This document shows positions 1 through 64,000 of a stretch of DNA of 64,000 nt, piece by piece. Source of the stretch: Nocardia tengchongensis (GTDB lineage: Bacteria > Actinomycetota > Actinomycetes > Mycobacteriales > Mycobacteriaceae); NCBI RefSeq assembly GCF_018362975.1, contig NZ_CP074371.1:62001-126000 (forward strand), read 5' to 3'. The translations under genes and the position numbers were made by a program. The first letter of the stretch is position 1. Each line of letters begins with the position of its first letter. The notes under the pieces are model-generated. The model was not told the DNA's origin. It searched no databases and saw only the letters and a program-made list of their open reading frames with translations.

Positions 1-831
1 GGCCGCGGCCAGCTTCTCCCCCGCCAGCCGGGTCAGCACCGGATCACCCGGCAGCAGCACCGGTTGCGGCGCTTCGCCTTCGGCGCGCAGGCAGACCTCC
101 AGCCGCCACAGCTCGCCCGGCTCGTCGCCGTCGGGTTCCAGCAGGCGCAGCACCAGATCCGGCTCGCCCGCGGTGAGGCTGGTCCGCCAGTCCTCCAGCA
201 CCGACGCCACCCGATGCGACCCGGTCTCCAGCGGGGTGGCCTCCAGCAGCGCGGTCACCAAGGGATGCGACACCGAATCCGGCGCGGACAGGATGTCGGG
301 CGCGGGCGCGGAAACCCATTTGCTCGCAATGGGATCGGTCAGCTCGGCGACCAGATTCTCCAAGATTTCGGACGGGCGCCCGTTGTCCTTCAACGCCGAA
401 GGCATCGCGACGGCCAGCTCCGTCAGCCAGGCCCGCTGCCGCTGCCCGCCCACCAGCCGCCACCGCACCCACCACTCGCCGTCGTCGCGGCGCACCTCCG
501 GCACGATCCGGCCGGCCCGCACCCAGCGCTCGATCCCGCGCGCCACATGGCCCAGATACCGCAGATCCCCCGCCACCGGCCAGTGCGGCGGCAAATCCCC
601 CAGCAGCACCCGCACCGCCCCCTCCGGGGCCAGGGCATGCGCGGGCACCCGCGCCCGTTCGGTGCCGAACTCCCCCGCCAGCGTCACGTCCGCCCAATGC
701 CGCCACTTGGCCGCGCGCACCACCGACCGCAACGGCTCGGGCAGCTTCTCCGTCTCGTCCGCCAGTAAGAAGCCGTCCGGGTCGTGCCACAGCACCAGCC
801 CGGCCCCGGGCGTCCACAGTCCGTGCAGCAT
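1..831 (-). CDS. HelZ-type SNF2/DEAD-box helicase, N-terminal part (runs off left edge)
   Basis: An open frame of 277 codons runs from ATG at 831 to the left edge without a stop. It begins MLHGLWTPGAGLVLWHDPDG, which resembles the N-terminal region of the large actinobacterial SNF2 helicases (M. tuberculosis HelZ, Rv2101). Only this accessory region is visible; Walker and DExx motifs would lie outside the window. Codon use is normal throughout, and the stretch contains ordered motifs such as RVLLGDLPPHWPVAGDLRYL. The family is thought to be ATP-dependent nucleic-acid translocases, but the specific role is unknown. Identification rests on recalled family features. Confidence 0.75.
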   Translation of the reverse strand, partial: MLHGLWTPGAGLVLWHDPDGFLLADETEKLPEPLRSVVRAAKWRHWADVTLAGEFGTERARVPAHALAPEGAVRVLLGDLPPHWPVAGDLRYLGHVARGIERWVRAGRIVPEVRRDDGEWWVRWRLVGGQRQRAWLTELAVAMPSALKDNGRPSEILENLVAELTDPIASKWVSAPAPDILSAPDSVSHPLVTALLEATPLETGSHRVASVLEDWRTSLTAGEPDLVLRLLEPDGDEPGELWRLEVCLRAEGEAPQPVLLPGDPVLTRLAGEKLAAA

Positions 832-956
832 CCGCCCATCCAAGCAGCCCGCCCCGACAACCTCCCGGCTGCCCGCGCGAGGCCCTCCCCACTACCCGAG
901 AGTCAGATCCCTCTTTATTTCTGATCGGATACGGAACATACTGGATAAATCCGCAG

Positions 957-975
957 GTCACCGCATGTTGGTGAC
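957..975. promoter_or_regulatory. Inverted repeat upstream of small unknown gene
   Basis: GTCACC and GGTGAC arms are separated by 7 bases. They lie in the 222-base space between the helicase start (831) and the ATG at 1054, so this could be an operator for either gene. There is no other support. Confidence 0.25.
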
Positions 976-1053
976 ACCTGTGTGCGCACCCGACAATCAC
1001 CGCGACCCAATCCGGGGCCGTGGCACTTTCGATACCGTAGGGAGGCCGTGAAG

Positions 1054-1415
1054 ATGACGATTCTGCTCCAAGTGCTCGAGCAGAGCTTCACGCCCACAAC
1101 TCCGTGGGAACGCCGGAAGTTCACCTTCGTGGACGCAGCGAAGATCGTGGGGATGCGCCTGGACGGGCAGTCCGGCGTCTGGCTGGACCTGGCCCGGCCC
1201 GGAGAGTCACAGCGGCTCGCCCGCACGCCGGACCCACGCGACTCCATCACATTCCTGCTCACCGTGTTCGCCAAGATCGCCGAATGCGAGGACCGGGGCG
1301 GCTCGTGGCTCATCGGCACGACGGCGCGCACGTGGATTCCATTGCGGCCACGCGCTTTCCACCACAACTATCGGAGACCGCCGCCGACGACATCCTGGCG
1401 CACGCCTGGCTCTAG
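1054..1415 (+). CDS. Unknown small protein, interrupted by a single-base frameshift
   Basis: The start at 1054 (MTILLQVLEQSFTP) has a GGAGG ribosome-binding site 8 bases upstream. The frame reads naturally to about residue 89 (GSWLIGT), then becomes arginine/proline-rich shadow. The -1 frame carries the natural-looking tail DGAHVDSIAATRFPPQLSET and stops at 1415. Inserting one base near 1319 joins the two parts into a protein of about 120 residues. I do not recognise the family. No signal peptide or membrane segment is visible. It is one of eleven similar single-base interruptions in this window, so a sequence error is more likely than gene decay. Confidence 0.5.
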
Positions 1416-1483
1416 CCGACCCGCCGGGGTGCGAAGTCCGCACGACGACACGGCGGCGCACGTGACGCGGTACACCTGGTGCC

Positions 1484-2182
1484 GTGTGGCGCACGGGGTG
1501 GATCCGGCTGGTCGGCACGGTGGTCATCCTGTTCACGGTTCTGGGGTGCGGGACCGTCGGGCAGGAGACACCCGCGCCGGGCAGTCCCACCCGCGCCCAG
1601 CTCGAACGCCTGCTCGCGGGCGTGGTCAGCGTGCCGCACCGGCCCCGGCCGGGCGGTTACCAGCGCGGCTGCGGCGGCGGTCAGGGCTGCGTCTTCGGAC
1701 CGGCCTGGACCGACGACCACGACGGTCCGGGCGGCCACGATGGATGCGACAGCCGCAATACGGTGCTGGCCCGCCAGCTCACCGCGGTGAGCTTCCGGCC
1801 CGGGGACACCTGCGTGGTGGTCGCGGGCGCCCTGGACGATCCGTACACCGGGCGGCGCATCGCCTTCGAACGGGCGGCGGCCAAGGCCGTGCAGATCGAT
1901 CACGTGTATCCGCTGGCGGCCGCCTGGGACCTGGGCGCGTCGGGCTGGCCACCCGCGCGGCGGGTGCGGTTCGCCAACGACGTCGACTACAACCTGCTGG
2001 CCGTGGACGGAAAAACCAACCAGGACAAGGGCGATCGCACCCCCGCCGACTGGCTGCCGCCCGCGCGCGCCAACCGCTGCTTCTACGCGGGCAAGTACCT
2101 GACGGCCGCCAACCGCTACGGGCTACCCGTCACCGCCGCCGACCGCACCGCCCTCGCGGGCGTCGCCCGCGGTTGCCCATAA
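1484..2182 (+). CDS. Secreted lipoprotein with HNH/DUF1524-type nuclease domain
   Basis: The 232-residue protein has a hydrophobic leader ending in a lipobox (VLGC, Cys22), so it is predicted to be membrane-anchored outside the cell. The C-terminal half has the features of the GmrSD/DUF1524-like HNH family: an Asp-His pair in QIDHVYPLAAAW (residues 139-140) and NLLAVDGKTNQDKGD (170-184), which would supply the Asn and Lys of a beta-beta-alpha-metal fold. Related actinobacterial proteins are annotated as HNH endonuclease family proteins. A role as an exported nuclease is inferred. GTG 1484 is the start that gives a proper signal peptide. Its 3' end overlaps the convergent TetR gene by 60 bases. 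Confidence 0.7.
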   Translation: MWRTGWIRLVGTVVILFTVLGCGTVGQETPAPGSPTRAQLERLLAGVVSVPHRPRPGGYQRGCGGGQGCVFGPAWTDDHDGPGGHDGCDSRNTVLARQLTAVSFRPGDTCVVVAGALDDPYTGRRIAFERAAAKAVQIDHVYPLAAAWDLGASGWPPARRVRFANDVDYNLLAVDGKTNQDKGDRTPADWLPPARANRCFYAGKYLTAANRYGLPVTAADRTALAGVARGCP

Positions 2183-2794
2183 CCCCGCGAAATGCCGGTA
2201 CGCCTGCTCGGCGGTCAACCCCTGGGCCGGATCCATGACCGATTCCAGCAATCCGTAAAGGCCCCAGGAAAGAAAAGTGATCGTGGCGGCTGCCGCGACC
2301 GGGTCGGAACCCAGCCGCGGGCCCAGGTGCTCGGTGAGCAGCTCGGCGTACACCTGTCGGATCGACCGCAGCACAGTGGCGTTGGCCCGCTGCCCGATCA
2401 GCGGCCGGTACACGTCGGGATGCTCGTCGACCAGCCGGAACAGCATCTCGACCGGCAGCAGCGGCGGCGGCTCACCCCGATAGCGGGACAGCTGCGCCGA
2501 AATCTCCGCGCGCACATGCTCGATACAGCTGACCAGCAGCAGATCGTCCTTGTCGCGGTAGTGCGCGTAGAACGTGGAACGGCCGACATCGGCGCGATCG
2601 ATGATGTCGCGCACCGTGATTCGGGCATACGGCTGGGTGAGCATGAGTTCGATGAGCGCGCGGTGCAGGGCCGCGCGGGTCCGGCGGACCCGACGGTCGG
2701 CGCCGGGCTCGGCGGTGGTTTCCGGACGGTTCCCGGGTAGGTGTCCCGAAACGTACTCTTGCGCGGAAACTGGTTCTGGCCTGGCCTTTCCCAT
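2123..2794 (-). CDS. TetR-family transcriptional regulator
   Basis: The protein has 223 residues. The N-terminal helix-turn-helix reads RALIELMLTQPYARITVRDI then VGRSTFYAHYRDKDDLL, the typical TetR pattern with a Tyr-rich recognition helix. A C-terminal ligand-binding domain of the TetR_C type follows (PVEMLFRLVDEHPDVYRPLI). ATG 2794 is the only good start after the shadow region upstream. It is divergent from, and only 6 bases away from, the methyltransferase start at 2801, so it probably controls that gene and itself. The ligand is unknown. Confidence 0.8.
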   Translation of the reverse strand: MGKARPEPVSAQEYVSGHLPGNRPETTAEPGADRRVRRTRAALHRALIELMLTQPYARITVRDIIDRADVGRSTFYAHYRDKDDLLLVSCIEHVRAEISAQLSRYRGEPPPLLPVEMLFRLVDEHPDVYRPLIGQRANATVLRSIRQVYAELLTEHLGPRLGSDPVAAAATITFLSWGLYGLLESVMDPAQGLTAEQAYRHFAGLWATAGDAREGGAVGGGDG

Positions 2795-2800
2795 ACTTCG

Positions 2801-3523
2801 ATGATGGAATACATGACCCAGAACAAGCAAGTGTCCGATATCGCAGACCGGTCCGTCGGCGGGCTCATCACCTGGCCGCGCGGCTATCAGCTGCTCACCG
2901 GCGTCTATTTCCTGGGCCGCGCCGGGGGCCTGGTGCGGCACTTCGCCGCCACCGCCGGGATCCGGCCCGGTGACCACGCCATCGACCTCGGCTGCGGACC
3001 CGGGCGGCTGGCCAACGAGCTGGCCCGCCAGACCGGACCGCAGGGCCGGGTGGTCGGCGTCGATCCGTCCGCGCCGATGATCGAGTACGCGCGGGCCCAC
3101 GCCGCCGCGAATTGCGCCTTCGAGCTCGGGGCGGCCCAGTCGCTGCCGTACCCCGACGCCTCCTTCGATGTGGCCACCTGCACCTTCGCCATGCACCACA
3201 TCGCCGAGGCGGATCGAATCACCGCGCTGGCGGGCATCTTCCGCGTGCTGCGGCCCGGCGGCCGCCTCCTGCTGGCCGACACCCATCCCGCGACCTCCGG
3301 CGTACGCGGACTGGCCATTCGCGCCATGGCGGGGCTGGCCGCGCACCGCGAGGGCCACGGCTCCGGCGGCCACGGGCACACCCACGATGAGCCCGCCGAT
3401 GCGCTGGCGGCCGTCGATGTCCGCCGCTACCGGGGTCCGCTCGCCGACATCGGTTTCACGGCAATCGAATTCCGCACCGGACCGTTCGCCACCGGCATCC
3501 TCACCGCCGTCAAACCCGACTGA
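2801..3523 (+). CDS. Class I SAM-dependent methyltransferase
   Basis: The 240-residue protein shows the Rossmann methyltransferase motifs: motif I DLGCGPG (62-68), acidic VVGVDPS (motif II, about 84-90), SFDVATC (121-127) and the post-III RVLRPGGRLLLAD (148-160). This matches the Methyltransf_11/UbiE-like group acting on small molecules. A histidine-rich loop at about 182-195 (six His in 14 residues) is unusual for the family and could bind metal. Starts at 2801, 2804 and 2813 are in frame. It is transcribed away from the TetR gene and ends flush against the convergent sulfurtransferase gene. The substrate is unknown. Confidence 0.75.
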   Translation: MMEYMTQNKQVSDIADRSVGGLITWPRGYQLLTGVYFLGRAGGLVRHFAATAGIRPGDHAIDLGCGPGRLANELARQTGPQGRVVGVDPSAPMIEYARAHAAANCAFELGAAQSLPYPDASFDVATCTFAMHHIAEADRITALAGIFRVLRPGGRLLLADTHPATSGVRGLAIRAMAGLAAHREGHGSGGHGHTHDEPADALAAVDVRRYRGPLADIGFTAIEFRTGPFATGILTAVKPD

Positions 3524-4357
3524 TCAGGCCCGTTCGGCTCCGGTGGCGGCTGGGCGCTTCGGGTCGTTGGACCATTGGGACCAGGAGCCCGGGTAGAGGG
3601 CGGCGTCGATGCCCGCCACCGCCAGCGCCGCGACCTGGTGGGCCGCGGTGACGCCGGAGCCGCAGTACACCGCGACCGGTCCGGAGCCGAAACCCTGGAA
3701 GCGGGAGGCCAATTCGATGAGCGGCCGGAAATGTCCGGCGGCCGTGAGATTCTCGGCGGTCGGCGCGCTGACCGCGCCCGGAATGTGGCCCGCGCGCGGG
3801 TCGACGGGCTCCAGCTCACCGCGATAGCGCTCGCCCGCGCGGGCATCCAGCAGCACGCCCTGCCAGCCGGCCGCGCCATCGGCGTCGATAGTCGGCATGT
3901 GGCCCGGGGACAGCACCACGGTGCCGGGTTCCGGATCGGGTTCGTCACCGGCGACGATCTTGCCGCCGGCGGTTTCCCACGCGGGCAGGCCGCCGTCCAG
4001 GATCCGGACGTCGGCGACCCCGGCCCAGCGCAGCAGCCACCAGGCGCGCGCGGCGGCCATGCCGCCGGTGGCGTCGTACACGACCACGGTGTCGCCGTCG
4101 GAGACGCCCCAACTGCGCGCGCACTTCTGCAAATGCGGCAATTCCGGCATGGGGTGGCGGCCCTTGGCGACGGAGGGCGGATCGGCGAGTTCGGTTTCCA
4201 GATCGACGAATACCGCGCCCGGAATGTGCCCGTCCAAATAGTGCTGCGGTCCGTCCGGATCCCCGAGCGCCCACCGCACATCCAGCAATCGCACCCGGCT
4301 GCCGCCCGCTTCCAGCAGGTCCGCAAGCTCCGCAACCGAAATCAGCACCGAACTCAA
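3524..4357 (-). CDS. Thiosulfate/3-mercaptopyruvate sulfurtransferase (two rhodanese domains)
   Basis: The 277-residue protein has two rhodanese domains. The N-terminal, non-catalytic one contains GHIPGAVFVD (43-52). The C-terminal catalytic one contains GHIPGAV (190-196) and the active-site loop YCGSGVTAAH with Cys232. A CGSGVT loop favours mercaptopyruvate as donor in known family members. I chose TTG 4357 because a GAGGAG ribosome-binding site lies 5 bases upstream; the frame stays open beyond it. The role is sulfur transfer or cyanide detoxification in the cytoplasm. Compare sseA at 44813-45712, where the equivalent Cys is missing. Confidence 0.8.
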   Translation of the reverse strand: MSSVLISVAELADLLEAGGSRVRLLDVRWALGDPDGPQHYLDGHIPGAVFVDLETELADPPSVAKGRHPMPELPHLQKCARSWGVSDGDTVVVYDATGGMAAARAWWLLRWAGVADVRILDGGLPAWETAGGKIVAGDEPDPEPGTVVLSPGHMPTIDADGAAGWQGVLLDARAGERYRGELEPVDPRAGHIPGAVSAPTAENLTAAGHFRPLIELASRFQGFGSGPVAVYCGSGVTAAHQVAALAVAGIDAALYPGSWSQWSNDPKRPAATGAERA

Positions 4358-4529
4358 GCCAACTCCTCTTCGCCGATTCACCGCACCATGAAGCCGATTC
4401 CGCTCCACCCTAACCAGACCGGGCCGCACCCCGCAGCCGCCCGCCCGTCCCTGGCCGACAACGGATAGCCGTCCCGCCGGCCCTGGCCGCGACCCACGGC
4501 CACCCTCGCCCCACCACGAAGACCGGGCG

Positions 4530-5738
4530 TCAGGATGCGACCGGGGGCAGGAACCAGCGGACGACCAGGCCCGCGACCAGGGCCCAAAAGGCCGCGCCGA
4601 TGCCGAGCAGTGCGATGCCGGAGGCTGCCACCAGGAAGGTGAGGGCGGCCGCGGAGCGATGGGCGGCAGGGGTGAGGGCGGCGGTCAGCGCACTCGCGAG
4701 AGTCGCGATGAGGGCAAGGCCCGCAACGGTTTCCAGCACACCTTTGGGGGCGGCTGCGACCAGCATGACCAGCGCTCCGGACGCCAGCGCGAGCACCAGG
4801 TAGGCGCAGCCCGCCGTGCACGCCGCGATCCAGCGGCGCTTCGGATCGGGGTGGGCCGACGGGGCCGCCGAGAGCGCGGCGCTGATGGCCGCCAGGTTGA
4901 TGGCGTGGCCGCCGGCGGGCGCGCCGAGCATGGTGCCCAGGCCGGTGACCGTCATGGCCGCGCGCCACGGCACCCGATAGTCGAAGGTGCGCATCACCGC
5001 GGTTCCCGGAATGTTCTGCGCGGCCATGGTCACCACGTACAACGGCACCGCGACGCCGATCATGGCCTGCCAACTCCAGTGCGGCACAGTCCATTCCAGG
5101 CGCGGCACCATGGCGGGCAGGTCCAGGCGACGATGGTGCACGGCGATGTCGATGCTCGAACCGACGGCCGCTACGGCGAACGCGGCCAGCACCGACCAGC
5201 GCGGCGCGAAGCGTTGCAGCACAAGCCAGGTCACGATGACCGGCACCACCACCGCCGGGCTCACCGGCAGTGCCTTCACGGGCGCGAGGCACAGCGGCAA
5301 CAGCACGCCGGCGAGCATGGCCTGCGCGATCTCCACCGGAATCGCGGCGATCAGCGCGCCCAGCCGGTCCCAGAATCCGGTCAGCACGATGAGTCCGCCC
5401 ACCACCGCGAACGCGCCCACCGCGGCCGCCCAGCCGCCCGCCACCGCACCGGTGCTCGCCAGCAGCGCCGCGCCGGGCGTGGACCAGGCCAGCGTGATCG
5501 GCATCCGGTAGCGCCGGCTCAGCACGATCATGCCGACCGCCTGGGTCACGCAGACTGCCAGCAGTCCCGACGCGGCCTGCGCCGAAGTCGCGCCCATCGC
5601 GGTCAGTCCGGCCAGCACCACGGCGAACGAACTGGTGAATCCGACCAGCGCGGTGACGATTCCGGCTCCGATGGGCTGGCCGAGGCCCGCCGCCGGTGGG
5701 CTCTCGACCTGCGCGGTGCCGGTGACGCTGGTGCTCAT
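4530..5738 (-). CDS. benE: BenE-family benzoate/aromatic acid transporter
   Basis: The 402-residue protein is almost entirely hydrophobic with about 12 membrane spans. It carries features of the BenE family (benzoate:H+ symporters): GFTSSFAVVLAGL near the N-terminus, LAWSTPGAALLAS (82-94) and a GAPAGGHAINLAAI segment around 268-281. BenE proteins import benzoate in Pseudomonas and Acinetobacter. No aromatic-degradation gene lies next to it here, so the actual substrate is uncertain. The start ATG 5738 gives a short polar N-terminus before the first span. The 172 bases to the sulfurtransferase start show nothing clear. Confidence 0.8.
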   Translation of the reverse strand: MSTSVTGTAQVESPPAAGLGQPIGAGIVTALVGFTSSFAVVLAGLTAMGATSAQAASGLLAVCVTQAVGMIVLSRRYRMPITLAWSTPGAALLASTGAVAGGWAAAVGAFAVVGGLIVLTGFWDRLGALIAAIPVEIAQAMLAGVLLPLCLAPVKALPVSPAVVVPVIVTWLVLQRFAPRWSVLAAFAVAAVGSSIDIAVHHRRLDLPAMVPRLEWTVPHWSWQAMIGVAVPLYVVTMAAQNIPGTAVMRTFDYRVPWRAAMTVTGLGTMLGAPAGGHAINLAAISAALSAAPSAHPDPKRRWIAACTAGCAYLVLALASGALVMLVAAAPKGVLETVAGLALIATLASALTAALTPAAHRSAAALTFLVAASGIALLGIGAAFWALVAGLVVRWFLPPVAS

Positions 5739-5801
5739 GGAGTCATCGTCGCGGTCCAGTCACCCCACGGTCACCAGCCAATCCGCCGAAACTGGCCTGA
5801 A

Positions 5802-6344
5802 TTACGCCCCGCCGCCGGCGGCCAGGCGATCCAGCAGCGGCGTGATGCGCGGCCCCACCAGCGACTGCATGACCAGCGCCATATTGGTGCGCTCCACCCC
5901 GGGAATCTTCAGGATGCTGCCGGCCACGCGGTACAGATCCTCCGCGTCCGCGGCCACCACCCGGACCGTCAGATCGGTCGGCCCGGTCATGCCGCAGACC
6001 TCGGTGACCTCCGGGATCTCGGCGAGTTCGGCGGCCACGGAATCGAGCCGATGCTGGTCCACCACGACCGCGACGAAGGCCGCCAGCGAGTACCCCAGCG
6101 CCCGCGGATCGACCCGGCGCTCGAAACTGGCCAGCACCCCGCTCGACTCCCAGCGGGCCAGCCGAGCCTGCACGGTATTGCGGGACAGCCCCAGCCGGGC
6201 GGCCAGTTCGACACCGGTCGCGCGCGGGTTGGCGACCAGTTCCAGCAACAGCCGGGCATCGGTCGCGTCGAGCGGGACGGCATTGGGCTCCCTGCTGCTC
6301 ATGGGTGTCAGTATGTCACTCATGACCGGGCTTCGACCGTGCAT
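5802..6344 (-). CDS. Lrp/AsnC-family regulator, probable regulator of the bkd genes
   Basis: The protein has up to 180 residues. The N-terminal winged HTH is LDATDARLLLELVANPRATG then LGLSRNTVQARLARWESSGV, and the C-terminal RAM (AsnC_trans_reg) ligand domain includes VTEVCGMTGPTDLTVRV. The family senses amino acids. It is divergent from the branched-chain oxoacid dehydrogenase genes, the arrangement known for BkdR-type regulators, so control by leucine, isoleucine or valine is likely. In-frame ATGs at 6344, 6323 and 6302 are all possible; none has a strong ribosome-binding site. Confidence 0.8.
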   Translation of the reverse strand: MHGRSPVMSDILTPMSSREPNAVPLDATDARLLLELVANPRATGVELAARLGLSRNTVQARLARWESSGVLASFERRVDPRALGYSLAAFVAVVVDQHRLDSVAAELAEIPEVTEVCGMTGPTDLTVRVVAADAEDLYRVAGSILKIPGVERTNMALVMQSLVGPRITPLLDRLAAGGGA

Positions 6345-6381
6345 TCTGCTCAGTGCGGCGCGTCAAGCTTGCACATATCGC

Positions 6382-6398
6382 CAAGCAGAGGATGCTTG
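6382..6398. promoter_or_regulatory. Candidate Lrp-type operator between bkd regulator and bkdA
   Basis: CAAGCA and TGCTTG form perfect 6-bp arms around a 5-base spacer, about the size of an Lrp/AsnC half-complex site. It sits 38 bases upstream of the regulator start and 84 upstream of bkdA. A further CAAGCTTG lies just to the left (6364-6371). Confidence 0.4.
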
Positions 6399-6481
6399 TG
6401 ATACAGGACACACATCGCTGGACCACACGGACACAATCCCGCGGCGACAACGATGCAACCCGGTGTCAGGAGGCGAAACCC

Positions 6482-7561
6482 ATGCCCGAGAAGAACACCT
6501 ATCCGGTGCAGCTCATTCAGCCCGACGGCCACCGCGTCCACGATCGCGTGCACGCCCCGCTGGTCGCCGACATCGACGGCACCCGCCTGCGGGCCCTGTA
6601 CACCGACATGGTCGTGGCCCGGCGCATCGACACCGAGGCCACCGCCCTGCAACGACAGGGCCAGCTCGGACTGTGGCCGCCGCTGCTCGGCCAGGAGGCC
6701 GCGCAGATCGGCTCCGCCCACGCCCTCGCGCCCGACGACTACGTGTTCTGCAGCTACCGCGAGGCCGGCGTCGCCTACTGCCGCGGCGTCGCCCCCGAGG
6801 ACCTCACCCGGCTCTGGCGCGGGGTCGCGCACTCCTGCTGGGACGCCGACGCCGTGCGGATGACCAATCCCGCGATCGTGGTCGGCTCGCAGGGCCTGCA
6901 CGCCACCGGCTACGCCTACGCCGCGCACCTGGAGGGCGCCGAGATCGCCACCATCGCCTACTTCGGCGACGGCGCGACCAGCCAGGGCGATATCGCCGAG
7001 GCGCTGGGCTTCGCGGCGACCTGGTCGGCGCCGGTGGTGTTCTTCTGCCAGAACAACCACTGGGCGATCAGCGCGCCGGTGCGGGTGCAGAGCGCCACCC
7101 CGATCGCGCGCCGCGCCCTCGGCTACGGCCTTCCCGGCGTCCAGGTCGACGGCAACGACGTGCTCGCCGTGCTGGCCGTGACCCGCGAGGCACTGCGGCG
7201 CGCCCGCGCGGGCGGCGGACCCAGTTTCATCGAGGCCATCACCTACCGGATGGGCCCGCACACCACCGCCGACGACCCCACCCGCTACCGCGACGCCGCC
7301 GAACTCGAACTCTGGCAGCGCCGCGACCCCATCGACCGGATGCGGCGGCTGCTCGAACGAGAAGACCTGTGGGACGGCGACTTCGAGCGGTCGGTGACCG
7401 CCCGCGCCGACGATGTCGCGGCCCGCCTGCGCACCGCCACCCTCACCATGCCCGACCCGGAACCCGACCAGCTCTTCGACCACGTGTACGCCACCCCGCA
7501 TCGGCTGATCGAGGAAGAACGCCGCGAGTACGCGGCCTACCTTGAGGGAGTCGGACGATGA
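6482..7561 (+). CDS. bkdA: Branched-chain 2-oxoacid dehydrogenase E1 alpha subunit
   Basis: The 359-residue E1 alpha subunit is thiamine-diphosphate dependent and decarboxylates 2-oxoisovalerate and related oxoacids from Val, Leu and Ile. The ThDP motif starts at GDGATSQGD (162-170) and ends at the NN pair (191-192). LPGVQVDGNDVLAV and a typical E1 alpha C-terminus (PHTTADDPTRYR) follow. The start ATG 6482 has an AGGAGG site about 8 bases upstream; the frame stays open upstream but is not coding-like. The stop overlaps the bkdB start by 4 bases (ATGA). It corresponds to BkdA, Rv2497c, in M. tuberculosis. Confidence 0.88.
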   Translation: MPEKNTYPVQLIQPDGHRVHDRVHAPLVADIDGTRLRALYTDMVVARRIDTEATALQRQGQLGLWPPLLGQEAAQIGSAHALAPDDYVFCSYREAGVAYCRGVAPEDLTRLWRGVAHSCWDADAVRMTNPAIVVGSQGLHATGYAYAAHLEGAEIATIAYFGDGATSQGDIAEALGFAATWSAPVVFFCQNNHWAISAPVRVQSATPIARRALGYGLPGVQVDGNDVLAVLAVTREALRRARAGGGPSFIEAITYRMGPHTTADDPTRYRDAAELELWQRRDPIDRMRRLLEREDLWDGDFERSVTARADDVAARLRTATLTMPDPEPDQLFDHVYATPHRLIEEERREYAAYLEGVGR

Positions 7562-8540
7562 AGACCACCTTCGCGGGCGCGATCAATCAGGGCCTGCGCC
7601 GCGCCCTGGAGGACGATTCGAAGGTCGTGCTGATGGGTGAGGACATCGGCCGGCTGGGCGGTGTCTTCCGGGTCACCGACACGCTGCAGAAGGATTTCGG
7701 CAACAACCGCGTCATCGACAGCCCGCTGGCCGAATCCGGAATCGTGGGAACGGCTTTCGGAATGGCATTGCGGGGGCTGCGCCCGGTTTGTGAAATCCAG
7801 TTCGACGGATTCGTGTATCCGGCGTTCGACCAGATCGTCTCGCAGGTCGCGAAAATCCACGCCCGCACCGCGGAAAAGTGACCGCGCCCATCACCATTCG
7901 CATTCCGTTCGGCGGCGGCATCGGCTCGGTGGAACACCACTCGGAATCGCCGGAGGCGTATTTCGCGCACACCGCGGGACTGCGAGTGGTGTCGCCCAGC
8001 AATCCGGCCGACGCCTATCTGATGATCCGGCAGGCCATCGCGCTGGACGATCCTGTGATCTTCTTCGAACCGAAACGCCGGTATTGGGACAAAGCCGACG
8101 TGGATTTCGACCGGCTGGACCGCGACGACGGAATAGCGCTCGACCAGGCCCGCGTCTGCGCCTCCGGGGAGGACGCCACCATTGTCGCCTACGGCGGCAC
8201 CGTGGCTACGGCGCTCACCGCCGCCGATATCGCGGCATCGGAAGGACATTCGATCGAGGTGATCGATCTGCGCAGCCTCTCGCCCATCGATTTCGACACC
8301 ATCGAGACCTCGGTGCGGAAAACCGGGCGGTTGATCGTGGTGCACGAGGCCCCCGTATTCGCCGGGCTGGGAGCCGAAATCGCGGCGCGCGTCACGGAAC
8401 GCTGCTTCTACCATCTGGAATCACCGGTATTGCGCGTCGGTGGCTTCGACATCCCCTACCCCCCGGCTAAACTCGAGCGGCACCACCTGCCCGACCCCGA
8501 TCGCATTCTCGCCGCGGTCGATCGCACGCTCGCCGCATGA
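7558..8540 (+). CDS. bkdB: Branched-chain 2-oxoacid dehydrogenase E1 beta subunit, split by a frameshift
   Basis: Two abutting frames together give a complete E1 beta. 7558-7881 encodes MKTTFAGAINQGLRRALEDD through SQVAKIHARTAEK, and 7878-8540 continues with APITIRIPFGGGIGSVEHHS to the normal C-terminus. In intact homologues these segments are continuous. Adding one base to the GCGGAAAAG stretch near 7872 restores one reading frame of about 327 residues. As written, the second frame has a GTG overlapping the TGA of the first (GTGA), so two coupled polypeptides are formally possible. The break falls inside the pyrimidine-binding domain, which makes a working split unlikely. A sequence error is the best explanation. 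Confidence 0.8.
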
Positions 8541-8565
8541 ATGGTTACCGCACGGAGGACGCCCG

Positions 8566-9999
8566 GTGGATAGTCAGCAGCAGGTCATGGAATTCCGTTT
8601 GCCCGATCTCGGGGAGGGCCTCGCCGACGCGGAATTGGTGTCGTGGGCGGTCGCGATCGGCGACACCGTCACGCTGAACCAGGTGATCGCGGAGGTCGAG
8701 ACGGCCAAGGCCCAGGTGGCGCTGCCCAGCCCCTACGCGGGCACGGTCGTGGAACTGCTGGCCCAGCCCGGCGACACCGTGCCCGTCGGCGCCCCGCTGA
8801 TCCGCATCGCGGTGACCGCGCAGGCCCCGGCCGCCACGGCGAACGGCACCGCGCAGCCGAGCGGCACGACCACGGAGACACCGGCCGAACGGCAGGCCGT
8901 GCTGGTCGGTTACGGACCCGACACCGAACCGGTGTCCCGCCGGGCCGCCCGCGGGAAGAACGGTGACGCACCCGGTGTTTCGAGCCGGCGCGGCATGGGC
9001 TCGGACGGTCCGGAAGGGCTCGGCAGTTCGGCCCCGGCCGGACGGCCCGCCGCCACGCCCGCCGCCCGGAAACTGGCCCGCGAGATCGGGATCGACCTGA
9101 GCGCGGTGATCGGCACCGGCCCGCAGGGCGCGGTCACCGTCGAGGACCTGCACGGCATGCGGCCCGAAGCGCTGGGCACCGGTCATATCCCGATCCACAC
9201 CCCGCCGCCCGCCACCCTCGCCGCGCTGCCCGTGACCCCGGTCGCGCCCGAGGTGACACCGATGCATCCGGCGCCGGGCGGCCGCGCCGTCCCCGCCGAG
9301 CGCGAGACCCGCACCCCGATCAGCGGGATCCGCAAGCGCACCGCCGCCGCCATGGTGTCCAGCGCCCAGCACATTCCGCAGGCCAGCACCTTCGTGACCA
9401 CGGACTTCACCGCGTCCATCGAACTGCTCGAGCATCTGCGCACCACGGCCGGCTTCACCGGGCTCACCCTCACCCCGCTGGCGCTGGTGGCCCGCGCCGT
9501 ACTCGCGGCGCTCACCGAGTTCCCGGAGATCAACGCGCGCTGGGACGAGGCGAATCAGGAGATCGTCACCAAGCACTACGTGAACCTGGGCTTCGCGGTC
9601 GCCACCGAGCGCGGGCTGCTGGTGCCCAATCTCAAGGAGGCGCAAGGGTTCACGCTGCGCGACCTGTGCCTGGAGATCGCCGGGGCGGCCGCCAAGGCGC
9701 GCACCGGCACCGCCACCCCCGCCGACCTGACCGGCGGCACCTTCACCATCACCAATGTGGGCGTGTTCGGCGTGGACGCCGGTGTGCCGCTGGTGAATCC
9801 GGGCGAGGGGGCGATCCTGTGCCTGGGCTCCATCCGCAAACGGCCGTGGGTGCATCGCGACGAACTGGCGGTGCGCTGGGTGACCACCCTGGGCATGAGC
9901 TTCGACCACCGGATGATCGACGGCGAACAGGGATCGCGGTTCCTGGCGAGCGTGGCCGCCCTGCTGGAGGATCCGCTGACCCTGCTGGGCCGGGTCTAG
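8566..9999 (+). CDS. bkdC: Branched-chain 2-oxoacid dehydrogenase E2 (dihydrolipoamide acyltransferase)
   Basis: The 477-residue E2 core has one N-terminal lipoyl domain with the lipoylated Lys48 in EVETAKAQ. A flexible Ala/Pro linker follows, then a peripheral-subunit-binding domain at about 163-200 (PAARKLAREIGIDLSAVIGT), a second linker, and the catalytic acyltransferase domain. The active-site motif SFDHRMIDG has His448 and Asp452. It transfers the acyl group to CoA. GTG 8566 is chosen for its GGAGG site 7 bases upstream. No E3 gene lies here, so dihydrolipoamide dehydrogenase must be encoded elsewhere. Its stop overlaps the convergent thioesterase stop by 3 bases. Confidence 0.88.
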   Translation: MDSQQQVMEFRLPDLGEGLADAELVSWAVAIGDTVTLNQVIAEVETAKAQVALPSPYAGTVVELLAQPGDTVPVGAPLIRIAVTAQAPAATANGTAQPSGTTTETPAERQAVLVGYGPDTEPVSRRAARGKNGDAPGVSSRRGMGSDGPEGLGSSAPAGRPAATPAARKLAREIGIDLSAVIGTGPQGAVTVEDLHGMRPEALGTGHIPIHTPPPATLAALPVTPVAPEVTPMHPAPGGRAVPAERETRTPISGIRKRTAAAMVSSAQHIPQASTFVTTDFTASIELLEHLRTTAGFTGLTLTPLALVARAVLAALTEFPEINARWDEANQEIVTKHYVNLGFAVATERGLLVPNLKEAQGFTLRDLCLEIAGAAAKARTGTATPADLTGGTFTITNVGVFGVDAGVPLVNPGEGAILCLGSIRKRPWVHRDELAVRWVTTLGMSFDHRMIDGEQGSRFLASVAALLEDPLTLLGRV

Positions 10000-10439
10000 G
10001 ACTCGGCGGGCCCGGCCACCACCAGCGGCTCGGCGGCTGCCCGGATGACCGCCGGGATCGGCACCGGCTTGCGAGTCTGCTCGTCCACGTACACGTGCGT
10101 GAAGGTGCCGGTGGCGGCCAGGTCCAGATGGTCGCCGCCGTCACGGAAGATGGCCAGCTCGTAGTTGATGCTGGAAGTGCCCAGCCGCGACACCCGGATC
10201 CCCACCCGCAGCATGTCCGGGAAGCTGATCGAACCCAGGAACTTGCACGAGGTCTGGGCGACCACGCCGATGGCGTGCAGGTCCCGGATATCGGTCCCGG
10301 TCGCGCTGATCAGCCAGGCGTTCACGGCCGTGTCGAAGTACGAGTAGTACGTCACGTTGTTCACGTGCCCGTAGTGGTCGTTGTCGGCCCAGCGCGTCGG
10401 CACGGGCCAGAGCACGGGGTATCCATGATCCTGCGTCAC
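9996..10439 (-). CDS. Hotdog-fold acyl-CoA thioesterase (4HBT family)
   Basis: The 147-residue protein starts with the 4HBT signature RWADNDHYGHVNNVTYYSYF (residues 16-35), with the catalytic Asp and the GHVNN loop of 4-hydroxybenzoyl-CoA-type thioesterases. The rest fits a single hotdog fold. It would hydrolyse acyl-CoA thioesters in the cytoplasm; the chain specificity cannot be read from sequence. It is convergent with bkdC and could act on branched acyl-CoAs from that complex, but this is only context. Confidence 0.8.
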   Translation of the reverse strand: MTQDHGYPVLWPVPTRWADNDHYGHVNNVTYYSYFDTAVNAWLISATGTDIRDLHAIGVVAQTSCKFLGSISFPDMLRVGIRVSRLGTSSINYELAIFRDGGDHLDLAATGTFTHVYVDEQTRKPVPIPAVIRAAAEPLVVAGPAES

Positions 10440-10473
10440 TCCGCGACCCTAACCCGCCGCCGCGGCCCGGCGA

Positions 10474-11430
10474 TCACGCGGAGCGTTCGTCCGGAGTGGC
10501 GCGGTGGTCGCGGGGGCTGATGCCGTAGTGCCGTTTGAAGGCGGTGGACAGGGCGAAGGCGCTGCCGTAGCCGACGCGGCGGGCGATCGACTCCAGGGTG
10601 GCGTCGGATTCGTGCAGCAGATCGGCGGCCAGGGCCAGCCGCCAATCGGTGAGGAAGGCCATGGGCGGCTCGCCGACCAGTTCGGTGAAGCGGCGGGCCA
10701 GGGCGGCCCGGGAGACGCCGACCTCGGCGGCCAGCGAGGCGACCGTCCAGGGGTGGGCGGGATTGTGCTGCATGAGCCGCAGGGCCTTGCCGACCAGCGG
10801 ATCACCGTAGGCGTGATACCAGGCGGGGGCGTCGGCGCGGGAGAACCAGGCGCGTAGCGCGGCGATCAGCAAGAGGTCCAATAGTCGGTCCAGCATGGCG
10901 CCCTGGGCGGGCAGGTCCTTGGCGGACTCGTCGACCAGCAGATCCAGCACCCGGGAGTCGATCTCGCCGCGACCCAGCACCGCGATCGGCGGCAGCGCGC
11001 GCAGCAGCCGGCGACTGGCCGCCGACTCGTGCTCGTAGGTGCCGGTGACCAGCACCGTCTCGGCGTCGGCGCTGGTGCCCCAGCTGCGCACGCCCAGACT
11101 CAGTGCCTCGCACAGCACTTCACCGTCCATCGTGGTGGTGATATTGCCGGGCTCGATGAGCACCTGCGGCGCGGTGCCCGGATCGTCGGCGACGGTGTAG
11201 TGGTCGGGGCCGCGGAAGATGGCGATATCGCCGGTGCGCAGCTGCCGGGGCGGACCCGGCTTGCCGCCCTTGGGTTCCGGCAGCACCCAGCCGCCGCCCC
11301 GCACCACCGCCACCACGGTCAGCGGGGCCTCGTCCCGGATTCGCAGGGACCACGGTGGATCGAACGACGAGCGCATCACGAATGCCGCTCGCGCCCGTGG
11401 TCCTTCGAGCAGACTGGCCAACGCATCCAT
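10474..11430 (-). CDS. AraC-family regulator with cupin sensor domain
   Basis: The 318-residue protein has an N-terminal cupin_6-like sensor (SLRIRDEAPLTVVAVVRGGG, then LRTGDIAIFRGPDHYTVAD). The C-terminal double HTH of AraC/XylS type contains PWTVASLAAEVGVSRAALAR and the conserved ARRVGYGSAFALSTAFKRHY. ATG 11430 is preferred over an upstream GTG-type extension at 11466. It is divergent from the NAD(P)-binding protein at 11505, a common pairing in actinobacteria, and probably activates or represses it. The inducer is unknown. Confidence 0.85.
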   Translation of the reverse strand: MDALASLLEGPRARAAFVMRSSFDPPWSLRIRDEAPLTVVAVVRGGGWVLPEPKGGKPGPPRQLRTGDIAIFRGPDHYTVADDPGTAPQVLIEPGNITTTMDGEVLCEALSLGVRSWGTSADAETVLVTGTYEHESAASRRLLRALPPIAVLGRGEIDSRVLDLLVDESAKDLPAQGAMLDRLLDLLLIAALRAWFSRADAPAWYHAYGDPLVGKALRLMQHNPAHPWTVASLAAEVGVSRAALARRFTELVGEPPMAFLTDWRLALAADLLHESDATLESIARRVGYGSAFALSTAFKRHYGISPRDHRATPDERSA

Positions 11431-11504
11431 GACAAAGACGATGGCAAATGCCCGGGCGCTTCTCAACCATGTTCGCGCCCGCCGATTCCCGATGTACTGA
11501 ATAC

Positions 11505-12368
11505 ATGATCAACGAAAACAGCTCCAGCAGCGCAAACACCGTCCTCGTCCTCGGCGCGACCGGCAAGACCGGACGCCGGGTGGCCGGCCTGCTGACCGAG
11601 CACGGCGTGCCCGTGCGGGCCGGTTCGCGCACGGCCGCAATCCCGTTCGACTGGACCGACCGCGACACCTGGACGGCCGCCCTGGACGGCGTCGACGCCG
11701 TCTACCTGTCCTATCAGCCGGATCTGGCGGTCCCCGGCGCACCGGCCGACATCAAGGCCCTCTGCGACCGGGCCGCGGCCGCCGGCGTGCGCAAGGTGGT
11801 GCTGCTGTCCGGCCGCGGCGAACCCGAAGCCCTGGAATGTGAAGGCATCGTGCAAGATTCGGGCCTGACGTGGACCGTGGTGCGGTGCGCCTGGTTCGCG
11901 CAGAACTTCGACGAAGGCTCGTTCACCGATTTCATCCTCGCCGGTGAGGTGGCACTGCCCGCCGGAGATGTGCCGGAACCGTTCGTGCACACCGACGACA
12001 TCGCCGAGGTGGCGGTGGCGGCGCTGCTCGACGACCGGCACGCCGGGCAGGTGTACGAACTCACCGGACCGCGCGCCCTCAGCTTCGCTGAGGCGGTGGC
12101 CGAGATCGGCGCGGCGACCGGGCGGGACATCGCCTACATTCCGCTCACCCGAACCGAATTCGTGGCCGCCCTGACCTCCTACGGGGTCCCCGCCGACGAG
12201 GTCAGCCTGCTCGACTACCTGTTCGGCACGGTGCTCGACGGCCGCAACTCGCACGTCACCGACGGGGTGCGGCGGGCGCTCGGGCGGGAGCCCCGCGACT
12301 TCGCCGACTACGTGCGCGAGGCGGCCGCGAGCGGAGTCTGGTCGGTCACGGCGGACGTCCGAGGATAG
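11505..12368 (+). CDS. NmrA-like NAD(P)-binding protein
   Basis: The 287-residue protein has a Rossmann dinucleotide loop GATGKTG (17-23) near the N-terminus. The atypical short-chain dehydrogenase pattern of the NmrA/QorB-like group follows: DGVDAVYLSYQPDL, then VRKVVLLSGRGEPEALECEG and the C-terminal QVYELTGPRALSFAEAVAEI. It lacks the classical YxxxK catalytic pair, so it may be a redox-sensing protein or a reductase acting on quinones or small carbonyls. ATG 11505 lies 74 bases from the divergent AraC gene, which likely controls it. Confidence 0.75.
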   Translation: MINENSSSSANTVLVLGATGKTGRRVAGLLTEHGVPVRAGSRTAAIPFDWTDRDTWTAALDGVDAVYLSYQPDLAVPGAPADIKALCDRAAAAGVRKVVLLSGRGEPEALECEGIVQDSGLTWTVVRCAWFAQNFDEGSFTDFILAGEVALPAGDVPEPFVHTDDIAEVAVAALLDDRHAGQVYELTGPRALSFAEAVAEIGAATGRDIAYIPLTRTEFVAALTSYGVPADEVSLLDYLFGTVLDGRNSHVTDGVRRALGREPRDFADYVREAAASGVWSVTADVRG

Positions 12369-12489
12369 AACTCACCATCGAAAAGGTTGTACCGCAAACG
12401 ATTCGGATCGTGATCCCGATCGTCGACGCTGCCGCGACGGACCGCGAAAACCGGGGAGAGACCGGGGTGCACCCGGTAGCGTCGTACCG

Positions 12490-13677
12490 ATGGCCGCTGC
12501 GACGCCCGCTCCCCGCATCCGGAAGGCCCGCCCGGCGCTGTTCGCGGTGTTCGGCCTCAACGGGATGCTCTCGGCGGTCTGGATCGTGCACATCCCGGCC
12601 ATCACCGCGCGCACCGGTGTCGGGCCCACCACGTTCGGCATGCTGATCCTGCTGATGACGGTCTGCGCGATCGCGGGCATGCAGACCGCGGGCCCGCTCG
12701 CCGACCGCCTCGGCAGCCGCACCCTCACCGCCGCGGCCGTCACCCTGCTGGCCCTCACCCTGCTCGGCCCGGCCCACGCCACCTCCCCCGCCACACTCGG
12801 ACTGACCCTGGGCGCCTTCGGCTTCGCCAACGGCGCCCTGGACGTCTCGATGAACGCGCAGGCCGTGCACATCGAACGCGCCTACGGCCGCCCGATCATG
12901 TCGGCGTTCCATGCCTTCTTCTCCTGCGGCGGCTTTCTCGGGTCCGCCTACGGCGCGGCCACCCAGCACGCGCATTGGTCGCCGACCGCGACCTTCCTGC
13001 TGGCCACCGGTTTCGGACTGGTCGTGATCGCCCTTGCGATACCGAACCTGCTCCCCCACGTCGACGCCGCGGCCACGCCGCACGCCGCCGGGGAGGCCCT
13101 GCCGCAGTCCAGGATCCGGCGGAAGGTGCTGGCGCTCGGGCTGATCGCCTTCGCCGTGCTGATGGCCGAGGGGGTGGCGGCGGACTGGAGTGCACTGCAG
13201 GTGAAGGACCGGCTCGGCGTCGACGCGGGCACCGCCGCGCTGGCCTTCACGGGGTTCTCGCTGACCATGACCGTCGGCCGGTTCGGCGCGGATCGGGTGG
13301 CCGGGCGGATCGGCCGGGTGGCCCTGCTGCGCTGGGGAACGGCGCTGGCGGCCATCGGTTTCGGGGCGGTGGTGGTGTCCGGATGGCTGCCATTGACGGT
13401 GCTGGGCTGGGCGCTGTGCGGGATCGGGCTGGCCGGGGGTGTCCCGCAGGTGTTCACGGCCGCGGGCAATCTGGGCTCGGCGACGGCCGCGACCGATATG
13501 TCGCGGGTCTTCGGGCTCGGCTACGTCGGGCTGCTGGCCGGTCCGGCGATCATCGGCTGGCTGGACAAGCTCGTGCCGCTGACCGCGGCGATGGTGGTGC
13601 CGCTGGTCGCGATGGTGTTGTGCGCGTGCGGCGCTCGGGCCGTGGCGGCGCCGGCCCCGGAATCGGTCCGCGACTGA
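12490..13677 (+). CDS. MFS transporter
   Basis: The 395-residue membrane protein has about 12 predicted spans. The MFS motif A-like loop between spans 2 and 3 reads GPLADRLGSRTLT, and the second half repeats it as GRFGADRVAGRIGR. GLTLGAFGFANGALDVSMNA resembles the YbjJ/FucP-like subgroup of MFS proteins. The substrate is not readable from sequence. The ATG at 12490 has no strong ribosome-binding site. It ends 4 bases before the convergent MarR gene. The 121 bases upstream hold no other gene. Confidence 0.75.
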   Translation: MAAATPAPRIRKARPALFAVFGLNGMLSAVWIVHIPAITARTGVGPTTFGMLILLMTVCAIAGMQTAGPLADRLGSRTLTAAAVTLLALTLLGPAHATSPATLGLTLGAFGFANGALDVSMNAQAVHIERAYGRPIMSAFHAFFSCGGFLGSAYGAATQHAHWSPTATFLLATGFGLVVIALAIPNLLPHVDAAATPHAAGEALPQSRIRRKVLALGLIAFAVLMAEGVAADWSALQVKDRLGVDAGTAALAFTGFSLTMTVGRFGADRVAGRIGRVALLRWGTALAAIGFGAVVVSGWLPLTVLGWALCGIGLAGGVPQVFTAAGNLGSATAATDMSRVFGLGYVGLLAGPAIIGWLDKLVPLTAAMVVPLVAMVLCACGARAVAAPAPESVRD

Positions 13678-13681
13678 CGGG

Positions 13682-14212
13682 TCAGGCCGACGGGCGGTCG
13701 CGGGCGGTCGCGCCGAGGTCGCCGATGACTTCGGCGTGGTCGAGGAAGGCGTCGACCATGCGGTGGTTGAGGACGGCGACGGCCTTCAGGTCCTCGGGGC
13801 TCCAATCGGCGAGGGCCTCGGCCATCCAGCCGCGCATCACCTCGCGCACGGCTTCGACGGCGCGGCGGCCCGACTCGGTGGGGCCGACCCGCTGGGCGCG
13901 GCGGTCGTCGGGGTCGGCGACGCGTTCCACGTAGCCCGCCTTCTCCAGGCGCTGGATCTGGCGGCTCACGTGCGGGGCCTCCACATCTAGGCGGGTGGCG
14001 AGCTCGCCCAGGCGCATCGGTTCGTCGGCGTCGGCGAGCAGGCGCAGCAGCGGGACACTGGCCCGATCCATGGTCAGGCCGCACTGGACCATGGCTTTGT
14101 CGTGGCGGCGGACGCGGGTCAGCAGGTAGGCGACACGGGCCAGCGCGCGTTCCAGTTCCACGATGTGACCTGCGTCAACTTGGGCGGCGTTTGTGGCTTC
14201 CGATCGCGGCAT
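13682..14212 (-). CDS. MarR-family transcriptional regulator
   Basis: The 176-residue protein has the MarR winged helix: LRLLADADEPMRLGELATRL, recognition helix DVEAPHVSRQIQRLEKAGYV, and the wing with the signature DPDDRRAQRVGPTESGRRAV. MarR dimers bind short palindromes and release on drug or phenolic ligands. It is divergent from the MFS transporter at 14272. A 21-bp palindrome lies between the two genes, so autoregulation and control of the efflux gene are very likely. Confidence 0.88.
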   Translation of the reverse strand: MPRSEATNAAQVDAGHIVELERALARVAYLLTRVRRHDKAMVQCGLTMDRASVPLLRLLADADEPMRLGELATRLDVEAPHVSRQIQRLEKAGYVERVADPDDRRAQRVGPTESGRRAVEAVREVMRGWMAEALADWSPEDLKAVAVLNHRMVDAFLDHAEVIGDLGATARDRPSA

Positions 14213-14234
14213 GTGGTTATCTTACGAAACCCAT

Positions 14235-14255
14235 TTACTTAATTTTGGTAAGTAA
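14235..14255. promoter_or_regulatory. MarR operator palindrome
   Basis: TTACTTA and TAAGTAA are perfect 7-bp arms separated by a 7-base AT-rich spacer. The site lies 22 bases from the MarR start and 16 bases from the MFS start. Size, AT content and position match known MarR operators. Confidence 0.75.
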
Positions 14256-14271
14256 CACAAAGGACCACCGC

Positions 14272-15712
14272 ATGACTACGACCGCAGTCGGTCAGGTCGA
14301 CGTGACGAAACCCGTCGAACCATCGAAGGCCCACCTCGGCCTCACCCTGCTCGCGCTGTGTGCGGCCGGACTGGTCGTGTCCCTGCAGCAGACCGTCGTG
14401 ATCCCGCTGCTGCCGCGCTTCATCACCCAACTGCACACCGACGTCGCCGGCGTCACCTGGCTGTTCACCGCCGCCCTGCTCTCCGGCGCGGTCGCCACCC
14501 CGCTGCTGTCCCGCTTCGGCGACATGTACGGCAAGAAGCCGATGGTCATGGTCACCATGGGCGTGCTCGTCGTCGGCTCGGTGGTCTGCGCCTTCGCCAC
14601 CACGCTGCCCGTCTACATCATCGGCCGTGCGCTGCAAGGCATCTCGTCGGCCATGATCCCGCTCGCCATCGGCATCATCCGCGACACCTTCCCCGCGCGA
14701 ACGATTGGTCCGCGCAATCGGAGTCGTGTCCGGCACCATGGGCGTCGGCGGCACCATCGGACTGCTGGCCACCGGCGTCATCGCCGACCACACCACCAAC
14801 CCGCACCCGGTCTTCTGGCTGACCGCGGGTCTCGGCGTGGTCGCCACTGCACTGATCCAGGTGAGCGCCCAGAACAATGGCGTGCGCCACGGCGGCAAGC
14901 CCGACTTCATCGGCGCGGCCCTGCTGGCCGCGCTGCTGATCTGCCTGCTGCTCGGCATCAGCGAGGGCCCGCGCTGGGGCTGGGGCTCCGCCTCGGTCAT
15001 CGGCATGTTCGCGGCCGCCGCGGTGCTCACCGCCGTCTGGGTGTTCGTGGAGCTCGAGGTCGAACAGCCGCTGGTGCGCCTGCAGCTGCTCGTCGGCCCG
15101 CAGTCGCTGTCGGCGAACGTGGCCTCCGCCCTGCTCGGCTTCTCCATGTTCGGCGCCTTCTCGCTGGTCTCCAACTTCATTCAGACGCCCGCGGACAAGG
15201 TCGGCTACGGCCTGTCCGGGACCGTGCTGTCGGTCGGCCTCTACGGCATCCCGAGCGCAGCGCTGATGACCTTCTTCTCCTTCAACACCGGCCGCATCTC
15301 CGCCAAGATCGGACCCGCCTACACCCTCGCCATCGGCGCGACCTTCGCCGGACTGTCGATGGGCTGGCTGGCCTTCTCACACGGCCACGGCTACGACATG
15401 GTCATCGCGAACGCGCTGCAGGGCATCGGTTTCGGCATCGGCTACGCGGCGCTGGGCACCCTCGCCGTGCAGCACGTGCCGATGAGCGAGAGCGGCATCG
15501 CGTCGGGCATCAACTCCCTGGTGCGGACCGCGGGCGGCTCGATCGCGGGCGCGATCACCGGCTCGATCCTGACCGCCCACGTGCTGAAACTGGGCGCACA
15601 CGCCGTGCCGACCGAGGGCGCGTACGTCGCGAGCTTCGCGACGCTGGCCATCGGCGCGTTCGGCGCGGCGGCCGTGGCTCTCGGCCACGGGCTGCGCCAC
15701 AAGGGGCAATAA
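14272..15712 (+). CDS. MFS drug-efflux transporter (DHA2-like), interrupted by a frameshift
   Basis: The first part (14272 to about 14697) encodes five membrane segments including LSRFGDMYGKKPMVMVTMGV (motif A) and ends at IIRDTFPAR. The second part, in the -1 frame, continues RAIGVVSGTMGVGGTIGLLA to the stop at 15712. Adding one base within the GCGCG run near 14697 gives PAREREL-like continuity (ARERLVRAIG) and one protein of about 480 residues with around 14 spans, typical of DHA2/EmrB-type efflux pumps. It is under the divergent MarR gene. The break is probably a sequencing error. Confidence 0.75.
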
Positions 15713-15728
15713 CAACTCTCGTAGCTCT

Positions 15729-15771
15729 CAGGGCTTCGCCCTGAAACCCCCACTCTCAGGGCTTCGCCCTG
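15729..15771. repeat. Two tandem copies of a 15-base hairpin
   Basis: CAGGGCTTCGCCCTG occurs at 15729-15743 and 15757-15771, each preceded by CTCT and spaced 28 bases apart. Each copy is a perfect 6-bp stem with a 3-base loop. They lie just after the MFS stop and before a strong terminator, and may act as extra termination or 3'-end protection structures. Confidence 0.7.
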
Positions 15772-15778
15772 GCAATCG

Positions 15779-15816
15779 AAAAGGCCTGCGCATTCCTCGT
15801 TGTGCGCAGGCTTTTT
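15779..15816. terminator. Bidirectional intrinsic terminator
   Basis: GCCTGCGCA (15784-15792) pairs with TGCGCAGGC (15803-15811) around a 10-base loop and is followed by TTTTT. AAAA precedes the stem, so the opposite strand also has a T tract. It serves the convergent MFS and peptidase genes. Confidence 0.85.
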
Positions 15817-15821
15817 CGGGT

Positions 15822-16460
15822 CTAGGTCAGGATCGTGGTGCGGTCGCCGTCGACGACCACCACGTGATCGTCGGTGAGCGCCCAGTGCAGGACGCCGTCG
15901 GCGACGTAGTCGCGCACGAGTTTCCGGGACAACCCCTGCGGGTCGGTCGGCGAGTCCAGGTGCGGGACGATGCGGTGATCGACCAGACCGAGGCCGTCCC
16001 AGCGAGGTTCGACACCGCAGGCGGTGCGCACCTCCGCCGGGTCGTCCATGGCTTCGATGCCGTGCAGGTCGGGGGTCATGACGCAGGCCCCCGCGCTGTA
16101 GCCCGCGTAGACCAGGGCATCCTCCGCGAGCAGTTTCGTCAGGGCGAGATCGGCTCCGCTGCGGGCGAATTGAGCGCGCAGAACGAAGGTGTTGCCGCCG
16201 CGCACCCACACCATCGGATAGTCGCGCAGCCGCTGCTCCACCTCGGCCGGGCGACCGATGTACTCGCGCAGGTCGAGGACTTCCGGCTGGAAACCCAAGC
16301 GGCGCAGCGGAACCAGATCGCTGGTGACGGCGCTCTGCCAGGCCGAGGGCCAGGCATCGCAGGCATTGGCGATAACGGCCACCGGGCCGGGCGCACCGGT
16401 CAGTTCGAGCAACCGCTGCTGGTGTGCGCCGAAACGGTAGCTGGACAGGAACAGTCGCAC
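15822..16460 (-). CDS. Peptidase E-like Ser peptidase (S51 family)
   Basis: The 213-residue protein belongs to the class I glutamine-amidotransferase-like fold of peptidase E/cyanophycinase. The nucleophile elbow is YAGYSAGACVM with Ser122, and the preceding MVWVRGGNTFVL (83-94) is the typical S51 strand. Members cleave Asp-X dipeptides or related substrates. GTG 16460 starts 1 base after the stop of the upstream gene, so it is the last gene of a three-gene leftward operon (HIT, isomerase-like, peptidase). Confidence 0.75.
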   Translation of the reverse strand: MRLFLSSYRFGAHQQRLLELTGAPGPVAVIANACDAWPSAWQSAVTSDLVPLRRLGFQPEVLDLREYIGRPAEVEQRLRDYPMVWVRGGNTFVLRAQFARSGADLALTKLLAEDALVYAGYSAGACVMTPDLHGIEAMDDPAEVRTACGVEPRWDGLGLVDHRIVPHLDSPTDPQGLSRKLVRDYVADGVLHWALTDDHVVVVDGDRTTILT

Positions 16461-16461
16461 G

Positions 16462-17280
16462 TCAGATGGTGAAGGCGAGAGTACGGACCAGGCGGTTGCC
16501 GAGGTCGATGTCACCGGCGAGGGAGATCTCCCCCGCGTGCGCGTCCGCGGTGGTGCGGCCTCCGCGTAAGCGGGCGAACAGGCCGGAGTCCATGGTCACC
16601 ACGGTCGTGGCCGGCCCGTCCAGGGTCCCGACCAGGCTCGCCCGCCCGACTACGACCGCCACATGCAGGGTCTGCGGCACCGGGCCGGTCAGCTCGAAGG
16701 TGATGCGCGAACCGTCCGGCGCGCCCGCGCCTTTCACCGCGGCCCGGCCGAGTGCGGTCAGCAGTTCGGTGTAGGCGACCGCGCCGCGGCTGCCGCCCTC
16801 CTCGACCGCCACGCCCAGGGCGTCGGCGATGTCGTGCTCGTGCATCCAGCAGTCGAACAGGCGGATGCGCATGAACCGGCCGTAGGGCGCCATGCCCACC
16901 GGCGTCGGGACGAATCCGCCCCACGTCTCGTCGGTGGTCTGCTCGAGCGCCTTCACCCGGCGACCGGTGACGTCGAGGAAGCGGTCCAGCAGTTGCGCGC
17001 CGGCCAGCGGGCGCAGGGACTCGATCCACTTCTCGTTCAGCGTGCCGATCTCGTTGCGGATGTGCGCCCCGGACACCTCGGCATCCGGGGTCGGCTCGCC
17101 CAGCAGCATCGATTCGGTCCCGATCATGTGGGCCATGACGTCGAAGACCGTCCAGCCGGGCAGCGGCGAAGGCGTGCGCCATCGGTTTTCGTCCAGCCCG
17201 TCCACCAGCCGGGTGAGAGCGTCCCACTGGTCGGATAAAAGGGCCGTGATCTCGGCGCGGTCCGGCACCGTGTCGGTCAT
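16462..17280 (-). CDS. Maleylpyruvate isomerase/DinB-like mycothiol-dependent enzyme family protein
   Basis: The 272-residue protein fits the actinobacterial TIGR03083/MDMPI family. Its N-terminal DinB-like four-helix bundle carries metal-binding His residues (GWTVFDVMAHMIGTE around 43-57 and RLFDCWMHEHDIADAL around 140-155). A C-terminal MDMPI_C domain follows (ITFELTGPVPQTLHV). Such proteins are thought to use mycothiol, which fits an actinobacterium; the reaction is unknown. ATG 17280 overlaps the HIT gene stop (ATGA), so the two are translationally coupled. Confidence 0.7.
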   Translation of the reverse strand: MTDTVPDRAEITALLSDQWDALTRLVDGLDENRWRTPSPLPGWTVFDVMAHMIGTESMLLGEPTPDAEVSGAHIRNEIGTLNEKWIESLRPLAGAQLLDRFLDVTGRRVKALEQTTDETWGGFVPTPVGMAPYGRFMRIRLFDCWMHEHDIADALGVAVEEGGSRGAVAYTELLTALGRAAVKGAGAPDGSRITFELTGPVPQTLHVAVVVGRASLVGTLDGPATTVVTMDSGLFARLRGGRTTADAHAGEISLAGDIDLGNRLVRTLAFTI

Positions 17281-17726
17281 GCGGTGGTCTCCCTCTCCTC
17301 GTCGGCGAGCCGGTCCAGCCCGGCTCGCAGTGCCGCGGCGGTGCGCTCGGTGTCGTGCGGACGGCGCAGCACGAACCCCTTCGCGAAACGCAGGGTGTCG
17401 CCGTGATGGCGGGGAATCACGTGCAGGTGCACGTGATGAACAGTCTGGAAGGCGGCCTTGCCGTCGTTGATCAGCAGGTTCGCGCCGTCGGCCGTGAGGC
17501 CCGCGCGGCGCATGGATTTGGCCAGGCGGTGACCGAAGCCGAACAGGCGAGCACCCGTCTCCGGGTCGAGTTCGTCGAGATCGGTCGCGTGCCGCTTGGG
17601 GATCACCAGGGTGTGTCCCCGGGTGATGGGCCGGATGTCGAGGAAGGCCACCAGGTGGTCGTCCTCGAAGATCTTGGTCGCGGGTGCGTCGCCCGCGACG
17701 ATCCGGCAGAAAGTGCAGCCACTCAC
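17277..17726 (-). CDS. HIT-family nucleotide hydrolase
   Basis: The 149-residue protein has the histidine-triad motif HHVHLHVIPRH (97-107), whose central His attacks the alpha-phosphate of AMP-linked nucleotides. An N-terminal CxxC-containing segment CTFCRIVAGDAPATKIFEDD is typical of bacterial HIT proteins. Substrates could be ADP-ribose or AMP-linked compounds. GTG 17726 is chosen to give this canonical N-terminus. It is the first gene of a leftward operon with the isomerase-like and peptidase E genes. Confidence 0.85.
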   Translation of the reverse strand: MSGCTFCRIVAGDAPATKIFEDDHLVAFLDIRPITRGHTLVIPKRHATDLDELDPETGARLFGFGHRLAKSMRRAGLTADGANLLINDGKAAFQTVHHVHLHVIPRHHGDTLRFAKGFVLRRPHDTERTAAALRAGLDRLADEERETTA

Positions 17727-17952
17727 ACCGCAGACATTACGGCGTACAGGTGATGTGCGACACCCCCTACACGACCCCGGAAGGGGCACAACCGAACCCA
17801 AAACTACTGACCGGTAGCTCCCGGAATTCGCTCGTGCTCGAGGTCACCGGAACCCCGGCCGAGCACGGAGTTGTCCGGTTTTCTCGCCACACCATGTGAT
17901 GGGCATCTCCGCTACGCTCACCGCGGACCAGGTACAGTTGCGAGAATTCTCA

Positions 17953-17976
17953 CGAACTTACTGCACAGTAAGTTCG
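17953..17976. promoter_or_regulatory. Perfect 24-bp palindrome upstream of pntAA
   Basis: The arms CGAACTTACTG and CAGTAAGTTCG are perfect 11-bp inverted repeats around a central CA. They lie 75 bases before pntAA, within the 324-base space 17727-18050 that otherwise holds no gene. Length and symmetry fit a TetR-type operator. No regulator gene is adjacent on this side. This is the most regular palindrome in the window. Confidence 0.65.
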
Positions 17977-18050
17977 GACCACCGTTGGACGGTGAAACGG
18001 CCGAAACCGACAGGGTGGCCTGGACTCACCACGAGAAGGAAGTTTGACAA

Positions 18051-19169
18051 GTGGACACAACGCAGAGCGCACAGACCGCTGCGCCCCGCGGTGCGCGCGT
18101 CGGAGTGGTTCGCGAGACGAACCCGGACGAACGACGCGTCGCATTGGTGCCGAAGATCATTCCGGCCCTGCTGAAGCAGGGTGTCGAGGTGATCGTCGAG
18201 GCCGGTGCCGGTCTGGGCGCGTTGATCCCGGACGAGGCGTACACCGAAGCCGGTGCGACGCTGGGCGATCCGTACAGCGCCGACGTCGTCGTGAAGGTCG
18301 CCCCGCCCAATGACGCCGAGATCGCCAAGATGACGTCCGGGCAGACCCTCATCGGGTTCCTCGCGCCCCGCAACGCCGACACCAAGATCGGCGCGCTCAA
18401 GGACGCGGGCATTCAGGCCTTCGCGGTGGAGGCGATCCCGCGCATCTCCCGCGCTCAGGTCATGGACGCGCTGTCCTCGCAGGCGAATGTCGCCGGCTAC
18501 AAGGCCGTGCTGCTCGCCGCGTCGGAATCCACCCGATTCTTCCCCATGCTGACCACCGCCGCGGGCACCGTGAAGCCCGCGACCGTGCTGGTTCTCGGCG
18601 TGGGTGTGGCCGGACTCCAGGCTTTGGCCACCGCCAAGCGCCTCGGCGGCCGCACCACCGGTTACGACGTTCGCCCGGAGGTCGCCGATCAGGTGCGCTC
18701 CGTGGGTGCGCAGTGGCTGGACCTCGGCATCGACGCCGCCGGTGAGGGCGGGTACGCCCGCGAACTCACCGAGGACGAGAAGGCCCAGCAGCAGCAGGCC
18801 CTGGAGAACGCCATCAAGGGGTTCGACGTGGTCATCACCACCGCGCTGGTGCCCGGCCGCCCAGCCCCGCGCCTGGTCACCGCCGCCGCCGTCGAGGGCA
18901 TGAAGCCCGGCAGCGTGATCGTGGACCTGGCCGGTGAGACCGGCGGTAACTGCGAGCTGACCGAGCCCGGCAAAACCGTTGTGCGCCATGGCGTCACCAT
19001 CGCCTCGCCGCTGAACCTGCCGGCCACCATGCCGGAGCACGCCAGCGAGCTGTACTCCAAGAACATTTCCGCCTTGCTCGAACTCATGCTGAAAGACGGT
19101 GCCCTGGCACCCGATTTCGAGGATCAGGTGCTGGCGGACTCCTGCGTCACGCGTGAGGTGGAAGCCTGA
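18051..19169 (+). CDS. pntAA: Proton-translocating NAD(P) transhydrogenase, alpha subunit part 1
   Basis: The 372-residue protein is the NAD(H)-binding domain I of the membrane transhydrogenase. It starts VGVVRETNPDERRVALVPK, as in alanine dehydrogenase/PntA, and has the dinucleotide fold VLVLGVGVAGLQALATAKRL (about 184-203) followed by TTGYDVRPEVADQV. The enzyme uses the proton gradient to make NADPH from NADH. As in mycobacteria, the alpha subunit is split into PntAA and PntAB. GTG 18051 has an AGAAGGAAG site upstream. The stop overlaps the pntAB start by 1 base (TGATG). Confidence 0.9.
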   Translation: MDTTQSAQTAAPRGARVGVVRETNPDERRVALVPKIIPALLKQGVEVIVEAGAGLGALIPDEAYTEAGATLGDPYSADVVVKVAPPNDAEIAKMTSGQTLIGFLAPRNADTKIGALKDAGIQAFAVEAIPRISRAQVMDALSSQANVAGYKAVLLAASESTRFFPMLTTAAGTVKPATVLVLGVGVAGLQALATAKRLGGRTTGYDVRPEVADQVRSVGAQWLDLGIDAAGEGGYARELTEDEKAQQQQALENAIKGFDVVITTALVPGRPAPRLVTAAAVEGMKPGSVIVDLAGETGGNCELTEPGKTVVRHGVTIASPLNLPATMPEHASELYSKNISALLELMLKDGALAPDFEDQVLADSCVTREVEA

Positions 19170-19486
19170 TGTACACCGAATTGTTGGCGAACATCGCGAT
19201 CCTGGTGCTGTCCGGGTTCGTCGGTTTCGCCGTGATCTCCAAGGTGCCCAACACCTTGCACACCCCGCTCATGTCGGGCACCAACGCCATCCACGGCATC
19301 GTCGTCCTCGGCGCGCTGGTCGTGTTCGGCAAGGTGCAGCACCCCTCGGTGCTGATGCAGATCATCCTGTTCGTGGCCGTCGTGTTCGGAACCTTGAACG
19401 TCATCGGCGGTTTCGTCGTGACCGACCGCATGCTGGGCATGTTCAAGGCCAAGAAGCCTGCCGCGCAAGAGAAGGCGGGCGAGTAA
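19169..19486 (+). CDS. pntAB: NAD(P) transhydrogenase, alpha subunit part 2 (membrane)
   Basis: The 105-residue membrane protein has three hydrophobic spans. It contains the family segments FVGFAVISKVPNTLHTPLMS and GTNAIHGIVVLGALVV, which form part of the proton channel. The short charged C-terminus reads KAKKPAAQEKAGE. It joins PntAA and PntB in the complete enzyme. It sits between the two with a 1-base overlap upstream and a 4-base gap downstream. Confidence 0.9.
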   Translation: MYTELLANIAILVLSGFVGFAVISKVPNTLHTPLMSGTNAIHGIVVLGALVVFGKVQHPSVLMQIILFVAVVFGTLNVIGGFVVTDRMLGMFKAKKPAAQEKAGE

Positions 19487-19490
19487 CCCC

Positions 19491-20906
19491 ATGGACAACC
19501 TGGTCAATATTCTCTACATCGCCGCGTTCGCGCTGTTCATCTACGGTCTGATGGGCCTCACCGGCCCGAAGACCGCGGTGCGCGGCAACCTGATCGCGGC
19601 GGTCGGTATGGCGATCGCGGTCATCGCGACGCTCATCTCGATCCGCGACACCAACAACTGGATCCTGATCGTGGCCGGTCTGGTCGTCGGCATCGGCCTG
19701 GGTGTGCCGCCCGCGCGGTTTACCAAGATGACCGCCATGCCGCAGCTGGTCGCCGCCTTCAACGGCGTCGGCGGTGGCACCGTCGCGCTCATCGCGTGGG
19801 CCGAATTCCTCGACACCAAGGGCTTTTCCAATGTGCACGAGAGCCCCTCGGTGCACATCGTGATCGGCTCGCTGTTCGCGGCCATCATCGGCTCGGTCTC
19901 GTTCTGGGGCTCGATCATCGCCTTCGCCAAGCTGCAGGAGCTGCTGTCGGGTCGCCCGATCAGCGTCGGCCGTTTGCAGCAGCCGCTGAACCTGCTGCTG
20001 CTCGCGGGCGCCATCGCCGCGGCCGTGGTGATCGGCATCGGCGCCACCAATGACGGTGTGCCGCAGTACTGGATGATCGCGCTGCTGGTGCTCGCGGGCA
20101 TCCTCGGCCTGATGGTCGTGCTGCCGATCGGCGGCGCGGACATGCCCGTGGTCATCTCGCTGCTCAACGCCCTCACCGGTCTGTCGGCCGCGGCCGCCGG
20201 TCTGGCGCTGAACAACACCGCCATGATCGTGGCGGGCATGATCGTCGGCGCGTCCGGCACCATCCTGACCAACCTGATGGCCAAGGCCATGAACCGGTCC
20301 ATCCCCGCCATCGTCGCGGGCGGATTCGGTGGCGGCGCGGCGGCTCCCGGCGCGTCCGGCTCCGGCGAGCAGAAGCAGGCCAAGGCCACCTCCGCCGCCG
20401 ACGCCGCGATCCAGATGGCCTACGCCAACCAGGTCATCGTGGTCCCCGGCTACGGCATGGCCGTCGCCCAGGCCCAGCACGCGGTCAAGGAGATGGCGGC
20501 GCTGCTCGAGGCCAAGGGCGTCGAGGTCAAGTACGCCATCCACCCGGTCGCCGGTCGCATGCCCGGCCACATGAACGTGCTACTCGCCGAGGCCGAGGTG
20601 TCCTACGACGCCATGAAGGAAATGGACGACATCAACGGCGAATTCAGCCGCACCGATGTCGCCCTGGTCATCGGCGCCAACGACGTCACCAACCCGGCCG
20701 CCCGCGAGGACTCCACGTCCCCGATCTACGGCATGCCGGTGCTCAACGTCGACCAGGCCAAGTCGGTCATCGTGCTCAAGCGCTCGATGAACTCCGGCTT
20801 CGCCGGCATCGACAACCCGCTGTTCTACGCCGACCACACCTCCATGCTGTTCGGCGACGCCAAGAAGTCCGTCGGTGCGGTCACCGAGGAACTGAAGGCG
20901 CTGTAA
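19491..20906 (+). CDS. pntB: NAD(P) transhydrogenase, beta subunit
   Basis: The 471-residue protein has an N-terminal membrane domain of about eight or nine spans (residues 1-270). An Ala/Lys-rich linker and the soluble NADP(H)-binding domain III follow. Domain III shows VIVVPGYGMAVAQAQHAVKEM, YAIHPVAGRMPGHMNVLLAE and the RSMNSGFAGIDNPLFYADHT motif that binds NADP. It works with PntAA and PntAB in NADPH supply. A terminator lies 16 bases after the stop. Confidence 0.92.
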   Translation: MDNLVNILYIAAFALFIYGLMGLTGPKTAVRGNLIAAVGMAIAVIATLISIRDTNNWILIVAGLVVGIGLGVPPARFTKMTAMPQLVAAFNGVGGGTVALIAWAEFLDTKGFSNVHESPSVHIVIGSLFAAIIGSVSFWGSIIAFAKLQELLSGRPISVGRLQQPLNLLLLAGAIAAAVVIGIGATNDGVPQYWMIALLVLAGILGLMVVLPIGGADMPVVISLLNALTGLSAAAAGLALNNTAMIVAGMIVGASGTILTNLMAKAMNRSIPAIVAGGFGGGAAAPGASGSGEQKQAKATSAADAAIQMAYANQVIVVPGYGMAVAQAQHAVKEMAALLEAKGVEVKYAIHPVAGRMPGHMNVLLAEAEVSYDAMKEMDDINGEFSRTDVALVIGANDVTNPAAREDSTSPIYGMPVLNVDQAKSVIVLKRSMNSGFAGIDNPLFYADHTSMLFGDAKKSVGAVTEELKAL

Positions 20907-20921
20907 ACCCTGCGAACACTG

Positions 20922-20953
20922 ACGGCCCGTGCCCCGAAAGGGACACGGGCCGT
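20922..20953 (+). terminator. Terminator hairpin after pntB
   Basis: ACGGCCCGTG (20922-20931) pairs with CACGGGCCGT (20944-20953) around a 12-base loop that can itself pair through CCC and GGG. It sits between pntB and the convergent exported-protein gene and can serve pntB. The T tract is weak (TGCTGTTTC). Confidence 0.7.
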
Positions 20954-20964
20954 TGCTGTTTCAG
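20936..20964. repeat. 29-base repeat, copy 1 (other copy 22050-22078)
   Basis: The two 29-base stretches start GAAAGGGA and end TTGCTGTTTCAG, and differ at only three or so positions. Each lies at the 3' side of a member of the exported-protein family (genes at 20961 and 22083). This suggests that the gene was duplicated together with downstream sequence. Copy 1 overlaps the pntB terminator. Confidence 0.7.
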
Positions 20965-21446
20965 GATATGACGGAGATGACGTGGCAGCCGGTCGCCGAG
21001 CCAGCGAACCTTGCGCTGCCGCCCTGACTGCTTCCGGTGAAACCCGGCGAGGTGGCGGGGTCGTAATTCGCCGACATCTGGCTGGTGACCGTACCGGCGG
21101 CATCCTTCTGCGCGACAACGACGTGGAGCGGCGTATAGATGCAATCGAGCGACACCTGAATGGCGTAGACGGTGGCGCCTCCCGAGGGCGGTGTGAAGGG
21201 ATGCACCGGAGTGAAGGGACTTCCTGCGAGCGCGGTGCCGTTGAGCGTAATCCAGACCGGATTGGTGTCGCTGGTGTCGACGGTGATGACGGTCTGCGAA
21301 CACGGGTCGAACGCTTCACCGTGCAGGCAAGCGACCCGGGTGTCGGTGATGTCGGCGGAAGCATGCCCTGCCCCCTGCGTGAGAGCGACCGCCGCGACGG
21401 CGGCCACAACTCCGATACCCTTGCACACCAATAATTTCGAACTCAT
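20961..21446 (-). CDS. Exported protein of unknown function, tandem family member 1
   Basis: The 161-residue protein has a Sec signal peptide ending HASA before DITDTRV (cleavage near residue 31/32). The mature part has four Cys: ACLHGEAFDPC gives the first pair, then LDCIYTPLHVV and the C-terminal GCHVIS. Family-wide blocks are DTNPVWITLNG, GSPFTP, LDC-x-YTPLHV and QKDAAGTVTSQMSANY. ATG 21446 has a GAAGGAGC ribosome-binding site. No known domain is recognised; a small disulfide-bonded beta fold is plausible. The two neighbours to the right are paralogues on the same strand. Confidence 0.75.
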   Translation of the reverse strand: MSSKLLVCKGIGVVAAVAAVALTQGAGHASADITDTRVACLHGEAFDPCSQTVITVDTSDTNPVWITLNGTALAGSPFTPVHPFTPPSGGATVYAIQVSLDCIYTPLHVVVAQKDAAGTVTSQMSANYDPATSPGFTGSSQGGSARFAGSATGCHVISVIS

Positions 21447-21489
21447 TCAAGCTCCTTCAGCAATTCACAAGATTTCGGGTGTTCACATT

Positions 21490-21981
21490 TCAGAGCACGT
21501 ACCGGATGTGACAGCCCTGGTCGGCCTGGGCAGCGCCGTTTCCGCTGCCGGTCGTCATGTTGTTCAGCGCCGCGCTGCCCGACGCGGGGGCGGGGGCGGG
21601 GGTGTAATCGGCCGACATCTGGCTGGTGATCGCCCCGGCCGCGTTCTTCTGCGCGGCGACGACATGGAGCGGCGTGTTGACGCAGTCGAGCGCGATAACG
21701 ACGCTGTAGTACGTGACGCCCGCCGCGGTCGCGTAAGGTCCCTTCGGCGTGATGGGCCCGCCGGTCAGGACGGTGCCGTTGAGGGTGACCCACACCGGAT
21801 TCGCATCCGTGATAGCGATAGTGATTTCCGAGATGGGAACCGGGACCTCCTCACCGTGTGGCTGCGTCACAGTGGTCGCGGTGATATCGGCGGCAGCGGG
21901 GCCCACCCCCTGGGTGAGAGCGAGGGCCGCGACGGCGGTCAGGACACCGAGCCCCGTGCGGGCCAATGGTTTCAGACTCAT
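21490..21981 (-). CDS. Exported protein of unknown function, tandem family member 2
   Basis: The 163-residue paralogue of the flanking genes has a signal peptide ending PAAA before DITATTV. It shares DANPVWVTLNG, GGPITP, LDCVNTPLHVV, QKNAAGAITSQMSADY and the C-terminal GCHIRYVL. Unlike members 1 and 3 it lacks both Cys of the N-terminal pair, having TQPHGEEVPVPIS there. That fits those two Cys forming one disulfide and the remaining two another. The ribosome-binding site is weak. The function is unknown. Confidence 0.75.
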   Translation of the reverse strand: MSLKPLARTGLGVLTAVAALALTQGVGPAAADITATTVTQPHGEEVPVPISEITIAITDANPVWVTLNGTVLTGGPITPKGPYATAAGVTYYSVVIALDCVNTPLHVVAAQKNAAGAITSQMSADYTPAPAPASGSAALNNMTTGSGNGAAQADQGCHIRYVL

Positions 21982-22049
21982 GCCAGGTGGATCTTTCTGT
22001 TTTGACGCGTCAGCGAACGCTGGTCCTAGGACGTGACAACCCAGGTGCT

Positions 22050-22078
22050 GAAAGGGAACCGGGCCATTGCTGTTTCAG
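22050..22078. repeat. 29-base repeat, copy 2 (other copy 20936-20964)
   Basis: Near-identical to 20936-20964. It lies 5 bases beyond the stop of family member 3, between members 2 and 3. Its hairpin potential is reduced compared with copy 1. Confidence 0.65.
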
Positions 22079-22082
22079 CGAA

Positions 22083-22679
22083 CTAGGAGTGGGAGACGAC
22101 GTGACAGGGCTGGGCGGCGGCACTGCCGAGATCGCCGGCCTTGGTGAGGCCGGTACCGCTGCCGGAGAGCAGACCGGAGAGCGTGGGACCCACGCTGCCG
22201 GTGGTGCCGCTGCCATTGTTGACGCCGCCGATCAGGGCTCCGGCGGCACTGCCCATCAAGAGGTTCCCCAGCATCAGGCCGCCTGCCGAGGGCGCCGCGT
22301 AATCGGCGGACATCTGGCTGGTGATCGCACCCGCCGAGTTCTTCTGCACGGCAATGACGTGGAGTGGGGTGTAGACGCAATCGAGCCGAACCCCGACCTC
22401 GTAGATCTTCGCGCCGGTCGCGCTGACAGCCGGAGTCGGCGTGTAGGGGCTGCCGTCGAGGGCGCTGCCGTTGACCGTGACCCACACCGGATTCGTATCG
22501 GTGGTTTCGACGACGATGCTCGCTCCGGTGCACGGGCCGATCATGTCGCCACCGCCCGGGCAGTTGGCGGTGGCCGAGGTGATGTCGGCAGCGGCGGGTG
22601 CCGCTCCCAGCGCGAGGACGCCCGCGGACACCGCGGTCGGGACGCCGAGTCCCTTGCGGGCCAGTGGTTTCAAGCTCAT
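22083..22679 (-). CDS. Exported protein of unknown function, tandem family member 3
   Basis: The 198-residue protein is the longest of the three. Its signal peptide ends PAAA before DITSATA. The first Cys pair is in NCPGGGDMIGPC, followed by DTNPVWVTVNG, GSPYTP, LDCVYTPLHVI, QKNSAGAITSQMSADY and C-terminal PCHVVSHS. A Gly/Ser/Ala-rich insertion of about 60 residues (GGLMLGNLLMGSAAGALIGG onwards) separates the core from the last Cys. ATG 22679 (MSLKPLARKG) matches the starts of its paralogues. The function is unknown. Confidence 0.75.
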   Translation of the reverse strand: MSLKPLARKGLGVPTAVSAGVLALGAAPAAADITSATANCPGGGDMIGPCTGASIVVETTDTNPVWVTVNGSALDGSPYTPTPAVSATGAKIYEVGVRLDCVYTPLHVIAVQKNSAGAITSQMSADYAAPSAGGLMLGNLLMGSAAGALIGGVNNGSGTTGSVGPTLSGLLSGSGTGLTKAGDLGSAAAQPCHVVSHS

Positions 22680-22750
22680 CCACGACACCCTAAACACAAG
22701 GTCCTTGATGTGAAGCGAACTTACTTCACCAATTCTGGGGTATTGACGCG

Positions 22751-23458
22751 TCAGCGGGAGAGCAGTTCGGAGACCGTGACGAAGCGGTAGCCCTGGGCTT
22801 GCAGGGCCTTGGCGATCAAGGGGATCGCGGCCAGGGACGGGTCTCCGGTCGGATACATGGTGTGCAGCAGGATGATCGAGCCGGGGTGGACCTTCGCGAG
22901 GGTCTCGGTGACGATCTGGTCGATGGTGGGGGTCTTGCCGGAGTCCGGCTCCACGTCCCAGGTGACGGTGGTGCGGTCATGGCGGGAGAGGTACCACGGG
23001 AGGGCGAAGAGCTTTTTGCCGTTGGGCGGGCGGAAGGTGATCGGGCCGCGGTAGCCGGTTTTCGCGATTTCGGCGTCGGTGCGTTCCACCTCGTCGCGGA
23101 CGAAACCGGGGGTCACGAAGACCATGCGTTCGTGGTGGTAGGTGTGGTTGCCGATCTCGTTGCCGGACTCGGCGATGGCGCGGCCCTGGTCGGGGTGGGC
23201 GGCCAGTTCGCTGCCGATGAGATAGAAGGTCGCCGGGACGGCCGCGTCGGCGAGGGCTTTCAGGATCGCCGGGGTGCGGGCGGTGGGGCCGTCGTCGAGG
23301 GTGAGGGCGACGAGCTTGTCGGTGGTGTCGACGCGGGACACCAGTCGGCCCGCCACCTGGTAGGTGCACGAATTCATCAGCGCGTACAGCCCGACCGAGG
23401 TCAGGACCAGCACCACCAGCGTGAGCGCTCCGGTGATGTACAGCCTCCGTTTCATCAC
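22751..23458 (-). CDS. Membrane-anchored polysaccharide deacetylase (CE4/NodB)
   Basis: The 235-residue protein has an N-terminal signal anchor (residues 7-28) and a NodB homology domain with all five motifs. These are TLDDGP (53-58, catalytic and metal Asp), GNHTYHHE (103-110, metal His), RPPNGKK, a DVEPDSGK segment, and ILLHTMY with the catalytic His. It should deacetylate N-acetyl sugars in the cell envelope, for example peptidoglycan or a surface glycan. ATG codons at 23458 and 23455 are both possible. It is divergent from the TetR gene at 23518. Confidence 0.85.
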   Translation of the reverse strand: MMKRRLYITGALTLVVLVLTSVGLYALMNSCTYQVAGRLVSRVDTTDKLVALTLDDGPTARTPAILKALADAAVPATFYLIGSELAAHPDQGRAIAESGNEIGNHTYHHERMVFVTPGFVRDEVERTDAEIAKTGYRGPITFRPPNGKKLFALPWYLSRHDRTTVTWDVEPDSGKTPTIDQIVTETLAKVHPGSIILLHTMYPTGDPSLAAIPLIAKALQAQGYRFVTVSELLSR

Positions 23459-23481
23459 GCGAGGCTACCCCGAAACAGTTA

Positions 23482-23498
23482 TTGACCCAGAGGTTCAA
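23482..23498. promoter_or_regulatory. Operator-like site upstream of TetR gene
   Basis: TTGACCC and GGTTCAA flank a 3-base centre as a near-perfect inverted repeat, 20 bases before the TetR start. A matching site (24137-24152) precedes the SDR gene, which makes this the probable TetR operator. Confidence 0.6.
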
Positions 23499-23517
23499 AA
23501 CGCATACCGTTGACCCC

Positions 23518-24093
23518 ATGGGCAGGCCACGCAACTTCGACGCGGACACGGTGGTGGACCGCGCCATGGACGCGTTCTGGACCCATGGATACGCCAACAC
23601 CTCACCCGCACAGCTCGCCGAGGCGACCGGGGTCGGAAAAGGCAGTCTCTACAACACCTTCGGAAGCAAGCGGGAGCTGTTCGATCTGTGCATGACCCGC
23701 TACGACCGGATGGGAACGGACCTGGCCAACGAGGTCCTGTCCCAGCCCGGCACCGCTAAGGAACGACTGCGGGCCTGGATGCGACTGGTCGTGGACAGCG
23801 ATCTGGCGCGGCCGGTGCGGCGCGGATGCCTGGTGGCCAATACCGCCATGGAACTCGGCGGGCACGATCCGGCGGCGACCACCGCCGTGACCGTGGCGGT
23901 CGAGCACATGATCGAGGCCTTCACGGCACGCATCCAGCAAGGGCAACGCGACGGTGACGTCCGCGCCGACGTCGACGCCCGGGCCTACAGCGAGTTCCTG
24001 ATGAATACCGTTGGCGGACTGCGCATCACCACGAAGGTATCGGACGCGGAGACGCTGTACCGGATCATCGACACCGCCTTGTCCACCCTCTAA
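23518..24093 (+). CDS. TetR-family transcriptional regulator
   Basis: The 191-residue protein has an N-terminal HTH AMDAFWTHGYANTSPAQLAE then TGVGKGSLYNTFGSKRELFD, the pattern of the TetR group that controls SDR and oxidoreductase genes. The C-terminal domain contains VRRGCLVANTAMELGGHDPA, typical of TetR_C_16/AcrR-like members. ATG 23518 is preferred over an upstream in-frame ATG-like start at 23482, because that one lies inside the operator. It is followed 73 bases later by an SDR gene with the same site in its promoter. Confidence 0.85.
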   Translation: MGRPRNFDADTVVDRAMDAFWTHGYANTSPAQLAEATGVGKGSLYNTFGSKRELFDLCMTRYDRMGTDLANEVLSQPGTAKERLRAWMRLVVDSDLARPVRRGCLVANTAMELGGHDPAATTAVTVAVEHMIEAFTARIQQGQRDGDVRADVDARAYSEFLMNTVGGLRITTKVSDAETLYRIIDTALSTL

Positions 24094-24136
24094 TTCCACG
24101 GGCCGCGACCTGCGGCCCATTCTTTTACCCCAGTTT

Positions 24137-24152
24137 TTGACCCACAGTTCAA
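24137..24152. promoter_or_regulatory. Operator-like site upstream of SDR gene
   Basis: TTGACCCACAGTTCAA shares 15 of its 16 bases, allowing one gap, with the site before the TetR gene at 23482-23498. It lies 14 bases upstream of the SDR start. The TTGACC could also serve as a -35 box. Confidence 0.6.
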
Positions 24153-24166
24153 GAAAGGTACGGATC

Positions 24167-24954
24167 ATGGATCTCGGACTGAACGGCAAGACCGCACTCG
24201 TCACCGGCGCCAGCCGGGGCATCGGGCTCGCCGTCACCGAAGCCCTCGCCGATGAGGGGGTGCGGGTCGTCGGCGTCGCCCGGACCATCACCCCGGAGCC
24301 GAAAAGGTTGCGGCGAAGACGATTTCCGCGGACCTCAGCACCAGCGAGGGCGCGCTGGCCGCGGTCGAGGCCGCCCTGGCCGAGCTCGGCGGGATCGACA
24401 TCCTCGTCAACAATGTGGGTGGCGGCGACGCGGACAAATTCAACCTGGGCAACTTCCTCGACATCTCCGACGACCAGTGGCGGAAGCTGTTCGACCTCAA
24501 CCTGTTCGGCGTCGTCACCACCACCCGCGCGGCCCTGCCCAGCCTCATCGAGCGACGCGGCGCGATCATCACGGTCTCCTCGATCAACTCCCGGCTGCCC
24601 GCGGCCGGGCCGTCGGGCTACAGCGAGGCCAAGGCCGCGCTCTCCGCGTTCGGCAAGCGGCTCAGCGAGCAATACGGCCCCCAGGGCGTGCGGGTGAACA
24701 CCGTGTCCCCGGGACCGGTCGGCACCGATATCTGGCGGGGTCCCGAGCACATCGGCGCGATGCTCGCGGCGGCCAACGGGCTTCCGCAGGAACAGTTCCT
24801 CGCGGCCCTTCCGGGGCAGTTCAATATCGCAGCCGGCCGCATCGCCGAAGCGACGGAGGTGGCGGCGCTGATCACCTTCCTGGCCTCCGAGCGAGCCACC
24901 ATCATCAACGGCGCCGACTACGTCATCGACGGCGGCATCATCAAGACCGTCTGA
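24167..24954 (+). CDS. Short-chain dehydrogenase/reductase, interrupted by a frameshift
   Basis: Frame one encodes MDLGLNGKTALVTGASRGIG (cofactor loop TGASRGIG, 13-20) up to ARTITPE. The -1 frame then continues EKVAAKTISADLSTSEG, DILVNNVGGGDADKF, the active-site SSINSRLPAAGPSGYSEAKA (Ser, YxxxK) and the C-terminal INGADYVIDGGIIKTV. One base missing near 24299 (GAGCC followed by GAAAAG) explains the break. The repaired protein is about 262 residues, the usual SDR length. It is probably controlled by the TetR gene just upstream. The substrate is unknown. Confidence 0.8.
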
Positions 24955-25275
24955 TCAGAGGTACAGGCCGGTGCCGTGTTCGGGGTGGGTGTTGGCGACG
25001 GCGTGCAGATCACGTTCGCGCAGTACGTAATACGCCTGCGCCTGAATCTCCACCTCGAACTGGTCATCGGCGCTGAACAACACCTGATCGCCGACGCTCA
25101 CCGCGCGGACGTGGGAACCGACGCCGCACACCTCACCCCACGACAGGCGCTTGGCGACCTGGGCGGTGGCGGGAATCAGGATGCCGCCACTGCTGCGCCG
25201 CTCGCCCGCCTCGGGGCTGAGTTTGACCATCACGCGGTCGTGCAGCATTTGGATTTCGAGCTTGGCATCGGACAC
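24955..25275 (-). CDS. GroES-like co-chaperone domain protein
   Basis: The 106-residue protein has the Cpn10 pattern LHDRVMVKLSPEAGERRSSG (mobile-loop region), GGILIPATAQVAKRLSWGEV, VGDQVLFSADDQFEVEIQAQ and YYVLRERDLHAV. It stands alone without a groEL neighbour and is more divergent than a housekeeping GroES. It could be a dedicated co-chaperone or a beta-barrel protein with another role. GTG 25275 is chosen. It abuts the convergent SDR stop with no gap. Confidence 0.75.
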   Translation of the reverse strand: MSDAKLEIQMLHDRVMVKLSPEAGERRSSGGILIPATAQVAKRLSWGEVCGVGSHVRAVSVGDQVLFSADDQFEVEIQAQAYYVLRERDLHAVANTHPEHGTGLYL

Positions 25276-25345
25276 GGCGGCAGTGTACTGCCCGGGTATG
25301 TCCGGTTCCGCCCCGGCGTCCGCACGACCGCGTAGGTTTCGGACT

Positions 25346-26711
<1,366 letters not shown>

Positions 26712-26757
26712 CCGCGCCACCGGAACAATCCGCATCACAAGGGAGTTCACACAGGTC

Positions 26758-27048
26758 ATGAGCACCAAGCTGGAACACAATGCCGACGCGACCCGCTACG
26801 AGATCTACCTGGACGGCACTCTCGCGGGCTACGCCGACTACGCGGAGCGCGTCGACGGCGACGCCAAGGTCCGCGACATCCAGCACACCATGACCTTTCC
26901 CGAGTTCCGGGGCCGCGGCGTGGCCGCGCAGGTGGTGGAGTACGCGTTGAACGACGCCCGCGCCGAAGGCTTCTCGATCATCCCCACCTGCTGGTATGTG
27001 GAGAAGTACATCGGCGAGCACCCCGAATACGCCGATCTGGTGGCCTGA
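26758..27048 (+). CDS. Small GNAT-like acetyltransferase (YidJ/Gcn5-type)
   Basis: The 96-residue protein matches the short GNAT family (PF14542-like): YEIYLDGTLAGYADYAER, TMTFPEFRGRGVAAQVVEYA with the acetyl-CoA pyrophosphate loop RGRGVA, and FSIIPTCWYVEKYIGEHPEY. These minimal acetyltransferases act on small molecules or the N-termini of proteins; the substrate is unknown. The start is ATG 26758, with AGGGAG about 17 bases upstream and ACAGGT nearer. It follows the FAD oxidase by 46 bases. Confidence 0.8.
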   Translation: MSTKLEHNADATRYEIYLDGTLAGYADYAERVDGDAKVRDIQHTMTFPEFRGRGVAAQVVEYALNDARAEGFSIIPTCWYVEKYIGEHPEYADLVA

Positions 27049-27052
27049 TTCG

Positions 27053-27374
27053 CTAGTTCGCGCGGTGGTGCGGGCGCTGCCAGACCCGGAAATGCCGGTC
27101 GGCGCTGCCCACCATCGCCTCCCCCACCTTGGCCTCGTCGAATCCCGGCAGCGACTGCAGCTTGGCCAGGAACGCGGTGTTCGGCGGCCGAGTACGGCAC
27201 CACGCAGCCCTTGCCGGTCGCCCCGATCAACACGAAGAACACATCCCCGGCGAACGGCCCGTCCGCTGCCGTAATGATCCGCACCTCGGCCAGTTCCGTC
27301 CACGCGACCTCTTCCACCCGCCCGTCGGCGAGGGTCCGCCGCACGAAGGTGTCGTTGATTTCGACTCCGGACAT
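27053..27374 (-). CDS. Unknown conserved protein, interrupted by a frameshift
   Basis: From ATG 27374 the frame reads SGVEINDTFVRRTLADGRVE, AWTELAEVRIITAADGPFAG and VFFVLIGATGKGCVVPYSAA, then loses sense. The next frame gives NTAFLAKLQSLPGFDEAKVG, EAMVGSADRHFRVWQRPHHR and a stop at 27053. One base missing near 27181 joins them into about 107 residues. I recall small actinobacterial proteins of this type but cannot name the family. No membrane segment is seen. It converges on the GNAT gene with a 4-base gap. Confidence 0.6.
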
Positions 27375-27692
27375 GGCTCCATAGTGCCCCGGCACCCCGG
27401 CCCGAACAGCCCTCGAACCCGTGCTTTACCTGAGGATGCCGGCAGGGGAATCCCCGGCGAACCGCCCCGCCGCACATCGGCGCCGAACCCATTCGCAGAG
27501 CAATCATCCGGCAACCGAACACTTTTCGCCGCGCCGCCCACCCGCGCGTCCCCCGGGCAACCGGTGGGTTCGTCCACACCGATTCACAGCACATTCCATG
27601 CTCTGTGAAGCATTTACGTTTCAGGAAGCGGGTTAGTGTCCCGGAGCCCCCTCGACACAGGGGTTTTCGACAACTCGGGAGACACAATCCTT
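27375..27692. other. 318-base intergenic region, no gene seen
   Basis: No frame with coding character was found. It holds an imperfect dyad near 27586-27608 (CACAGCA ... TGCTCTGTG) and, close to the exported-protein gene, GGGAG at 27677. A -10-like TTAGTG lies near 27635. It is the promoter region for the gene at 27693 and probably for the unknown gene at 27374. Confidence 0.4.
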
Positions 27693-28232
27693 ATGAAGAA
27701 GTCGGTCCTCGCTCGCTCGACCGCCGGTATCGCCGGCGCCGCGGGCCTCGCCGCCATGACCCTCGCGCTGGCGCCCGTCGCCTCCGCCCAGCCGGCCATC
27801 ACCACCTCGACGGCGTACTGCGCCGACACCACCTACACGGTCACCCTGCCCGCCGCCGACGCCGCGGCCATGGCGACCCAGTACGGCGACAACAACTTCG
27901 TCCTGCAGGCCACCAACACCAGCACCAATGTCACCTGGTGGTCCGCCTCGGTCGCCTCGGTCTCCGGCCAGGACGTCACCTTCCAGTGGACCCCGTCGCA
28001 GTCCATCCCCGCCTCGGGCACCGCCACCGGCACCTGGAACCTCTTCGTCACCGAGGCCCACGTCGCCGCGACCGCCATGGGCCCGATCTCGGTCACCGTG
28101 GTCCAGACCGCCCCCAGCGGCACCACCTGCATGCCCACCACCGGCACCGGCAGCTCCACCCTGTCACCCTCGGGCGGCCTGCTCAGCACCCTGCTCAACG
28201 CCCTGCTTCCCACCCTGTCCTCGGGCCAGTAG
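27693..28232 (+). CDS. Exported protein of unknown function
   Basis: The 179-residue protein has a Sec signal peptide (MKKSVLARSTAG onwards) ending VASA before QPAITTSTAYC. The mature part is Thr/Ser/Ala-rich with two Cys and strand-like alternation (NVTWWSASVASVSGQDVTFQ), suggesting an Ig-like beta sandwich. The C-terminal tail is SPSGGLLSTLLNALLPTLSS, possibly an amphipathic helix. It is not an obvious paralogue of the three genes at 20961-22679, although all are small exported proteins. Start ATG 27693; GGGAG lies 11 bases upstream. The function is unknown. Confidence 0.7.
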   Translation: MKKSVLARSTAGIAGAAGLAAMTLALAPVASAQPAITTSTAYCADTTYTVTLPAADAAAMATQYGDNNFVLQATNTSTNVTWWSASVASVSGQDVTFQWTPSQSIPASGTATGTWNLFVTEAHVAATAMGPISVTVVQTAPSGTTCMPTTGTGSSTLSPSGGLLSTLLNALLPTLSSGQ

Positions 28233-28240
28233 GCGAGAGG

Positions 28241-28310
28241 CTTCGGTCCAGCCCAACCCTGGACCGAAGCGGCCGGAGGCGGCCTCGAGACGAAACTCGG
28301 GACCGCCTCC
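28241..28310. terminator. Double hairpin terminator between convergent genes
   Basis: The first stem is CTTCGGTCCAG (28241-28251) with CTGGACCGAAG (28259-28269), 11 perfect pairs and a 7-base loop. The second is GGAGGCGG (28275-28282) with CCGCCTCC (28303-28310). They separate the exported-protein gene from fadE25 and can act on both strands. There is no T tract. Confidence 0.75.
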
Positions 28311-28338
28311 GGGGTCTATCGCGCTGCCGGGAAGGTGA

Positions 28339-29496
28339 TCAGCGCAGGATCTGGCGGGACATCACCAGACGCTGGATCTGGTTGGTGCCCTCGTAGATCT
28401 GGGTGATCTTGGCGTCGCGCATCATCCGCTCCACCGGGAAGTCGGTGGTGTAGCCGGCGCCACCGAACAGCTGCACGGCGTTGGTGGTGACCTCCATGGC
28501 CACATCGGAGGCGAAGCACTTGGCGGCCGCGGAGATGAAACCGAGGTTCTTCTCACCGCGCTCGGCGCGGGCGGCCGAGGTGTAGACCATGAGGCGGGCG
28601 GCCTCCACCTTCATCGCCATGTCGGCGAGCATGAACTGGGTGTTCTGGAAATCGGCGATGGCCTTGCCGAACTGCTTGCGGTCCTTGGTGTAGGCGATCG
28701 CGGCGTCCAGCGCGCCCTGCGCCAGGCCGACGGCCTGCGCGCCGATGGTCGGGCGGGTGTGGTCCAGGGTCTGCAGGGCGGTCTTGAAACCGGTGCCCGG
28801 CTCGCCGACCATGCGGTCGCCGGGAACCTTGCAGTTCTCGAAGTACAGCTCGGCGGTCGGGGAACCCTTGATGCCCAGCTTGTGCTCGAGCGGGCCGACC
28901 ACGAAGCCCTCGTCGTCCTTGTGGACCATGAACGAGGAGATGCCGTTGGCGCCCTTCTCGGCGTCGGTGACGGCCATGACGGTGTACCAGTCGGACTTGC
29001 CGCCGTTGGTGATCCAGCACTTGGAGCCGTTGATGATCCAGTCGTCGCCGTCGGCCTTGGCGCGGGTGCGCATGGAGGCGGCATCGGAGCCGGCCTCACG
29101 CTCGGACAGCGCGTAGGAGGCCATCTTGCCCGCGACGATGTCGGCGAGCACCTTGGTCTTGAGCTCCTCGGAACCGTTCAGGATCAGGCCCATGGTGCCC
29201 AGCTTGTTCACGGCCGGGATCAGCGAGGAGGAACCGCAGACGCGGGCCACTTCCTCGATCACGATGCAGGTGGCGACCGAGTCGGCGCCCTGGCCGCCGT
29301 AGGCCTCCGGCACGTGCACGGCGTTGAAGCCGGCCGCGTTGAGCGCGGTCAGCGCCTCCTCGGGGAAGCGGGCGTTGCCGTCCACGTCCTTCGCGTAAGG
29401 GGCGATCTCCTTCTCACACAGGCCGCGGATGGCCTCGCGCAGCTCGTTGTGGAAGTCCTCGAGCTGGAACAGGTTGAAATCGGGGTTGCCCGCCAT
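28339..29496 (-). CDS. fadE25: Acyl-CoA dehydrogenase FadE25
   Basis: The 385-residue enzyme is very close in length and sequence to M. tuberculosis FadE25. Acyl-CoA dehydrogenase signatures are present: YALSEREAGSDAASMRTRAK (substrate and FAD binding, about 130-149), the C-terminal VQLFGGAGYTTDFPVERMMR, and the catalytic Glu in QIYEGTNQIQRLVM. It oxidises saturated acyl-CoAs to 2-enoyl-CoAs with FAD, passing electrons to ETF. ATG 29496 is chosen over longer frames because of the CAGGAGAC site just upstream. It lies downstream of a TetR gene, with two matching operator-like sites between them. Confidence 0.92.
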   Translation of the reverse strand: MAGNPDFNLFQLEDFHNELREAIRGLCEKEIAPYAKDVDGNARFPEEALTALNAAGFNAVHVPEAYGGQGADSVATCIVIEEVARVCGSSSLIPAVNKLGTMGLILNGSEELKTKVLADIVAGKMASYALSEREAGSDAASMRTRAKADGDDWIINGSKCWITNGGKSDWYTVMAVTDAEKGANGISSFMVHKDDEGFVVGPLEHKLGIKGSPTAELYFENCKVPGDRMVGEPGTGFKTALQTLDHTRPTIGAQAVGLAQGALDAAIAYTKDRKQFGKAIADFQNTQFMLADMAMKVEAARLMVYTSAARAERGEKNLGFISAAAKCFASDVAMEVTTNAVQLFGGAGYTTDFPVERMMRDAKITQIYEGTNQIQRLVMSRQILR

Positions 29497-29555
29497 GGGG
29501 TTGTCTCCTGGGTGTCCGGGGATCGCCGCTGGTTGCCCAGCATCGCCAACTTGTG

Positions 29556-29570
29556 CGGCACTCAGTGCCA
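29556..29570. promoter_or_regulatory. Operator-like site 1 upstream of fadE25
   Basis: CGGCACTCAGTGCCA contains GGCAC and GTGCC arms around TCA. It lies 60 bases upstream of fadE25 and matches the site at 29632-29646 in 12 of 15 positions. Confidence 0.55.
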
Positions 29571-29631
29571 GTTGAAGCCGAGTATACGCCGCAATATCGC
29601 GACCACGTGCGGGTACCTCCTCACAAATCCA

Positions 29632-29646
29632 TGGCACGCAGTGTCA
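29632..29646. promoter_or_regulatory. Operator-like site 2 between TetR gene and fadE25
   Basis: TGGCACGCAGTGTCA is the second copy of the motif at 29556-29570, 76 bases away. It lies 21 bases beyond the TetR stop. Two copies in one promoter region support regulator binding. Confidence 0.55.
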
Positions 29647-29666
29647 TTTAGGCCACTTCGGTCAAC

Positions 29667-30377
29667 TCATAGCTTATCTCTATCAGGACTGGCGAGGCGA
29701 CGCGCCAGCAGGTCCGCGACCTGCCGCGCCGGAAGATCACGCGGGAACACCGCCACCACCATCTGATCCGACCCCGCCGCATCCGCCCGCCCGGCGCCCG
29801 CACGCGGAATCGCGGCCAGCGCCGCGCGCAGATCCGCCGCACTCGCCGCCGACTCGCCGCGCACCATGCGGCGCAGCAGATAGTTGTGGGTGGCCGTCAC
29901 CGCGGCCGTGAACTGCACCAGCGCCAAATCCGAAGTCCCGGGCACGGTTCGGCGCAGATAGTCGGTGAACAGCCGCTCGTAGCGGAACACGGTCACGATC
30001 TCGCGCTCCCGCAACGTCGGCACCTGCCGCACCACCCCGTAGCGCCGCGCCGCGATCTCCCGCCACTGCGTGAACCGCTCGAACACCTCGGCCACGGCCT
30101 CGCACACGGCATCCCACGGATCCCCCTGCGCCGCCTCCAGGAACGCCCGCGCCTGCGTCAACTGCGACTCGTGATCGGCGAAGACCACATCCTCCTTCGA
30201 CCGGAACTGCCGGAAGAAGGTGCGCCGCGAAATCCCCGCCGCCTCCGCGATCTCGTCGACCGTCGTTGCCTCGTAACCCTTTTCGGCGAACAACCGCAAC
30301 GCCTGATCCACCACGGTCAATCGGCGTTCGGTCGAATCCGCGTCGGCGCGCGCCCGCGCGGGCTGGTCGGTTGGCAT
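29667..30377 (-). CDS. TetR-family regulator next to fadE25
   Basis: The 236-residue protein has the HTH DQALRLFAEKGYEATTVDEI then AGISRRTFFRQFRSKEDVVF, typical of TetR proteins controlling lipid genes. The C-terminal domain shows WDAVCEAVAEVFERFTQWRE. ATG 30377 (MPTDQPARARAD) is preferred over the 30419 extension. It is codirectional with fadE25 and is the likely binder of the twin sites in between. The expected ligand would be an acyl-CoA; this is inference. Confidence 0.82.
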   Translation of the reverse strand: MPTDQPARARADADSTERRLTVVDQALRLFAEKGYEATTVDEIAEAAGISRRTFFRQFRSKEDVVFADHESQLTQARAFLEAAQGDPWDAVCEAVAEVFERFTQWREIAARRYGVVRQVPTLREREIVTVFRYERLFTDYLRRTVPGTSDLALVQFTAAVTATHNYLLRRMVRGESAASAADLRAALAAIPRAGAGRADAAGSDQMVVAVFPRDLPARQVADLLARRLASPDRDKL

Positions 30378-30388
30378 CCGCCAACGGT

Positions 30389-30446
30389 AGCGACCTCCGA
30401 GGCGAGCCCGTGACCGCATCGATCAGGGCGCGCCGCGGAGGTCGCT
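30389..30446. terminator. Long-stem dyad between purE and the TetR gene
   Basis: AGCGACCTCCG (30389-30399) and CGGAGGTCGCT (30436-30446) are perfect 11-bp arms with a 36-base loop that can fold further. It follows the purE stop by 22 bases and precedes the TetR start by 12, so it may terminate purK-purE or act in TetR control. Confidence 0.5.
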
Positions 30447-30468
30447 CGGAACCGCGGACCGAAGAGCC

Positions 30469-30972
30469 TCAGCCCAGGAGTTTGGTGCGCAGCGCTTCGT
30501 CCTTCTCCAGGACCAGGGTCTCCAGGTTCGCCTGGAAACGCTCCATGCGCGAACGCAATTCGGGGTCGGCGGTGGCGAGGATGCGCGCCGCCAGCAGGCC
30601 CGCGTTGCGGGCGCCGCCGATGGAGACCGTCGCGACCGGGACGCCGGCCGGCATCTGCACGATCGACAGCAACGAGTCCATGCCGTCGAGATACTTCAGC
30701 GGCACCGGCACGCCGATCACCGGCAGCGGGGTGGCCGAGGCGACCATGCCGGGCAGGTGTGCCGCGCCGCCCGCACCCGCGATGATCACCTTGATGCCGC
30801 GGTCCGCGGCCGTCTTGGCGTAGTCGAGCATGCGCTGCGGGGTGCGGTGCGCGGACACCACGCCCACCTCGAAGCGGATGCCGAACTCGGCCAAGGCTTC
30901 CGCGGCGGCTTCCATGGTCGGCCAGTCGGAGTCCGACCCCATGATGAGGCCAACCTGGGCGGTGTCAGTCAT
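30469..30972 (-). CDS. purE: N5-carboxyaminoimidazole ribonucleotide mutase PurE
   Basis: The 167-residue class I PurE moves the carboxyl group of N5-CAIR to give CAIR in purine synthesis. The signature [17 protein letters not shown] (11-27), [13 protein letters not shown] with the catalytic His, and [20 protein letters not shown] are all intact. Its ATG overlaps the purK stop by 8 bases (ATGACTGA), so translation is coupled and the two steps are made together. Confidence 0.95.
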
Positions 30973-32171
30973 GGTGGTGGTCCCATCCGTCGGTCCAGAT
31001 CGCGTGCGACATCCAGTGCGCCGCGCGCTCGGCTTTCTCCCGGGTCCCGGCGACGTCGTCACCGAGGATGTTGATGTGGCCGATCTTGCGGTCGGCGCGT
31101 TCGCCCTTGCCGTAGAGATGCACCTTGGCATCGGGGATCCGGGCCGCGAGGTGGTGCAGGCGTTCGTCCATGGACATCGCGGGGGCCTCGGGGGCGCCCA
31201 GGATGTTGGCCATGACGGTGACCGGGGCCAGCGGCTTGGTGCTGCCCAGCGGGTAGTCCAGGACCGCGCGCAGGTGCTGCTCGAACTGGCCGGTGCAGGC
31301 GCCGTCCATGCCCCAGTGGCCGGAGTTTGTGCGGGCGCATGGCCAATTCGTTGACCAGCAAGTCGCCGGAATGGGTCTCGAACAGTTCCACCGCCATCGC
31401 GCCGGTGACGCCGAGTTCGGCGGCCAGGCGCAGGGCCAGGGCCTCGGCCTCGGTGGCCTTGGCCGCGGGCAGGTCCTGGGCGGGCGCGATGACGACCGCG
31501 CACTGGCCGTTGCGCTGCACGGTCTCGACCACGGGCCAGGCGGCGGCCTGACCGAACGGGGAGCGGGCCACCATGGCCGACAGCTCCCGCTTCAGGTCCA
31601 CCTTGGCCTCGGCCATCAGCGAGACGCCGTGCGCCAGCTGGTCTTCGATGATCGGGGCGGCCTCGGCCGCGTCGGCGGGCATCCAGACGCCGCGGCCGTC
31701 GTAACCGCCGCGCACCGCCTTCAGCACGAAGGGCCAGCCGTGTTCGTCGGCGAAGGCGACCGCGTCGGCGACCGAGGTCACCTCGGCGTAGGCCGGGATC
31801 GGCACGTCCAGCTCGGCCAGCTTGCGGCGCATCCGCAGCTTGTCCTGGGCGAAGATCAGCGCCTGCGGGCGCGGCTGCACGTTCACGCCCTCGGCGATCA
31901 GCGCCTCGAGGTGCTCGGTGGGGACGTGCTCGTGGTCGAAGGTCAGCGCGTGCGAGCCGACCGCAGCCTTGCGCAGCGCGGTCAGATCGCCGTGGCTGCC
32001 GAGCACCACGTCCGGTGTCACCTGCGCGGCCGGGTCGTCCGGGCGTTCGGCGAGCACGCGCAGCCGCTGGCCCAGCGCGATGGCCGCCTGGTGGGTCATG
32101 CGCGCGAGCTGGCCGCCGCCGATCATGGTGACGGTGGGCATCGCGGAGGAATCGAAGGAACGGGCGCTCAC
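30965..32171 (-). CDS. purK: N5-carboxyaminoimidazole ribonucleotide synthase PurK, interrupted by a frameshift
   Basis: The ATP-grasp enzyme starts [20 protein letters not shown] and runs normally to [11 protein letters not shown]. It then switches frame and continues [20 protein letters not shown] to [10 protein letters not shown] and the stop at 30965. Dropping one base from the TTT at 31326-31328 (AAACTCC on the coding strand read as AACTCC) restores NSGHW and about 401 residues. GTG 32171 is the start, with ATG 32141 as alternative. It carboxylates AIR using ATP and bicarbonate. Because purK is normally needed for purine synthesis, the break is probably a sequence error. Confidence 0.88.
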
Positions 32172-32309
32172 GCTGCACTATGTTGTCATGACACCCACCG
32201 GCGGCTGACCCGCGGGTCGCGTGACAGGTATCGGCGAGTCGTGTGAGCGGCCGTTGCCCCAATTTGTACCGGCCCGACACAGCCCAGGCGAGAGACGTAG
32301 ACTCGCACC

Positions 32310-32858
32310 GTGTCATTTGTCGATGAAGTGGTCAATCGCATGCCCGCACCCCTGCGGGCCCTCGCGGACCGCCATTACGAACTCCTCAAGTTCGCGATTG
32401 TCGGTGCGACCACGTTCGTCATCGATCTCGGAATCTTCTACGTCCTGAAATGGACGATCATGGACACCAAGCCGACGGTGGCCCGCATCATGTCGGGCAC
32501 CATCGCGGTCATCGTGTCCTACATCCTCAACCGGGAATGGACCTTCGACAAGCGCGGCGGCCGCGAGAAGCACCACGAAGCGCTGCTGTTCTTCCTGGTC
32601 AGCGGTATCGGTGTCGGCCTGGCCGCGCTCCCGCTGTGGGTGTCGAGCTACGTGTTCGACCTGCGCCAGCCCAATGTGAGTTTCACCGTCGAGAACATCG
32701 CGGACTTCTTCAGCGCCTTCATCATCGGCAACCTGCTGCAAATGGCGTTCCGTTTCTACGCCATGAAGAAGTGGGTGTTCCCCGACGAAATGAAGGAACT
32801 CCAGGACGAATTCGAAGACCTCGTCAACGAGAACGAGGAGCAGCTGGGCCACAGCTGA
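32310..32858 (+). CDS. GtrA-family membrane protein
   Basis: The 182-residue protein has four membrane spans and the GtrA pattern: [20 protein letters not shown] near the N-terminus and a conserved [11 protein letters not shown] motif at about 70-80. The C-terminal [20 protein letters not shown] ends in an acidic tail. GtrA proteins are thought to flip polyprenyl-linked sugars for envelope glycans; it corresponds to Rv3277. GTG 32310 is the start. Its end overlaps the convergent sensor kinase gene by 35 bases. Confidence 0.85.
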
Positions 32859-34137
32859 GGGTGACGGTCAGGCGGACACCACCTGCCGGACTTTCCCCGA
32901 TTGTCGCGGTTCCGCCGTGTAAGCGGGCCTGCTGAACAACCAGCGCGAGACCCAGACCACTGCCGTCGGTGGGGCTCGCCCGATAGAAACGCTCGAAGAC
33001 CCGCTCGCGATCCGCGGCCGGGATGCCGCACCCGTTGTCGTCGATGGTCAGCACCGCGTGACCGTCCGCCGGGTGCGCCGCGATCTCGATGCGATCCGCT
33101 CCCCCGTGCCGCACCGCATTGGTGACGGCATTGTCGACCACCGAGCGCAGGCCCGCGGCCAAGCCGCGCAGGCGAATCGGCTCGACCCCGTCCGCATCGA
33201 TGGTCACCCCGGGATACTGCCGCCGGGCGTCATCGACCACCTGGTCGACCACCTCCCCCAGATCCAGATCCGCCCAATCGGATTCGGTGGTGAGATCGCC
33301 CACCGCCAGCCGTTCCAGCGCGTGCAGGGTGGCCTCGACCGAACTCTGCGCACCGAGCACGTCGTCCAGGATCTCGGCGCGCTCGGCCTCCGACAGCGGC
33401 ATCGACCGTAGCACCTGCAGATCGGTGCGCATGGCGGTCAGCGGGGTGCGCAGCTCGTGCGCGGCGGTGGCGGCGAAATCCCGGGCCGTGACCAACGCCT
33501 CGTCGGTGTGGCGGCGCTCGGTGGCGATCCGCCCCAGCATGGTGTTCATGGCCTGCGCCAATTCCGTTGTCTCACTGGCCACCGGATGACGCGGCGTCTG
33601 CACCGAAAGACCCTCACCCAGCCCGGCCGTCGCCGCGGTCAGCCGCCGCAGCGGCACCACGGCGCGGTGCGCGGCCAGCCAGCCCAGCACGGCGGCCAGC
33701 GCCACCCCGGTCAGACCGATCAGCACGATCCGGATGCGTTGCCGGGTGGCCGAATCCGACGCGACCTCGGTCGGCACGGTCAATGCCACCGGCTCACCGT
33801 TGAAGGCCACGGTGCGCGAGTACTCCACATTCGGATCGACCCGGGTGATCAACAGGCCCGGCCCCGTGGGCAACGCGGGCAACCCCGACGGCGGCGGCAC
33901 GGGAGTGCCGGGCACCGGCTGCGCCGGAGCGCCGGGTTCCGGGTGCACCACCTCGGCCGGGGCCAGCGCGATCGCGCTCACGACCCGGCCTACCTGGTTG
34001 GACGCCTCCGCCGGGGCGAACACGAACAGCAGTACCGACATCGCGGCGACCACCACCGCGGCCGTCGCCGCACTGGCCAGCGCCACCCGGGCACGCAGGG
34101 ACAGAGCGATCCGACCCCGCGGAAGCATCCGGATCAC
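32824..34137 (-). CDS. Sensor histidine kinase (PrrB-like)
   Basis: The 437-residue membrane kinase has two spans, around residues 20-41 and 137-155. Between them lies an extracytoplasmic domain of about 95 residues with a proline-rich stretch ([18 protein letters not shown]). A HAMP segment, the H-box [13 protein letters not shown] with phospho-His227, and N- and G-boxes [22 protein letters not shown] and GSGLGLALV follow. GTG 34137 is chosen because it overlaps the regulator stop as GTGA. The pair resembles PrrA/PrrB of M. tuberculosis (Rv0903c/Rv0902c). The signal is unknown. Confidence 0.85.
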
Positions 34138-34826
34138 GGCTCGATCCGCAGCACGAATCCGACACCGCGGACGGTGTGGATCAGGCGCGGGCACCCGGTG
34201 TCCTCGATCTTGCGGCGCAGGTAGGAAACGAACACATCGACCACCTTGGTCTGGGTCTCGAAGTCGTAGCCCCACACGCGATCCAGCAGTTGCGCGCGGG
34301 TGAACACCTGCCCGGGCGCCGAGGCCAGCGCGGCGAGCAGGTCGAATTCACGTTTGGTCAGTTCGAGCGGGCGGCCGTCGATCGATGCGCGGCGGGCGCC
34401 CGGTCGCACGGTCAGCGGGCCCACCACGATGCGATCGTCGGCGACATGCGCGGGGGCGGGGGCCCGGCGCAGCATGGCGCGCAGCCGGGCCACCAGCTCA
34501 CCGAGATCGAACGGTTTGGTCAGGTAGTCGTCGGCGCCCGCCTCGAGCGCGTCGATCCGGTCGGTGACCTCGGCGCGGGCGCTGAGCACGCAGATCGGGA
34601 TGTCGTTGCCGAGCGCCCGCAACGCCGTCACCACGCCCACGCCGTCCAGATTCGGCATGTTCAAATCCAGCACCACGGCCTGCGGGGCGTCGGTGGTGAT
34701 GTGGCGCAGCGCGGTGGCCCCGTCCGCCGCGGTCTCGACCTCGAAACCGGACATCCGGAGCCCCCGCGCCACGGAGGCCAGCACCCTGGCGTCGTCGTCG
34801 ACAATCAGAATCCGGGGACCCGTCAC
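34134..34826 (-). CDS. OmpR-family response regulator (PrrA-like)
   Basis: The 230-residue protein has a receiver domain with acidic pocket DDD (10-12), phospho-acceptor Asp54 in [12 protein letters not shown], and Lys in [12 protein letters not shown]. The C-terminal winged helix contains [20 protein letters not shown] and a recognition region [17 protein letters not shown]. The end, [16 protein letters not shown], is very like M. tuberculosis PrrA. It is cotranscribed with the kinase gene (GTGA overlap). An exported proline-rich protein gene lies 38 bases upstream on the same strand. Confidence 0.88.
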
Positions 34827-34864
34827 GGGATCAGACGATACGGGCGCGGACCGATAGAACCCCG

Positions 34865-35269
34865 TCAGCGAATCGGATCGATCACGATGGTGTCGGCGGG
34901 CGAGTGACCACCCGGCACCGTCACCACCGGACCACCGGGCAGCTGCACGCCGGGCTGCAATGGCTGGGCCGGCACGCCCGGGCCGACCGGCTCACTGGGC
35001 TCGAGCCGGCGCACGATGACATTGCCGTCGCGGTCCTTGATGATCACCATGCCCGGCTCGGCCGGGGTGCCCGGCAGTGCGGGCAGCGCCGGCTCCAAAG
35101 GCAGCGCCGGCTGGGTTGCCGGGGCCGGTCCGGAGCTGCCCGTATCCGCGAGTCCGGCAATCGAATCCGGGGTATCCGCATGCGCGGTCGCGGGCAGCGC
35201 CAGCACCGTGAGGGCGGCGGCCCCGACGACTCCGGCGGTCACGGTGCGGCGAACGGTGAACGTGGGCAT
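34865..35269 (-). CDS. Proline-rich exported protein of unknown function
   Basis: The 134-residue protein has a clear signal peptide ([20 protein letters not shown], cleavage near [10 protein letters not shown]). The mature part is rich in Pro, Gly and Ala ([20 protein letters not shown]) with a central [22 protein letters not shown] 35269 has a CAGGAGAC site. It lies 38 bases upstream of the response regulator gene on the same strand and so may share its transcript. Its Pro-rich make-up resembles the kinase sensor loop, but no function is known. Confidence 0.65.
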
Positions 35270-35382
35270 GGTGTCTCCTGCTTCTTCGTCGACGATCGCT
35301 CGTCGGTTCCGGTTGGCAGCACCCAACGTAGGAACCGAGTTCTCAGCGGCCGCTAACGAAGAGTTAGAGAACCGATAGAAGA

Positions 35383-36693
35383 TCAGCGCGGCTCGGTGCC
35401 CACCGCGATCGGCCGCGACGCCACCCCCGACGACCCGAGGAACACCGCGAACAGGGCGGGCCGGCGACGCTGCAATTCCAGACGGCCGCCGTCGGCCTCG
35501 ATCAGCGCGCGGGCCAGGGCCAGGCCCACCCCGGTCGAGCCCGCCGCCGAGAAGCCGCGATCGAAGATGTGCGGCGCCAGCTCATCTCGCACGCCGTCGC
35601 CCTCGTCCGCGACCTCCACCACCACCAGCGGTTCACTGTCGTCCATCCGCCCGGCCACCGTGCGGACCGACACCGTGCAGGTGCCACCGCCGTGCATGAG
35701 TGCATTGTCGACCAGCACGGCCAGCGCCTCCCGCAGCCGCGAACCGGTCACCGGCGCCTTCAGCGTCGGGTCGCCGAGCAGCACCAGTTTGCGCCCGGCC
35801 TCGGCGAAGGGATGCCGCCATTCCGCTACGACACTGCGCAATTCGGCCACCACGGGCAGCGGATCGCGTTCGGCCGCGCCCTCGTCGCGAGAGGCGCGGA
35901 CCAGTTCGTCGATGGCGTCGGTGAGCCGATCGACCTGCGCCATGGCCTCTTCCGCCTCGTGCACCACGGCCGGATCGGCGTGCGCGGACAGCTCGTCCAG
36001 GCGCAGCCGCACTGCGGTGAGCCGACTGCGCAGCTGATGCGAGACATCGGCGACCAGCGCGTGCTCGCGTTGCAGCCGGCCCGCGATTTCCACTGTGGCC
36101 GAATCCAGCACGTCGGACACGCGATCCAGTTCGGTGATGCCGTGGCGGCGCGGATCGGCGCGGAAATCACCCATGGCCAGCCGGGCCGCGCGGGCCGCCA
36201 CGTCGCGCAGCGGATCGGCCACCCGCCGCGCGGTCACCACCGCCACCGCGATACCCGCGCCCAGCGAGATCAGCACCAGGCCCAGCACCGCGCCCAGCGC
36301 CTGCCGCTGCATGGAATGCATGGGGGCCGAAGGGATTTCGAGGCGCAAGGAGCCGTTTGTGCCCATCGACCAGGACTCGGCCAGCGGATCGTCGACGGTG
36401 TCCGCGCCGATGTCGACCTGCGCGTTCTTGTCCGACGGCGTCGGATAGATGATGGTCAGCTTGCCGTTGGCCGGAATCAGCAGCCGCACGGCCTTGGTGT
36501 CGAGTTCGCCGTAGATCATGCCGTCGCGCTCCTGGCGCATCACCTCTTCGGAGATGCCGTTGAGCCGGTTGCGCAGCTCGTTGCGGCTGATGTCCTCGAC
36601 CCACTTCCAGGCCGTGAACGCCAGCGGCACACCGAGAACCAGGGTGGTGAGAGTCAGCGCGGCCACCATGGACAGCAGGATCCTGCGTCTCAT
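35383..36693 (-). CDS. Sensor histidine kinase
   Basis: The 436-residue kinase has two membrane spans (about 8-28 and 134-153), a sensor region of about 105 residues and a HAMP domain. The H-box is LVADVSHQLRSRLTAVRLRL with phospho-His219; the usual Pro four residues on is Arg, as in a subgroup of actinobacterial kinases. ATP-binding motifs are VLVDNALMHGGG, ADEGDGVRD and GSTGVGLALARAL. ATG 36693 is chosen. The partner regulator ends 105 bases upstream, so this is a second two-component system beside the PrrAB-like one. The signal is unknown. Confidence 0.85.
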   Translation of the reverse strand: MRRRILLSMVAALTLTTLVLGVPLAFTAWKWVEDISRNELRNRLNGISEEVMRQERDGMIYGELDTKAVRLLIPANGKLTIIYPTPSDKNAQVDIGADTVDDPLAESWSMGTNGSLRLEIPSAPMHSMQRQALGAVLGLVLISLGAGIAVAVVTARRVADPLRDVAARAARLAMGDFRADPRRHGITELDRVSDVLDSATVEIAGRLQREHALVADVSHQLRSRLTAVRLRLDELSAHADPAVVHEAEEAMAQVDRLTDAIDELVRASRDEGAAERDPLPVVAELRSVVAEWRHPFAEAGRKLVLLGDPTLKAPVTGSRLREALAVLVDNALMHGGGTCTVSVRTVAGRMDDSEPLVVVEVADEGDGVRDELAPHIFDRGFSAAGSTGVGLALARALIEADGGRLELQRRRPALFAVFLGSSGVASRPIAVGTEPR

Positions 36694-36797
36694 CGTCGAG
36701 ATGCCTCGCTTCGCCGGGGCTTCGGGGGTTTCGCGTGAGCGAAGATGCAATAGAGCACGCGCGCGGAACAGCACAACAACCAGGAACGATCGAGCGG

Positions 36798-37475
36798 CTA
36801 GTCGGTATTGAACCGGAAGCCTACGCCGCGGACGGTCACGATACGCCGCTCCGCCACCGCGCCCTCGTCCCCGATCTTGCGACGCAACCACGACATGTGC
36901 ATATCCAAGGTCTTGGAGCCGCGCAGATCAGCGTCACCCCACACCTCACGCAGGATGGTCTCGCGCGAGACCACCTGCCCGGCGCGGTCGATGAGCACCT
37001 TCAGCAGCTCGTATTCCTTGTTGGCCAGATTCACCTCGACGCCGTTCACCAGCACCCGGCGCGCGGCCGGCTCCAGCCGGATACCGCCGACCTCCACCGC
37101 CTCGTCCCCGATTCCGCTGCGGCGCAACAGCGCCCGCACCCGGGCCAGCAGTTCGGCCAGCCGGAACGGTTTGCCCACATAGTCGTCCGCGCCGGCGTCC
37201 AGGCCGACCACGAAGTCCACCTCGTCGGTGCGCGCGGTCAGCATCAGCACCGCCAGTTCGGCGCCGCGCGCCCGCACCTGACGGCACACCTCCAGACCGT
37301 CCATGCCGGGTAGGCCGAGATCCAGGATGAGCAGGTCGTGACCACCCTCCAGGGCCCGCTCGAGCACGGCGGGACCATAGCTCTCCACGGTCACCGAATA
37401 GCCCTCGCGGCCCAGCGCCCGGGACAGCGGCGCGGCGATGGCCTCGTCGTCTTCGGCCAGCAGTACTGCGGTCAC
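36798..37475 (-). CDS. OmpR-family response regulator
   Basis: The 225-residue protein has a receiver domain with EDDE (8-11), phospho-acceptor Asp52 in LLILDLGLPGMDG, and KPFRLAELLARVRALLRR. The winged helix contains LANKEYELLKVLIDRAGQVV and SRETILREVWGDADLRGSKT, ending RIVTVRGVGFRFNTD. It precedes its kinase by 104 bases on the same strand. No adjacent target gene is obvious. A short dyad CTAAC/GTTAG at 35353-35367, downstream of the kinase, could be one of its sites. Confidence 0.88.
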   Translation of the reverse strand: MTAVLLAEDDEAIAAPLSRALGREGYSVTVESYGPAVLERALEGGHDLLILDLGLPGMDGLEVCRQVRARGAELAVLMLTARTDEVDFVVGLDAGADDYVGKPFRLAELLARVRALLRRSGIGDEAVEVGGIRLEPAARRVLVNGVEVNLANKEYELLKVLIDRAGQVVSRETILREVWGDADLRGSKTLDMHMSWLRRKIGDEGAVAERRIVTVRGVGFRFNTD

Positions 37476-37508
37476 GGCATCAGACTACGGGTACGCACCG
37501 GCGGAACC

Positions 37509-38030
37509 CTAGAAGCCGCCGCCATTCGGATTCTTCTGCACCACATCGAAGACCTGGTGATAGAGCAAGGTGTGCACCCGCTGCACGTGCGGAATGTCGT
37601 CGTACTCCAGCGGATCCTCCGACGCCGACCCGATGATCAGCGTGCCGGTGCCCAGCATGCGATCGAACAGGCCATGGCGGAACTGCACATTCGAGATCCG
37701 ATTCATCGGAATGTCGATACCGCTGTGGGTGAGCACGCCCTGCCGGATCAGCACTCGCCGATCGGTCACGATGAAATGCGTCGCCTTCCATCGAATCAGC
37801 GGAGCGACGCTGCGCCACAGCACGATCCCCAGCCACAAGGCCAGAATGCCGAGCAGCAAACCGGTCTGGAGACCGTCGTCGGTATTGCGCGCCGCGACGC
37901 CCGCGCCGAATCCGGCAAATGCGGTGATCAGGATGAAAGTCACAGCGGGCCAGAACAACATCTTCCAATGCGGATGGCGGTGTAGCAGCAGCACCTCTTC
38001 GGGCGCCAATGCCTCCTCCGGATAACCCAT
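37509..38030 (-). CDS. PH-domain (bPH2) membrane protein
   Basis: The 173-residue protein has two membrane spans at about 24-46 and 54-72. A bacterial PH domain follows with IRWKATHFIVTDRRVLIRQG, DIPMNRISNVQFRHGLFDRM and GTGTLIIGSASEDPLEYDDI. It corresponds to Rv3278c, which also lies beside gtrA and birA in M. tuberculosis. The family (YdbT/YdbS-like) is membrane-associated and its role is not established. It is divergent from the desaturase gene. Confidence 0.85.
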   Translation of the reverse strand: MGYPEEALAPEEVLLLHRHPHWKMLFWPAVTFILITAFAGFGAGVAARNTDDGLQTGLLLGILALWLGIVLWRSVAPLIRWKATHFIVTDRRVLIRQGVLTHSGIDIPMNRISNVQFRHGLFDRMLGTGTLIIGSASEDPLEYDDIPHVQRVHTLLYHQVFDVVQKNPNGGGF

Positions 38031-38226
38031 GCCCGAACCCTATCTCGTGCAGATGCCCGAATGCCGCACGCGCGTCTGCGGACCGGGGCACAATCGTGCG
38101 GTTGCCGGTAGCATCGGCGGCACGTGTTTGCCGTACTTCCGAGCTGTACCGCGCAAGACCTACGAGGTAGTCCTCAAAGCAGGACCTTTCAGGCTTTACC
38201 CGGTATGTAAGACACAGGAGGCGTGC

Positions 38227-39180
38227 GTGACCCGAGAGCTGACCCAACACCAGATACTTCGCGAGCTCGAACCCGTTGCCGAGGCGAATCTGAACCGGCA
38301 TCTTTCGATGGCCAAGGAATGGCACCCGCACGACTACGTGCCGTGGGACCAGGGCCGCAACTTCGCCGCCATGGGCGGCGAGGACTGGGATCCATCGCAG
38401 TCGAAGCTGTCCGAGGTCGCCAAGGTCGCGATGATCACCAACCTGCTCACCGAGGACAACCTGCCCTCGTACCACCGGGAGATCGCGGAGAACTTCTCCC
38501 AGGACGGCGCCTGGGGCACCTGGGTCGGCCGCTGGACCGCCGAGGAGAACCGCCACGGCATCGTCATGCGCGACTACCTGGTCGTCACTCGCGGCGTGGA
38601 TCCGGTCGCCCTGGAACAGGCGCGCATGATCCACATGACCAACGGCGCGCAGTCCCCCGACGAGTGGGGCGGATTCCTGGAGAACGTCGCCTACGTGACC
38701 TTCCAGGAGTTGGCCACCCGCGTCTCGCACCGCAACACCGGCCGCGTCTGCGACGACCCGATCGCCGACCGCATGCTGCAGCGCATCGCCGCCGACGAGA
38801 ACCTGCACATGATCTTCTACCGCACCCTGTGCGGCTCGGCCCTGGACCTGGTGCCCGACCAGGCCGTGGACGCCATCACCAAGGTGCTCGTCAACTTCGT
38901 CATGCCCGGCTCCGGCATGCCCAACTTCCGGCGCAACGGCGTCATGATGGCCAAGCACGGCATCTACGACCCGCGCCAGCACCTGGAAGAAGTGGTCGCG
39001 CCGGTGATCAAGAACTGGAACATCTTCGAACGCAACGACTTCGGTCCGCGCGGCGAACAGGCCCGCGAAGAGCTGGCCGCCCACCTGGAGAAGCTGGGCC
39101 GCGACGCCACCAAGTTCGAAGAGCAGCGTGACCGCCTGCTCGCGCGCGAGGCCACCCGCGGCGAACTGCAATCGGTCTGA
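38227..39180 (+). CDS. Acyl-ACP desaturase (DesA family)
   Basis: The 317-residue soluble diiron enzyme introduces a double bond into acyl chains on ACP. The ferritin-like ligands are all present: Glu76 with His83 region (TEDNLPSYHRE), EENRH (106-110), Glu161/His168 (QELATRVSHR) and DENLH (190-194). The sequence is close to mycobacterial DesA1. GTG 38227 is chosen for the AGGAGG site about 5 bases upstream; the frame extends back to 38029 but is not coding-like. The 196-base upstream region holds a -10-like TATGTA at 38204. It would serve membrane or mycolate chain desaturation. Confidence 0.88.
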   Translation: MTRELTQHQILRELEPVAEANLNRHLSMAKEWHPHDYVPWDQGRNFAAMGGEDWDPSQSKLSEVAKVAMITNLLTEDNLPSYHREIAENFSQDGAWGTWVGRWTAEENRHGIVMRDYLVVTRGVDPVALEQARMIHMTNGAQSPDEWGGFLENVAYVTFQELATRVSHRNTGRVCDDPIADRMLQRIAADENLHMIFYRTLCGSALDLVPDQAVDAITKVLVNFVMPGSGMPNFRRNGVMMAKHGIYDPRQHLEEVVAPVIKNWNIFERNDFGPRGEQAREELAAHLEKLGRDATKFEEQRDRLLAREATRGELQSV

Positions 39181-39238
39181 CCCAAAAGTGCGTGGTGCGC
39201 GGTGAAATAAATTCGGTTCGCTATGGTAATCCCCCAGT

Positions 39239-40697
39239 GTGACGAGAGGAACTCCGTTGGGGGATGGCTATCTGGGCCGATACCGCCTCGACGAACTGCT
39301 CGGCAGCGGCGGGTCGGCGGAAGTGTGGCGTGCCCATGACACCGTGACGGACCGAACCGTCGCGCTCAAGGTGCTGGCGCCCGTGCTGACCGCCGATCCC
39401 GAATACCGGGAACGATTCGAGCGCGAGGCGCGGGCCGCATCACTGCTGCACGGACCACACGTGGTCGCCGTGCACACCTACGGCGAGCTGGAGGGCCGGC
39501 TCTTCATCGAGTCCGAATTCGTCGACGGCCTCGACATCGAAGCCCTGCTCGAATGGGAAGGGCCGATGACGCCGGATACGGCCGTCGAACTCATCGCCCA
39601 GGTCGCCTCCGCGCTCGACGAGGCGCACGCCGCCGGACTGGTGCACCGGGACGTCAAACCGCAGAACATCATCGTCGCCCCCGACGACATCGCGTACCTG
39701 ATCGACTTCGGCACCGCGTTCCAGGACGGCCAAACCGCCATCACCCAGACCGGCATGCTGGTCGGCACCCCCGCCTACATGGCCCCCGAACGGTTCGACG
39801 GCACCATCTCCGTCCGCTCCGACGTCTACTCGCTGGCCTGCGTGCTCTACGAATGCCTCACCGGCCAGCGCGCCTTCCGCGTCCGCAATCCCGCGCAGCT
39901 GATGCGCGCGCACCTGGAACGCATGCCGGAACCCCCGTCCAGCCTGGCCCCGGCCGTCCCCGCCGCCCTCGACCGCGTCATCGCCCGCGGCCTGGCCAAA
40001 CAGCCGGCCGAACGGTACGCCACCGCGGGTGAATTCGCCGCCGCCGCCCGCGCCGCCCTGGCCGAATCCGTCGCGGCCGCTACCGACCCCAGCGTGGCTG
40101 CCACCGAGATCGCGGCCGCCGCCATCGAACCCGGCTCCGCTACCACCGAACCGATTGCCGCCGCTGCCGCTGCCCGCGCGGCTGCCCGGCGCGGTGCATC
40201 CGCATCGGGGGTCGATACGCGAACCGTTGTGCTGCCGATGAATTCGGTCCCGGACACGACGCCCCCCGCCGGCCCGATGGACGCGGCGGCGCAGGATCAC
40301 GGCGGCCGGTTTCGCGGCCGCGGCGATCACGATCGCGCTGGGCGGGGCCTGGATCACCGGCAACGCCTCCGAGCCCGGCCCCGCCCGAACCCGCGTCCCC
40401 GCCGAGAATGTCGCGAAAACGCCTGTGCCGGCGTCGATCCCACCGACCGAACAACCGGTGCAACTACCGGAGACGCTACCCCCGACCGAGCCGAGCGCAC
40501 CGGTCGCCTCGGAACCCGAACCGACAAACGTGGTCGCACCGGTGATCCCGCCACCCGTCCCGGCCTGGACGCTCCCCAACATCCCCGACCTGTCCAAGAT
40601 CCCGAAACTCGACCTGGGGCCGCTGAATCCCGACCCCAGGAAGCCGAGCGGCGGGCACAACGACAGCCGCGGGCCGCGCGGTCAGCACAAACCCTGA
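39239..40697 (+). CDS. Ser/Thr protein kinase with membrane anchor, interrupted by a frameshift
   Basis: The N-terminal Hanks-type kinase domain is complete: Gly loop LLGSGGSAEVW, VALKVL (Lys44), catalytic HRDVKPQN (136-143), DFG (156-158) and GTPAYMAPE. An Ala-rich juxtamembrane linker follows. At about residue 342 the frame is lost. The +1 frame gives RRRITAAGFAAAAITIALGG (a membrane span) and a Pro/Glu/Pro-rich extracellular tail ending RGQHKP at 40697. Removing one C from the C6 run at 40262-40267 restores the reading. GTG 39239 may be leaderless (TATGGT about 11 bases upstream); TTG 39257 with an AGAGGA site is an alternative. Confidence 0.8.
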
Positions 40698-40727
40698 CGA
40701 ATCCGGTTGTGGCGGAGAGATTTACGG

Positions 40728-41528
40728 TCAGTACTCGGCGCGCAGGTGGGTGACGTCACCGGCCGAGACGGCGCGGTCGCCGATCAGCAGGCGGCCGTTC
40801 TCGTCGATACCCGTGGCGATTCCGGTGAGCACCTCACCGCCCGGCAGTTCCGCCCGGACCTGCGCGCCGAGGGTGGCGCACCGCTCCCGGTAGGCGGCGG
40901 ACAGATCGGTGATATCCCAGCCCGAGGCCTCCCAGGCGATGAAGCGGCGCGCGAACTCCCGCAGCACGGACTGCACCAGCGCGGTGCGATCGGTGCCGGG
41001 CGCGCCCGCCAGCAGCAGTGAGGTGGCATGCGGGACCGGCAGTTCGGCCTCGGTGAGCGAGACGTTCAGTCCGACGCCGACCACCACCGCGGGATCGGCG
41101 CCCACGGCCGCGATCTCGGCCAGGATCCCGGCCAGCTTGCGACCGTCCACCAGCACGTCATTGGGCCACTTGAGGACCGCCTTCAGGCCGGTCTCGGCGC
41201 GCACCGCGTCCACCACCGCCACCCCGGTGAGCAGCGGCAGCCAGCCCAGCACCGCCGGGTCGATGCCGCGCACCCGCACCAGCACCGACATCGCGAGCTG
41301 CGCCCGCGCCGGGCTCACCCACTGCCGGTCGTGGCGGCCGCGCCCGCGCTCCTGTGTCTCCGCGATCAGCACCAGCCGATCGGCACTCGAATCAGCGGCC
41401 CGCGCAACCAGATCCGCATTGGTCGAGCCGGTCGACTCGACCACCTCGATGGCCGAGAAGAATCTCAGCTCCGGCGACTCGGCAACACTGCGGCCCAGCA
41501 CGGCGGCGTCCAGCGGCAACCTCTCCAT
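40728..41528 (-). CDS. birA: Biotin-protein ligase BirA
   Basis: The 266-residue ligase lacks an N-terminal DNA-binding domain (class I). Signatures are ETQERGRGRHDRQWVSPARA (biotinyl-AMP loop), LKWPNDVLVDGRKLAGILAE with the catalytic Lys, and VVGVGLNVSL. It attaches biotin to the AccA3 lysine; accA3 is encoded 1.3 kb away on the same strand. It corresponds to Rv3279c. The gene is convergent with the kinase gene, with 30 bases between them. Confidence 0.93.
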   Translation of the reverse strand: MERLPLDAAVLGRSVAESPELRFFSAIEVVESTGSTNADLVARAADSSADRLVLIAETQERGRGRHDRQWVSPARAQLAMSVLVRVRGIDPAVLGWLPLLTGVAVVDAVRAETGLKAVLKWPNDVLVDGRKLAGILAEIAAVGADPAVVVGVGLNVSLTEAELPVPHATSLLLAGAPGTDRTALVQSVLREFARRFIAWEASGWDITDLSAAYRERCATLGAQVRAELPGGEVLTGIATGIDENGRLLIGDRAVSAGDVTHLRAEY

Positions 41529-41552
41529 GCCTTGGCACGCTACTCCCCGCGC

Positions 41553-41816
41553 CTAGCGGACCCCGGGAACGGCCTCCAACATGATCGAGAGCGCGTCGAA
41601 CAGTCCGGCCAGCGCGTCCTCGGAAAGGTCCTCGCACGCGCCGTCCGGCGTCCCGGCATACCCGGCGGCCGCGGTGTCCCCCGACTGCTCGCGGCCCTCC
41701 TCCGGGGTCTCGTCGAATTCGGGATCGGTCACGGTCGGCTCCGGGTCGCGGTGCCGCCACGCGGTGAACGAGGCCGCCACAGCCCGATCGGCCTGGTGTT
41801 TGCTCCAGTTCCACAT
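41553..41816 (-). CDS. Small acidic protein of unknown function
   Basis: The 87-residue protein begins MWNWSKHQADRAVAASFTAW and is rich in Glu and Asp (PEFDETPEEGREQSGD), ending LAGLFDALSIMLEAVPGVR. ATG 41816 is supported by a GGGGAGG ribosome-binding site about 5 bases upstream. No domain or signal peptide is seen. It lies 24 bases upstream of birA on the same strand and may be cotranscribed. Confidence 0.55.
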   Translation of the reverse strand: MWNWSKHQADRAVAASFTAWRHRDPEPTVTDPEFDETPEEGREQSGDTAAAGYAGTPDGACEDLSEDALAGLFDALSIMLEAVPGVR

Positions 41817-41986
41817 AACGCCTCCCCTGGTCGTCGGTTCCGGATGCGATTCCAGAGTGACGCACGACAGGGGTTCGGCACGACCGATTTTCCGCTGATA
41901 AACGGCATCAGCCCAGGTGGATAAGCCTTTTGGGGAACTGATTCGTTGTCCGGACCGGAAAGCGGTGCGGCGCGCGGAGCCGGGAA

Positions 41987-42331
41987 TCAGGCGTCGACGG
42001 GTTCCAGGCCCAGGGCCCCGGCGGTGAACCGGCGGACCGATACCAGTCCGTCCTCGAGGGCGGAGTCGTATCCCGTTCGGGCCCAGCCGGTCACGGTCGC
42101 GGTGCCGTCGGTGTTGGGGCGTACGCCGATCTCGGCGACCAGTTCCGCGGTAGTGGGGACGCAGACCGCCCAGGAGAAGTGGGTTTCGTCGGCCCACTGC
42201 GCGGTGCGACGGTCCACATAATCGGGTTCGGTGATGCCGCCGTCGGCCAGGGCGGGCCGGTCGTCGATGCGCTCGTCGGCGCGCAGGGCACGCAGGTACC
42301 AGTTGCCCGCGTTGATCTCGATGGGTTCCAT
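41987..42331 (-). CDS. Short GNAT-like protein
   Basis: The 114-residue protein starts MEPIEINAGNWYLRALRADE, and its WADETHFSWAVCVPTTAELV then AEIGVRPNTDGTATVTGWAR follows the first half of RimJ/RimL-type acetyltransferases. The acetyl-CoA loop (QxxGxG/A) and the C-terminal half are missing, so it is either a truncated paralogue or a non-catalytic domain. Its ATG overlaps the stop of the upstream DUF1707 gene by 1 base (TGATG), so they are coupled. Confidence 0.6.
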   Translation of the reverse strand: MEPIEINAGNWYLRALRADERIDDRPALADGGITEPDYVDRRTAQWADETHFSWAVCVPTTAELVAEIGVRPNTDGTATVTGWARTGYDSALEDGLVSVRRFTAGALGLEPVDA

Positions 42332-42756
42332 CAGTCCTCCTGTCCGCGGTCCAAGCGTCGCCGGCGATCCCGGCGCTCGGCCCGCCTGCGGCGATCCCGT
42401 CCCTGGCCGCCGAACAGCACCGCGCCCGCGAGCGGGATCAGCAGGAAGAACAGCCACTGATGGGTGACGAGGAACAGGATCAGCGCGATGATCGGAACCA
42501 CCGGCATGATCCGTTCGGGCGGGATCGAGCCGAGCAACGACCGCCGCTCCGCGGGAACGGGCTTCTCCGACACCGGTTCCGGCAGATCGGTGAACACCTG
42601 CTCCAGGTCGCCGCGGGTCAGGGCCGCGGCCACGATCCCGCTGCGCTCGTCGAACTCCGCCACGCTGAGCCGCCCCGCCGCGAAATGGTCCGACAGCCGC
42701 TTCATCGCGTCCTCGCGCTCGACGGTGCCGATACGGATCTCCGGTGGTTCAGCCAT
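42331..42756 (-). CDS. DUF1707 domain membrane protein
   Basis: The 141-residue protein has an N-terminal DUF1707 domain (EIRIGTVEREDAMKRLSDHF then AAGRLSVAEFDERSGIVAAA), common in actinobacterial membrane proteins. Two membrane spans at about 84-117 follow, then an Arg-rich cytoplasmic tail (DRRRRAERRDRRRRLDRG). DUF1707 has no known function. It lies between accA3 and the small GNAT-like gene on the same strand. Confidence 0.8.
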   Translation of the reverse strand: MAEPPEIRIGTVEREDAMKRLSDHFAAGRLSVAEFDERSGIVAAALTRGDLEQVFTDLPEPVSEKPVPAERRSLLGSIPPERIMPVVPIIALILFLVTHQWLFFLLIPLAGAVLFGGQGRDRRRRAERRDRRRRLDRGQED

Positions 42757-42821
42757 GCCATGACATTAGCGCGAGTGGCCGCCCACCTGCAGGTGGGCGG
42801 CCACTGGCGAATTGTCTTGTG

Positions 42822-44615
42822 TTACTTGATCTCGGCGAGCACGGTGCCCTGGGTGATGGCCGCGCCGGCCTCCACCGCGAGACCGGTGATGACGCCGGCC
42901 TTGTGGGCGGTGACCGGGTTCTCCATCTTCATGGCCTCGAGCACCACGACCAGGTCGCCCGCCTCGACGGACTGACCCTCTTCGACGGCCACCTTGACCA
43001 CGGTGCCCTGCATCGGGGCGGTCACGGCGTCACCGGAGGCAGCGCCCGCGCCCGCGCCACCGCGCTTGCGCGCCTTGGGCTTCTTGCGCACGACACCCGC
43101 GCCGTTGGAACCGGCAGCGGCGCCGACGGAGAACTGACCGGGCAGCGACACCTCGAGGCGACGACCGCCGACCTCGACGACCACCTTCTGGCGCGGCGCC
43201 TCTTCGTCATCCTCGATGGCGACAGCGCCGGCGTACGGCTCGATGGTGTTGTCCCACTCGTTCTCGATCCACTTGGTGTAGACGTCGAACTTGGTGCCGT
43301 CACCCATGAACGCGGGGTTCTCGACGATGTGGCGGTGGAACGGGATGACCGTGGCCAGGCCCTCGATCTCGAACTCGGCGAGCGCGCGAGCGGCGCGCTG
43401 CAGCGCCTGCTCACGGTTCTCACCGGTGACGATCAGCTTGGCGAGCATGGAGTCGAACTGGCCACCGATGACCGAGCCCTCGACCACACCGGAATCGACG
43501 CGCACGCCGGGGCCCGCGGGCTCGCGGTACACGACGACCGGGCCGGGAGCCGGCAGGAAGCCGCGACCGGCGTCCTCACCGTTGATGCGGAACTCGAAGG
43601 AGTGGCCGCGCGGCGCCGGGTCTTCCTTGATCGACAGCTCGTGACCCTCGGCGATGCGGAACTGCTGGCGCACCAGGTCGATTCCGGCGGTCTCCTCGGT
43701 GACCGGGTGCTCGACCTGCAGGCGGGTGTTCACCTCGAGGAAGGACACGGTCTCGCCCTGCACCAGGTACTCCACGGTGCCGGCGCCGTAGTAGCCGGCT
43801 TCCTTGCAGATGGCCTTGGCGGAGGCGTGGATCTTGCCGCGCACCTCGTCGGACAGGAAGGGGGCCGGGGCCTCCTCGACCAGCTTCTGGAAGCGGCGCT
43901 GCAGCGAGCAGTCACGGGTGCCGGCGACCACGACGTTGCCGTGCTGGTCGGCGATGACCTGGGCCTCGACGTGGCGGGCCTTGTCCAGGTACTGCTCCAC
44001 GAAGCACTCGCCGCGACCGAAGGCGGCGATGGCCTCACGGGTGGCGGACTCGAACAGCTCCGGGATCTCCTCGATGGTGTGCGCGACCTTCATGCCGCGA
44101 CCGCCACCACCGAAGGCGGCCTTGATGGCCACCGGAACGCCGTACTCCTTGGCGAACGCGACGACCTCGTCGGCGTCCTTGACGGGGTCCTTGGTGCCCG
44201 CGGCCATCGGAGCCTTGGCGCGCTCGGCAATGTGGCGCGCGGTGACCTTGTCACCCAGGTCGCGGATGGACTGCGGCGAGGGGCCGATCCAGATCAGTCC
44301 GGCGTCGATCACGGCCTGCGCGAAATCGGCGTTCTCGGAAAGGAAGCCGTAGCCGGGGTGGATCGCGTCGGCGCCGGCCTTGGCGGCGGCGTCGAGGATC
44401 TTGTCGAACACCAGGTACGACTCGGCCGAGGTCTGACCGCCGAGGGCGAACGCCTCGTCGGCGAGCTTCACGAACGGCGCGTCGGCGTCCGGTTCGGCGT
44501 ACACGGCAACACTGGCGATTCCGGCGTCCTTGGCGGCCCGGATCACGCGCACGGCGATCTCGCCTCGGTTGGCTACGAGGACCTTTGTGATCTGCGCGTT
44601 GGCATGGTTGGGCAC
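42822..44615 (-). CDS. accA3: Acyl-CoA carboxylase alpha subunit AccA3 (biotin carboxylase plus BCCP)
   Basis: The 597-residue protein has an N-terminal biotin carboxylase domain ([23 protein letters not shown]-grasp loop [10 protein letters not shown], then [20 protein letters not shown] and [15 protein letters not shown]). The C-terminal biotinyl domain has EAMKMENPV with biotin Lys at about 563. It carboxylates biotin for AccD partners, giving malonyl-, methylmalonyl- and long-chain carboxyacyl-CoA for fatty and mycolic acids. GTG 44615 is chosen for the AGGAGG site 5 bases upstream. A KstR-like palindrome lies 132 bases upstream of the start. Confidence 0.95.
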
Positions 44616-44747
44616 TGAGCCTCCTGTGCTCTGGATACTTTCGTCTGTCGGCAGTGTAGGCATCGTGCCAACAACAGCCGAACCCGGATAGGGCTACCGG
44701 AGAGTAGGCCCGAAGAGTGAACAAAGCGACTCTCGGGACCTTATTTT

Positions 44748-44761
44748 TAGAACCTGTTCTA
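44748..44761. promoter_or_regulatory. KstR-like palindrome upstream of accA3
   Basis: TAGAACCTGTTCTA has perfect 6-bp arms and fits the published KstR consensus TnnAACnnGTTnnA at every fixed position. It lies in the 197-base space between sseA and accA3. KstR represses cholesterol and lipid catabolism genes in mycobacteria. Whether KstR or another TetR protein binds here is unknown. Confidence 0.55.
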
Positions 44762-44812
44762 CCAGACTCTCCGAGAGCCTCCCCAGGGAATCCTCCGGAA
44801 GGGGCTCTGGCG

Positions 44813-45712
44813 TTACGAGCTTGCCACGACCGCGGGCGCCGCGCCGGGTTCTTCGCCGATCACGATAGGCGCACCCACGGCATTGGCCCACTCGGTCCAG
44901 GAGCCGTCGTAATTGCGCACCCCGTCCACGCCCAGCAGGTAGGTCAGCACGTACCAGGTCAGCGCCGAACGCTCGCCCACGCGCGAGTAGACCAGCGGCG
45001 CGAGGCCCGCGACCACCCCGCCGTAGATGACGTCCAGCTCGACCCGCGGGCGGAAGCGGGCGTCCGCGCCCACCGAGGAGGTCCAGGGGATGTTCACCGC
45101 GGTCGGGATGTGGCCCGCGCGCAGCGCCTGCTCCTCCGGACGGTCCAGCACCACCAGATCGCCGGTGTACTCGTCGAACGCGCGCGAGTCGATGAGCGGC
45201 CCGCCCAGATGCGCGACCACGTCCTGCCGGAAGGCGCGCGCGGACTTGTCGTCCCGATCCACCTCCGGGTACTCGCCCCGCCCGGCCGCGGGCACCTCGA
45301 AGGTGGTGTCGCGGGCCTCGGAGATCCAGGCGTCGCGGCCGCCGTCCAGCAGGCGCACGTCCTCGTGCCCGAAGAGGGAGAACACCCACAGGGTGGCGGC
45401 CGCGGTGCCATTGGATTTATCGCCGTAGATCACCACGGTGTCGCCACGTTCGACGCCCTTGGCGCGCATAAGGTTGGCGAAGGTCGCGCCGTCGACCACA
45501 TCGCGGGTACGCGGATCGATCAGCTCGGTGCGCCAATCGATCTTGATGGCACCCGGGACATGACCGATGTCGTATAGCAATATGTCTTCGTTGGACTCGA
45601 TGATCTTGAGTCCAGGCGTGCCGATGTTTGCCGACAGCCACTCCGTGGTTACTAGTCGGTGAGGATGTGCGTAGGAGCCGAATGAGGGATGCGGATCCGG
45701 AGCGACGGGCAC
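44813..45712 (-). CDS. sseA: SseA-type sulfurtransferase with the catalytic Cys replaced by Ser
   Basis: The 299-residue protein has two rhodanese domains and is very similar to M. tuberculosis SseA (Rv3283): [28 protein letters not shown]-type [33 protein letters not shown] and [20 protein letters not shown]. At the active site, where I recall YCRIGERS in SseA, this protein reads [13 protein letters not shown]. Residue 243 is Ser (TCG at 44984-44986), not Cys, so ordinary sulfurtransferase activity is doubtful. GTG 45712 is chosen (AAGGA 7 bases upstream). It lies between accA3 and maf, as part of the acc block. Confidence 0.85.
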
Positions 45713-45811
45713 GTTGTGGTCCTTCACGCGTGGTGGGTTAGGCATTGGCGGTTCGAATCTCAACACCGATCGTAGGCATGTGGCGGTTACGAAACTCGTT
45801 TCAGATCACGA

Positions 45812-45850
45812 ATCGGATGATTGAGCGAATTAAGCGCAGCTTCATCCGAT
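45812..45850. promoter_or_regulatory. Large dyad in front of HTH regulator gene
   Basis: ATCGGATGA (45812-45820) and TCATCCGAT (45842-45850) are perfect 9-bp arms with a 21-base AT-rich centre. They lie 28 bases before the regulator start and overlap a -10-like GATAAAGT. This is probably an autoregulatory site. Confidence 0.55.
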
Positions 45851-45877
45851 AAAGTCTCTCGAGAGGAGGGGTGAGCT

Positions 45878-46693
45878 ATGTCCGATTCTTGGCCACGACG
45901 GCGACTGCTTGCGATCCTACGTGGCGCCAGCGAGCCTCTCGATGCCCAGGAACTGGCGCGCGTCACCGGACAGCATGTGACTACCGTGCGTTTTCACCTG
46001 GATGTTCTGACCCGGGAATCGCTGGTCCGGCAATTCCAGCAGCCGCCGCGCGGCCGCGGCCGGCCCCGGATCGGCTATACCGCTGTACAGCGATCCGTGG
46101 GTTATCAGGAATTGGCGCAAGTACTGGCCGATCAGCTCGGCAGCGATCCGCGCCGCCGCTCCGAAGCCGCCATCACCGCGGGCCGGGCCTGGGGCTCGAA
46201 ACTCGAAGCGGTGGATCAGCCCGTCGAATCGCTCGAGGACGCCAAGGACCTCACCATCACGCTGATGTCGGAACTCGGCTTCGCCCCCGAACGCGACCAC
46301 GCCAGTGAGACCGAAGAGTCGGCCCTGATCCGGATGACCGCCTGCCCGCTGCGCGAACTGGCCCGCACCCACTCCGAGGTGGTGTGCGGCGTGCACCTGG
46401 GACTCATGCGAGAAGTATTGGACCGCAACGGCGGCCGGGAGAGCGTGAACGTGCGCCTGCACCCGTTCGTGGAACCCGAACTGTGCGTGGCGCGACTGGA
46501 ACTACTGCAGGGCCGCCCCGGCGAGGGCGCGCGCGAGGATCAGGCGGAGACCGAGGAACCCGAATCGGCCACGGGCGAGCCCAGATTGGCCCCGTCGTCC
46601 GGTCGGGTGGCGCCGCAACTACGCGCGGCCACCGACCCACAGCCGCGCAATGCCGACCCCCACATCGGCAAGCAGTCGACGAACCAGTGGTAG
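45878..46693 (+). CDS. HTH transcriptional regulator with conserved Cys cluster (SufR/DeoR-like)
   Basis: The 271-residue protein has an N-terminal winged HTH (RLLAILRGASEPLDAQELAR then TGQHVTTVRFHLDVLTRESL) and the wing GRGRPRIGYTA. The C-terminal sensor region has Cys156 (MTACPLREL), Cys170 and His173 (VVCGVHLGLM) and Cys203. This resembles the iron-sulfur ligand pattern of SufR-type regulators. The last 60 residues are low-complexity and run antisense over the maf 3' end (75 bases shared). ATG 45878 has a GAGGAGG site. The target genes are unknown; it is divergent from sseA. Confidence 0.75.
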   Translation: MSDSWPRRRLLAILRGASEPLDAQELARVTGQHVTTVRFHLDVLTRESLVRQFQQPPRGRGRPRIGYTAVQRSVGYQELAQVLADQLGSDPRRRSEAAITAGRAWGSKLEAVDQPVESLEDAKDLTITLMSELGFAPERDHASETEESALIRMTACPLRELARTHSEVVCGVHLGLMREVLDRNGGRESVNVRLHPFVEPELCVARLELLQGRPGEGAREDQAETEEPESATGEPRLAPSSGRVAPQLRAATDPQPRNADPHIGKQSTNQW

Positions 46694-47260
46694 CCCGATC
46701 CCGATGACGCTCGACGGGTCACCGTCGATCTTGTCAACGAACCAGCCGCCCATGCCGTCCAGCGTGAAGGATCCGGCCACCTGCAGCGGCTCCCCGGTCG
46801 CGATGTACGCGTCCAGTTCCGCCGGTTCGGGTTTGGCGAAATGCACGGTGGTGGAACTGCAATCGGCGGCCTCGCCGACGATCTCACCGGCGGTCAGCCG
46901 CAGCACGCAGTGCCCGGTCAACAGATCCGCGCTGCGTCCGGCCATCTCGGCCCAGCGCTCGCGGGCGACCTCGGGGGTCAGCGGCTTGCCCTGCAGGACA
47001 CCGTCGACGAGCAGCATCGAATCGCAGCCCACGACAACGGAATCGGTGAAGGCGGGATCACCCGCCAGCTGCCCGGCCACCTCCAGCGCCTTGGCGCGAG
47101 CCAGTTCGATCACCACTCGATCGGGCGGGGTGCCCGGGGGCAGCGCCTCGGCCACGACGTCCTCGTCCACATGGGACACCCGGACGACCGGTTCGACGCC
47201 CGCGTTGCGCAGGACGCCGAGCCGAGCCGGAGATTGTGACGCCAGTACGAAGACGGTCAC
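46619..47260 (-). CDS. maf: Maf-like nucleoside triphosphate pyrophosphatase
   Basis: The 213-residue protein has the Maf motifs LASQSPARLGVLRNAG (6-21), RAKALEVA, VVVGCDSMLLVDG (with the metal/catalytic Asp) and LQGKPLTPEVARERW. The family hydrolyses modified or canonical NTPs to clean the nucleotide pool. It corresponds to Rv3282. GTG 47260 starts 6 bases after the repaired accE stop, so it belongs to the accD5-accE-maf transcript. Its end overlaps the convergent HTH gene. Confidence 0.9.
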   Translation of the reverse strand: MTVFVLASQSPARLGVLRNAGVEPVVRVSHVDEDVVAEALPPGTPPDRVVIELARAKALEVAGQLAGDPAFTDSVVVGCDSMLLVDGVLQGKPLTPEVARERWAEMAGRSADLLTGHCVLRLTAGEIVGEAADCSSTTVHFAKPEPAELDAYIATGEPLQVAGSFTLDGMGGWFVDKIDGDPSSVIGIGLPLVRRLLADVGVGIARLWVGGRA

Positions 47261-47266
47261 AATCCG

Positions 47267-47589
47267 TCAGTCGCGCAGGTGCGAGAGCGCCGGAAAAGCG
47301 TAGGGGGAGAACGGCGAGCTGCCGCGGTGCAGCAGGGTCGGCGACCCCACATGTCGGCCGGGCCGCGATCGGCCGGCGCGGCGGCGGCACTCGCCGACGC
47401 GGCGGCGAACACGCTCAGCAGGGCGGCGAGCTCGAGGTCGGTCGGGTTGCCCTTCAGGACCTTGATGACCGGTCCGGCGTTCGCCGGCTCGATCTCCGCG
47501 ACGGCGGTGTCGATGGCGTCCGCCAGATCCTCGACAGCCAGATCCAGTTCGGCGGCGCGCAATACCTCTTCATCGGCCATGGTCGTCAC
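47267..47589 (-). CDS. accE5: Acyl-CoA carboxylase epsilon subunit, interrupted by a frameshift
   Basis: GTG 47589 (AGGAGG 9 bases upstream) opens a frame with the epsilon-subunit core IKVLKGNPTDLELAALLSVF and ends naturally to ADMWG. The frame then runs into Arg/Cys-rich sequence and stops at 47257. The alternative frame gives SPTLLHRGSSPFSPYAFPAL SHLRD and a stop at 47267, like other actinobacterial epsilon subunits. Adding one base to the four-base run at 47345-47348 joins them to about 107 residues. AccE binds AccD5 and stimulates the AccA3-AccD5 complex. A sequence error is likely. Confidence 0.82.
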
Positions 47590-47664
47590 AGCGCCAGTCC
47601 TCCTGTCCGTTCGCCGCGGGGGTGGTGCGGCTTTCCTTCATCTTTGCTCGGATGAGGCGATCAC

Positions 47665-47704
47665 GCGCGGTACGAGTTCCACCAGTGTGCGCCTCATACC
47701 GCGC
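47665..47704. promoter_or_regulatory. Intergenic hairpin between accD5 and accE
   Basis: GCGCGGTA (47665-47672) pairs with TACCGCGC (47697-47704) across a 24-base loop, within the 126-base gap after accD5. It may attenuate or process the transcript and so adjust accE relative to accD5. Confidence 0.4.
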
Positions 47705-47715
47705 ATATCGCATTT

Positions 47716-49353
47716 TCAGAGCGGAATGTTGCCGTGCTTCTTGGGCGGCAGCGACACCATCTTGCGCTCGAGCAGACGCAGCGCCGACACGATCTGGCCG
47801 CGGGTGTGCGACGGCGGAATGACCGCGTCGACGTAGCCGCGCTCGGCCGCCACGTACGGGTTCACGAGGGTGTCCTCGTACTCGTTCTGCAGCTCGAGGC
47901 GCAGGGCGTCGACGTCGTTGCCCTCGGCGGCCGCGGTCTGCAGCTGCTTGCGGTACACGAAACCGACCGCTCCGGACGCACCCATGACCGCGATCTGAGC
48001 GGTCGGCCACGCCAGGTTCACATCGGCGCCCATATGCTTGGAACCCATGACGTCGTAGGCGCCGCCGTAGGCCTTGCGGGTGATGATTGTGATCTTGCCC
48101 ACAGTGGCCTCACCGTAGGCGTAGAGCAGCTTCGCGCCGCGGCGGATGATGCCGTTGTACTCCTGGCCGGTACCCGGCAGGAAGCCCGGCACGTCGACCA
48201 GGGTGATGATCGGGATGTTGAAGGCGTCGCAGGTGCGCACGAAGCGCGCGGCCTTCTCCGAGGCGTCGATGTCCAGGCAGCCCGCGAACTGGGAGGGCTG
48301 GTTGGCCACGAAGCCGACGCTGCGGCCGTCGATGCGGGCGAAGCCGCAGATGACGTTCATCGCGCGCTCGGCCTGGACCTCGAGGAACTCCTCGTCGTCC
48401 ACCAGGCGCTTGATGACCTCGTGCATGTCGTACGGCTGGTTCGGGGAGTCCGGGACGATGGTGTCCAGCTCGAGGTCGGCCTCGGTGAGGTTCTCCTCGA
48501 TGGCGCCCGCGGCGGCGGTGGCCGGGAAGCGGGGGGCCTCGGCGCGGTTGTTGCTGGGCAGGTAGCCGAGCAGGTCGCGCACGTAGTCCAGGGCGTCCTG
48601 CTCGCCGGAGGCGACGTAGTGCGCGACACCGGACTTGACCATGTGGGTGTGGGCGCCGCCCAGCTCCTCCATGGTGACTTCCTCGCCGGTGACGGTCTTG
48701 ATCACGTCGGGGCCGGTGACGAACATCTGCGAGGTCTGGTCGACCATGACGACGAAGTCGGTCAGGGCGGGCGAGTAGACATGGCCACCCGCGGCCGGGC
48801 CCATGATCAGCGAGATCTGCGGGATGACGCCCGAGGCCTGGATGTTGCGGTGGAAGATCTCACCGTAGAGACCCAGGGAGACGACGCCCTCCTGGATGCG
48901 CGCGCCGGCGCCCTCGTTGATGCCGACGAGCGGACGACCGGTCCGCAGCGCCAGGTCCATCACCTTGACGATCTTCTCGCCGTAGACCTCGCCGAGCGAG
49001 CCACCGAAGACGGTGACGTCCTGGGAGAAGATGCAGACGTCGCGGCCGTCGATGGTGCCGTAGCCGGTCACCACGCCGTCGCCGAGCGGACGCTGGTTCT
49101 CCAGCCCGAAGTTCACACTGCGATGGCGGGCCAGCGCGTCGAGTTCGACGAACGAGCCCTCGTCCAGCAGGGCGAGGATGCGCTCGCGCGCGGTCATCTT
49201 GCCCTTGGCGTGGACCTTGTCGACCGCGGCCTCACCCATCGGGTGCTTGGCTTCTTCCAGCCGATTGCGCAGGTCAGCCAGCTTGCCGGCGGTGGTGTGG
49301 ATATCGGGGGCACCCGCCGGACCCGGCGAAGGCTGATGCTGGACACTCGTCAT
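47716..49353 (-). CDS. accD5: Acyl-CoA carboxylase beta subunit AccD5 (propionyl-CoA carboxylase type)
   Basis: The 545-residue carboxyltransferase has both crotonase-like halves, N-terminal with [20 protein letters not shown] and C-terminal with [20 protein letters not shown] and [20 protein letters not shown]. It closely matches M. tuberculosis AccD5 in length and sequence. With biotinylated AccA3 and AccE it makes methylmalonyl-CoA from propionyl-CoA for methyl-branched lipids. The start ATG 49353 opens [14 protein letters not shown]. It leads the leftward accD5-accE-maf group. Confidence 0.95.
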
Positions 49354-49487
49354 GTCCCGGAGTGTAACCAGTACCAGACCCGCTTTCGTAATCCAGTCGG
49401 GGCTACTCGCGAGTACGGCTATTGACTACCCGCCAGTAAAAACCCGCAGGTAGAGCACCGAATCCGGGTCCTGCGCGAGGGAAACTC

Positions 49488-49498
49488 GAACAATGTTC
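49488..49498. promoter_or_regulatory. Small palindrome upstream of accD5
   Basis: GAACAATGTTC is a perfect 11-base palindrome about 135 bases upstream of accD5, in the 242-base gap before the beta-propeller gene. It could be a TetR-type half-site pair; evidence is weak. Confidence 0.3.
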
Positions 49499-49595
49499 AA
49501 TAGTGAATCTCGCCAGTCATCCCCGCGACCTTTTGGCCGGGTCCACACTTCGGTTCTGCGGCCGCGCGACGGGTCGGTGCGGGACCCTCGGCGGC

Positions 49596-50795
49596 TCAAC
49601 GCATTACGCCCGTATGGCCGGTCGAGTACCGGCCCGGCTGGGGCCAGATGGTGAGCCCGTGCGCCCCGCGGCCGACCGGTATCCGGGCCAGCAGCTTCCA
49701 GTCCACGATGTCGATCGCGTAGACCTCGCCGTGGTTGCGCCCGGAGACCCAGAAAACCCGGCCGTCCGCGGACAGGTTGCCCATGTCCGGGCTGCCGCCG
49801 CCGGGGATGCGCCAGGTGTCGCCGAGCCGCCCGGTGGCGAAGTCCCAGACCGAGATGCTGCCCTCGCCGCGGTTGGTGATGAGCATCCGTTTCGAGTCGC
49901 GGGTGATGTACAGGCCGTGGGTGCCGCCGCCGGTCCGGATGAATCCGGTGTTGTCGAAGGTCTGCGCGTCGAAGACGTAGACGCCGCCCGCCATCATGTC
50001 GGCCACGAAGAAGGTGCGCCCGTCCGGTGCGAGCTTGACGTCCTGCGGCATCCCCGAGGACCCGCCGGGCAGGTCGATCATCCGCAGCAGGGTCAGGCCC
50101 GCGATGTCCACCACCGCCATCCGCCCGCCGAACTCGCAGCTGACCAGAGCCGTGCGGCCATCGGCGGTGAAGTCCATGTGGTTGACCCCGTGGCATTCGG
50201 GCACAGAGATGTCGTGCAGCTTCTGCCAGCTGTGCGGGTCGTAGAAGTCCAGGGAGCGGTCGGCTTCGGCGACGACGAGCGCGTATTTGCCGTCGGCCGT
50301 GAAGTACATGTTGTAAGGGTCCCGGACCGGGATGGGCTCCCCCGGCTTGCCGGTGCGCGGGTCGATGGGCAGCAGGCTGCCGCTGCCGATGGGCAGATCG
50401 TTGTTCGCGTAGAGCGTCTGCAGGTCGTAGGCGGGGACGACGTGCTGCGGTTCGCTGCCGCCGGAGGGAAAGGTGTCGACGACCTGGAAGGTGTCCGGGT
50501 CGATGACGGAGATGGTGTGCGACTCGCTGTTGGGGACGTAGACGCGGGTGGGTTGCCCGGCCACGGCGGGACTGAGTTCGCGGGTGCCGGCGTAGACGTC
50601 GGTGGGTGACAGCGGCGGCGGCATGCCGGGCAGTAATCGCGGCGCCTCGGCCGCCGCGGGCGCCGCGCCGGCCGGGGTGGACGCCGGGGTGGCGGACGGC
50701 GATGCGGGGCCGGTGTCCGCGTTCGAGCAACCGGCCAGCATTACCAGCGGGAGAATCAGACCCAGACGTGCACGCCGTGCGATCACAGGGCGCAC
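49596..50795 (-). CDS. YncE-like beta-propeller lipoprotein
   Basis: The 399-residue protein has a lipobox VMLAGCSN with Cys23, an Ala/Pro/Thr linker, and about seven YVTN/NHL-like repeats (TRVYVPNSESHTISVIDPDT, KYALVVAEADRSLDFYDPHS, RTFFVADMMAGGVYVFDAQT, KRMLITNRGEGSISVWDFAT). It is exported, anchored in the membrane and folds as a beta propeller. Related YncE proteins bind ligands or DNA, but no function is established here. It lies between accD5 and lat on the same strand, 242 bases before accD5. Confidence 0.8.
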   Translation of the reverse strand: MRPVIARRARLGLILPLVMLAGCSNADTGPASPSATPASTPAGAAPAAAEAPRLLPGMPPPLSPTDVYAGTRELSPAVAGQPTRVYVPNSESHTISVIDPDTFQVVDTFPSGGSEPQHVVPAYDLQTLYANNDLPIGSGSLLPIDPRTGKPGEPIPVRDPYNMYFTADGKYALVVAEADRSLDFYDPHSWQKLHDISVPECHGVNHMDFTADGRTALVSCEFGGRMAVVDIAGLTLLRMIDLPGGSSGMPQDVKLAPDGRTFFVADMMAGGVYVFDAQTFDNTGFIRTGGGTHGLYITRDSKRMLITNRGEGSISVWDFATGRLGDTWRIPGGGSPDMGNLSADGRVFWVSGRNHGEVYAIDIVDWKLLARIPVGRGAHGLTIWPQPGRYSTGHTGVMR

Positions 50796-50960
50796 CGTGC
50801 CATGCCGTCATTGCGGTGAGCTGACATGTCGTCGAATAGTAGGCGGCGACATGGACGTTCACGGCGCGATGACGGAGTGTCGCGGCACGCCACGCGGTTC
50901 GGGGCGAGGTCACCATTCAGCAAACGGGGCAAGCCGGACCGTGGCGGTCCGGCTTGCGGC

Positions 50961-52301
50961 TCAACCCAATACGCGGTCGAGCGCGTCCACGGCCTCGTCC
51001 AGTTCCGCCTCGGTTACCGTCAGCGGCGGCCGGAAGCGGATGCCGCGTTCACCGGTGCCGAGGATCAGGATTTGTTCCTCTTCCCGGAGCCGGGTCACCA
51101 CGTCGTTGCGTAGCGGCGCCGATTCCAAGGTGATCGCGCACATCAGGCCGCGACCGCGCGGATCGGTGACTTCCGCATGGGCGGTGGACAATTCGATCAG
51201 GCGGTCGAGCAGGTGGGGGCCGAGCTCGCGGGCGCGGGCCACCAGATCCTCGTGTTCGATCACCTCGAAGACCCGCCGGGCACGGACCATGTCGGCGAGG
51301 TTGCCGCCCCAGGTGGAGTTGAGCCGCGAGCTGACATGGAAGACGTTGCCGGGCACCTCGTCGACGCGGCCGCCGGCCATGATGCCGCAGACCTGGGTCT
51401 TCTTACCGAAGGCGACGATGTCGGGTTCCAGGCCGAGCTGCTGGTAGGCCCACGTGGTGCCGGTCATGCCGACGCCGGTCTGCACCTCGTCGAGCACGAA
51501 CAGGGCGTCGTACTCGTGGCACAGCGCCTGGATGGCGCGCAGGAATTCCGGTCGCAGGTGCCGGTCGCCGCCCTCGCCCTGGATCGGTTCGGCAATGAAA
51601 CACGCTATGTCGTGCGGGTTTTCGGCGAAGGCGCGGCGGGCCTGGTCGAGGGCGTGGCGTTCGGCGGCCTCGATGTCGGGGTGGTCGGGGCCCATGTAGG
51701 GGGTGTCGATGCGGGGCCAGTCGAATTTCGGGAAGCGGGCGGTCTTCACCGGATCGGTGTTGGTGAGCGAGAGCGTGTAGCCGCTGCGGCCGTGGAAGGC
51801 GCCGGTCAGGTGCAGCACTCGGGTGCCGAGTTCGGCTGAGCGCCCGTGGGTTTCGTTGTGCCGGGACTTCCAGTCGAAGGCGGCCTTGAGGGCGTTCTCG
51901 ACGGCCAGGGCGCCGCCGTCGATGAAGAACAGGTGCGGGAGGCGCGGATCGCCGAGCACGCGCACGAAAGTGTCTACGAAGCGCGCCATTTCGACGGTGT
52001 AGACGTCGGAGTTGCTGGGCTTGTTCAGCGCGGCCGCGGTCAGTCCGGACAGAAACAGCTTGTCGCCCAGCAGGGCCGGGTGGTTCATGCCCAGCGCGGA
52101 GGACGCGAAGAAGCCGAACATGTCCAGGTAGGAGGTGCCGTCGCGGGCGTCCACGAGCCGGCGTCCGCGGGACTCGCGCAGGTCCAGTACCAGGTCGAAG
52201 CCGTCGGCGAGGATGCTCGCCGACAGGATCTCATGCACCCGGGCGGGGGTGACAACGGTGGTTTCGGCGGCCGCCCCGAGCCGATCGAGTTCGAGGGTCA
52301 C
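50961..52301 (-). CDS. lat: L-lysine 6-aminotransferase Lat
   Basis: The 446-residue PLP enzyme moves the epsilon-amino group of lysine to 2-oxoglutarate, giving 2-aminoadipate semialdehyde. The PLP-binding Lys300 is in DIVAFGKKTQVCG and the family Glu243 in IQGEGGD, at the same positions as in M. tuberculosis Lat (Rv3290c). The class III aminotransferase pattern FVLDEVQTGVGMTGTTWAY precedes the Lys. Two Lrp-type boxes lie just upstream, with the lrpA gene 100 bases away. Together with Pcd it makes 2-aminoadipate, a beta-lactam precursor in some actinomycetes, though no such genes are seen here. Confidence 0.95.
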   Translation of the reverse strand: MTLELDRLGAAAETTVVTPARVHEILSASILADGFDLVLDLRESRGRRLVDARDGTSYLDMFGFFASSALGMNHPALLGDKLFLSGLTAAALNKPSNSDVYTVEMARFVDTFVRVLGDPRLPHLFFIDGGALAVENALKAAFDWKSRHNETHGRSAELGTRVLHLTGAFHGRSGYTLSLTNTDPVKTARFPKFDWPRIDTPYMGPDHPDIEAAERHALDQARRAFAENPHDIACFIAEPIQGEGGDRHLRPEFLRAIQALCHEYDALFVLDEVQTGVGMTGTTWAYQQLGLEPDIVAFGKKTQVCGIMAGGRVDEVPGNVFHVSSRLNSTWGGNLADMVRARRVFEVIEHEDLVARARELGPHLLDRLIELSTAHAEVTDPRGRGLMCAITLESAPLRNDVVTRLREEEQILILGTGERGIRFRPPLTVTEAELDEAVDALDRVLG

Positions 52302-52310
52302 GCCCTCAGG

Positions 52311-52356
52311 GTAAATGAATATTTACGGAAAGGCCCGTAAATATCGGAACAATTAC
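52311..52356. promoter_or_regulatory. Two tandem Lrp-type boxes upstream of lat
   Basis: GTAAAT and ATTTAC form a perfect dyad at 52311-52326. A second site, GTAAAT with AATTAC at 52337-52356, starts 26 bases later. AT-rich boxes spaced this way just upstream of lat, next to lrpA, fit an Lrp/AsnC operator. Confidence 0.6.
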
Positions 52357-52401
52357 GTCCGTTGCGGTGTTGTCACCCGAATGTCTGCGGCCTGACCGGG
52401 C

Positions 52402-52854
52402 CTACTTGTCATAGAATGTCTGCAGAATAATGGTGCTTCGCGTCCTGACATTGGCCGTAGCGCGGATCTCCTGCAGCAGCTGCTCCAGGTGTCTGGGCGA
52501 GGCCACCCGCACCATGAGCATGTAGCTCTCGTCTCCGGCCACCGAATGACACGCCTCGATGCCCGGAATGTGCTGCAGCAGTGCGGGAGCGTCATCGGGT
52601 TGCGACGGGTCGAGAGGAGTGATCGCGACGAAGGCCGACAACATCTGGCCCAGCGCCTCGGGGTCGACATTCGCCGTGTAGCCGCGAATCACGCCCCGCG
52701 CCTCGAGCCGCCGCACCCGCGACTGCACCGCGGACACCGAAAGGTTGGCCTTCTCCGCCAGATTGGACAGGGTGGCGCGACCATCGGCAATCAGCTCACG
52801 GATCAGCAGTCGATCGATGTCGTCGAGTACAAGTTTCGCCGGTGTATCCGCCAT
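52402..52854 (-). CDS. lrpA: Lrp/AsnC-family regulator LrpA
   Basis: The 150-residue protein has an N-terminal HTH LDDIDRLLIRELIADGRATL then ANLSVSAVQSRVRRLEARGV, and a RAM domain with IEACHSVAGDESYMLMVRVA. It is the counterpart of Rv3291c, a feast/famine regulator that controls lat in M. tuberculosis and responds to amino acids. It lies between lat (same strand) and pcd (divergent), with AT-rich boxes in the lat promoter. Confidence 0.92.
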   Translation of the reverse strand: MADTPAKLVLDDIDRLLIRELIADGRATLSNLAEKANLSVSAVQSRVRRLEARGVIRGYTANVDPEALGQMLSAFVAITPLDPSQPDDAPALLQHIPGIEACHSVAGDESYMLMVRVASPRHLEQLLQEIRATANVRTRSTIILQTFYDK

Positions 52855-52913
52855 CAGCGAAGGCTAACGCAGCGAAACGAACTCGGTTGCCGGAACCCAA
52901 CCTGGAGCATGTA

Positions 52914-54443
52914 ATGACTCACGCACTGACCGACACCGCGACCCGTGAGCTACGCGAGCGGACCGAGACCCTGTTGCGACGGCTCGGGGTCGACACGCCC
53001 GAACCGGGTGAACTCCGCGCCCGCACCCCGATCACCGGCGGTGAGCTGATCACCCTGCGCGCGAGCGATTCCGCCGAGGTCCAGGCCGCCATCGGCCGCG
53101 CCGACGCCGCCTTCCGGGACTGGCGGACGGTGCCCGCGCCGCAGCGCGCGGCGGTGGTGCGGCGGCTGGCCGCCCTGCTCACCGAGCGGCAGCGGGAGCT
53201 CGGCGAGCTGGTCACCCTGGAGGCGGGCAAGATCGGCGCGGAGGCCCGCGGCGAGGTCCAGGAGATGATCGACGTCTGCGAGTTCGCCATCGGGCTGTCG
53301 CGGCAGCTGTACGGCCGGACCATGCCCTCGGAGCGGCCCGGGCACCGGTTGATGGAGACCTGGCATCCACTCGGGGTGGTCGGGGTGATCTCGGCGTTCA
53401 ACTTCCCGGTCGCGGTCTGGGCCTGGAACACCGCGATCGCGCTGGTGTGCGGGGACACGGTGGTGTGGAAGCCGTCGGAGGCGACGCCGTTGACCGCGCT
53501 GGCGTGCCACGCGCTGCTGCGCCGGGCCGCGGTGGACGTGGGCGCGGATCCCGAAGTGCACCAGTTGATTCAGGGCCCGGCGGCGGTCGGCGAGCAGCTG
53601 GTGGACGATCCGCGGGTGGCGCTGGTCAGCGCGACCGGGTCGGTGCGGATGGGGCAGCTGGTCGCGCCGCGGGTGGCGGCCCGGTTCGGGCGTTGCCTGC
53701 TGGAGCTGGGCGGCAACAACGCCGCCATCGTCGCGCCGTCGGCGGATCTGGAACTGGCCACCCGGGGCATCGTCTTCGCGGCCGCGGGCACGGCCGGCCA
53801 GCGGTGCACGACGCTGCGCCGATTGATCGTGCACGCCGATGTGGCCGAACCGCTGCTGAATCGGATTTCGGCGGCGTATCGGCAACTGCGCGTGGGTAAT
53901 CCGCTCGAGGAGGGCGTTCTCGTCGGGCCGCTCATCAACGAGCGGGCCTACGACGGCATGTGCGCGGCGCTGGAGCGGGCACTGGCCGACGGCGGCGAGT
54001 TGCTGTGCGGTGGTGAGCGTTTCGAGGGGCCGGATGAGAACGCCTTCTACGTCCGGCCCGCGCTGGTGCGGATGCCCGCGCAGACGGAGGTGGTGCGGGA
54101 GGAGACCTTCGCGCCGATCCTCTACGCCATGACCTACCGGGACCTGGACACCGCCATCGACCTGCACAACGCGGTGCCGCAGGGGCTTTCGTCGTCGATC
54201 TTCACCCGGGAACAGCGGGAGGCGGAACGGTTCCTGGCGGCCGACGGCTCCGACTGCGGCATCGCCAACGTCAATATCGGCACCTCGGGGGCCGAGATCG
54301 GCGGCGCGTTCGGTGGGGAGAAGCAGACGGGCGGCGGCCGCGAATCCGGGTCGGACTCGTGGAAGGCGTACATGCGCCGGGCCACCAACACCGTCAACTA
54401 CTCCACCGAACTGCCGCTGGCGCAGGGCATCCGGTTCGAGTGA
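52914..54443 (+). CDS. pcd: L-piperidine-6-carboxylate / 2-aminoadipate semialdehyde dehydrogenase Pcd
   Basis: The 509-residue aldehyde dehydrogenase has the conserved WKPSEAT (Lys186), ATGSVRMGQ cofactor loop, catalytic Glu264 (LLELGGNNAA) and Cys298 (GTAGQRCTTLRR). It oxidises the product of Lat to 2-aminoadipate. It is the counterpart of Rv3293. ATG 52914 has GGAG 6 bases upstream; the upstream frame is not used. It is divergent from lrpA, so both are probably under LrpA. Confidence 0.93.
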   Translation: MTHALTDTATRELRERTETLLRRLGVDTPEPGELRARTPITGGELITLRASDSAEVQAAIGRADAAFRDWRTVPAPQRAAVVRRLAALLTERQRELGELVTLEAGKIGAEARGEVQEMIDVCEFAIGLSRQLYGRTMPSERPGHRLMETWHPLGVVGVISAFNFPVAVWAWNTAIALVCGDTVVWKPSEATPLTALACHALLRRAAVDVGADPEVHQLIQGPAAVGEQLVDDPRVALVSATGSVRMGQLVAPRVAARFGRCLLELGGNNAAIVAPSADLELATRGIVFAAAGTAGQRCTTLRRLIVHADVAEPLLNRISAAYRQLRVGNPLEEGVLVGPLINERAYDGMCAALERALADGGELLCGGERFEGPDENAFYVRPALVRMPAQTEVVREETFAPILYAMTYRDLDTAIDLHNAVPQGLSSSIFTREQREAERFLAADGSDCGIANVNIGTSGAEIGGAFGGEKQTGGGRESGSDSWKAYMRRATNTVNYSTELPLAQGIRFE

Positions 54444-55292
54444 CTAGTCTTCCTCGACGGCGATCGAGCGCACCTGCTCCTCGTACTGGGCGCGCACCTG
54501 TGCGTCGGCCGGGTGCAGCGCCCGGTCGCCGTTGAAGAGCCGGCGCACCAGGCGCACCGCGGGTTCCGGCGCGGCGGCCAGGGCGACGTCGATGGGGCCC
54601 AGGTAGTTCGGGACGGCGACCTCGGCGCGGCGGCTGCGGACCGTGCCCAGCACGGCCGCGGCCACATCTTCGGGATCGACGGTGGGCATGCCGCCGCCCA
54701 GGGCCAGGCCCGAGGACAGCCGGGTGCGCACGGCCGAGGGCATCACGCAGCTGACGCTGACGCCGTGCGGCGCGAACTCCAAACGCGTTGCGGCGGACAG
54801 TCCCACGGCGGCGAACTTGCTGGCGTTGTACACGGCCAGGCCCGCGATCGGGATCTTGCCCGCCAGCGAGGCCACGTTCACCACGTGCCCCTGCCCGCGC
54901 TCGATCATGCCGGGGACGACGGCGCGCATGCCGTGGATGAGTCCCCACACATTGACGTCCATGGTGGTGTGCCCCACCGCGTCCGGTTCGTCGAGGAAGG
55001 CGCCCGCGGGCATCACGCCGGCATTGTTGACCAGGATGTCGACGCGGCCGAAGTCGGCGACGACCTTGTCCCACTGCGCCCGATCCCGCACGTCGAGTTC
55101 GAAGGCCCGGGCGTCGAGGGCGGCCGCGGCGGACCGGGCGGCGGCGGTGTCCACGTCGGCGATGGCGACCTGGGCGCCCTTGCTGGCGAACAGTTCGGCG
55201 GTGCACTGCCCGATGCCGCGGCCCGCGCCGGTGATCAGGACCCGCGCTCCGGCGAGATCGATGGCCGGATAACCGTTTCCGAGGATGCTCAC
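54444..55292 (-). CDS. Short-chain dehydrogenase/reductase
   Basis: The 282-residue SDR has the cofactor loop TGAGRGIG (21-28), DILVNNAGVM, the catalytic Ser/Tyr/Lys region VVNVASLAGKIPIAGLAVYN ASKFAAVG, and a C-terminal helical extension with VRLVRRLFNGDRALHPADAQ. This type often acts on lipids or steroids. GTG 55292 overlaps the patatin stop as GTGA, so the two form an operon. It converges on pcd without a gap. Confidence 0.85.
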   Translation of the reverse strand: MSILGNGYPAIDLAGARVLITGAGRGIGQCTAELFASKGAQVAIADVDTAAARSAAAALDARAFELDVRDRAQWDKVVADFGRVDILVNNAGVMPAGAFLDEPDAVGHTTMDVNVWGLIHGMRAVVPGMIERGQGHVVNVASLAGKIPIAGLAVYNASKFAAVGLSAATRLEFAPHGVSVSCVMPSAVRTRLSSGLALGGGMPTVDPEDVAAAVLGTVRSRRAEVAVPNYLGPIDVALAAAPEPAVRLVRRLFNGDRALHPADAQVRAQYEEQVRSIAVEED

Positions 55293-56260
55293 GCGAATTC
55301 TCCCTGTTCGACCTGGCGGCGGGTGCTGACCAGGCTGTGTTCGAAGGTGTCGAGACGACGGCGGCCGTCCATGAAGTTGGGGCCCATGACGGTGAGGTCG
55401 GCGGCGGTGGCGTCGATGCGCAACACTTTGACGCCGCTCGCGCGCAGCAGTGCGATCTCGGCATCGAGCTTCTCGCTCATGCGGTTTCGCAGTTGCCGTT
55501 CGAGGAAGTGCCCGGCGCTGGTGACGGGCAGGCGCCCGGTGGAGGCCATCGGCGCGATGACCACGACCTCGTCCAGGCCGGCCGGAATGAGCAGATCGGC
55601 CGAGGCGGTGGAGGCCGCGCCGCCGTCGATGTAGTGCCGTCCGGCGATCGGGACGGCCGGGAACCAGCCGGGGACGGCCCACGAGGCCCGCAGGGCCGCA
55701 CCGAGATTCGCATCGGGCGCGGAGGGCGATCCGAAGGCGACGCGTTCGCCGCTGGCATTGTCCATGCTCACCAGCCAGGTGGCCGGGTGCTGAACCCAGT
55801 CGCGCCCGGGGTTCAGACGCTCGGCCAGCGCTTGCAGCCAGGCCGGGTTGCCGCCCCCCAGCGGCAGCATCCCACTGCCCGCGGTGAGCAGGGCATGCCC
55901 GTTTCCGGGGTGGGCCAGCAGTTCTCGCAGCGCGCGGCCGGGTGCGCCCAGGCGCGGGCGCGGCAGCGGCGGGAATCGGCCCGGCTCCGATCGCATGTGA
56001 GCGTCGAGGATCGGGTTGGTGGTGGTGCCGCGTTGCATGGCGACCAGATCGTCGACGCCGATGCCGCTGCCCAGCATGGTCAGCGCTTCCGCGCCGGCGG
56101 AGGTGCCGATCATGACGTCGGCGGTGCGCGGATCCCAGTCCAGGACGTCCTGGACCGCGGCCAGCGCGGCGACGATCCAGGCCATGCCGACGGTGCCGCC
56201 GCAGCCGATGGCCAGGCCACGTCGCTGTGACCCGTTCCTATTACTCATGGTTTCAAACAC
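55289..56260 (-). CDS. Patatin-like phospholipase
   Basis: The 323-residue protein has the patatin oxyanion loop GCGGTVGMAW (19-28), the nucleophile elbow GTSAG with Ser54 and the catalytic Asp in HYIDGGAAS. It should hydrolyse acyl esters of lipids. A second in-frame ATG at 56248 is possible. It is the first gene of a leftward patatin-SDR operon, divergent from a TetR gene, with a palindrome between. Confidence 0.85.
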   Translation of the reverse strand: MFETMSNRNGSQRRGLAIGCGGTVGMAWIVAALAAVQDVLDWDPRTADVMIGTSAGAEALTMLGSGIGVDDLVAMQRGTTTNPILDAHMRSEPGRFPPLPRPRLGAPGRALRELLAHPGNGHALLTAGSGMLPLGGGNPAWLQALAERLNPGRDWVQHPATWLVSMDNASGERVAFGSPSAPDANLGAALRASWAVPGWFPAVPIAGRHYIDGGAASTASADLLIPAGLDEVVVIAPMASTGRLPVTSAGHFLERQLRNRMSEKLDAEIALLRASGVKVLRIDATAADLTVMGPNFMDGRRRLDTFEHSLVSTRRQVEQGEFA

Positions 56261-56273
56261 TAGCAGTATTCAC

Positions 56274-56286
56274 ATACCGCCGGTAT
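56274..56286. promoter_or_regulatory. TetR operator between patatin and TetR genes
   Basis: ATACCG and CGGTAT are perfect arms around a single central C. The 13-bp palindrome lies 14 bases from the patatin start and 26 bases from the TetR start, a likely shared operator. Confidence 0.55.
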
Positions 56287-56311
56287 CCCAAATCCGGGAG
56301 AACCTAGAATC

Positions 56312-56920
56312 GTGGCCATGGCACGACTGACCAGGACCGAGAGCCAGGCCCGCACCCGCACGGACCTGCTCGTCACCGCGCGCGACATGTTCCTGGCCGA
56401 TGGCTACGCCAAGACCAGCCTGGAACGCGTCGCCGAGGAGGCCGGCTACTCCAAGGGCGCGGTCTACTCGAACTTCCGCACCAAATCGGCGCTCTGCCTC
56501 GAGGTGCTGGCCCTGATCCACGAGACCAAGTTCGGGGAGGTCACCGAACTGCTCGCGGGTGAGGACACCCTGGAAGCGCGGCTCGACCGGTTCCAGGGCT
56601 GGGCCGAACGGACCCTCGGCGACGTCGGCTGGACCATGCTGGAATTCGAGTTCGCCATCGTCGCCCGCGACGATCCCGCCCTGCAGGCCGCGCTGGTGTC
56701 GAGCCTGAGCCTGGTGCGCGGCACGGTCGCGGCGCAATTGCAGGCGCTGGCCGACTCCATGGACATGACCCTGCCGCTGCCGCCCGCCGACGCCGCCACC
56801 GCGGTGCTGAGTCTCGGTCTGGGACTGGGCATTCAGCGCGCCATCGACCCGAGCCTGTCCGCCCGGCTGATCACCGACGCCGTGCGCGCCATGCTGATGA
56901 CCGGAGACCGTGCCCGCTAA
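56312..56920 (+). CDS. TetR-family transcriptional regulator (Rv3295-like position)
   Basis: The 202-residue protein has the HTH ARDMFLADGYAKTSLERVAE then AGYSKGAVYSNFRTKSALCL. Its C-terminal domain contains WAERTLGDVGWTMLEFEFAI. In M. tuberculosis a TetR gene (Rv3295) also precedes lhr, so the position is conserved. It probably represses the divergent patatin-SDR operon through the palindrome at 56274. The start is GTG 56312 (GGGAG 11 bases upstream) or ATG 56318. Confidence 0.85.
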   Translation: MAMARLTRTESQARTRTDLLVTARDMFLADGYAKTSLERVAEEAGYSKGAVYSNFRTKSALCLEVLALIHETKFGEVTELLAGEDTLEARLDRFQGWAERTLGDVGWTMLEFEFAIVARDDPALQAALVSSLSLVRGTVAAQLQALADSMDMTLPLPPADAATAVLSLGLGLGIQRAIDPSLSARLITDAVRAMLMTGDRAR

Positions 56921-57459
56921 CTGAAATGCAGCGTCCATTCGCCGCGATAGTGCAGCCTGGTCACGCTGACCGGGGGAACGTCGATGCGCCAGAACGACTT
57001 CGCGGGCGCGTCGAGGGTGACCAGCAGGGCGGCGCGGATCACCGCCGGATGGGTGATGGCGATGGTCGGCTCGCCGTCGAGGGCGATATCGGCGAGCCAC
57101 TCCCCGGTGCGCTCGATGACGTCGACCACCGCTTCCCCGCCGTGGCCGCGGTAGCTCGGGTCGGTGAGCCAGAGATAGAGGTCCTCCTTGGGGACCGACA
57201 TGAGCTCGCCGCCGCGCCACGCCCCGGCGTCGAGGTCGCGTAATCGATCGTCCTCGTCGCCGGCCAGGCCCATCAGGGTGGCGGTTTCGACGGTGCGGCG
57301 CTCGGGCGCGGTGATGACCCGCGCGGCGTTCAACCGGCCGCACGAGGAGACGGCGCGACGGCCGGCCTCGGTGAGCGGTTCGTCGACGGGGAATCGTGCT
57401 TTGCGCATCGCTTCGGTCATTCCGTGACTGACCAGGTCCAACCGGAGCACCTTCTGCAC
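56917..57459 (-). CDS. Histidine phosphatase family protein (variant RHG motif)
   Basis: The 180-residue protein follows the phosphoglycerate-mutase-like fold: RLDLVSHGMTEAMRKARFPV (catalytic His12), then APERRTVETATLMGLAGDED, and the second His in AITHPAVIRAAL. The usual Arg before the first His (RHG) is Ser (SHG). Acid-phosphatase or mutase activity is therefore uncertain. GTG 57459 is chosen over the long upstream frame. It is convergent with the TetR gene (3 bases shared) and divergent from lhr. Confidence 0.75.
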   Translation of the reverse strand: MQKVLRLDLVSHGMTEAMRKARFPVDEPLTEAGRRAVSSCGRLNAARVITAPERRTVETATLMGLAGDEDDRLRDLDAGAWRGGELMSVPKEDLYLWLTDPSYRGHGGEAVVDVIERTGEWLADIALDGEPTIAITHPAVIRAALLVTLDAPAKSFWRIDVPPVSVTRLHYRGEWTLHFS

Positions 57460-57593
57460 GGTCCGAAGCCTACGCGCGGGCCGGAGGGCCGCACCGGGAT
57501 TTGCCCGCCCTTCGCTCATCCCGCGTCGCACCGGCCGCCGCGGGCGCGGGGCGGCGGCGGGATCCTGTCGGTGGGCGGGTGCAGACTGGGACG

Positions 57594-60500
57594 ATGGATC
57601 GGTTCTCGCCCGCGACTCGAGCGTGGTTCGACGGCGCTTTCCCCGGGCCGACGGCCGCCCCAGCTCGGGGCGTGGGAATCGATCGCGGCGGGGCAGCACA
57701 CCCTGGTGGTCGCGCCCACCGGATCGGGCAAGACGCTCTCGGCGTTCCTGTGGGCCATCGACCGGCTCGCCACCCGGGAGCCCGCCGAGGGGCCGCGCAA
57801 GACCTCTGCCCTCTATATCTCACCGTTGAAGGCGCTGGCCGTGGACGTGGAGCGGAATCTGCGCGCGCCGCTGGTGGGGATCACGCAGACGGCCAAACGG
57901 CTGGGGGTGGCCGCGCCCGAGATCCGGGTGGGGGTGCGCTCGGGGGACACCAGCGCCGCGGATCGGCGCGGCATGCAGCGCACGCCGCCCGACATTCTGA
58001 TCACCACGCCGGAATCGCTGTTCCTCATGCTCACCTCGGCGGCGCGGGAAACGCTGAGCGCGGTGCACACGGTCATCGTGGACGAGGTGCACGCCATCGC
58101 GGGCTCCAAACGCGGTGCGCACCTGGCGCTTTCACTGGCGCGACTCGATCGGCTGCGCGGCCCGGAAGTCGAAGCCCCCGCGCAACGGATCGGCCTGTCC
58201 GCGACGGTGCGGCCGCCCGAGGAGGTGGGGCGGTTCCTGGTGGGGAGCGCGCCCATCACCATCGTCTCCCCGCCCGCACCCAAGACCTTCGACCTGTCGG
58301 TGCGGGTGCCGGTCGCCGATATGACCGAACCCGATGCGGGAGCCGAGGATTCGGGTCAGCCCGGCTCCATCTGGCCGCATGTGGACGAGGCGATCGTGGA
58401 CCTGGTGCTCGAGCATCGGTCGTCCATCGTGTTCGCGAATTCGCGGCGGCTCTCCGAACGGCTCACCGCGCGATTGAACGAGGCGTACGCCGCGCGCATC
58501 GGGGAATCCGTGGACACCGAGCACGCGCCGCCCGCGCAGCTGGGCGCGTCCACCGAGGTGATCCACGGCGCGACGACGCTGCTCGCGCGCGCCCACCACG
58601 GGTCGGTGAGCAAGGAGCAGCGGGCGATCATCGAGGATGACCTCAAGAGTGGGCGGCTGCGCTGCGTGGTCGCCACCAGCAGTCTCGAACTGGGCATCGA
58701 CATGGGCGCGGTGGATCTGGTGGTGCAGGTGGAGGCGCCACCGTCGGTGGCGTCCGGGCTGCAGCGGGTGGGCCGCGCCGGGCACCAGGTGGGTGAGATC
58801 TCGAAGGGTGTCATCTTCCCCAAGCACCGCACCGACGTCATCCACTGCGCGGTGGCGTCGCAGCGCATGGTGGCCGGGCAGATCGAGCAACTCCAGATCC
58901 CCGCGCACCCCCTCGACATCCTGGCCCAGCAGACCGTGGCGGCCTGCGCGCTCGAACCGATCGACGCGGACGCCTGGTTCGAGACCGTGCGCGCCACCGG
59001 AAGCTATGCGGCACTCCCCCGTTCGGCCTACGAATCGGTGCTGGACCTGCTGGCGGGCCGCTACCCCTCCGACGAATTCGCCGAACTGCGGCCGCGCATC
59101 GTCTGGGACCGCGACGCGGGGACGCTCACCGGACGGCCCGGTGCGCAACGGCTGGCCGTGACATCGGGTGGCGCGATCCCGGACCGTGGTCTCTTCCCCG
59201 TATTCATGGTCGGCGAGAAGGCTTCCCGCGTAGGTGAACTCGACGAGGAGATGGTCTACGAGTCCCGTGTCGGCGATGTCTTCGCCCTCGGCGCGACGAG
59301 CTGGCGGATCGAGGAGATCACCTTCGATCGGGTGCTGGTGACCCCCGCGTTCGGGCTTCCCGGCCGGCTGCCCTTCTGGCACGGCGATTCCCTGGGCCGC
59401 CCCGCCGAATTGGGTGCGGCACTGGGTGAATTCGTGCGCCTCGCCGGGCAGGCGGTCGAGCAACATCGCGCGCCCGGCCGGAGCACGGTGGCGAACGGGA
59501 AGGCCGCGGGTCGTGAACCGGTCGAATTAGGCAGCGCTGTCGCAGAATTCGCGGCGAGCCACGCTCCCGAGGCCAAGACGCGTAAGACTTCGAAAGCCGG
59601 TACCGCTGGGGTCGGTCGAAAGTCCGCGCCGGAGTCCGAACTCGAGCGGGTGTCGCGGGCGGCGGGGCTGGATGCGAACGCGACCGGGAACCTGGTGTCG
59701 CTGCTGGCCGAGCAGCGGGAGGCGACCGGGCAGCTGCCGACCGACAAGACGCTGGTGGTGGAACGGTTCCGGGACGAGCTGGGCGACTGGCGGGTGGTGT
59801 TGCACTCGCCGTACGGGCTGCCCGTGCACGCGCCGTGGGCGCTGGCGGTGGGGGCGCGGCTGCGGGAGCGGTTCGGGGTGGACGCCGCGCCCACGCCGTC
59901 CGACGACGGGATCGTGGTGCGACTGCCGGACACCACCGACGATCCGCCCGGGGCGGAGCTTTTCGTGTTCGAGACCGAGGAGATCGACGACCTGGTGACC
60001 GAACAGGTCGGCGGCTCGGCGCTTTTCGCGTCGCGGTTCCGCGAGTGCGCGGCCCGGGCCTTGCTGCTGCCCCGCCGGGACCCCGGCAAGCGGGCGCCGC
60101 TGTGGCAGCAGCGTCAACGCGCCGCGCAGCTGCTGGATGTGGCCCGCAAGTTCCCCGATTTCCCGATCCTCCTCGAGACCGTCCGCGAGTGCCTGCAGGA
60201 CGTGTACGACCTGCCGTCGCTGCGTGACCTGCTGGGCCGGGTGGCACGCCGGCAGATCCGCCTGGTCGAGGTGGAGACCGCCGCCCCGTCCCCCTTCGCG
60301 AATTCGCTGCTGTTCGACTACATCGGCCAGTTCATGTACGAGGGCGACAGTCCGCTCGCCGAACGCCGCGCGGCCGCGCTGTCCCTGGACTCCAGCCTGC
60401 TCGCGGAACTGCTGGGCCGCGTCGAACTGCGAGAGCTCCTGGACGCCGCGGTCCTCGAGCAGACCGAACGCGAGCTGCAGCGCCTCACCCCCGAACGCCA

Positions 60501-62442
60501 CGCCCGCGATATGGAGGGGCTGGCCGATCTGCTGCGCTTGCTCGGGCCGCTGACCGCCGCGGAGGCCGCCGAGCGGTGCGTGGACGATCCGCAGGGGTGG
60601 TTCGCCGAGCTGGTGAAATCCCGCCGGGCACTGGAGGTTTCCTTCGCCGGTTCGCGGTGGTGGGTCGCCATCGAGGACGCCGCACGGCTGCGGGACGCGC
60701 TCGGGGTGCCGCTGCCCATCGGCGTCCCAGCCGCCTTCATCGAGCCGGTGGCCGACCCGCTCGGCGACCTGATCGGCCGCTTCGCCCGCACCCACGGCCC
60801 CTTCACCCTGGCCCAGGCCGCCCACCGTTTCGGTCTCGGCCCGGCCGTGGCCGCCACCGCCCTGCACCGCCTCGCCCTCGAAAAGCGAGTGGTGGAAGGC
60901 GAATTCACGCCCGGCGCCGCAGGAACGGAATGGTGCGACAGCGAAGTGCTCCGCCGCCTCCGCCGCCGTTCCCTGGCCGCGGCCCGCAAGGAGGTGGAGC
61001 CGGTGGCCACCGCCGCCCTCGGCCGCTTCCTCCCGTCCTGGCAGCATGTCGGCACCGGCGAACTCCGCGGCGTCGACGGCGTAGCGGCCGTGGTGGAACA
61101 GCTTGCGGGCGTCCCCATCCCCGCCTCGGCGTGGGAATCCCTGATCCTCCCGCTGCGCGTGCGCGACTACTCCCCCGCCATGCTCGACGAACTCATGGCC
61201 ACCGGCGAGGTGATCTGGTCCGGCCACGGCGCCATCACCGCCAAGGACGGCTGGATCGCCCTCCACCCCGCCGAACAAGCCGCCCTCACCCTCCCCCCGC
61301 CCGACGACATCGACCTGACCAACCGCCACATCGACCTCCTGACCGCCTTGGGCGCGACGGTGATCGGCGGCACCACGGAGTCCGGTAGCAACGCGGAGTC
61401 GGATGGCGAGGGCTCGGAGCCCACTCGCATTGCGCTGCCTCAGGGCGAGTACCAAGTCGTTGTGGGTAACACAGGGGGTGCCTACTTCTTCCGGCAATTG
61501 CTGGACAGCGTCGGCTCGGGCGTTGTGGCCGGTACTGGCGGCGGTGGAGACGAGGCCGCGGTGACTGCCGCGCTGTGGGATCTGGTGTGGGCCGGGCACA
61601 TCGGGGGTGACACGTTCGCGCCGGTGCGGGCGTTGCTGGCGGGGACAGCGCGCACCACGACGGCGCATCGGACTCCGCGGCGGGCTCCGCGCGGGCGGAT
61701 GTACCTGCCGCGCAGTGGGATGCCGGCGCGCACGGCCGCGCCGCAGGTAGCGGGCCGGTGGTCGCTGCTGCCGGAGCGAGTGGCCGACAATACCGTTCGC
61801 GCGCATGCCACCGCGGATGTGTTGTTGGAGCGGTACGGGGTGCTGACTCGGGGGTCGGTGCAGAGTGAGGGGGTGCCGGGCGGGTTCGCGCTGATGTACC
61901 GGGTGCTGACGGAGTTCGAGGATCGCGGGCGTTGCCGGCGCGGGTATTTCGTGGATTCGCTGGGTGGCGCGCAGTTCTCGACGACCGATGTGGTGGATCG
62001 GCTGCGGTCGTTCGACACGGAACGCACTCGCGGGGCGGGTGACGGTTTCTCGCACGAGCCGGTGGGCAAGGCCGTGGTGCTGGCGTCCTGCGATCCGGCG
62101 AATCCGTATGGTGCGGCGCTGCCCTGGCCGAAAGCCGCAGCAGAGGGCGCGGGGCATCGGCCCGGCCGTAAAGCGGGCGCGTTGGTGGTGCTCGTGGAGG
62201 GCGACCTGGCGCTGTATCTGGAGCGTGGCGGCAAGACGCTGCTCACGTTCACCGAGGATCCGGCCGTGCGGACGGCGGCCGCGGCCGCCCTGGCCGGGCT
62301 GGTCCACGACCGCCGGGTCGACTCGCTGGTCATCGACCGGGTGAACGGGGAGTCCGTGCACGGCAACACCTTCGCGGGCTTCCTGGCCGAGGCCGGTTTC
62401 GCGGCCACGCCCAAGGGCTTCCGACTACGGAGCCGCCCGTGA
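57594..62442 (+). CDS. lhr: Lhr-type ATP-dependent DNA helicase, frameshift near the N-terminus
   Basis: Repaired length is about 1615 residues. ATG 57594 opens MDRFSPATRAWFDGAFPGPT AA; the next frame then continues QLGAWESIAAGQHTLVVAPT with Walker A APTGSGKT. One extra C in the run at 57658-57661 explains the shift. The core has TTPESLFLML, DEVHAIAGSKRG (DExH), SSLELGIDMG and LQRVGRAGHQVG (motif VI), then the Lhr winged-helix and large C-terminal domain. Lhr is a 3'-5' helicase, induced by DNA damage in mycobacteria. It is followed 48 bases later by nei2, a conserved repair pairing. Confidence 0.92.
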
Positions 62443-62490
62443 TCCGGACCGCGCCTCGGTCGCCGATATCGGACACAGCGGGCGGCTTCC

Positions 62491-63259
62491 GTGCCTGAGG
62501 GCGACGCCGTCTTCCACACCGCCGAGCGGCTTCGGAAAGCGTTGGCGGGCAAGGTATTGACGCGCAGCGACTTCCGGGTGCCGCGGTACGCGACCCTCGA
62601 CTTGAAGGGGCAAGCCGGTCGAGAGCGTCGGCACCTACGGCAAGCACCTGTTCGTCCGCACCCCCGAGCTGAGCGTCCATACGCACCTGAAGATGGAAGG
62701 TGAGTGGCGGGTGTACGCGCCCGGACAGCGGTGGACCAAGCCGGGTTTCACGGCGCGGCTGGTGCTGGCCACCGAGGATGCCGAGGCTGTCGGCTTCTCC
62801 CTGGGTCTGGTGGAGGTATTGCGTCGGACCGAAGAGCACACCGCCACCGACCATCTCGGCCCCGATCTACTCGGTCCGGACTGGGATGCCGCCGAGGCGG
62901 TGCGGCGTTTGTCCGCCGATCCCGCACGTCCGATCGGCCTCGCCCTGCTCGATCAGACCAATCTGGCCGGTATCGGCAACATCTATCGGAGCGAGATCTG
63001 CTTCCTGCGCCGCGTGCATCCCGCGACTCCGGTCGGCGAAATCGAGGATCTGCCCGCCCTGGTCGCCGAGGCGCACCGGGTATTGATGCGAGCCACCCAC
63101 GAACCTCCCTGGCGGCCACTGGCTTACGGCCGTCAACGCCGCCCGTGCCAACGCTGCGGCACCGGCCTGGTCGTGCACCTGCTCGGCGATGAGGCCGACG
63201 CCACCCGCGCCGAGCGCGGCATCTACTTCTGTCCAAGCTGTCAGCCCCGGCCGTCCTGA
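62491..63259 (+). CDS. nei2: Endonuclease VIII-like DNA glycosylase Nei2, interrupted by a frameshift
   Basis: The N-terminus [20 protein letters not shown] supplies the catalytic Pro2 and Glu3 of the Fpg/Nei family. The reading then shifts: the +1 frame carries [55 protein letters not shown] (helix-two-turn-helix) and the zinc finger CQRCGTG ... FCPSC. Removing one G from the G4 run at 62607-62610 joins them into about 255 residues. It excises oxidised pyrimidines in base-excision repair and lies directly after lhr, as in M. tuberculosis (Rv3297). GTG 62491 is the start. Confidence 0.88.
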
Positions 63260-63396
63260 CCACCGCCGCGCCCCGCTCATGTCCGCACCAGAAGAATCCC
63301 GACCAGTCCGAACGGCACGGATCTTCATGCGAAAGACACATTTCACCAGCCCCGAAATGCGTTCCGGGCCCGGGTTTCCGGGCCTAGGCTGACGCC

Positions 63397-64000
63397 ATGA
63401 AAATCGGAATCCTGGGCACCGGCTCGGTCGGGCGCACCCTGTCGGCGCGGTTGGCAGAGCTGGGACACGATGTGGTGATCGGCACCCGTGATGTGGCGGC
63501 CACCGAAGCGCGGGAGGAGGAACCGTTTCCGGCTCCGCTGGCGATCGCGGCGGAGGCCGCGGCCGGTGCGGAGTTGATCATCAACGCGACGGCCGGGCAG
63601 GTCAGTGTGGCCGCCCTGGACGGCGCGGGCGCCGCGAACCTGGCCGGCAAGGTGGTGATCGACGTATCGAATCCACTGGACTTCTCGGAGGGCTTCCCCC
63701 CGTTCCTCGCGGTCTGCAACACCGATTCGGTCGGCGAGCGAGTGCAGCGGGCGTTCCCCGAAGCGCGCGTGGTGAAGACCCTCAACACCGTCACCGCCGA
63801 GGTGATGACGCACCCGGAGCGAGTGGCGGGCGGCGACCACACCATGTTCCTGTCCGGTGACGACGCCGCCGCCAAATCCACCGTCACCGACCTGCTCCGC
63901 GAGTTCGGCTGGCGCGACATCGTCGACCTCGGCGACATCACCACCGCCCGCGGCACCGAGATGATGCTCCCCCTGTGGGTCCGGCTGATGGGCGCACTGG
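63397..64000 (+). CDS. NADPH:F420 reductase-like dinucleotide-binding protein (runs off right edge)
   Basis: At least 201 residues are visible, starting MKIGILGTGSVGRTLSARLA with a Rossmann loop GTGSVG (7-12). ELGHDVVIGTRD, VVIDVSNPLDFSEGFPP, RVVKTLNTVTAEVMTHPERV and DLGDITTARGTEMMLPLWV follow. This matches the F420-dependent NADP reductase (NPDG/F420_oxidored) family, including proteins that use only NADP. The stop is outside the window. The 137 bases between nei2 and this gene hold no gene. Confidence 0.8.
   Translation, partial: MKIGILGTGSVGRTLSARLAELGHDVVIGTRDVAATEAREEEPFPAPLAIAAEAAAGAELIINATAGQVSVAALDGAGAANLAGKVVIDVSNPLDFSEGFPPFLAVCNTDSVGERVQRAFPEARVVKTLNTVTAEVMTHPERVAGGDHTMFLSGDDAAAKSTVTDLLREFGWRDIVDLGDITTARGTEMMLPLWVRLMGAL

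Follow-up and report, generated by a model that had tools for sequence, protein, structure and literature searches.

Small secreted actinobacterial proteins with a single-domain Ig-like fold include the neocarzinostatin-type apoproteins of actinomycetes and MPT63, and Pfam models exist for both families. A further described domain group, Big_3_5 (PF16640), appears to be the closest to the genes reported here. At the genus level Nocardia, like Corynebacterium, belongs to the mycolic-acid bacteria. In C. glutamicum, the envelope proteins PorA, PorH, ProtX, PorB, and Cmt1 are O-mycoloylated, and the available parts of two sources (PMC11066868, PMC5310785) place the mapped sites on Ser, less often Thr, in flexible Gly/Ala/Ser stretches, some of them near the C-terminus; in ProtX the mycolate sits on the penultimate residue, and in PorB within disordered terminal regions. 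Closely related orthologues of Cmt1 exist in Nocardia (PMC11066868, in part). In Nocardia cyriacigeorgica GUH-2, proteins of unknown function are reported to make up most (70%) of the inferred secretome (PMC3751702, in part). For a family of about 40 copies that share a probable fold and a conserved tail, part of such a secretome can be reduced to a single testable question, namely which partners the Ig surfaces bind and whether a tail serine carries a lipid.

Here, we focus on three adjacent genes, P0003, P0002, and P0001, in a 64,000-nt stretch of the Nocardia tengchongensis genome (the window; Table 1). The trio belongs to a described domain group, of which it is a divergent branch without its own Pfam or NCBIfam model, and it is neither a new fold nor a new kind of system. 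What is unusual here is a conserved tail combined with repeated duplication. Based on the computed homology, predicted fold, gene array, and conservation of the tail and cysteines, we read the proteins as secreted or envelope-bound Ig-type binding domains, in a divergent branch of an exported, mostly single-Ig-domain family that is related to Big_3_5 and expanded in Nocardia; the probability of this reading is about 60%. No description of the family was apparent in the open-licence PMC literature.

Table 1. The array, its surroundings, and related loci. Positions refer to the window unless marked as genome coordinates.
Feature	Position	Strand	Description
pntB-like gene	19491-20906	+	convergent with P0001; named by eye
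Hairpin	20922-20953		14 pairs (one G-U), where P0001 and pntB converge
P0001	20961-21446	-	array gene 3; 161 aa, complete ORF; plan as in its siblings
P0002	21490-21981	-	array gene 2; 163 aa, complete ORF; plan as in its siblings, without both N-terminal Cys, LDC and C-terminal Cys retained
17-nt direct repeat, copy 1	21999-22015		with palindrome TGACGCGTCA; upstream of P0002
45-nt copy (78%) of 20920-20964	22034-22078		3' of P0003
P0003	22083-22679	-	array gene 1; 198 aa, complete ORF; signal peptide (about residues 1-31), predicted Ig-like domain, long Gly/Ser-rich tail, Cys-His close to C-terminus
17-nt direct repeat, copy 2 (94%)	22740-22756		3' end of deacetylase-like gene, upstream of P0003
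Polysaccharide-deacetylase-like gene	22751-23458	-	P0003 begins 71 bp downstream; named by eye
P0004	27693-28232	+	179 aa; fourth wider-family member in the window; tail TGTGSSTLSPSGGLLSTLLNALLPTLSSGQ
Array (genome)	82961-84679		three genes, the window trio
Array (genome)	1965450-1968706		four genes (L221)
Array (genome)	2421919-2422754		two genes
Array (genome)	3713976-3717738		three genes
Array (genome)	3887243-3889099		four genes
Array (genome)	6815254-6816312		two genes
Multi-domain Big_3_5 protein (genome)	2341515-2342423		Ig-like domain above Pfam cut-off
Multi-domain Big_3_5 protein (genome)	7752586-7753527		Ig-like domain above Pfam cut-off
Multi-domain Big_3_5 protein (genome)	7774268-7775140		Ig-like domain above Pfam cut-off

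The frames of the trio are intact, and the initial annotation was right to call these three paralogous genes side by side on one strand. They are separated by 101 bp (P0003/P0002) and 43 bp (P0002/P0001), and a GTG further upstream would make P0003 6 aa longer. In the whole genome (one contig, 8.0 Mb), P0002 finds both neighbours at E 4.9e-40 (52%) and 4.9e-39 (57%), and its best matches after these two reach only E 0.04 and 1.6. The sequence blocks reported for the trio are all present: an NPVW block (TNPVWITLNG, ANPVWVTLNG, TNPVWVTVNG), an LDC block (LDCIYTPLHV, LDCVNTPLHV, LDCVYTPLHV), a third block of the form QK...TSQMSA (QKDAAGTVTSQMSANY, QKNAAGAITSQMSADY, QKNSAGAITSQMSADY), and a Cys-His few residues from the C-terminus (GCHVISVIS, GCHIRYVL, PCHVVSHS). 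The same is true of the signal peptides, which begin with positive charge and run through a hydrophobic stretch to an A-x-A-like site preceding DIT; judged by sequence reading and a simple script, all three have the n-region, hydrophobic core, and A-x-A-type cleavage site of Sec export. A lipoprotein Cys at position +1 is absent in all three, and the putative mature start is Asp-Ile-Thr.

Sequence searches for the trio gave zero Pfam families at E up to 10, in line with the initial statement that no described domain could be recognised. NCBIfam gave two matches, which scored about 14.5 bits where the cut-offs are near 200, PDB sequence searches stayed at chance level (best E 0.49 and 0.21), and P0003 matched nothing in plasmids and phages by tblastn. 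At greater distance that statement gives way. Members of the wider family match the Big_3_5 model with E down to 2.6e-8, and a chain of mature-only profiles via same-genus intermediates leads to Big_3_5 at 98.2% and 98.1%, with clean controls. A direct profile comparison (A4-A3) at 95.9% was set aside because it included signal peptides and its mature-only repeat gave a weak 5.2%; the argument for relatedness therefore rests on the bridge through the intermediates. The mature-only comparison used a crude signal-peptide cut, which was too deep for P0003 and one relative. Read in this way, the mature domain of P0001-P0003 appears to be a divergent relative of Big_3_5. The best single-domain relative tested scores 34.8 bits, short of the Big_3_5 cut-off of 35.5 bits, and P0001-P0003 do not match the model; they also differ from Big_3_5 in having one domain per protein, extra Cys, and a T-G-S tail.

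The structure prediction proposed with the initial annotation points the same way. AlphaFold2 models P0001 as a sandwich of seven strands, and a structure comparison aligns it with Ig/FN3 domains; a family absent from the output list of that comparison is not thereby excluded. With an Ig/FN3-like beta sandwich predicted for P0001, the label of unknown family is not upheld. This genome also encodes three multi-domain Big_3_5 proteins (Table 1), which share with the trio a signal peptide, an Ig-like domain, and Gly-Ser tails (TGSADGILSSLGSLLGGLGAGK, GSGSASGLGNLGSLASLLGGFGSSK, STGSFGF). In contrast to the trio, they are 290-313 aa long and have an additional N-terminal region, which in two of the three weakly matches a DUF11-type repeat, below cut-off. 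At another locus, a Big_3_5 protein of three repeats stops early (L216, 846-2331; genome 5967846-5969331). A further Ig piece, whose tail reads TGSGTGS, continues behind it in a different frame, the break being a frameshift or a sequence error.

By analogy, a small exported Ig-fold protein might also be a soluble ligand carrier that holds a hydrophobic molecule in the manner of neocarzinostatin apoprotein, which the trio resembles in kind in its size, export, Ig-like fold, and Cys pairs. We consider this improbable: the trio, unlike the neocarzinostatin and MPT63 families, matches no Pfam family in the E range given above, and no biosynthetic cluster was recognised by eye among the ORFs of positions 17000-27000.

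The proposal of duplication and divergence in the initial annotation is borne out by pairwise identities of 52-57% and by DNA repeats of 124, 113, and 82 nt, which occur in three copies each across the array. The DNA between the genes adds to this, as a copy of the hairpin stretch and a 17-nt repeat at 21999 and 22740 point to local tandem duplication. The hairpin itself (-34 kcal/mol, z -5.95) is probably a terminator common to P0001 and pntB, whereas its copy folds no better than shuffles (z -0.15) and is probably a scar left by tandem duplication. The 17-nt repeat is possibly the edge of the duplicated unit; its 14-nt core has two exact occurrences in the window, against 1.3 expected at up to two mismatches. 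In a tree, P0001 and P0002 group together (91/91) and P0003 is not placed. The pairs found in two other genomes fall into a separate clade (100/99), a sign, short of proof, of independent duplications.

A promoter scan found none, and two terminator-like sites (1.1 expected) lie on the opposite strand inside genes. The deacetylase-like gene and the array are possibly co-transcribed. As a partner, this neighbour was rejected on account of the adjacency missing in the relatives examined: the 1.5-kb flanks of the matches in 11 relatives (L066-L076) hold neither a family gene nor pntB, and no deacetylase match lies around eight family stretches in other genomes (L114-L121).

The profile search proposed at the outset did find relatives in Nocardia, and the three-row profile alone (A1) reached few genomes, 9 of the 148 of the genus with this genome counted. 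One of the nine (G022) matches in the C-terminal part only and is probably not a family member; in a scan of named genomes, the same profile gave 25 pattern matches, none of which was confirmed. A ten-row profile matches in 53 of the 148 genomes. A profile of 11 distant members, which holds no window sequence and includes signal peptides, finds 41 places in this genome at a threshold of E 0.1, including P0001 (E 0.0013). Order-wide, with 13 candidates scored per genome, it finds matches in at least 11 of 298 genomes and at least 4 of 76 genera at E up to 1e-4. All 40 loci that the distant profile A3 recovers from a named collection are from Nocardia, and row 1 of A3 (L039, from genome G075 of the window's genus) has a counterpart in Nocardia coubleae (L128) at 100% identity. 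With a 30-row profile at E up to 0.001, there are 46 places in this genome and 17, 21, 5, 6, 1, 4, 8, and 4 in eight other near-complete Nocardia genomes; 13 of the 30 rows come from this genome, so its lead in copy number is inflated. In the local sequence set, 42 ORFs of this genome match a family model, and 18 of them lie in six arrays (Table 1). By these comparisons, the trio is a divergent branch of a Nocardia family that appears to have been duplicated repeatedly, partly in tandem arrays.

Several members depart from the common plan. In three genes of the L221 array, long Thr/Pro-rich stretches of differing length lie C-terminal to the domain, and in copy 1966716 this stretch is read in another frame. 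An 87-aa paralogue (L219; genome 2422491-2422754) consists of a signal peptide, a Pro/Thr linker, and a Gly-Ser tail, without an Ig domain. P0004 matches the family profile, which contains it, at E 2.6e-16, has no Pfam or NCBIfam match at E up to 0.01, and resembles in plan the gene at genome position 710485.

Among the array copies, dS is 0.65-0.87 and dN/dS is 0.43-0.59 for whole genes and 0.41-0.61 for the domain. The domain values are high for bacterial genes. Together, these figures describe a trio that is fast-changing, yet under purifying selection. The high domain ratio and the restriction of close homologues to nine genomes, even with this genome and the doubtful G022 counted, would also fit fast-turnover duplicates that have little function and are retained by chance. 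There is little to recommend that explanation, as no frame of the trio is broken, dN/dS stays under 1, and the Cys, domain core, and tail are conserved across many paralogues.

If the proteins are Ig-type binding domains, their export route, disulfides, location, and binding role may be inferred as follows. Each protein would consist of one Ig-like domain and a flexible Gly/Ser tail ending near a Cys, and the tail is probably tied back onto the domain by a disulfide between LDC and the C-terminal CH. Exit is most likely through Sec, with folding and oxidation outside the membrane, after which the proteins would be kept in or on the envelope or released. Their variable Ig surfaces may bind another cell, glycans, or proteins of the envelope, with new binding variants arising by duplication. 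A surface or secreted contact role, as first suggested, is plausible from the sequences.

Conservation of the cysteines and tail was assessed in 67 members, several of which are close kin and not independent. The set comprises 39 proteins of this genome (the 42 family ORFs less four with doubtful frames, 1559932, 1966716, 6958024, and 5969077, plus P0004) and 28 relatives, which remain after removal of eleven duplicates of this genome. The mature part has an even number of Cys in 62 of the 67. P0002 lacks both N-terminal Cys and keeps those of LDC and the C-terminus, which suggests the disulfides C40-C49 and C102-C154 (P0001 numbering). Such counts would also be expected if the tail were purely structural, its Gly-Ser run giving the chain the slack to fold back and bond its last Cys to the domain; L039 and L047, which are without domain Cys and tail Cys alike, fit as well. 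We hold this explanation only tentatively, as TGS persists in Cys-free members (L039, L047, and 1965450, 1966035, and 2421919 of this genome) and the 87-aa paralogue has the Gly-Ser tail and no Ig domain.

The conserved Thr-Gly-Ser tail is the most unusual feature of the trio and was missed in the initial annotation. TGS occurs within the last 60 residues of 51 of the 67 members, against a mean of 7.3 and a maximum of 15 in shuffles (n=300), and the remaining five orders of T, G, and S occur in 0 to 14 members; the figure of 51 is partly circular because of kinship among the members and because tail columns were part of the search profiles. A less biased sample is the 12 members in which the profile match stops short of the tail: seven have TGS and two SGS (9/12 for [TS]GS, by eye). 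The looser motif in the last 40 residues was found in three of 343 gene calls (464 kb of this genome), all three from the family, and in 0 of the 340 others; gene calling was crude and overlooked P0001 at the least. In other families of the order and class, 2 of 44 usable Big_3_5 proteins have exact TGS (L249, L253) and 9 of 44 the looser motif. For this comparison 52 of 59 loci reached the 3' end, and eight were set aside to leave the 44: seven seemingly misframed (L263, L266, L269, L271, L285, L295, L300) and L247, which is from this genome and has the motif. In the P0001 model, segment 136-150, which contains TGSS, has pLDDT below 50. A short hydrophobic run follows TGS in several members (SIPVIGGLLKSLGL, SGGLLSTLLNALLPTL).

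A tail of this kind could be an attachment site, in which the T-G-S serines are O-mycoloylated by an Ag85/Cmt-type mycoloyltransferase and anchor the Ig domain in the mycomembrane. The excess of TGS over shuffles, its frequency in the members matched by domain alone, its absence from the sampled non-family genes, and its place in a low-pLDDT segment all speak for it, and so does its likeness to the C. glutamicum sites described in the available parts of PMC11066868 and PMC5310785, where Ser lies in Gly/Ala/Ser-rich flexible stretches, some near the C-terminus. The same parts give no fixed or strict motif, and no sequence relation to those proteins is claimed; the available part of PMC11927696 holds nothing further on a motif. 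No report of O-mycoloylation in Nocardia was found in the open-licence PMC literature, and the confinement of the tail to the family, within the sample, is what a structural feature would show. We regard mycoloylation of the tail as unlikely, with T-G-S as a concrete candidate for a modification without a known strict sequence rule (PMC11066868, PMC5310785, both in part).

Candidate enzymes are at hand, as this genome has 29 places of PF00756, a family-level assignment to the esterase/mycoloyltransferase type. Two family loci in this genome lie 0.8 and 2.1 kb from PF00756 genes, and at nine of the 40 named Nocardia loci (L128-L135, L138) a gene lies about 0.1-1 kb away on the other strand whose product shares 66-70% identity with the PF00756 protein encoded at genome 5596709. 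A count over nine near-complete genomes puts 3 of 85 family clusters no more than 3 kb from PF00756 clusters among the matches listed (expected 1.4, p 0.16), and distances of 1, 5, 8, and 12 kb give p 0.51, 0.15, 0.20, and 0.46, with contig sizes approximated except for the contig that carries the window. The test used 106 of the 112 family hits of the 30-row search, omitting the out-of-frame piece 5969110, the partial hit 7182830 (E 2.1e-7), and four weak hits (E 5.9e-5 or above) that fall on no known member. Proximity to PF00756 genes was rejected as support, since it is not significant and the nine close loci look like one orthologous group. For the same reason, the broader idea that Nocardia displays dozens of Ig-fold proteins, a diversified set of domains, on its mycomembrane via mycoloylated T-G-S tail serines, as a covalent anchoring signal of the genus, is given a low probability, slightly below that of tail mycoloylation itself. 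If true, it would extend protein O-mycoloylation beyond Corynebacterium and, as far as the available parts of the cited papers go, supply a first sequence signature by which to recognise it. Seven of the PF00756 places of this genome lie in a row at genome 1470304-1478504.
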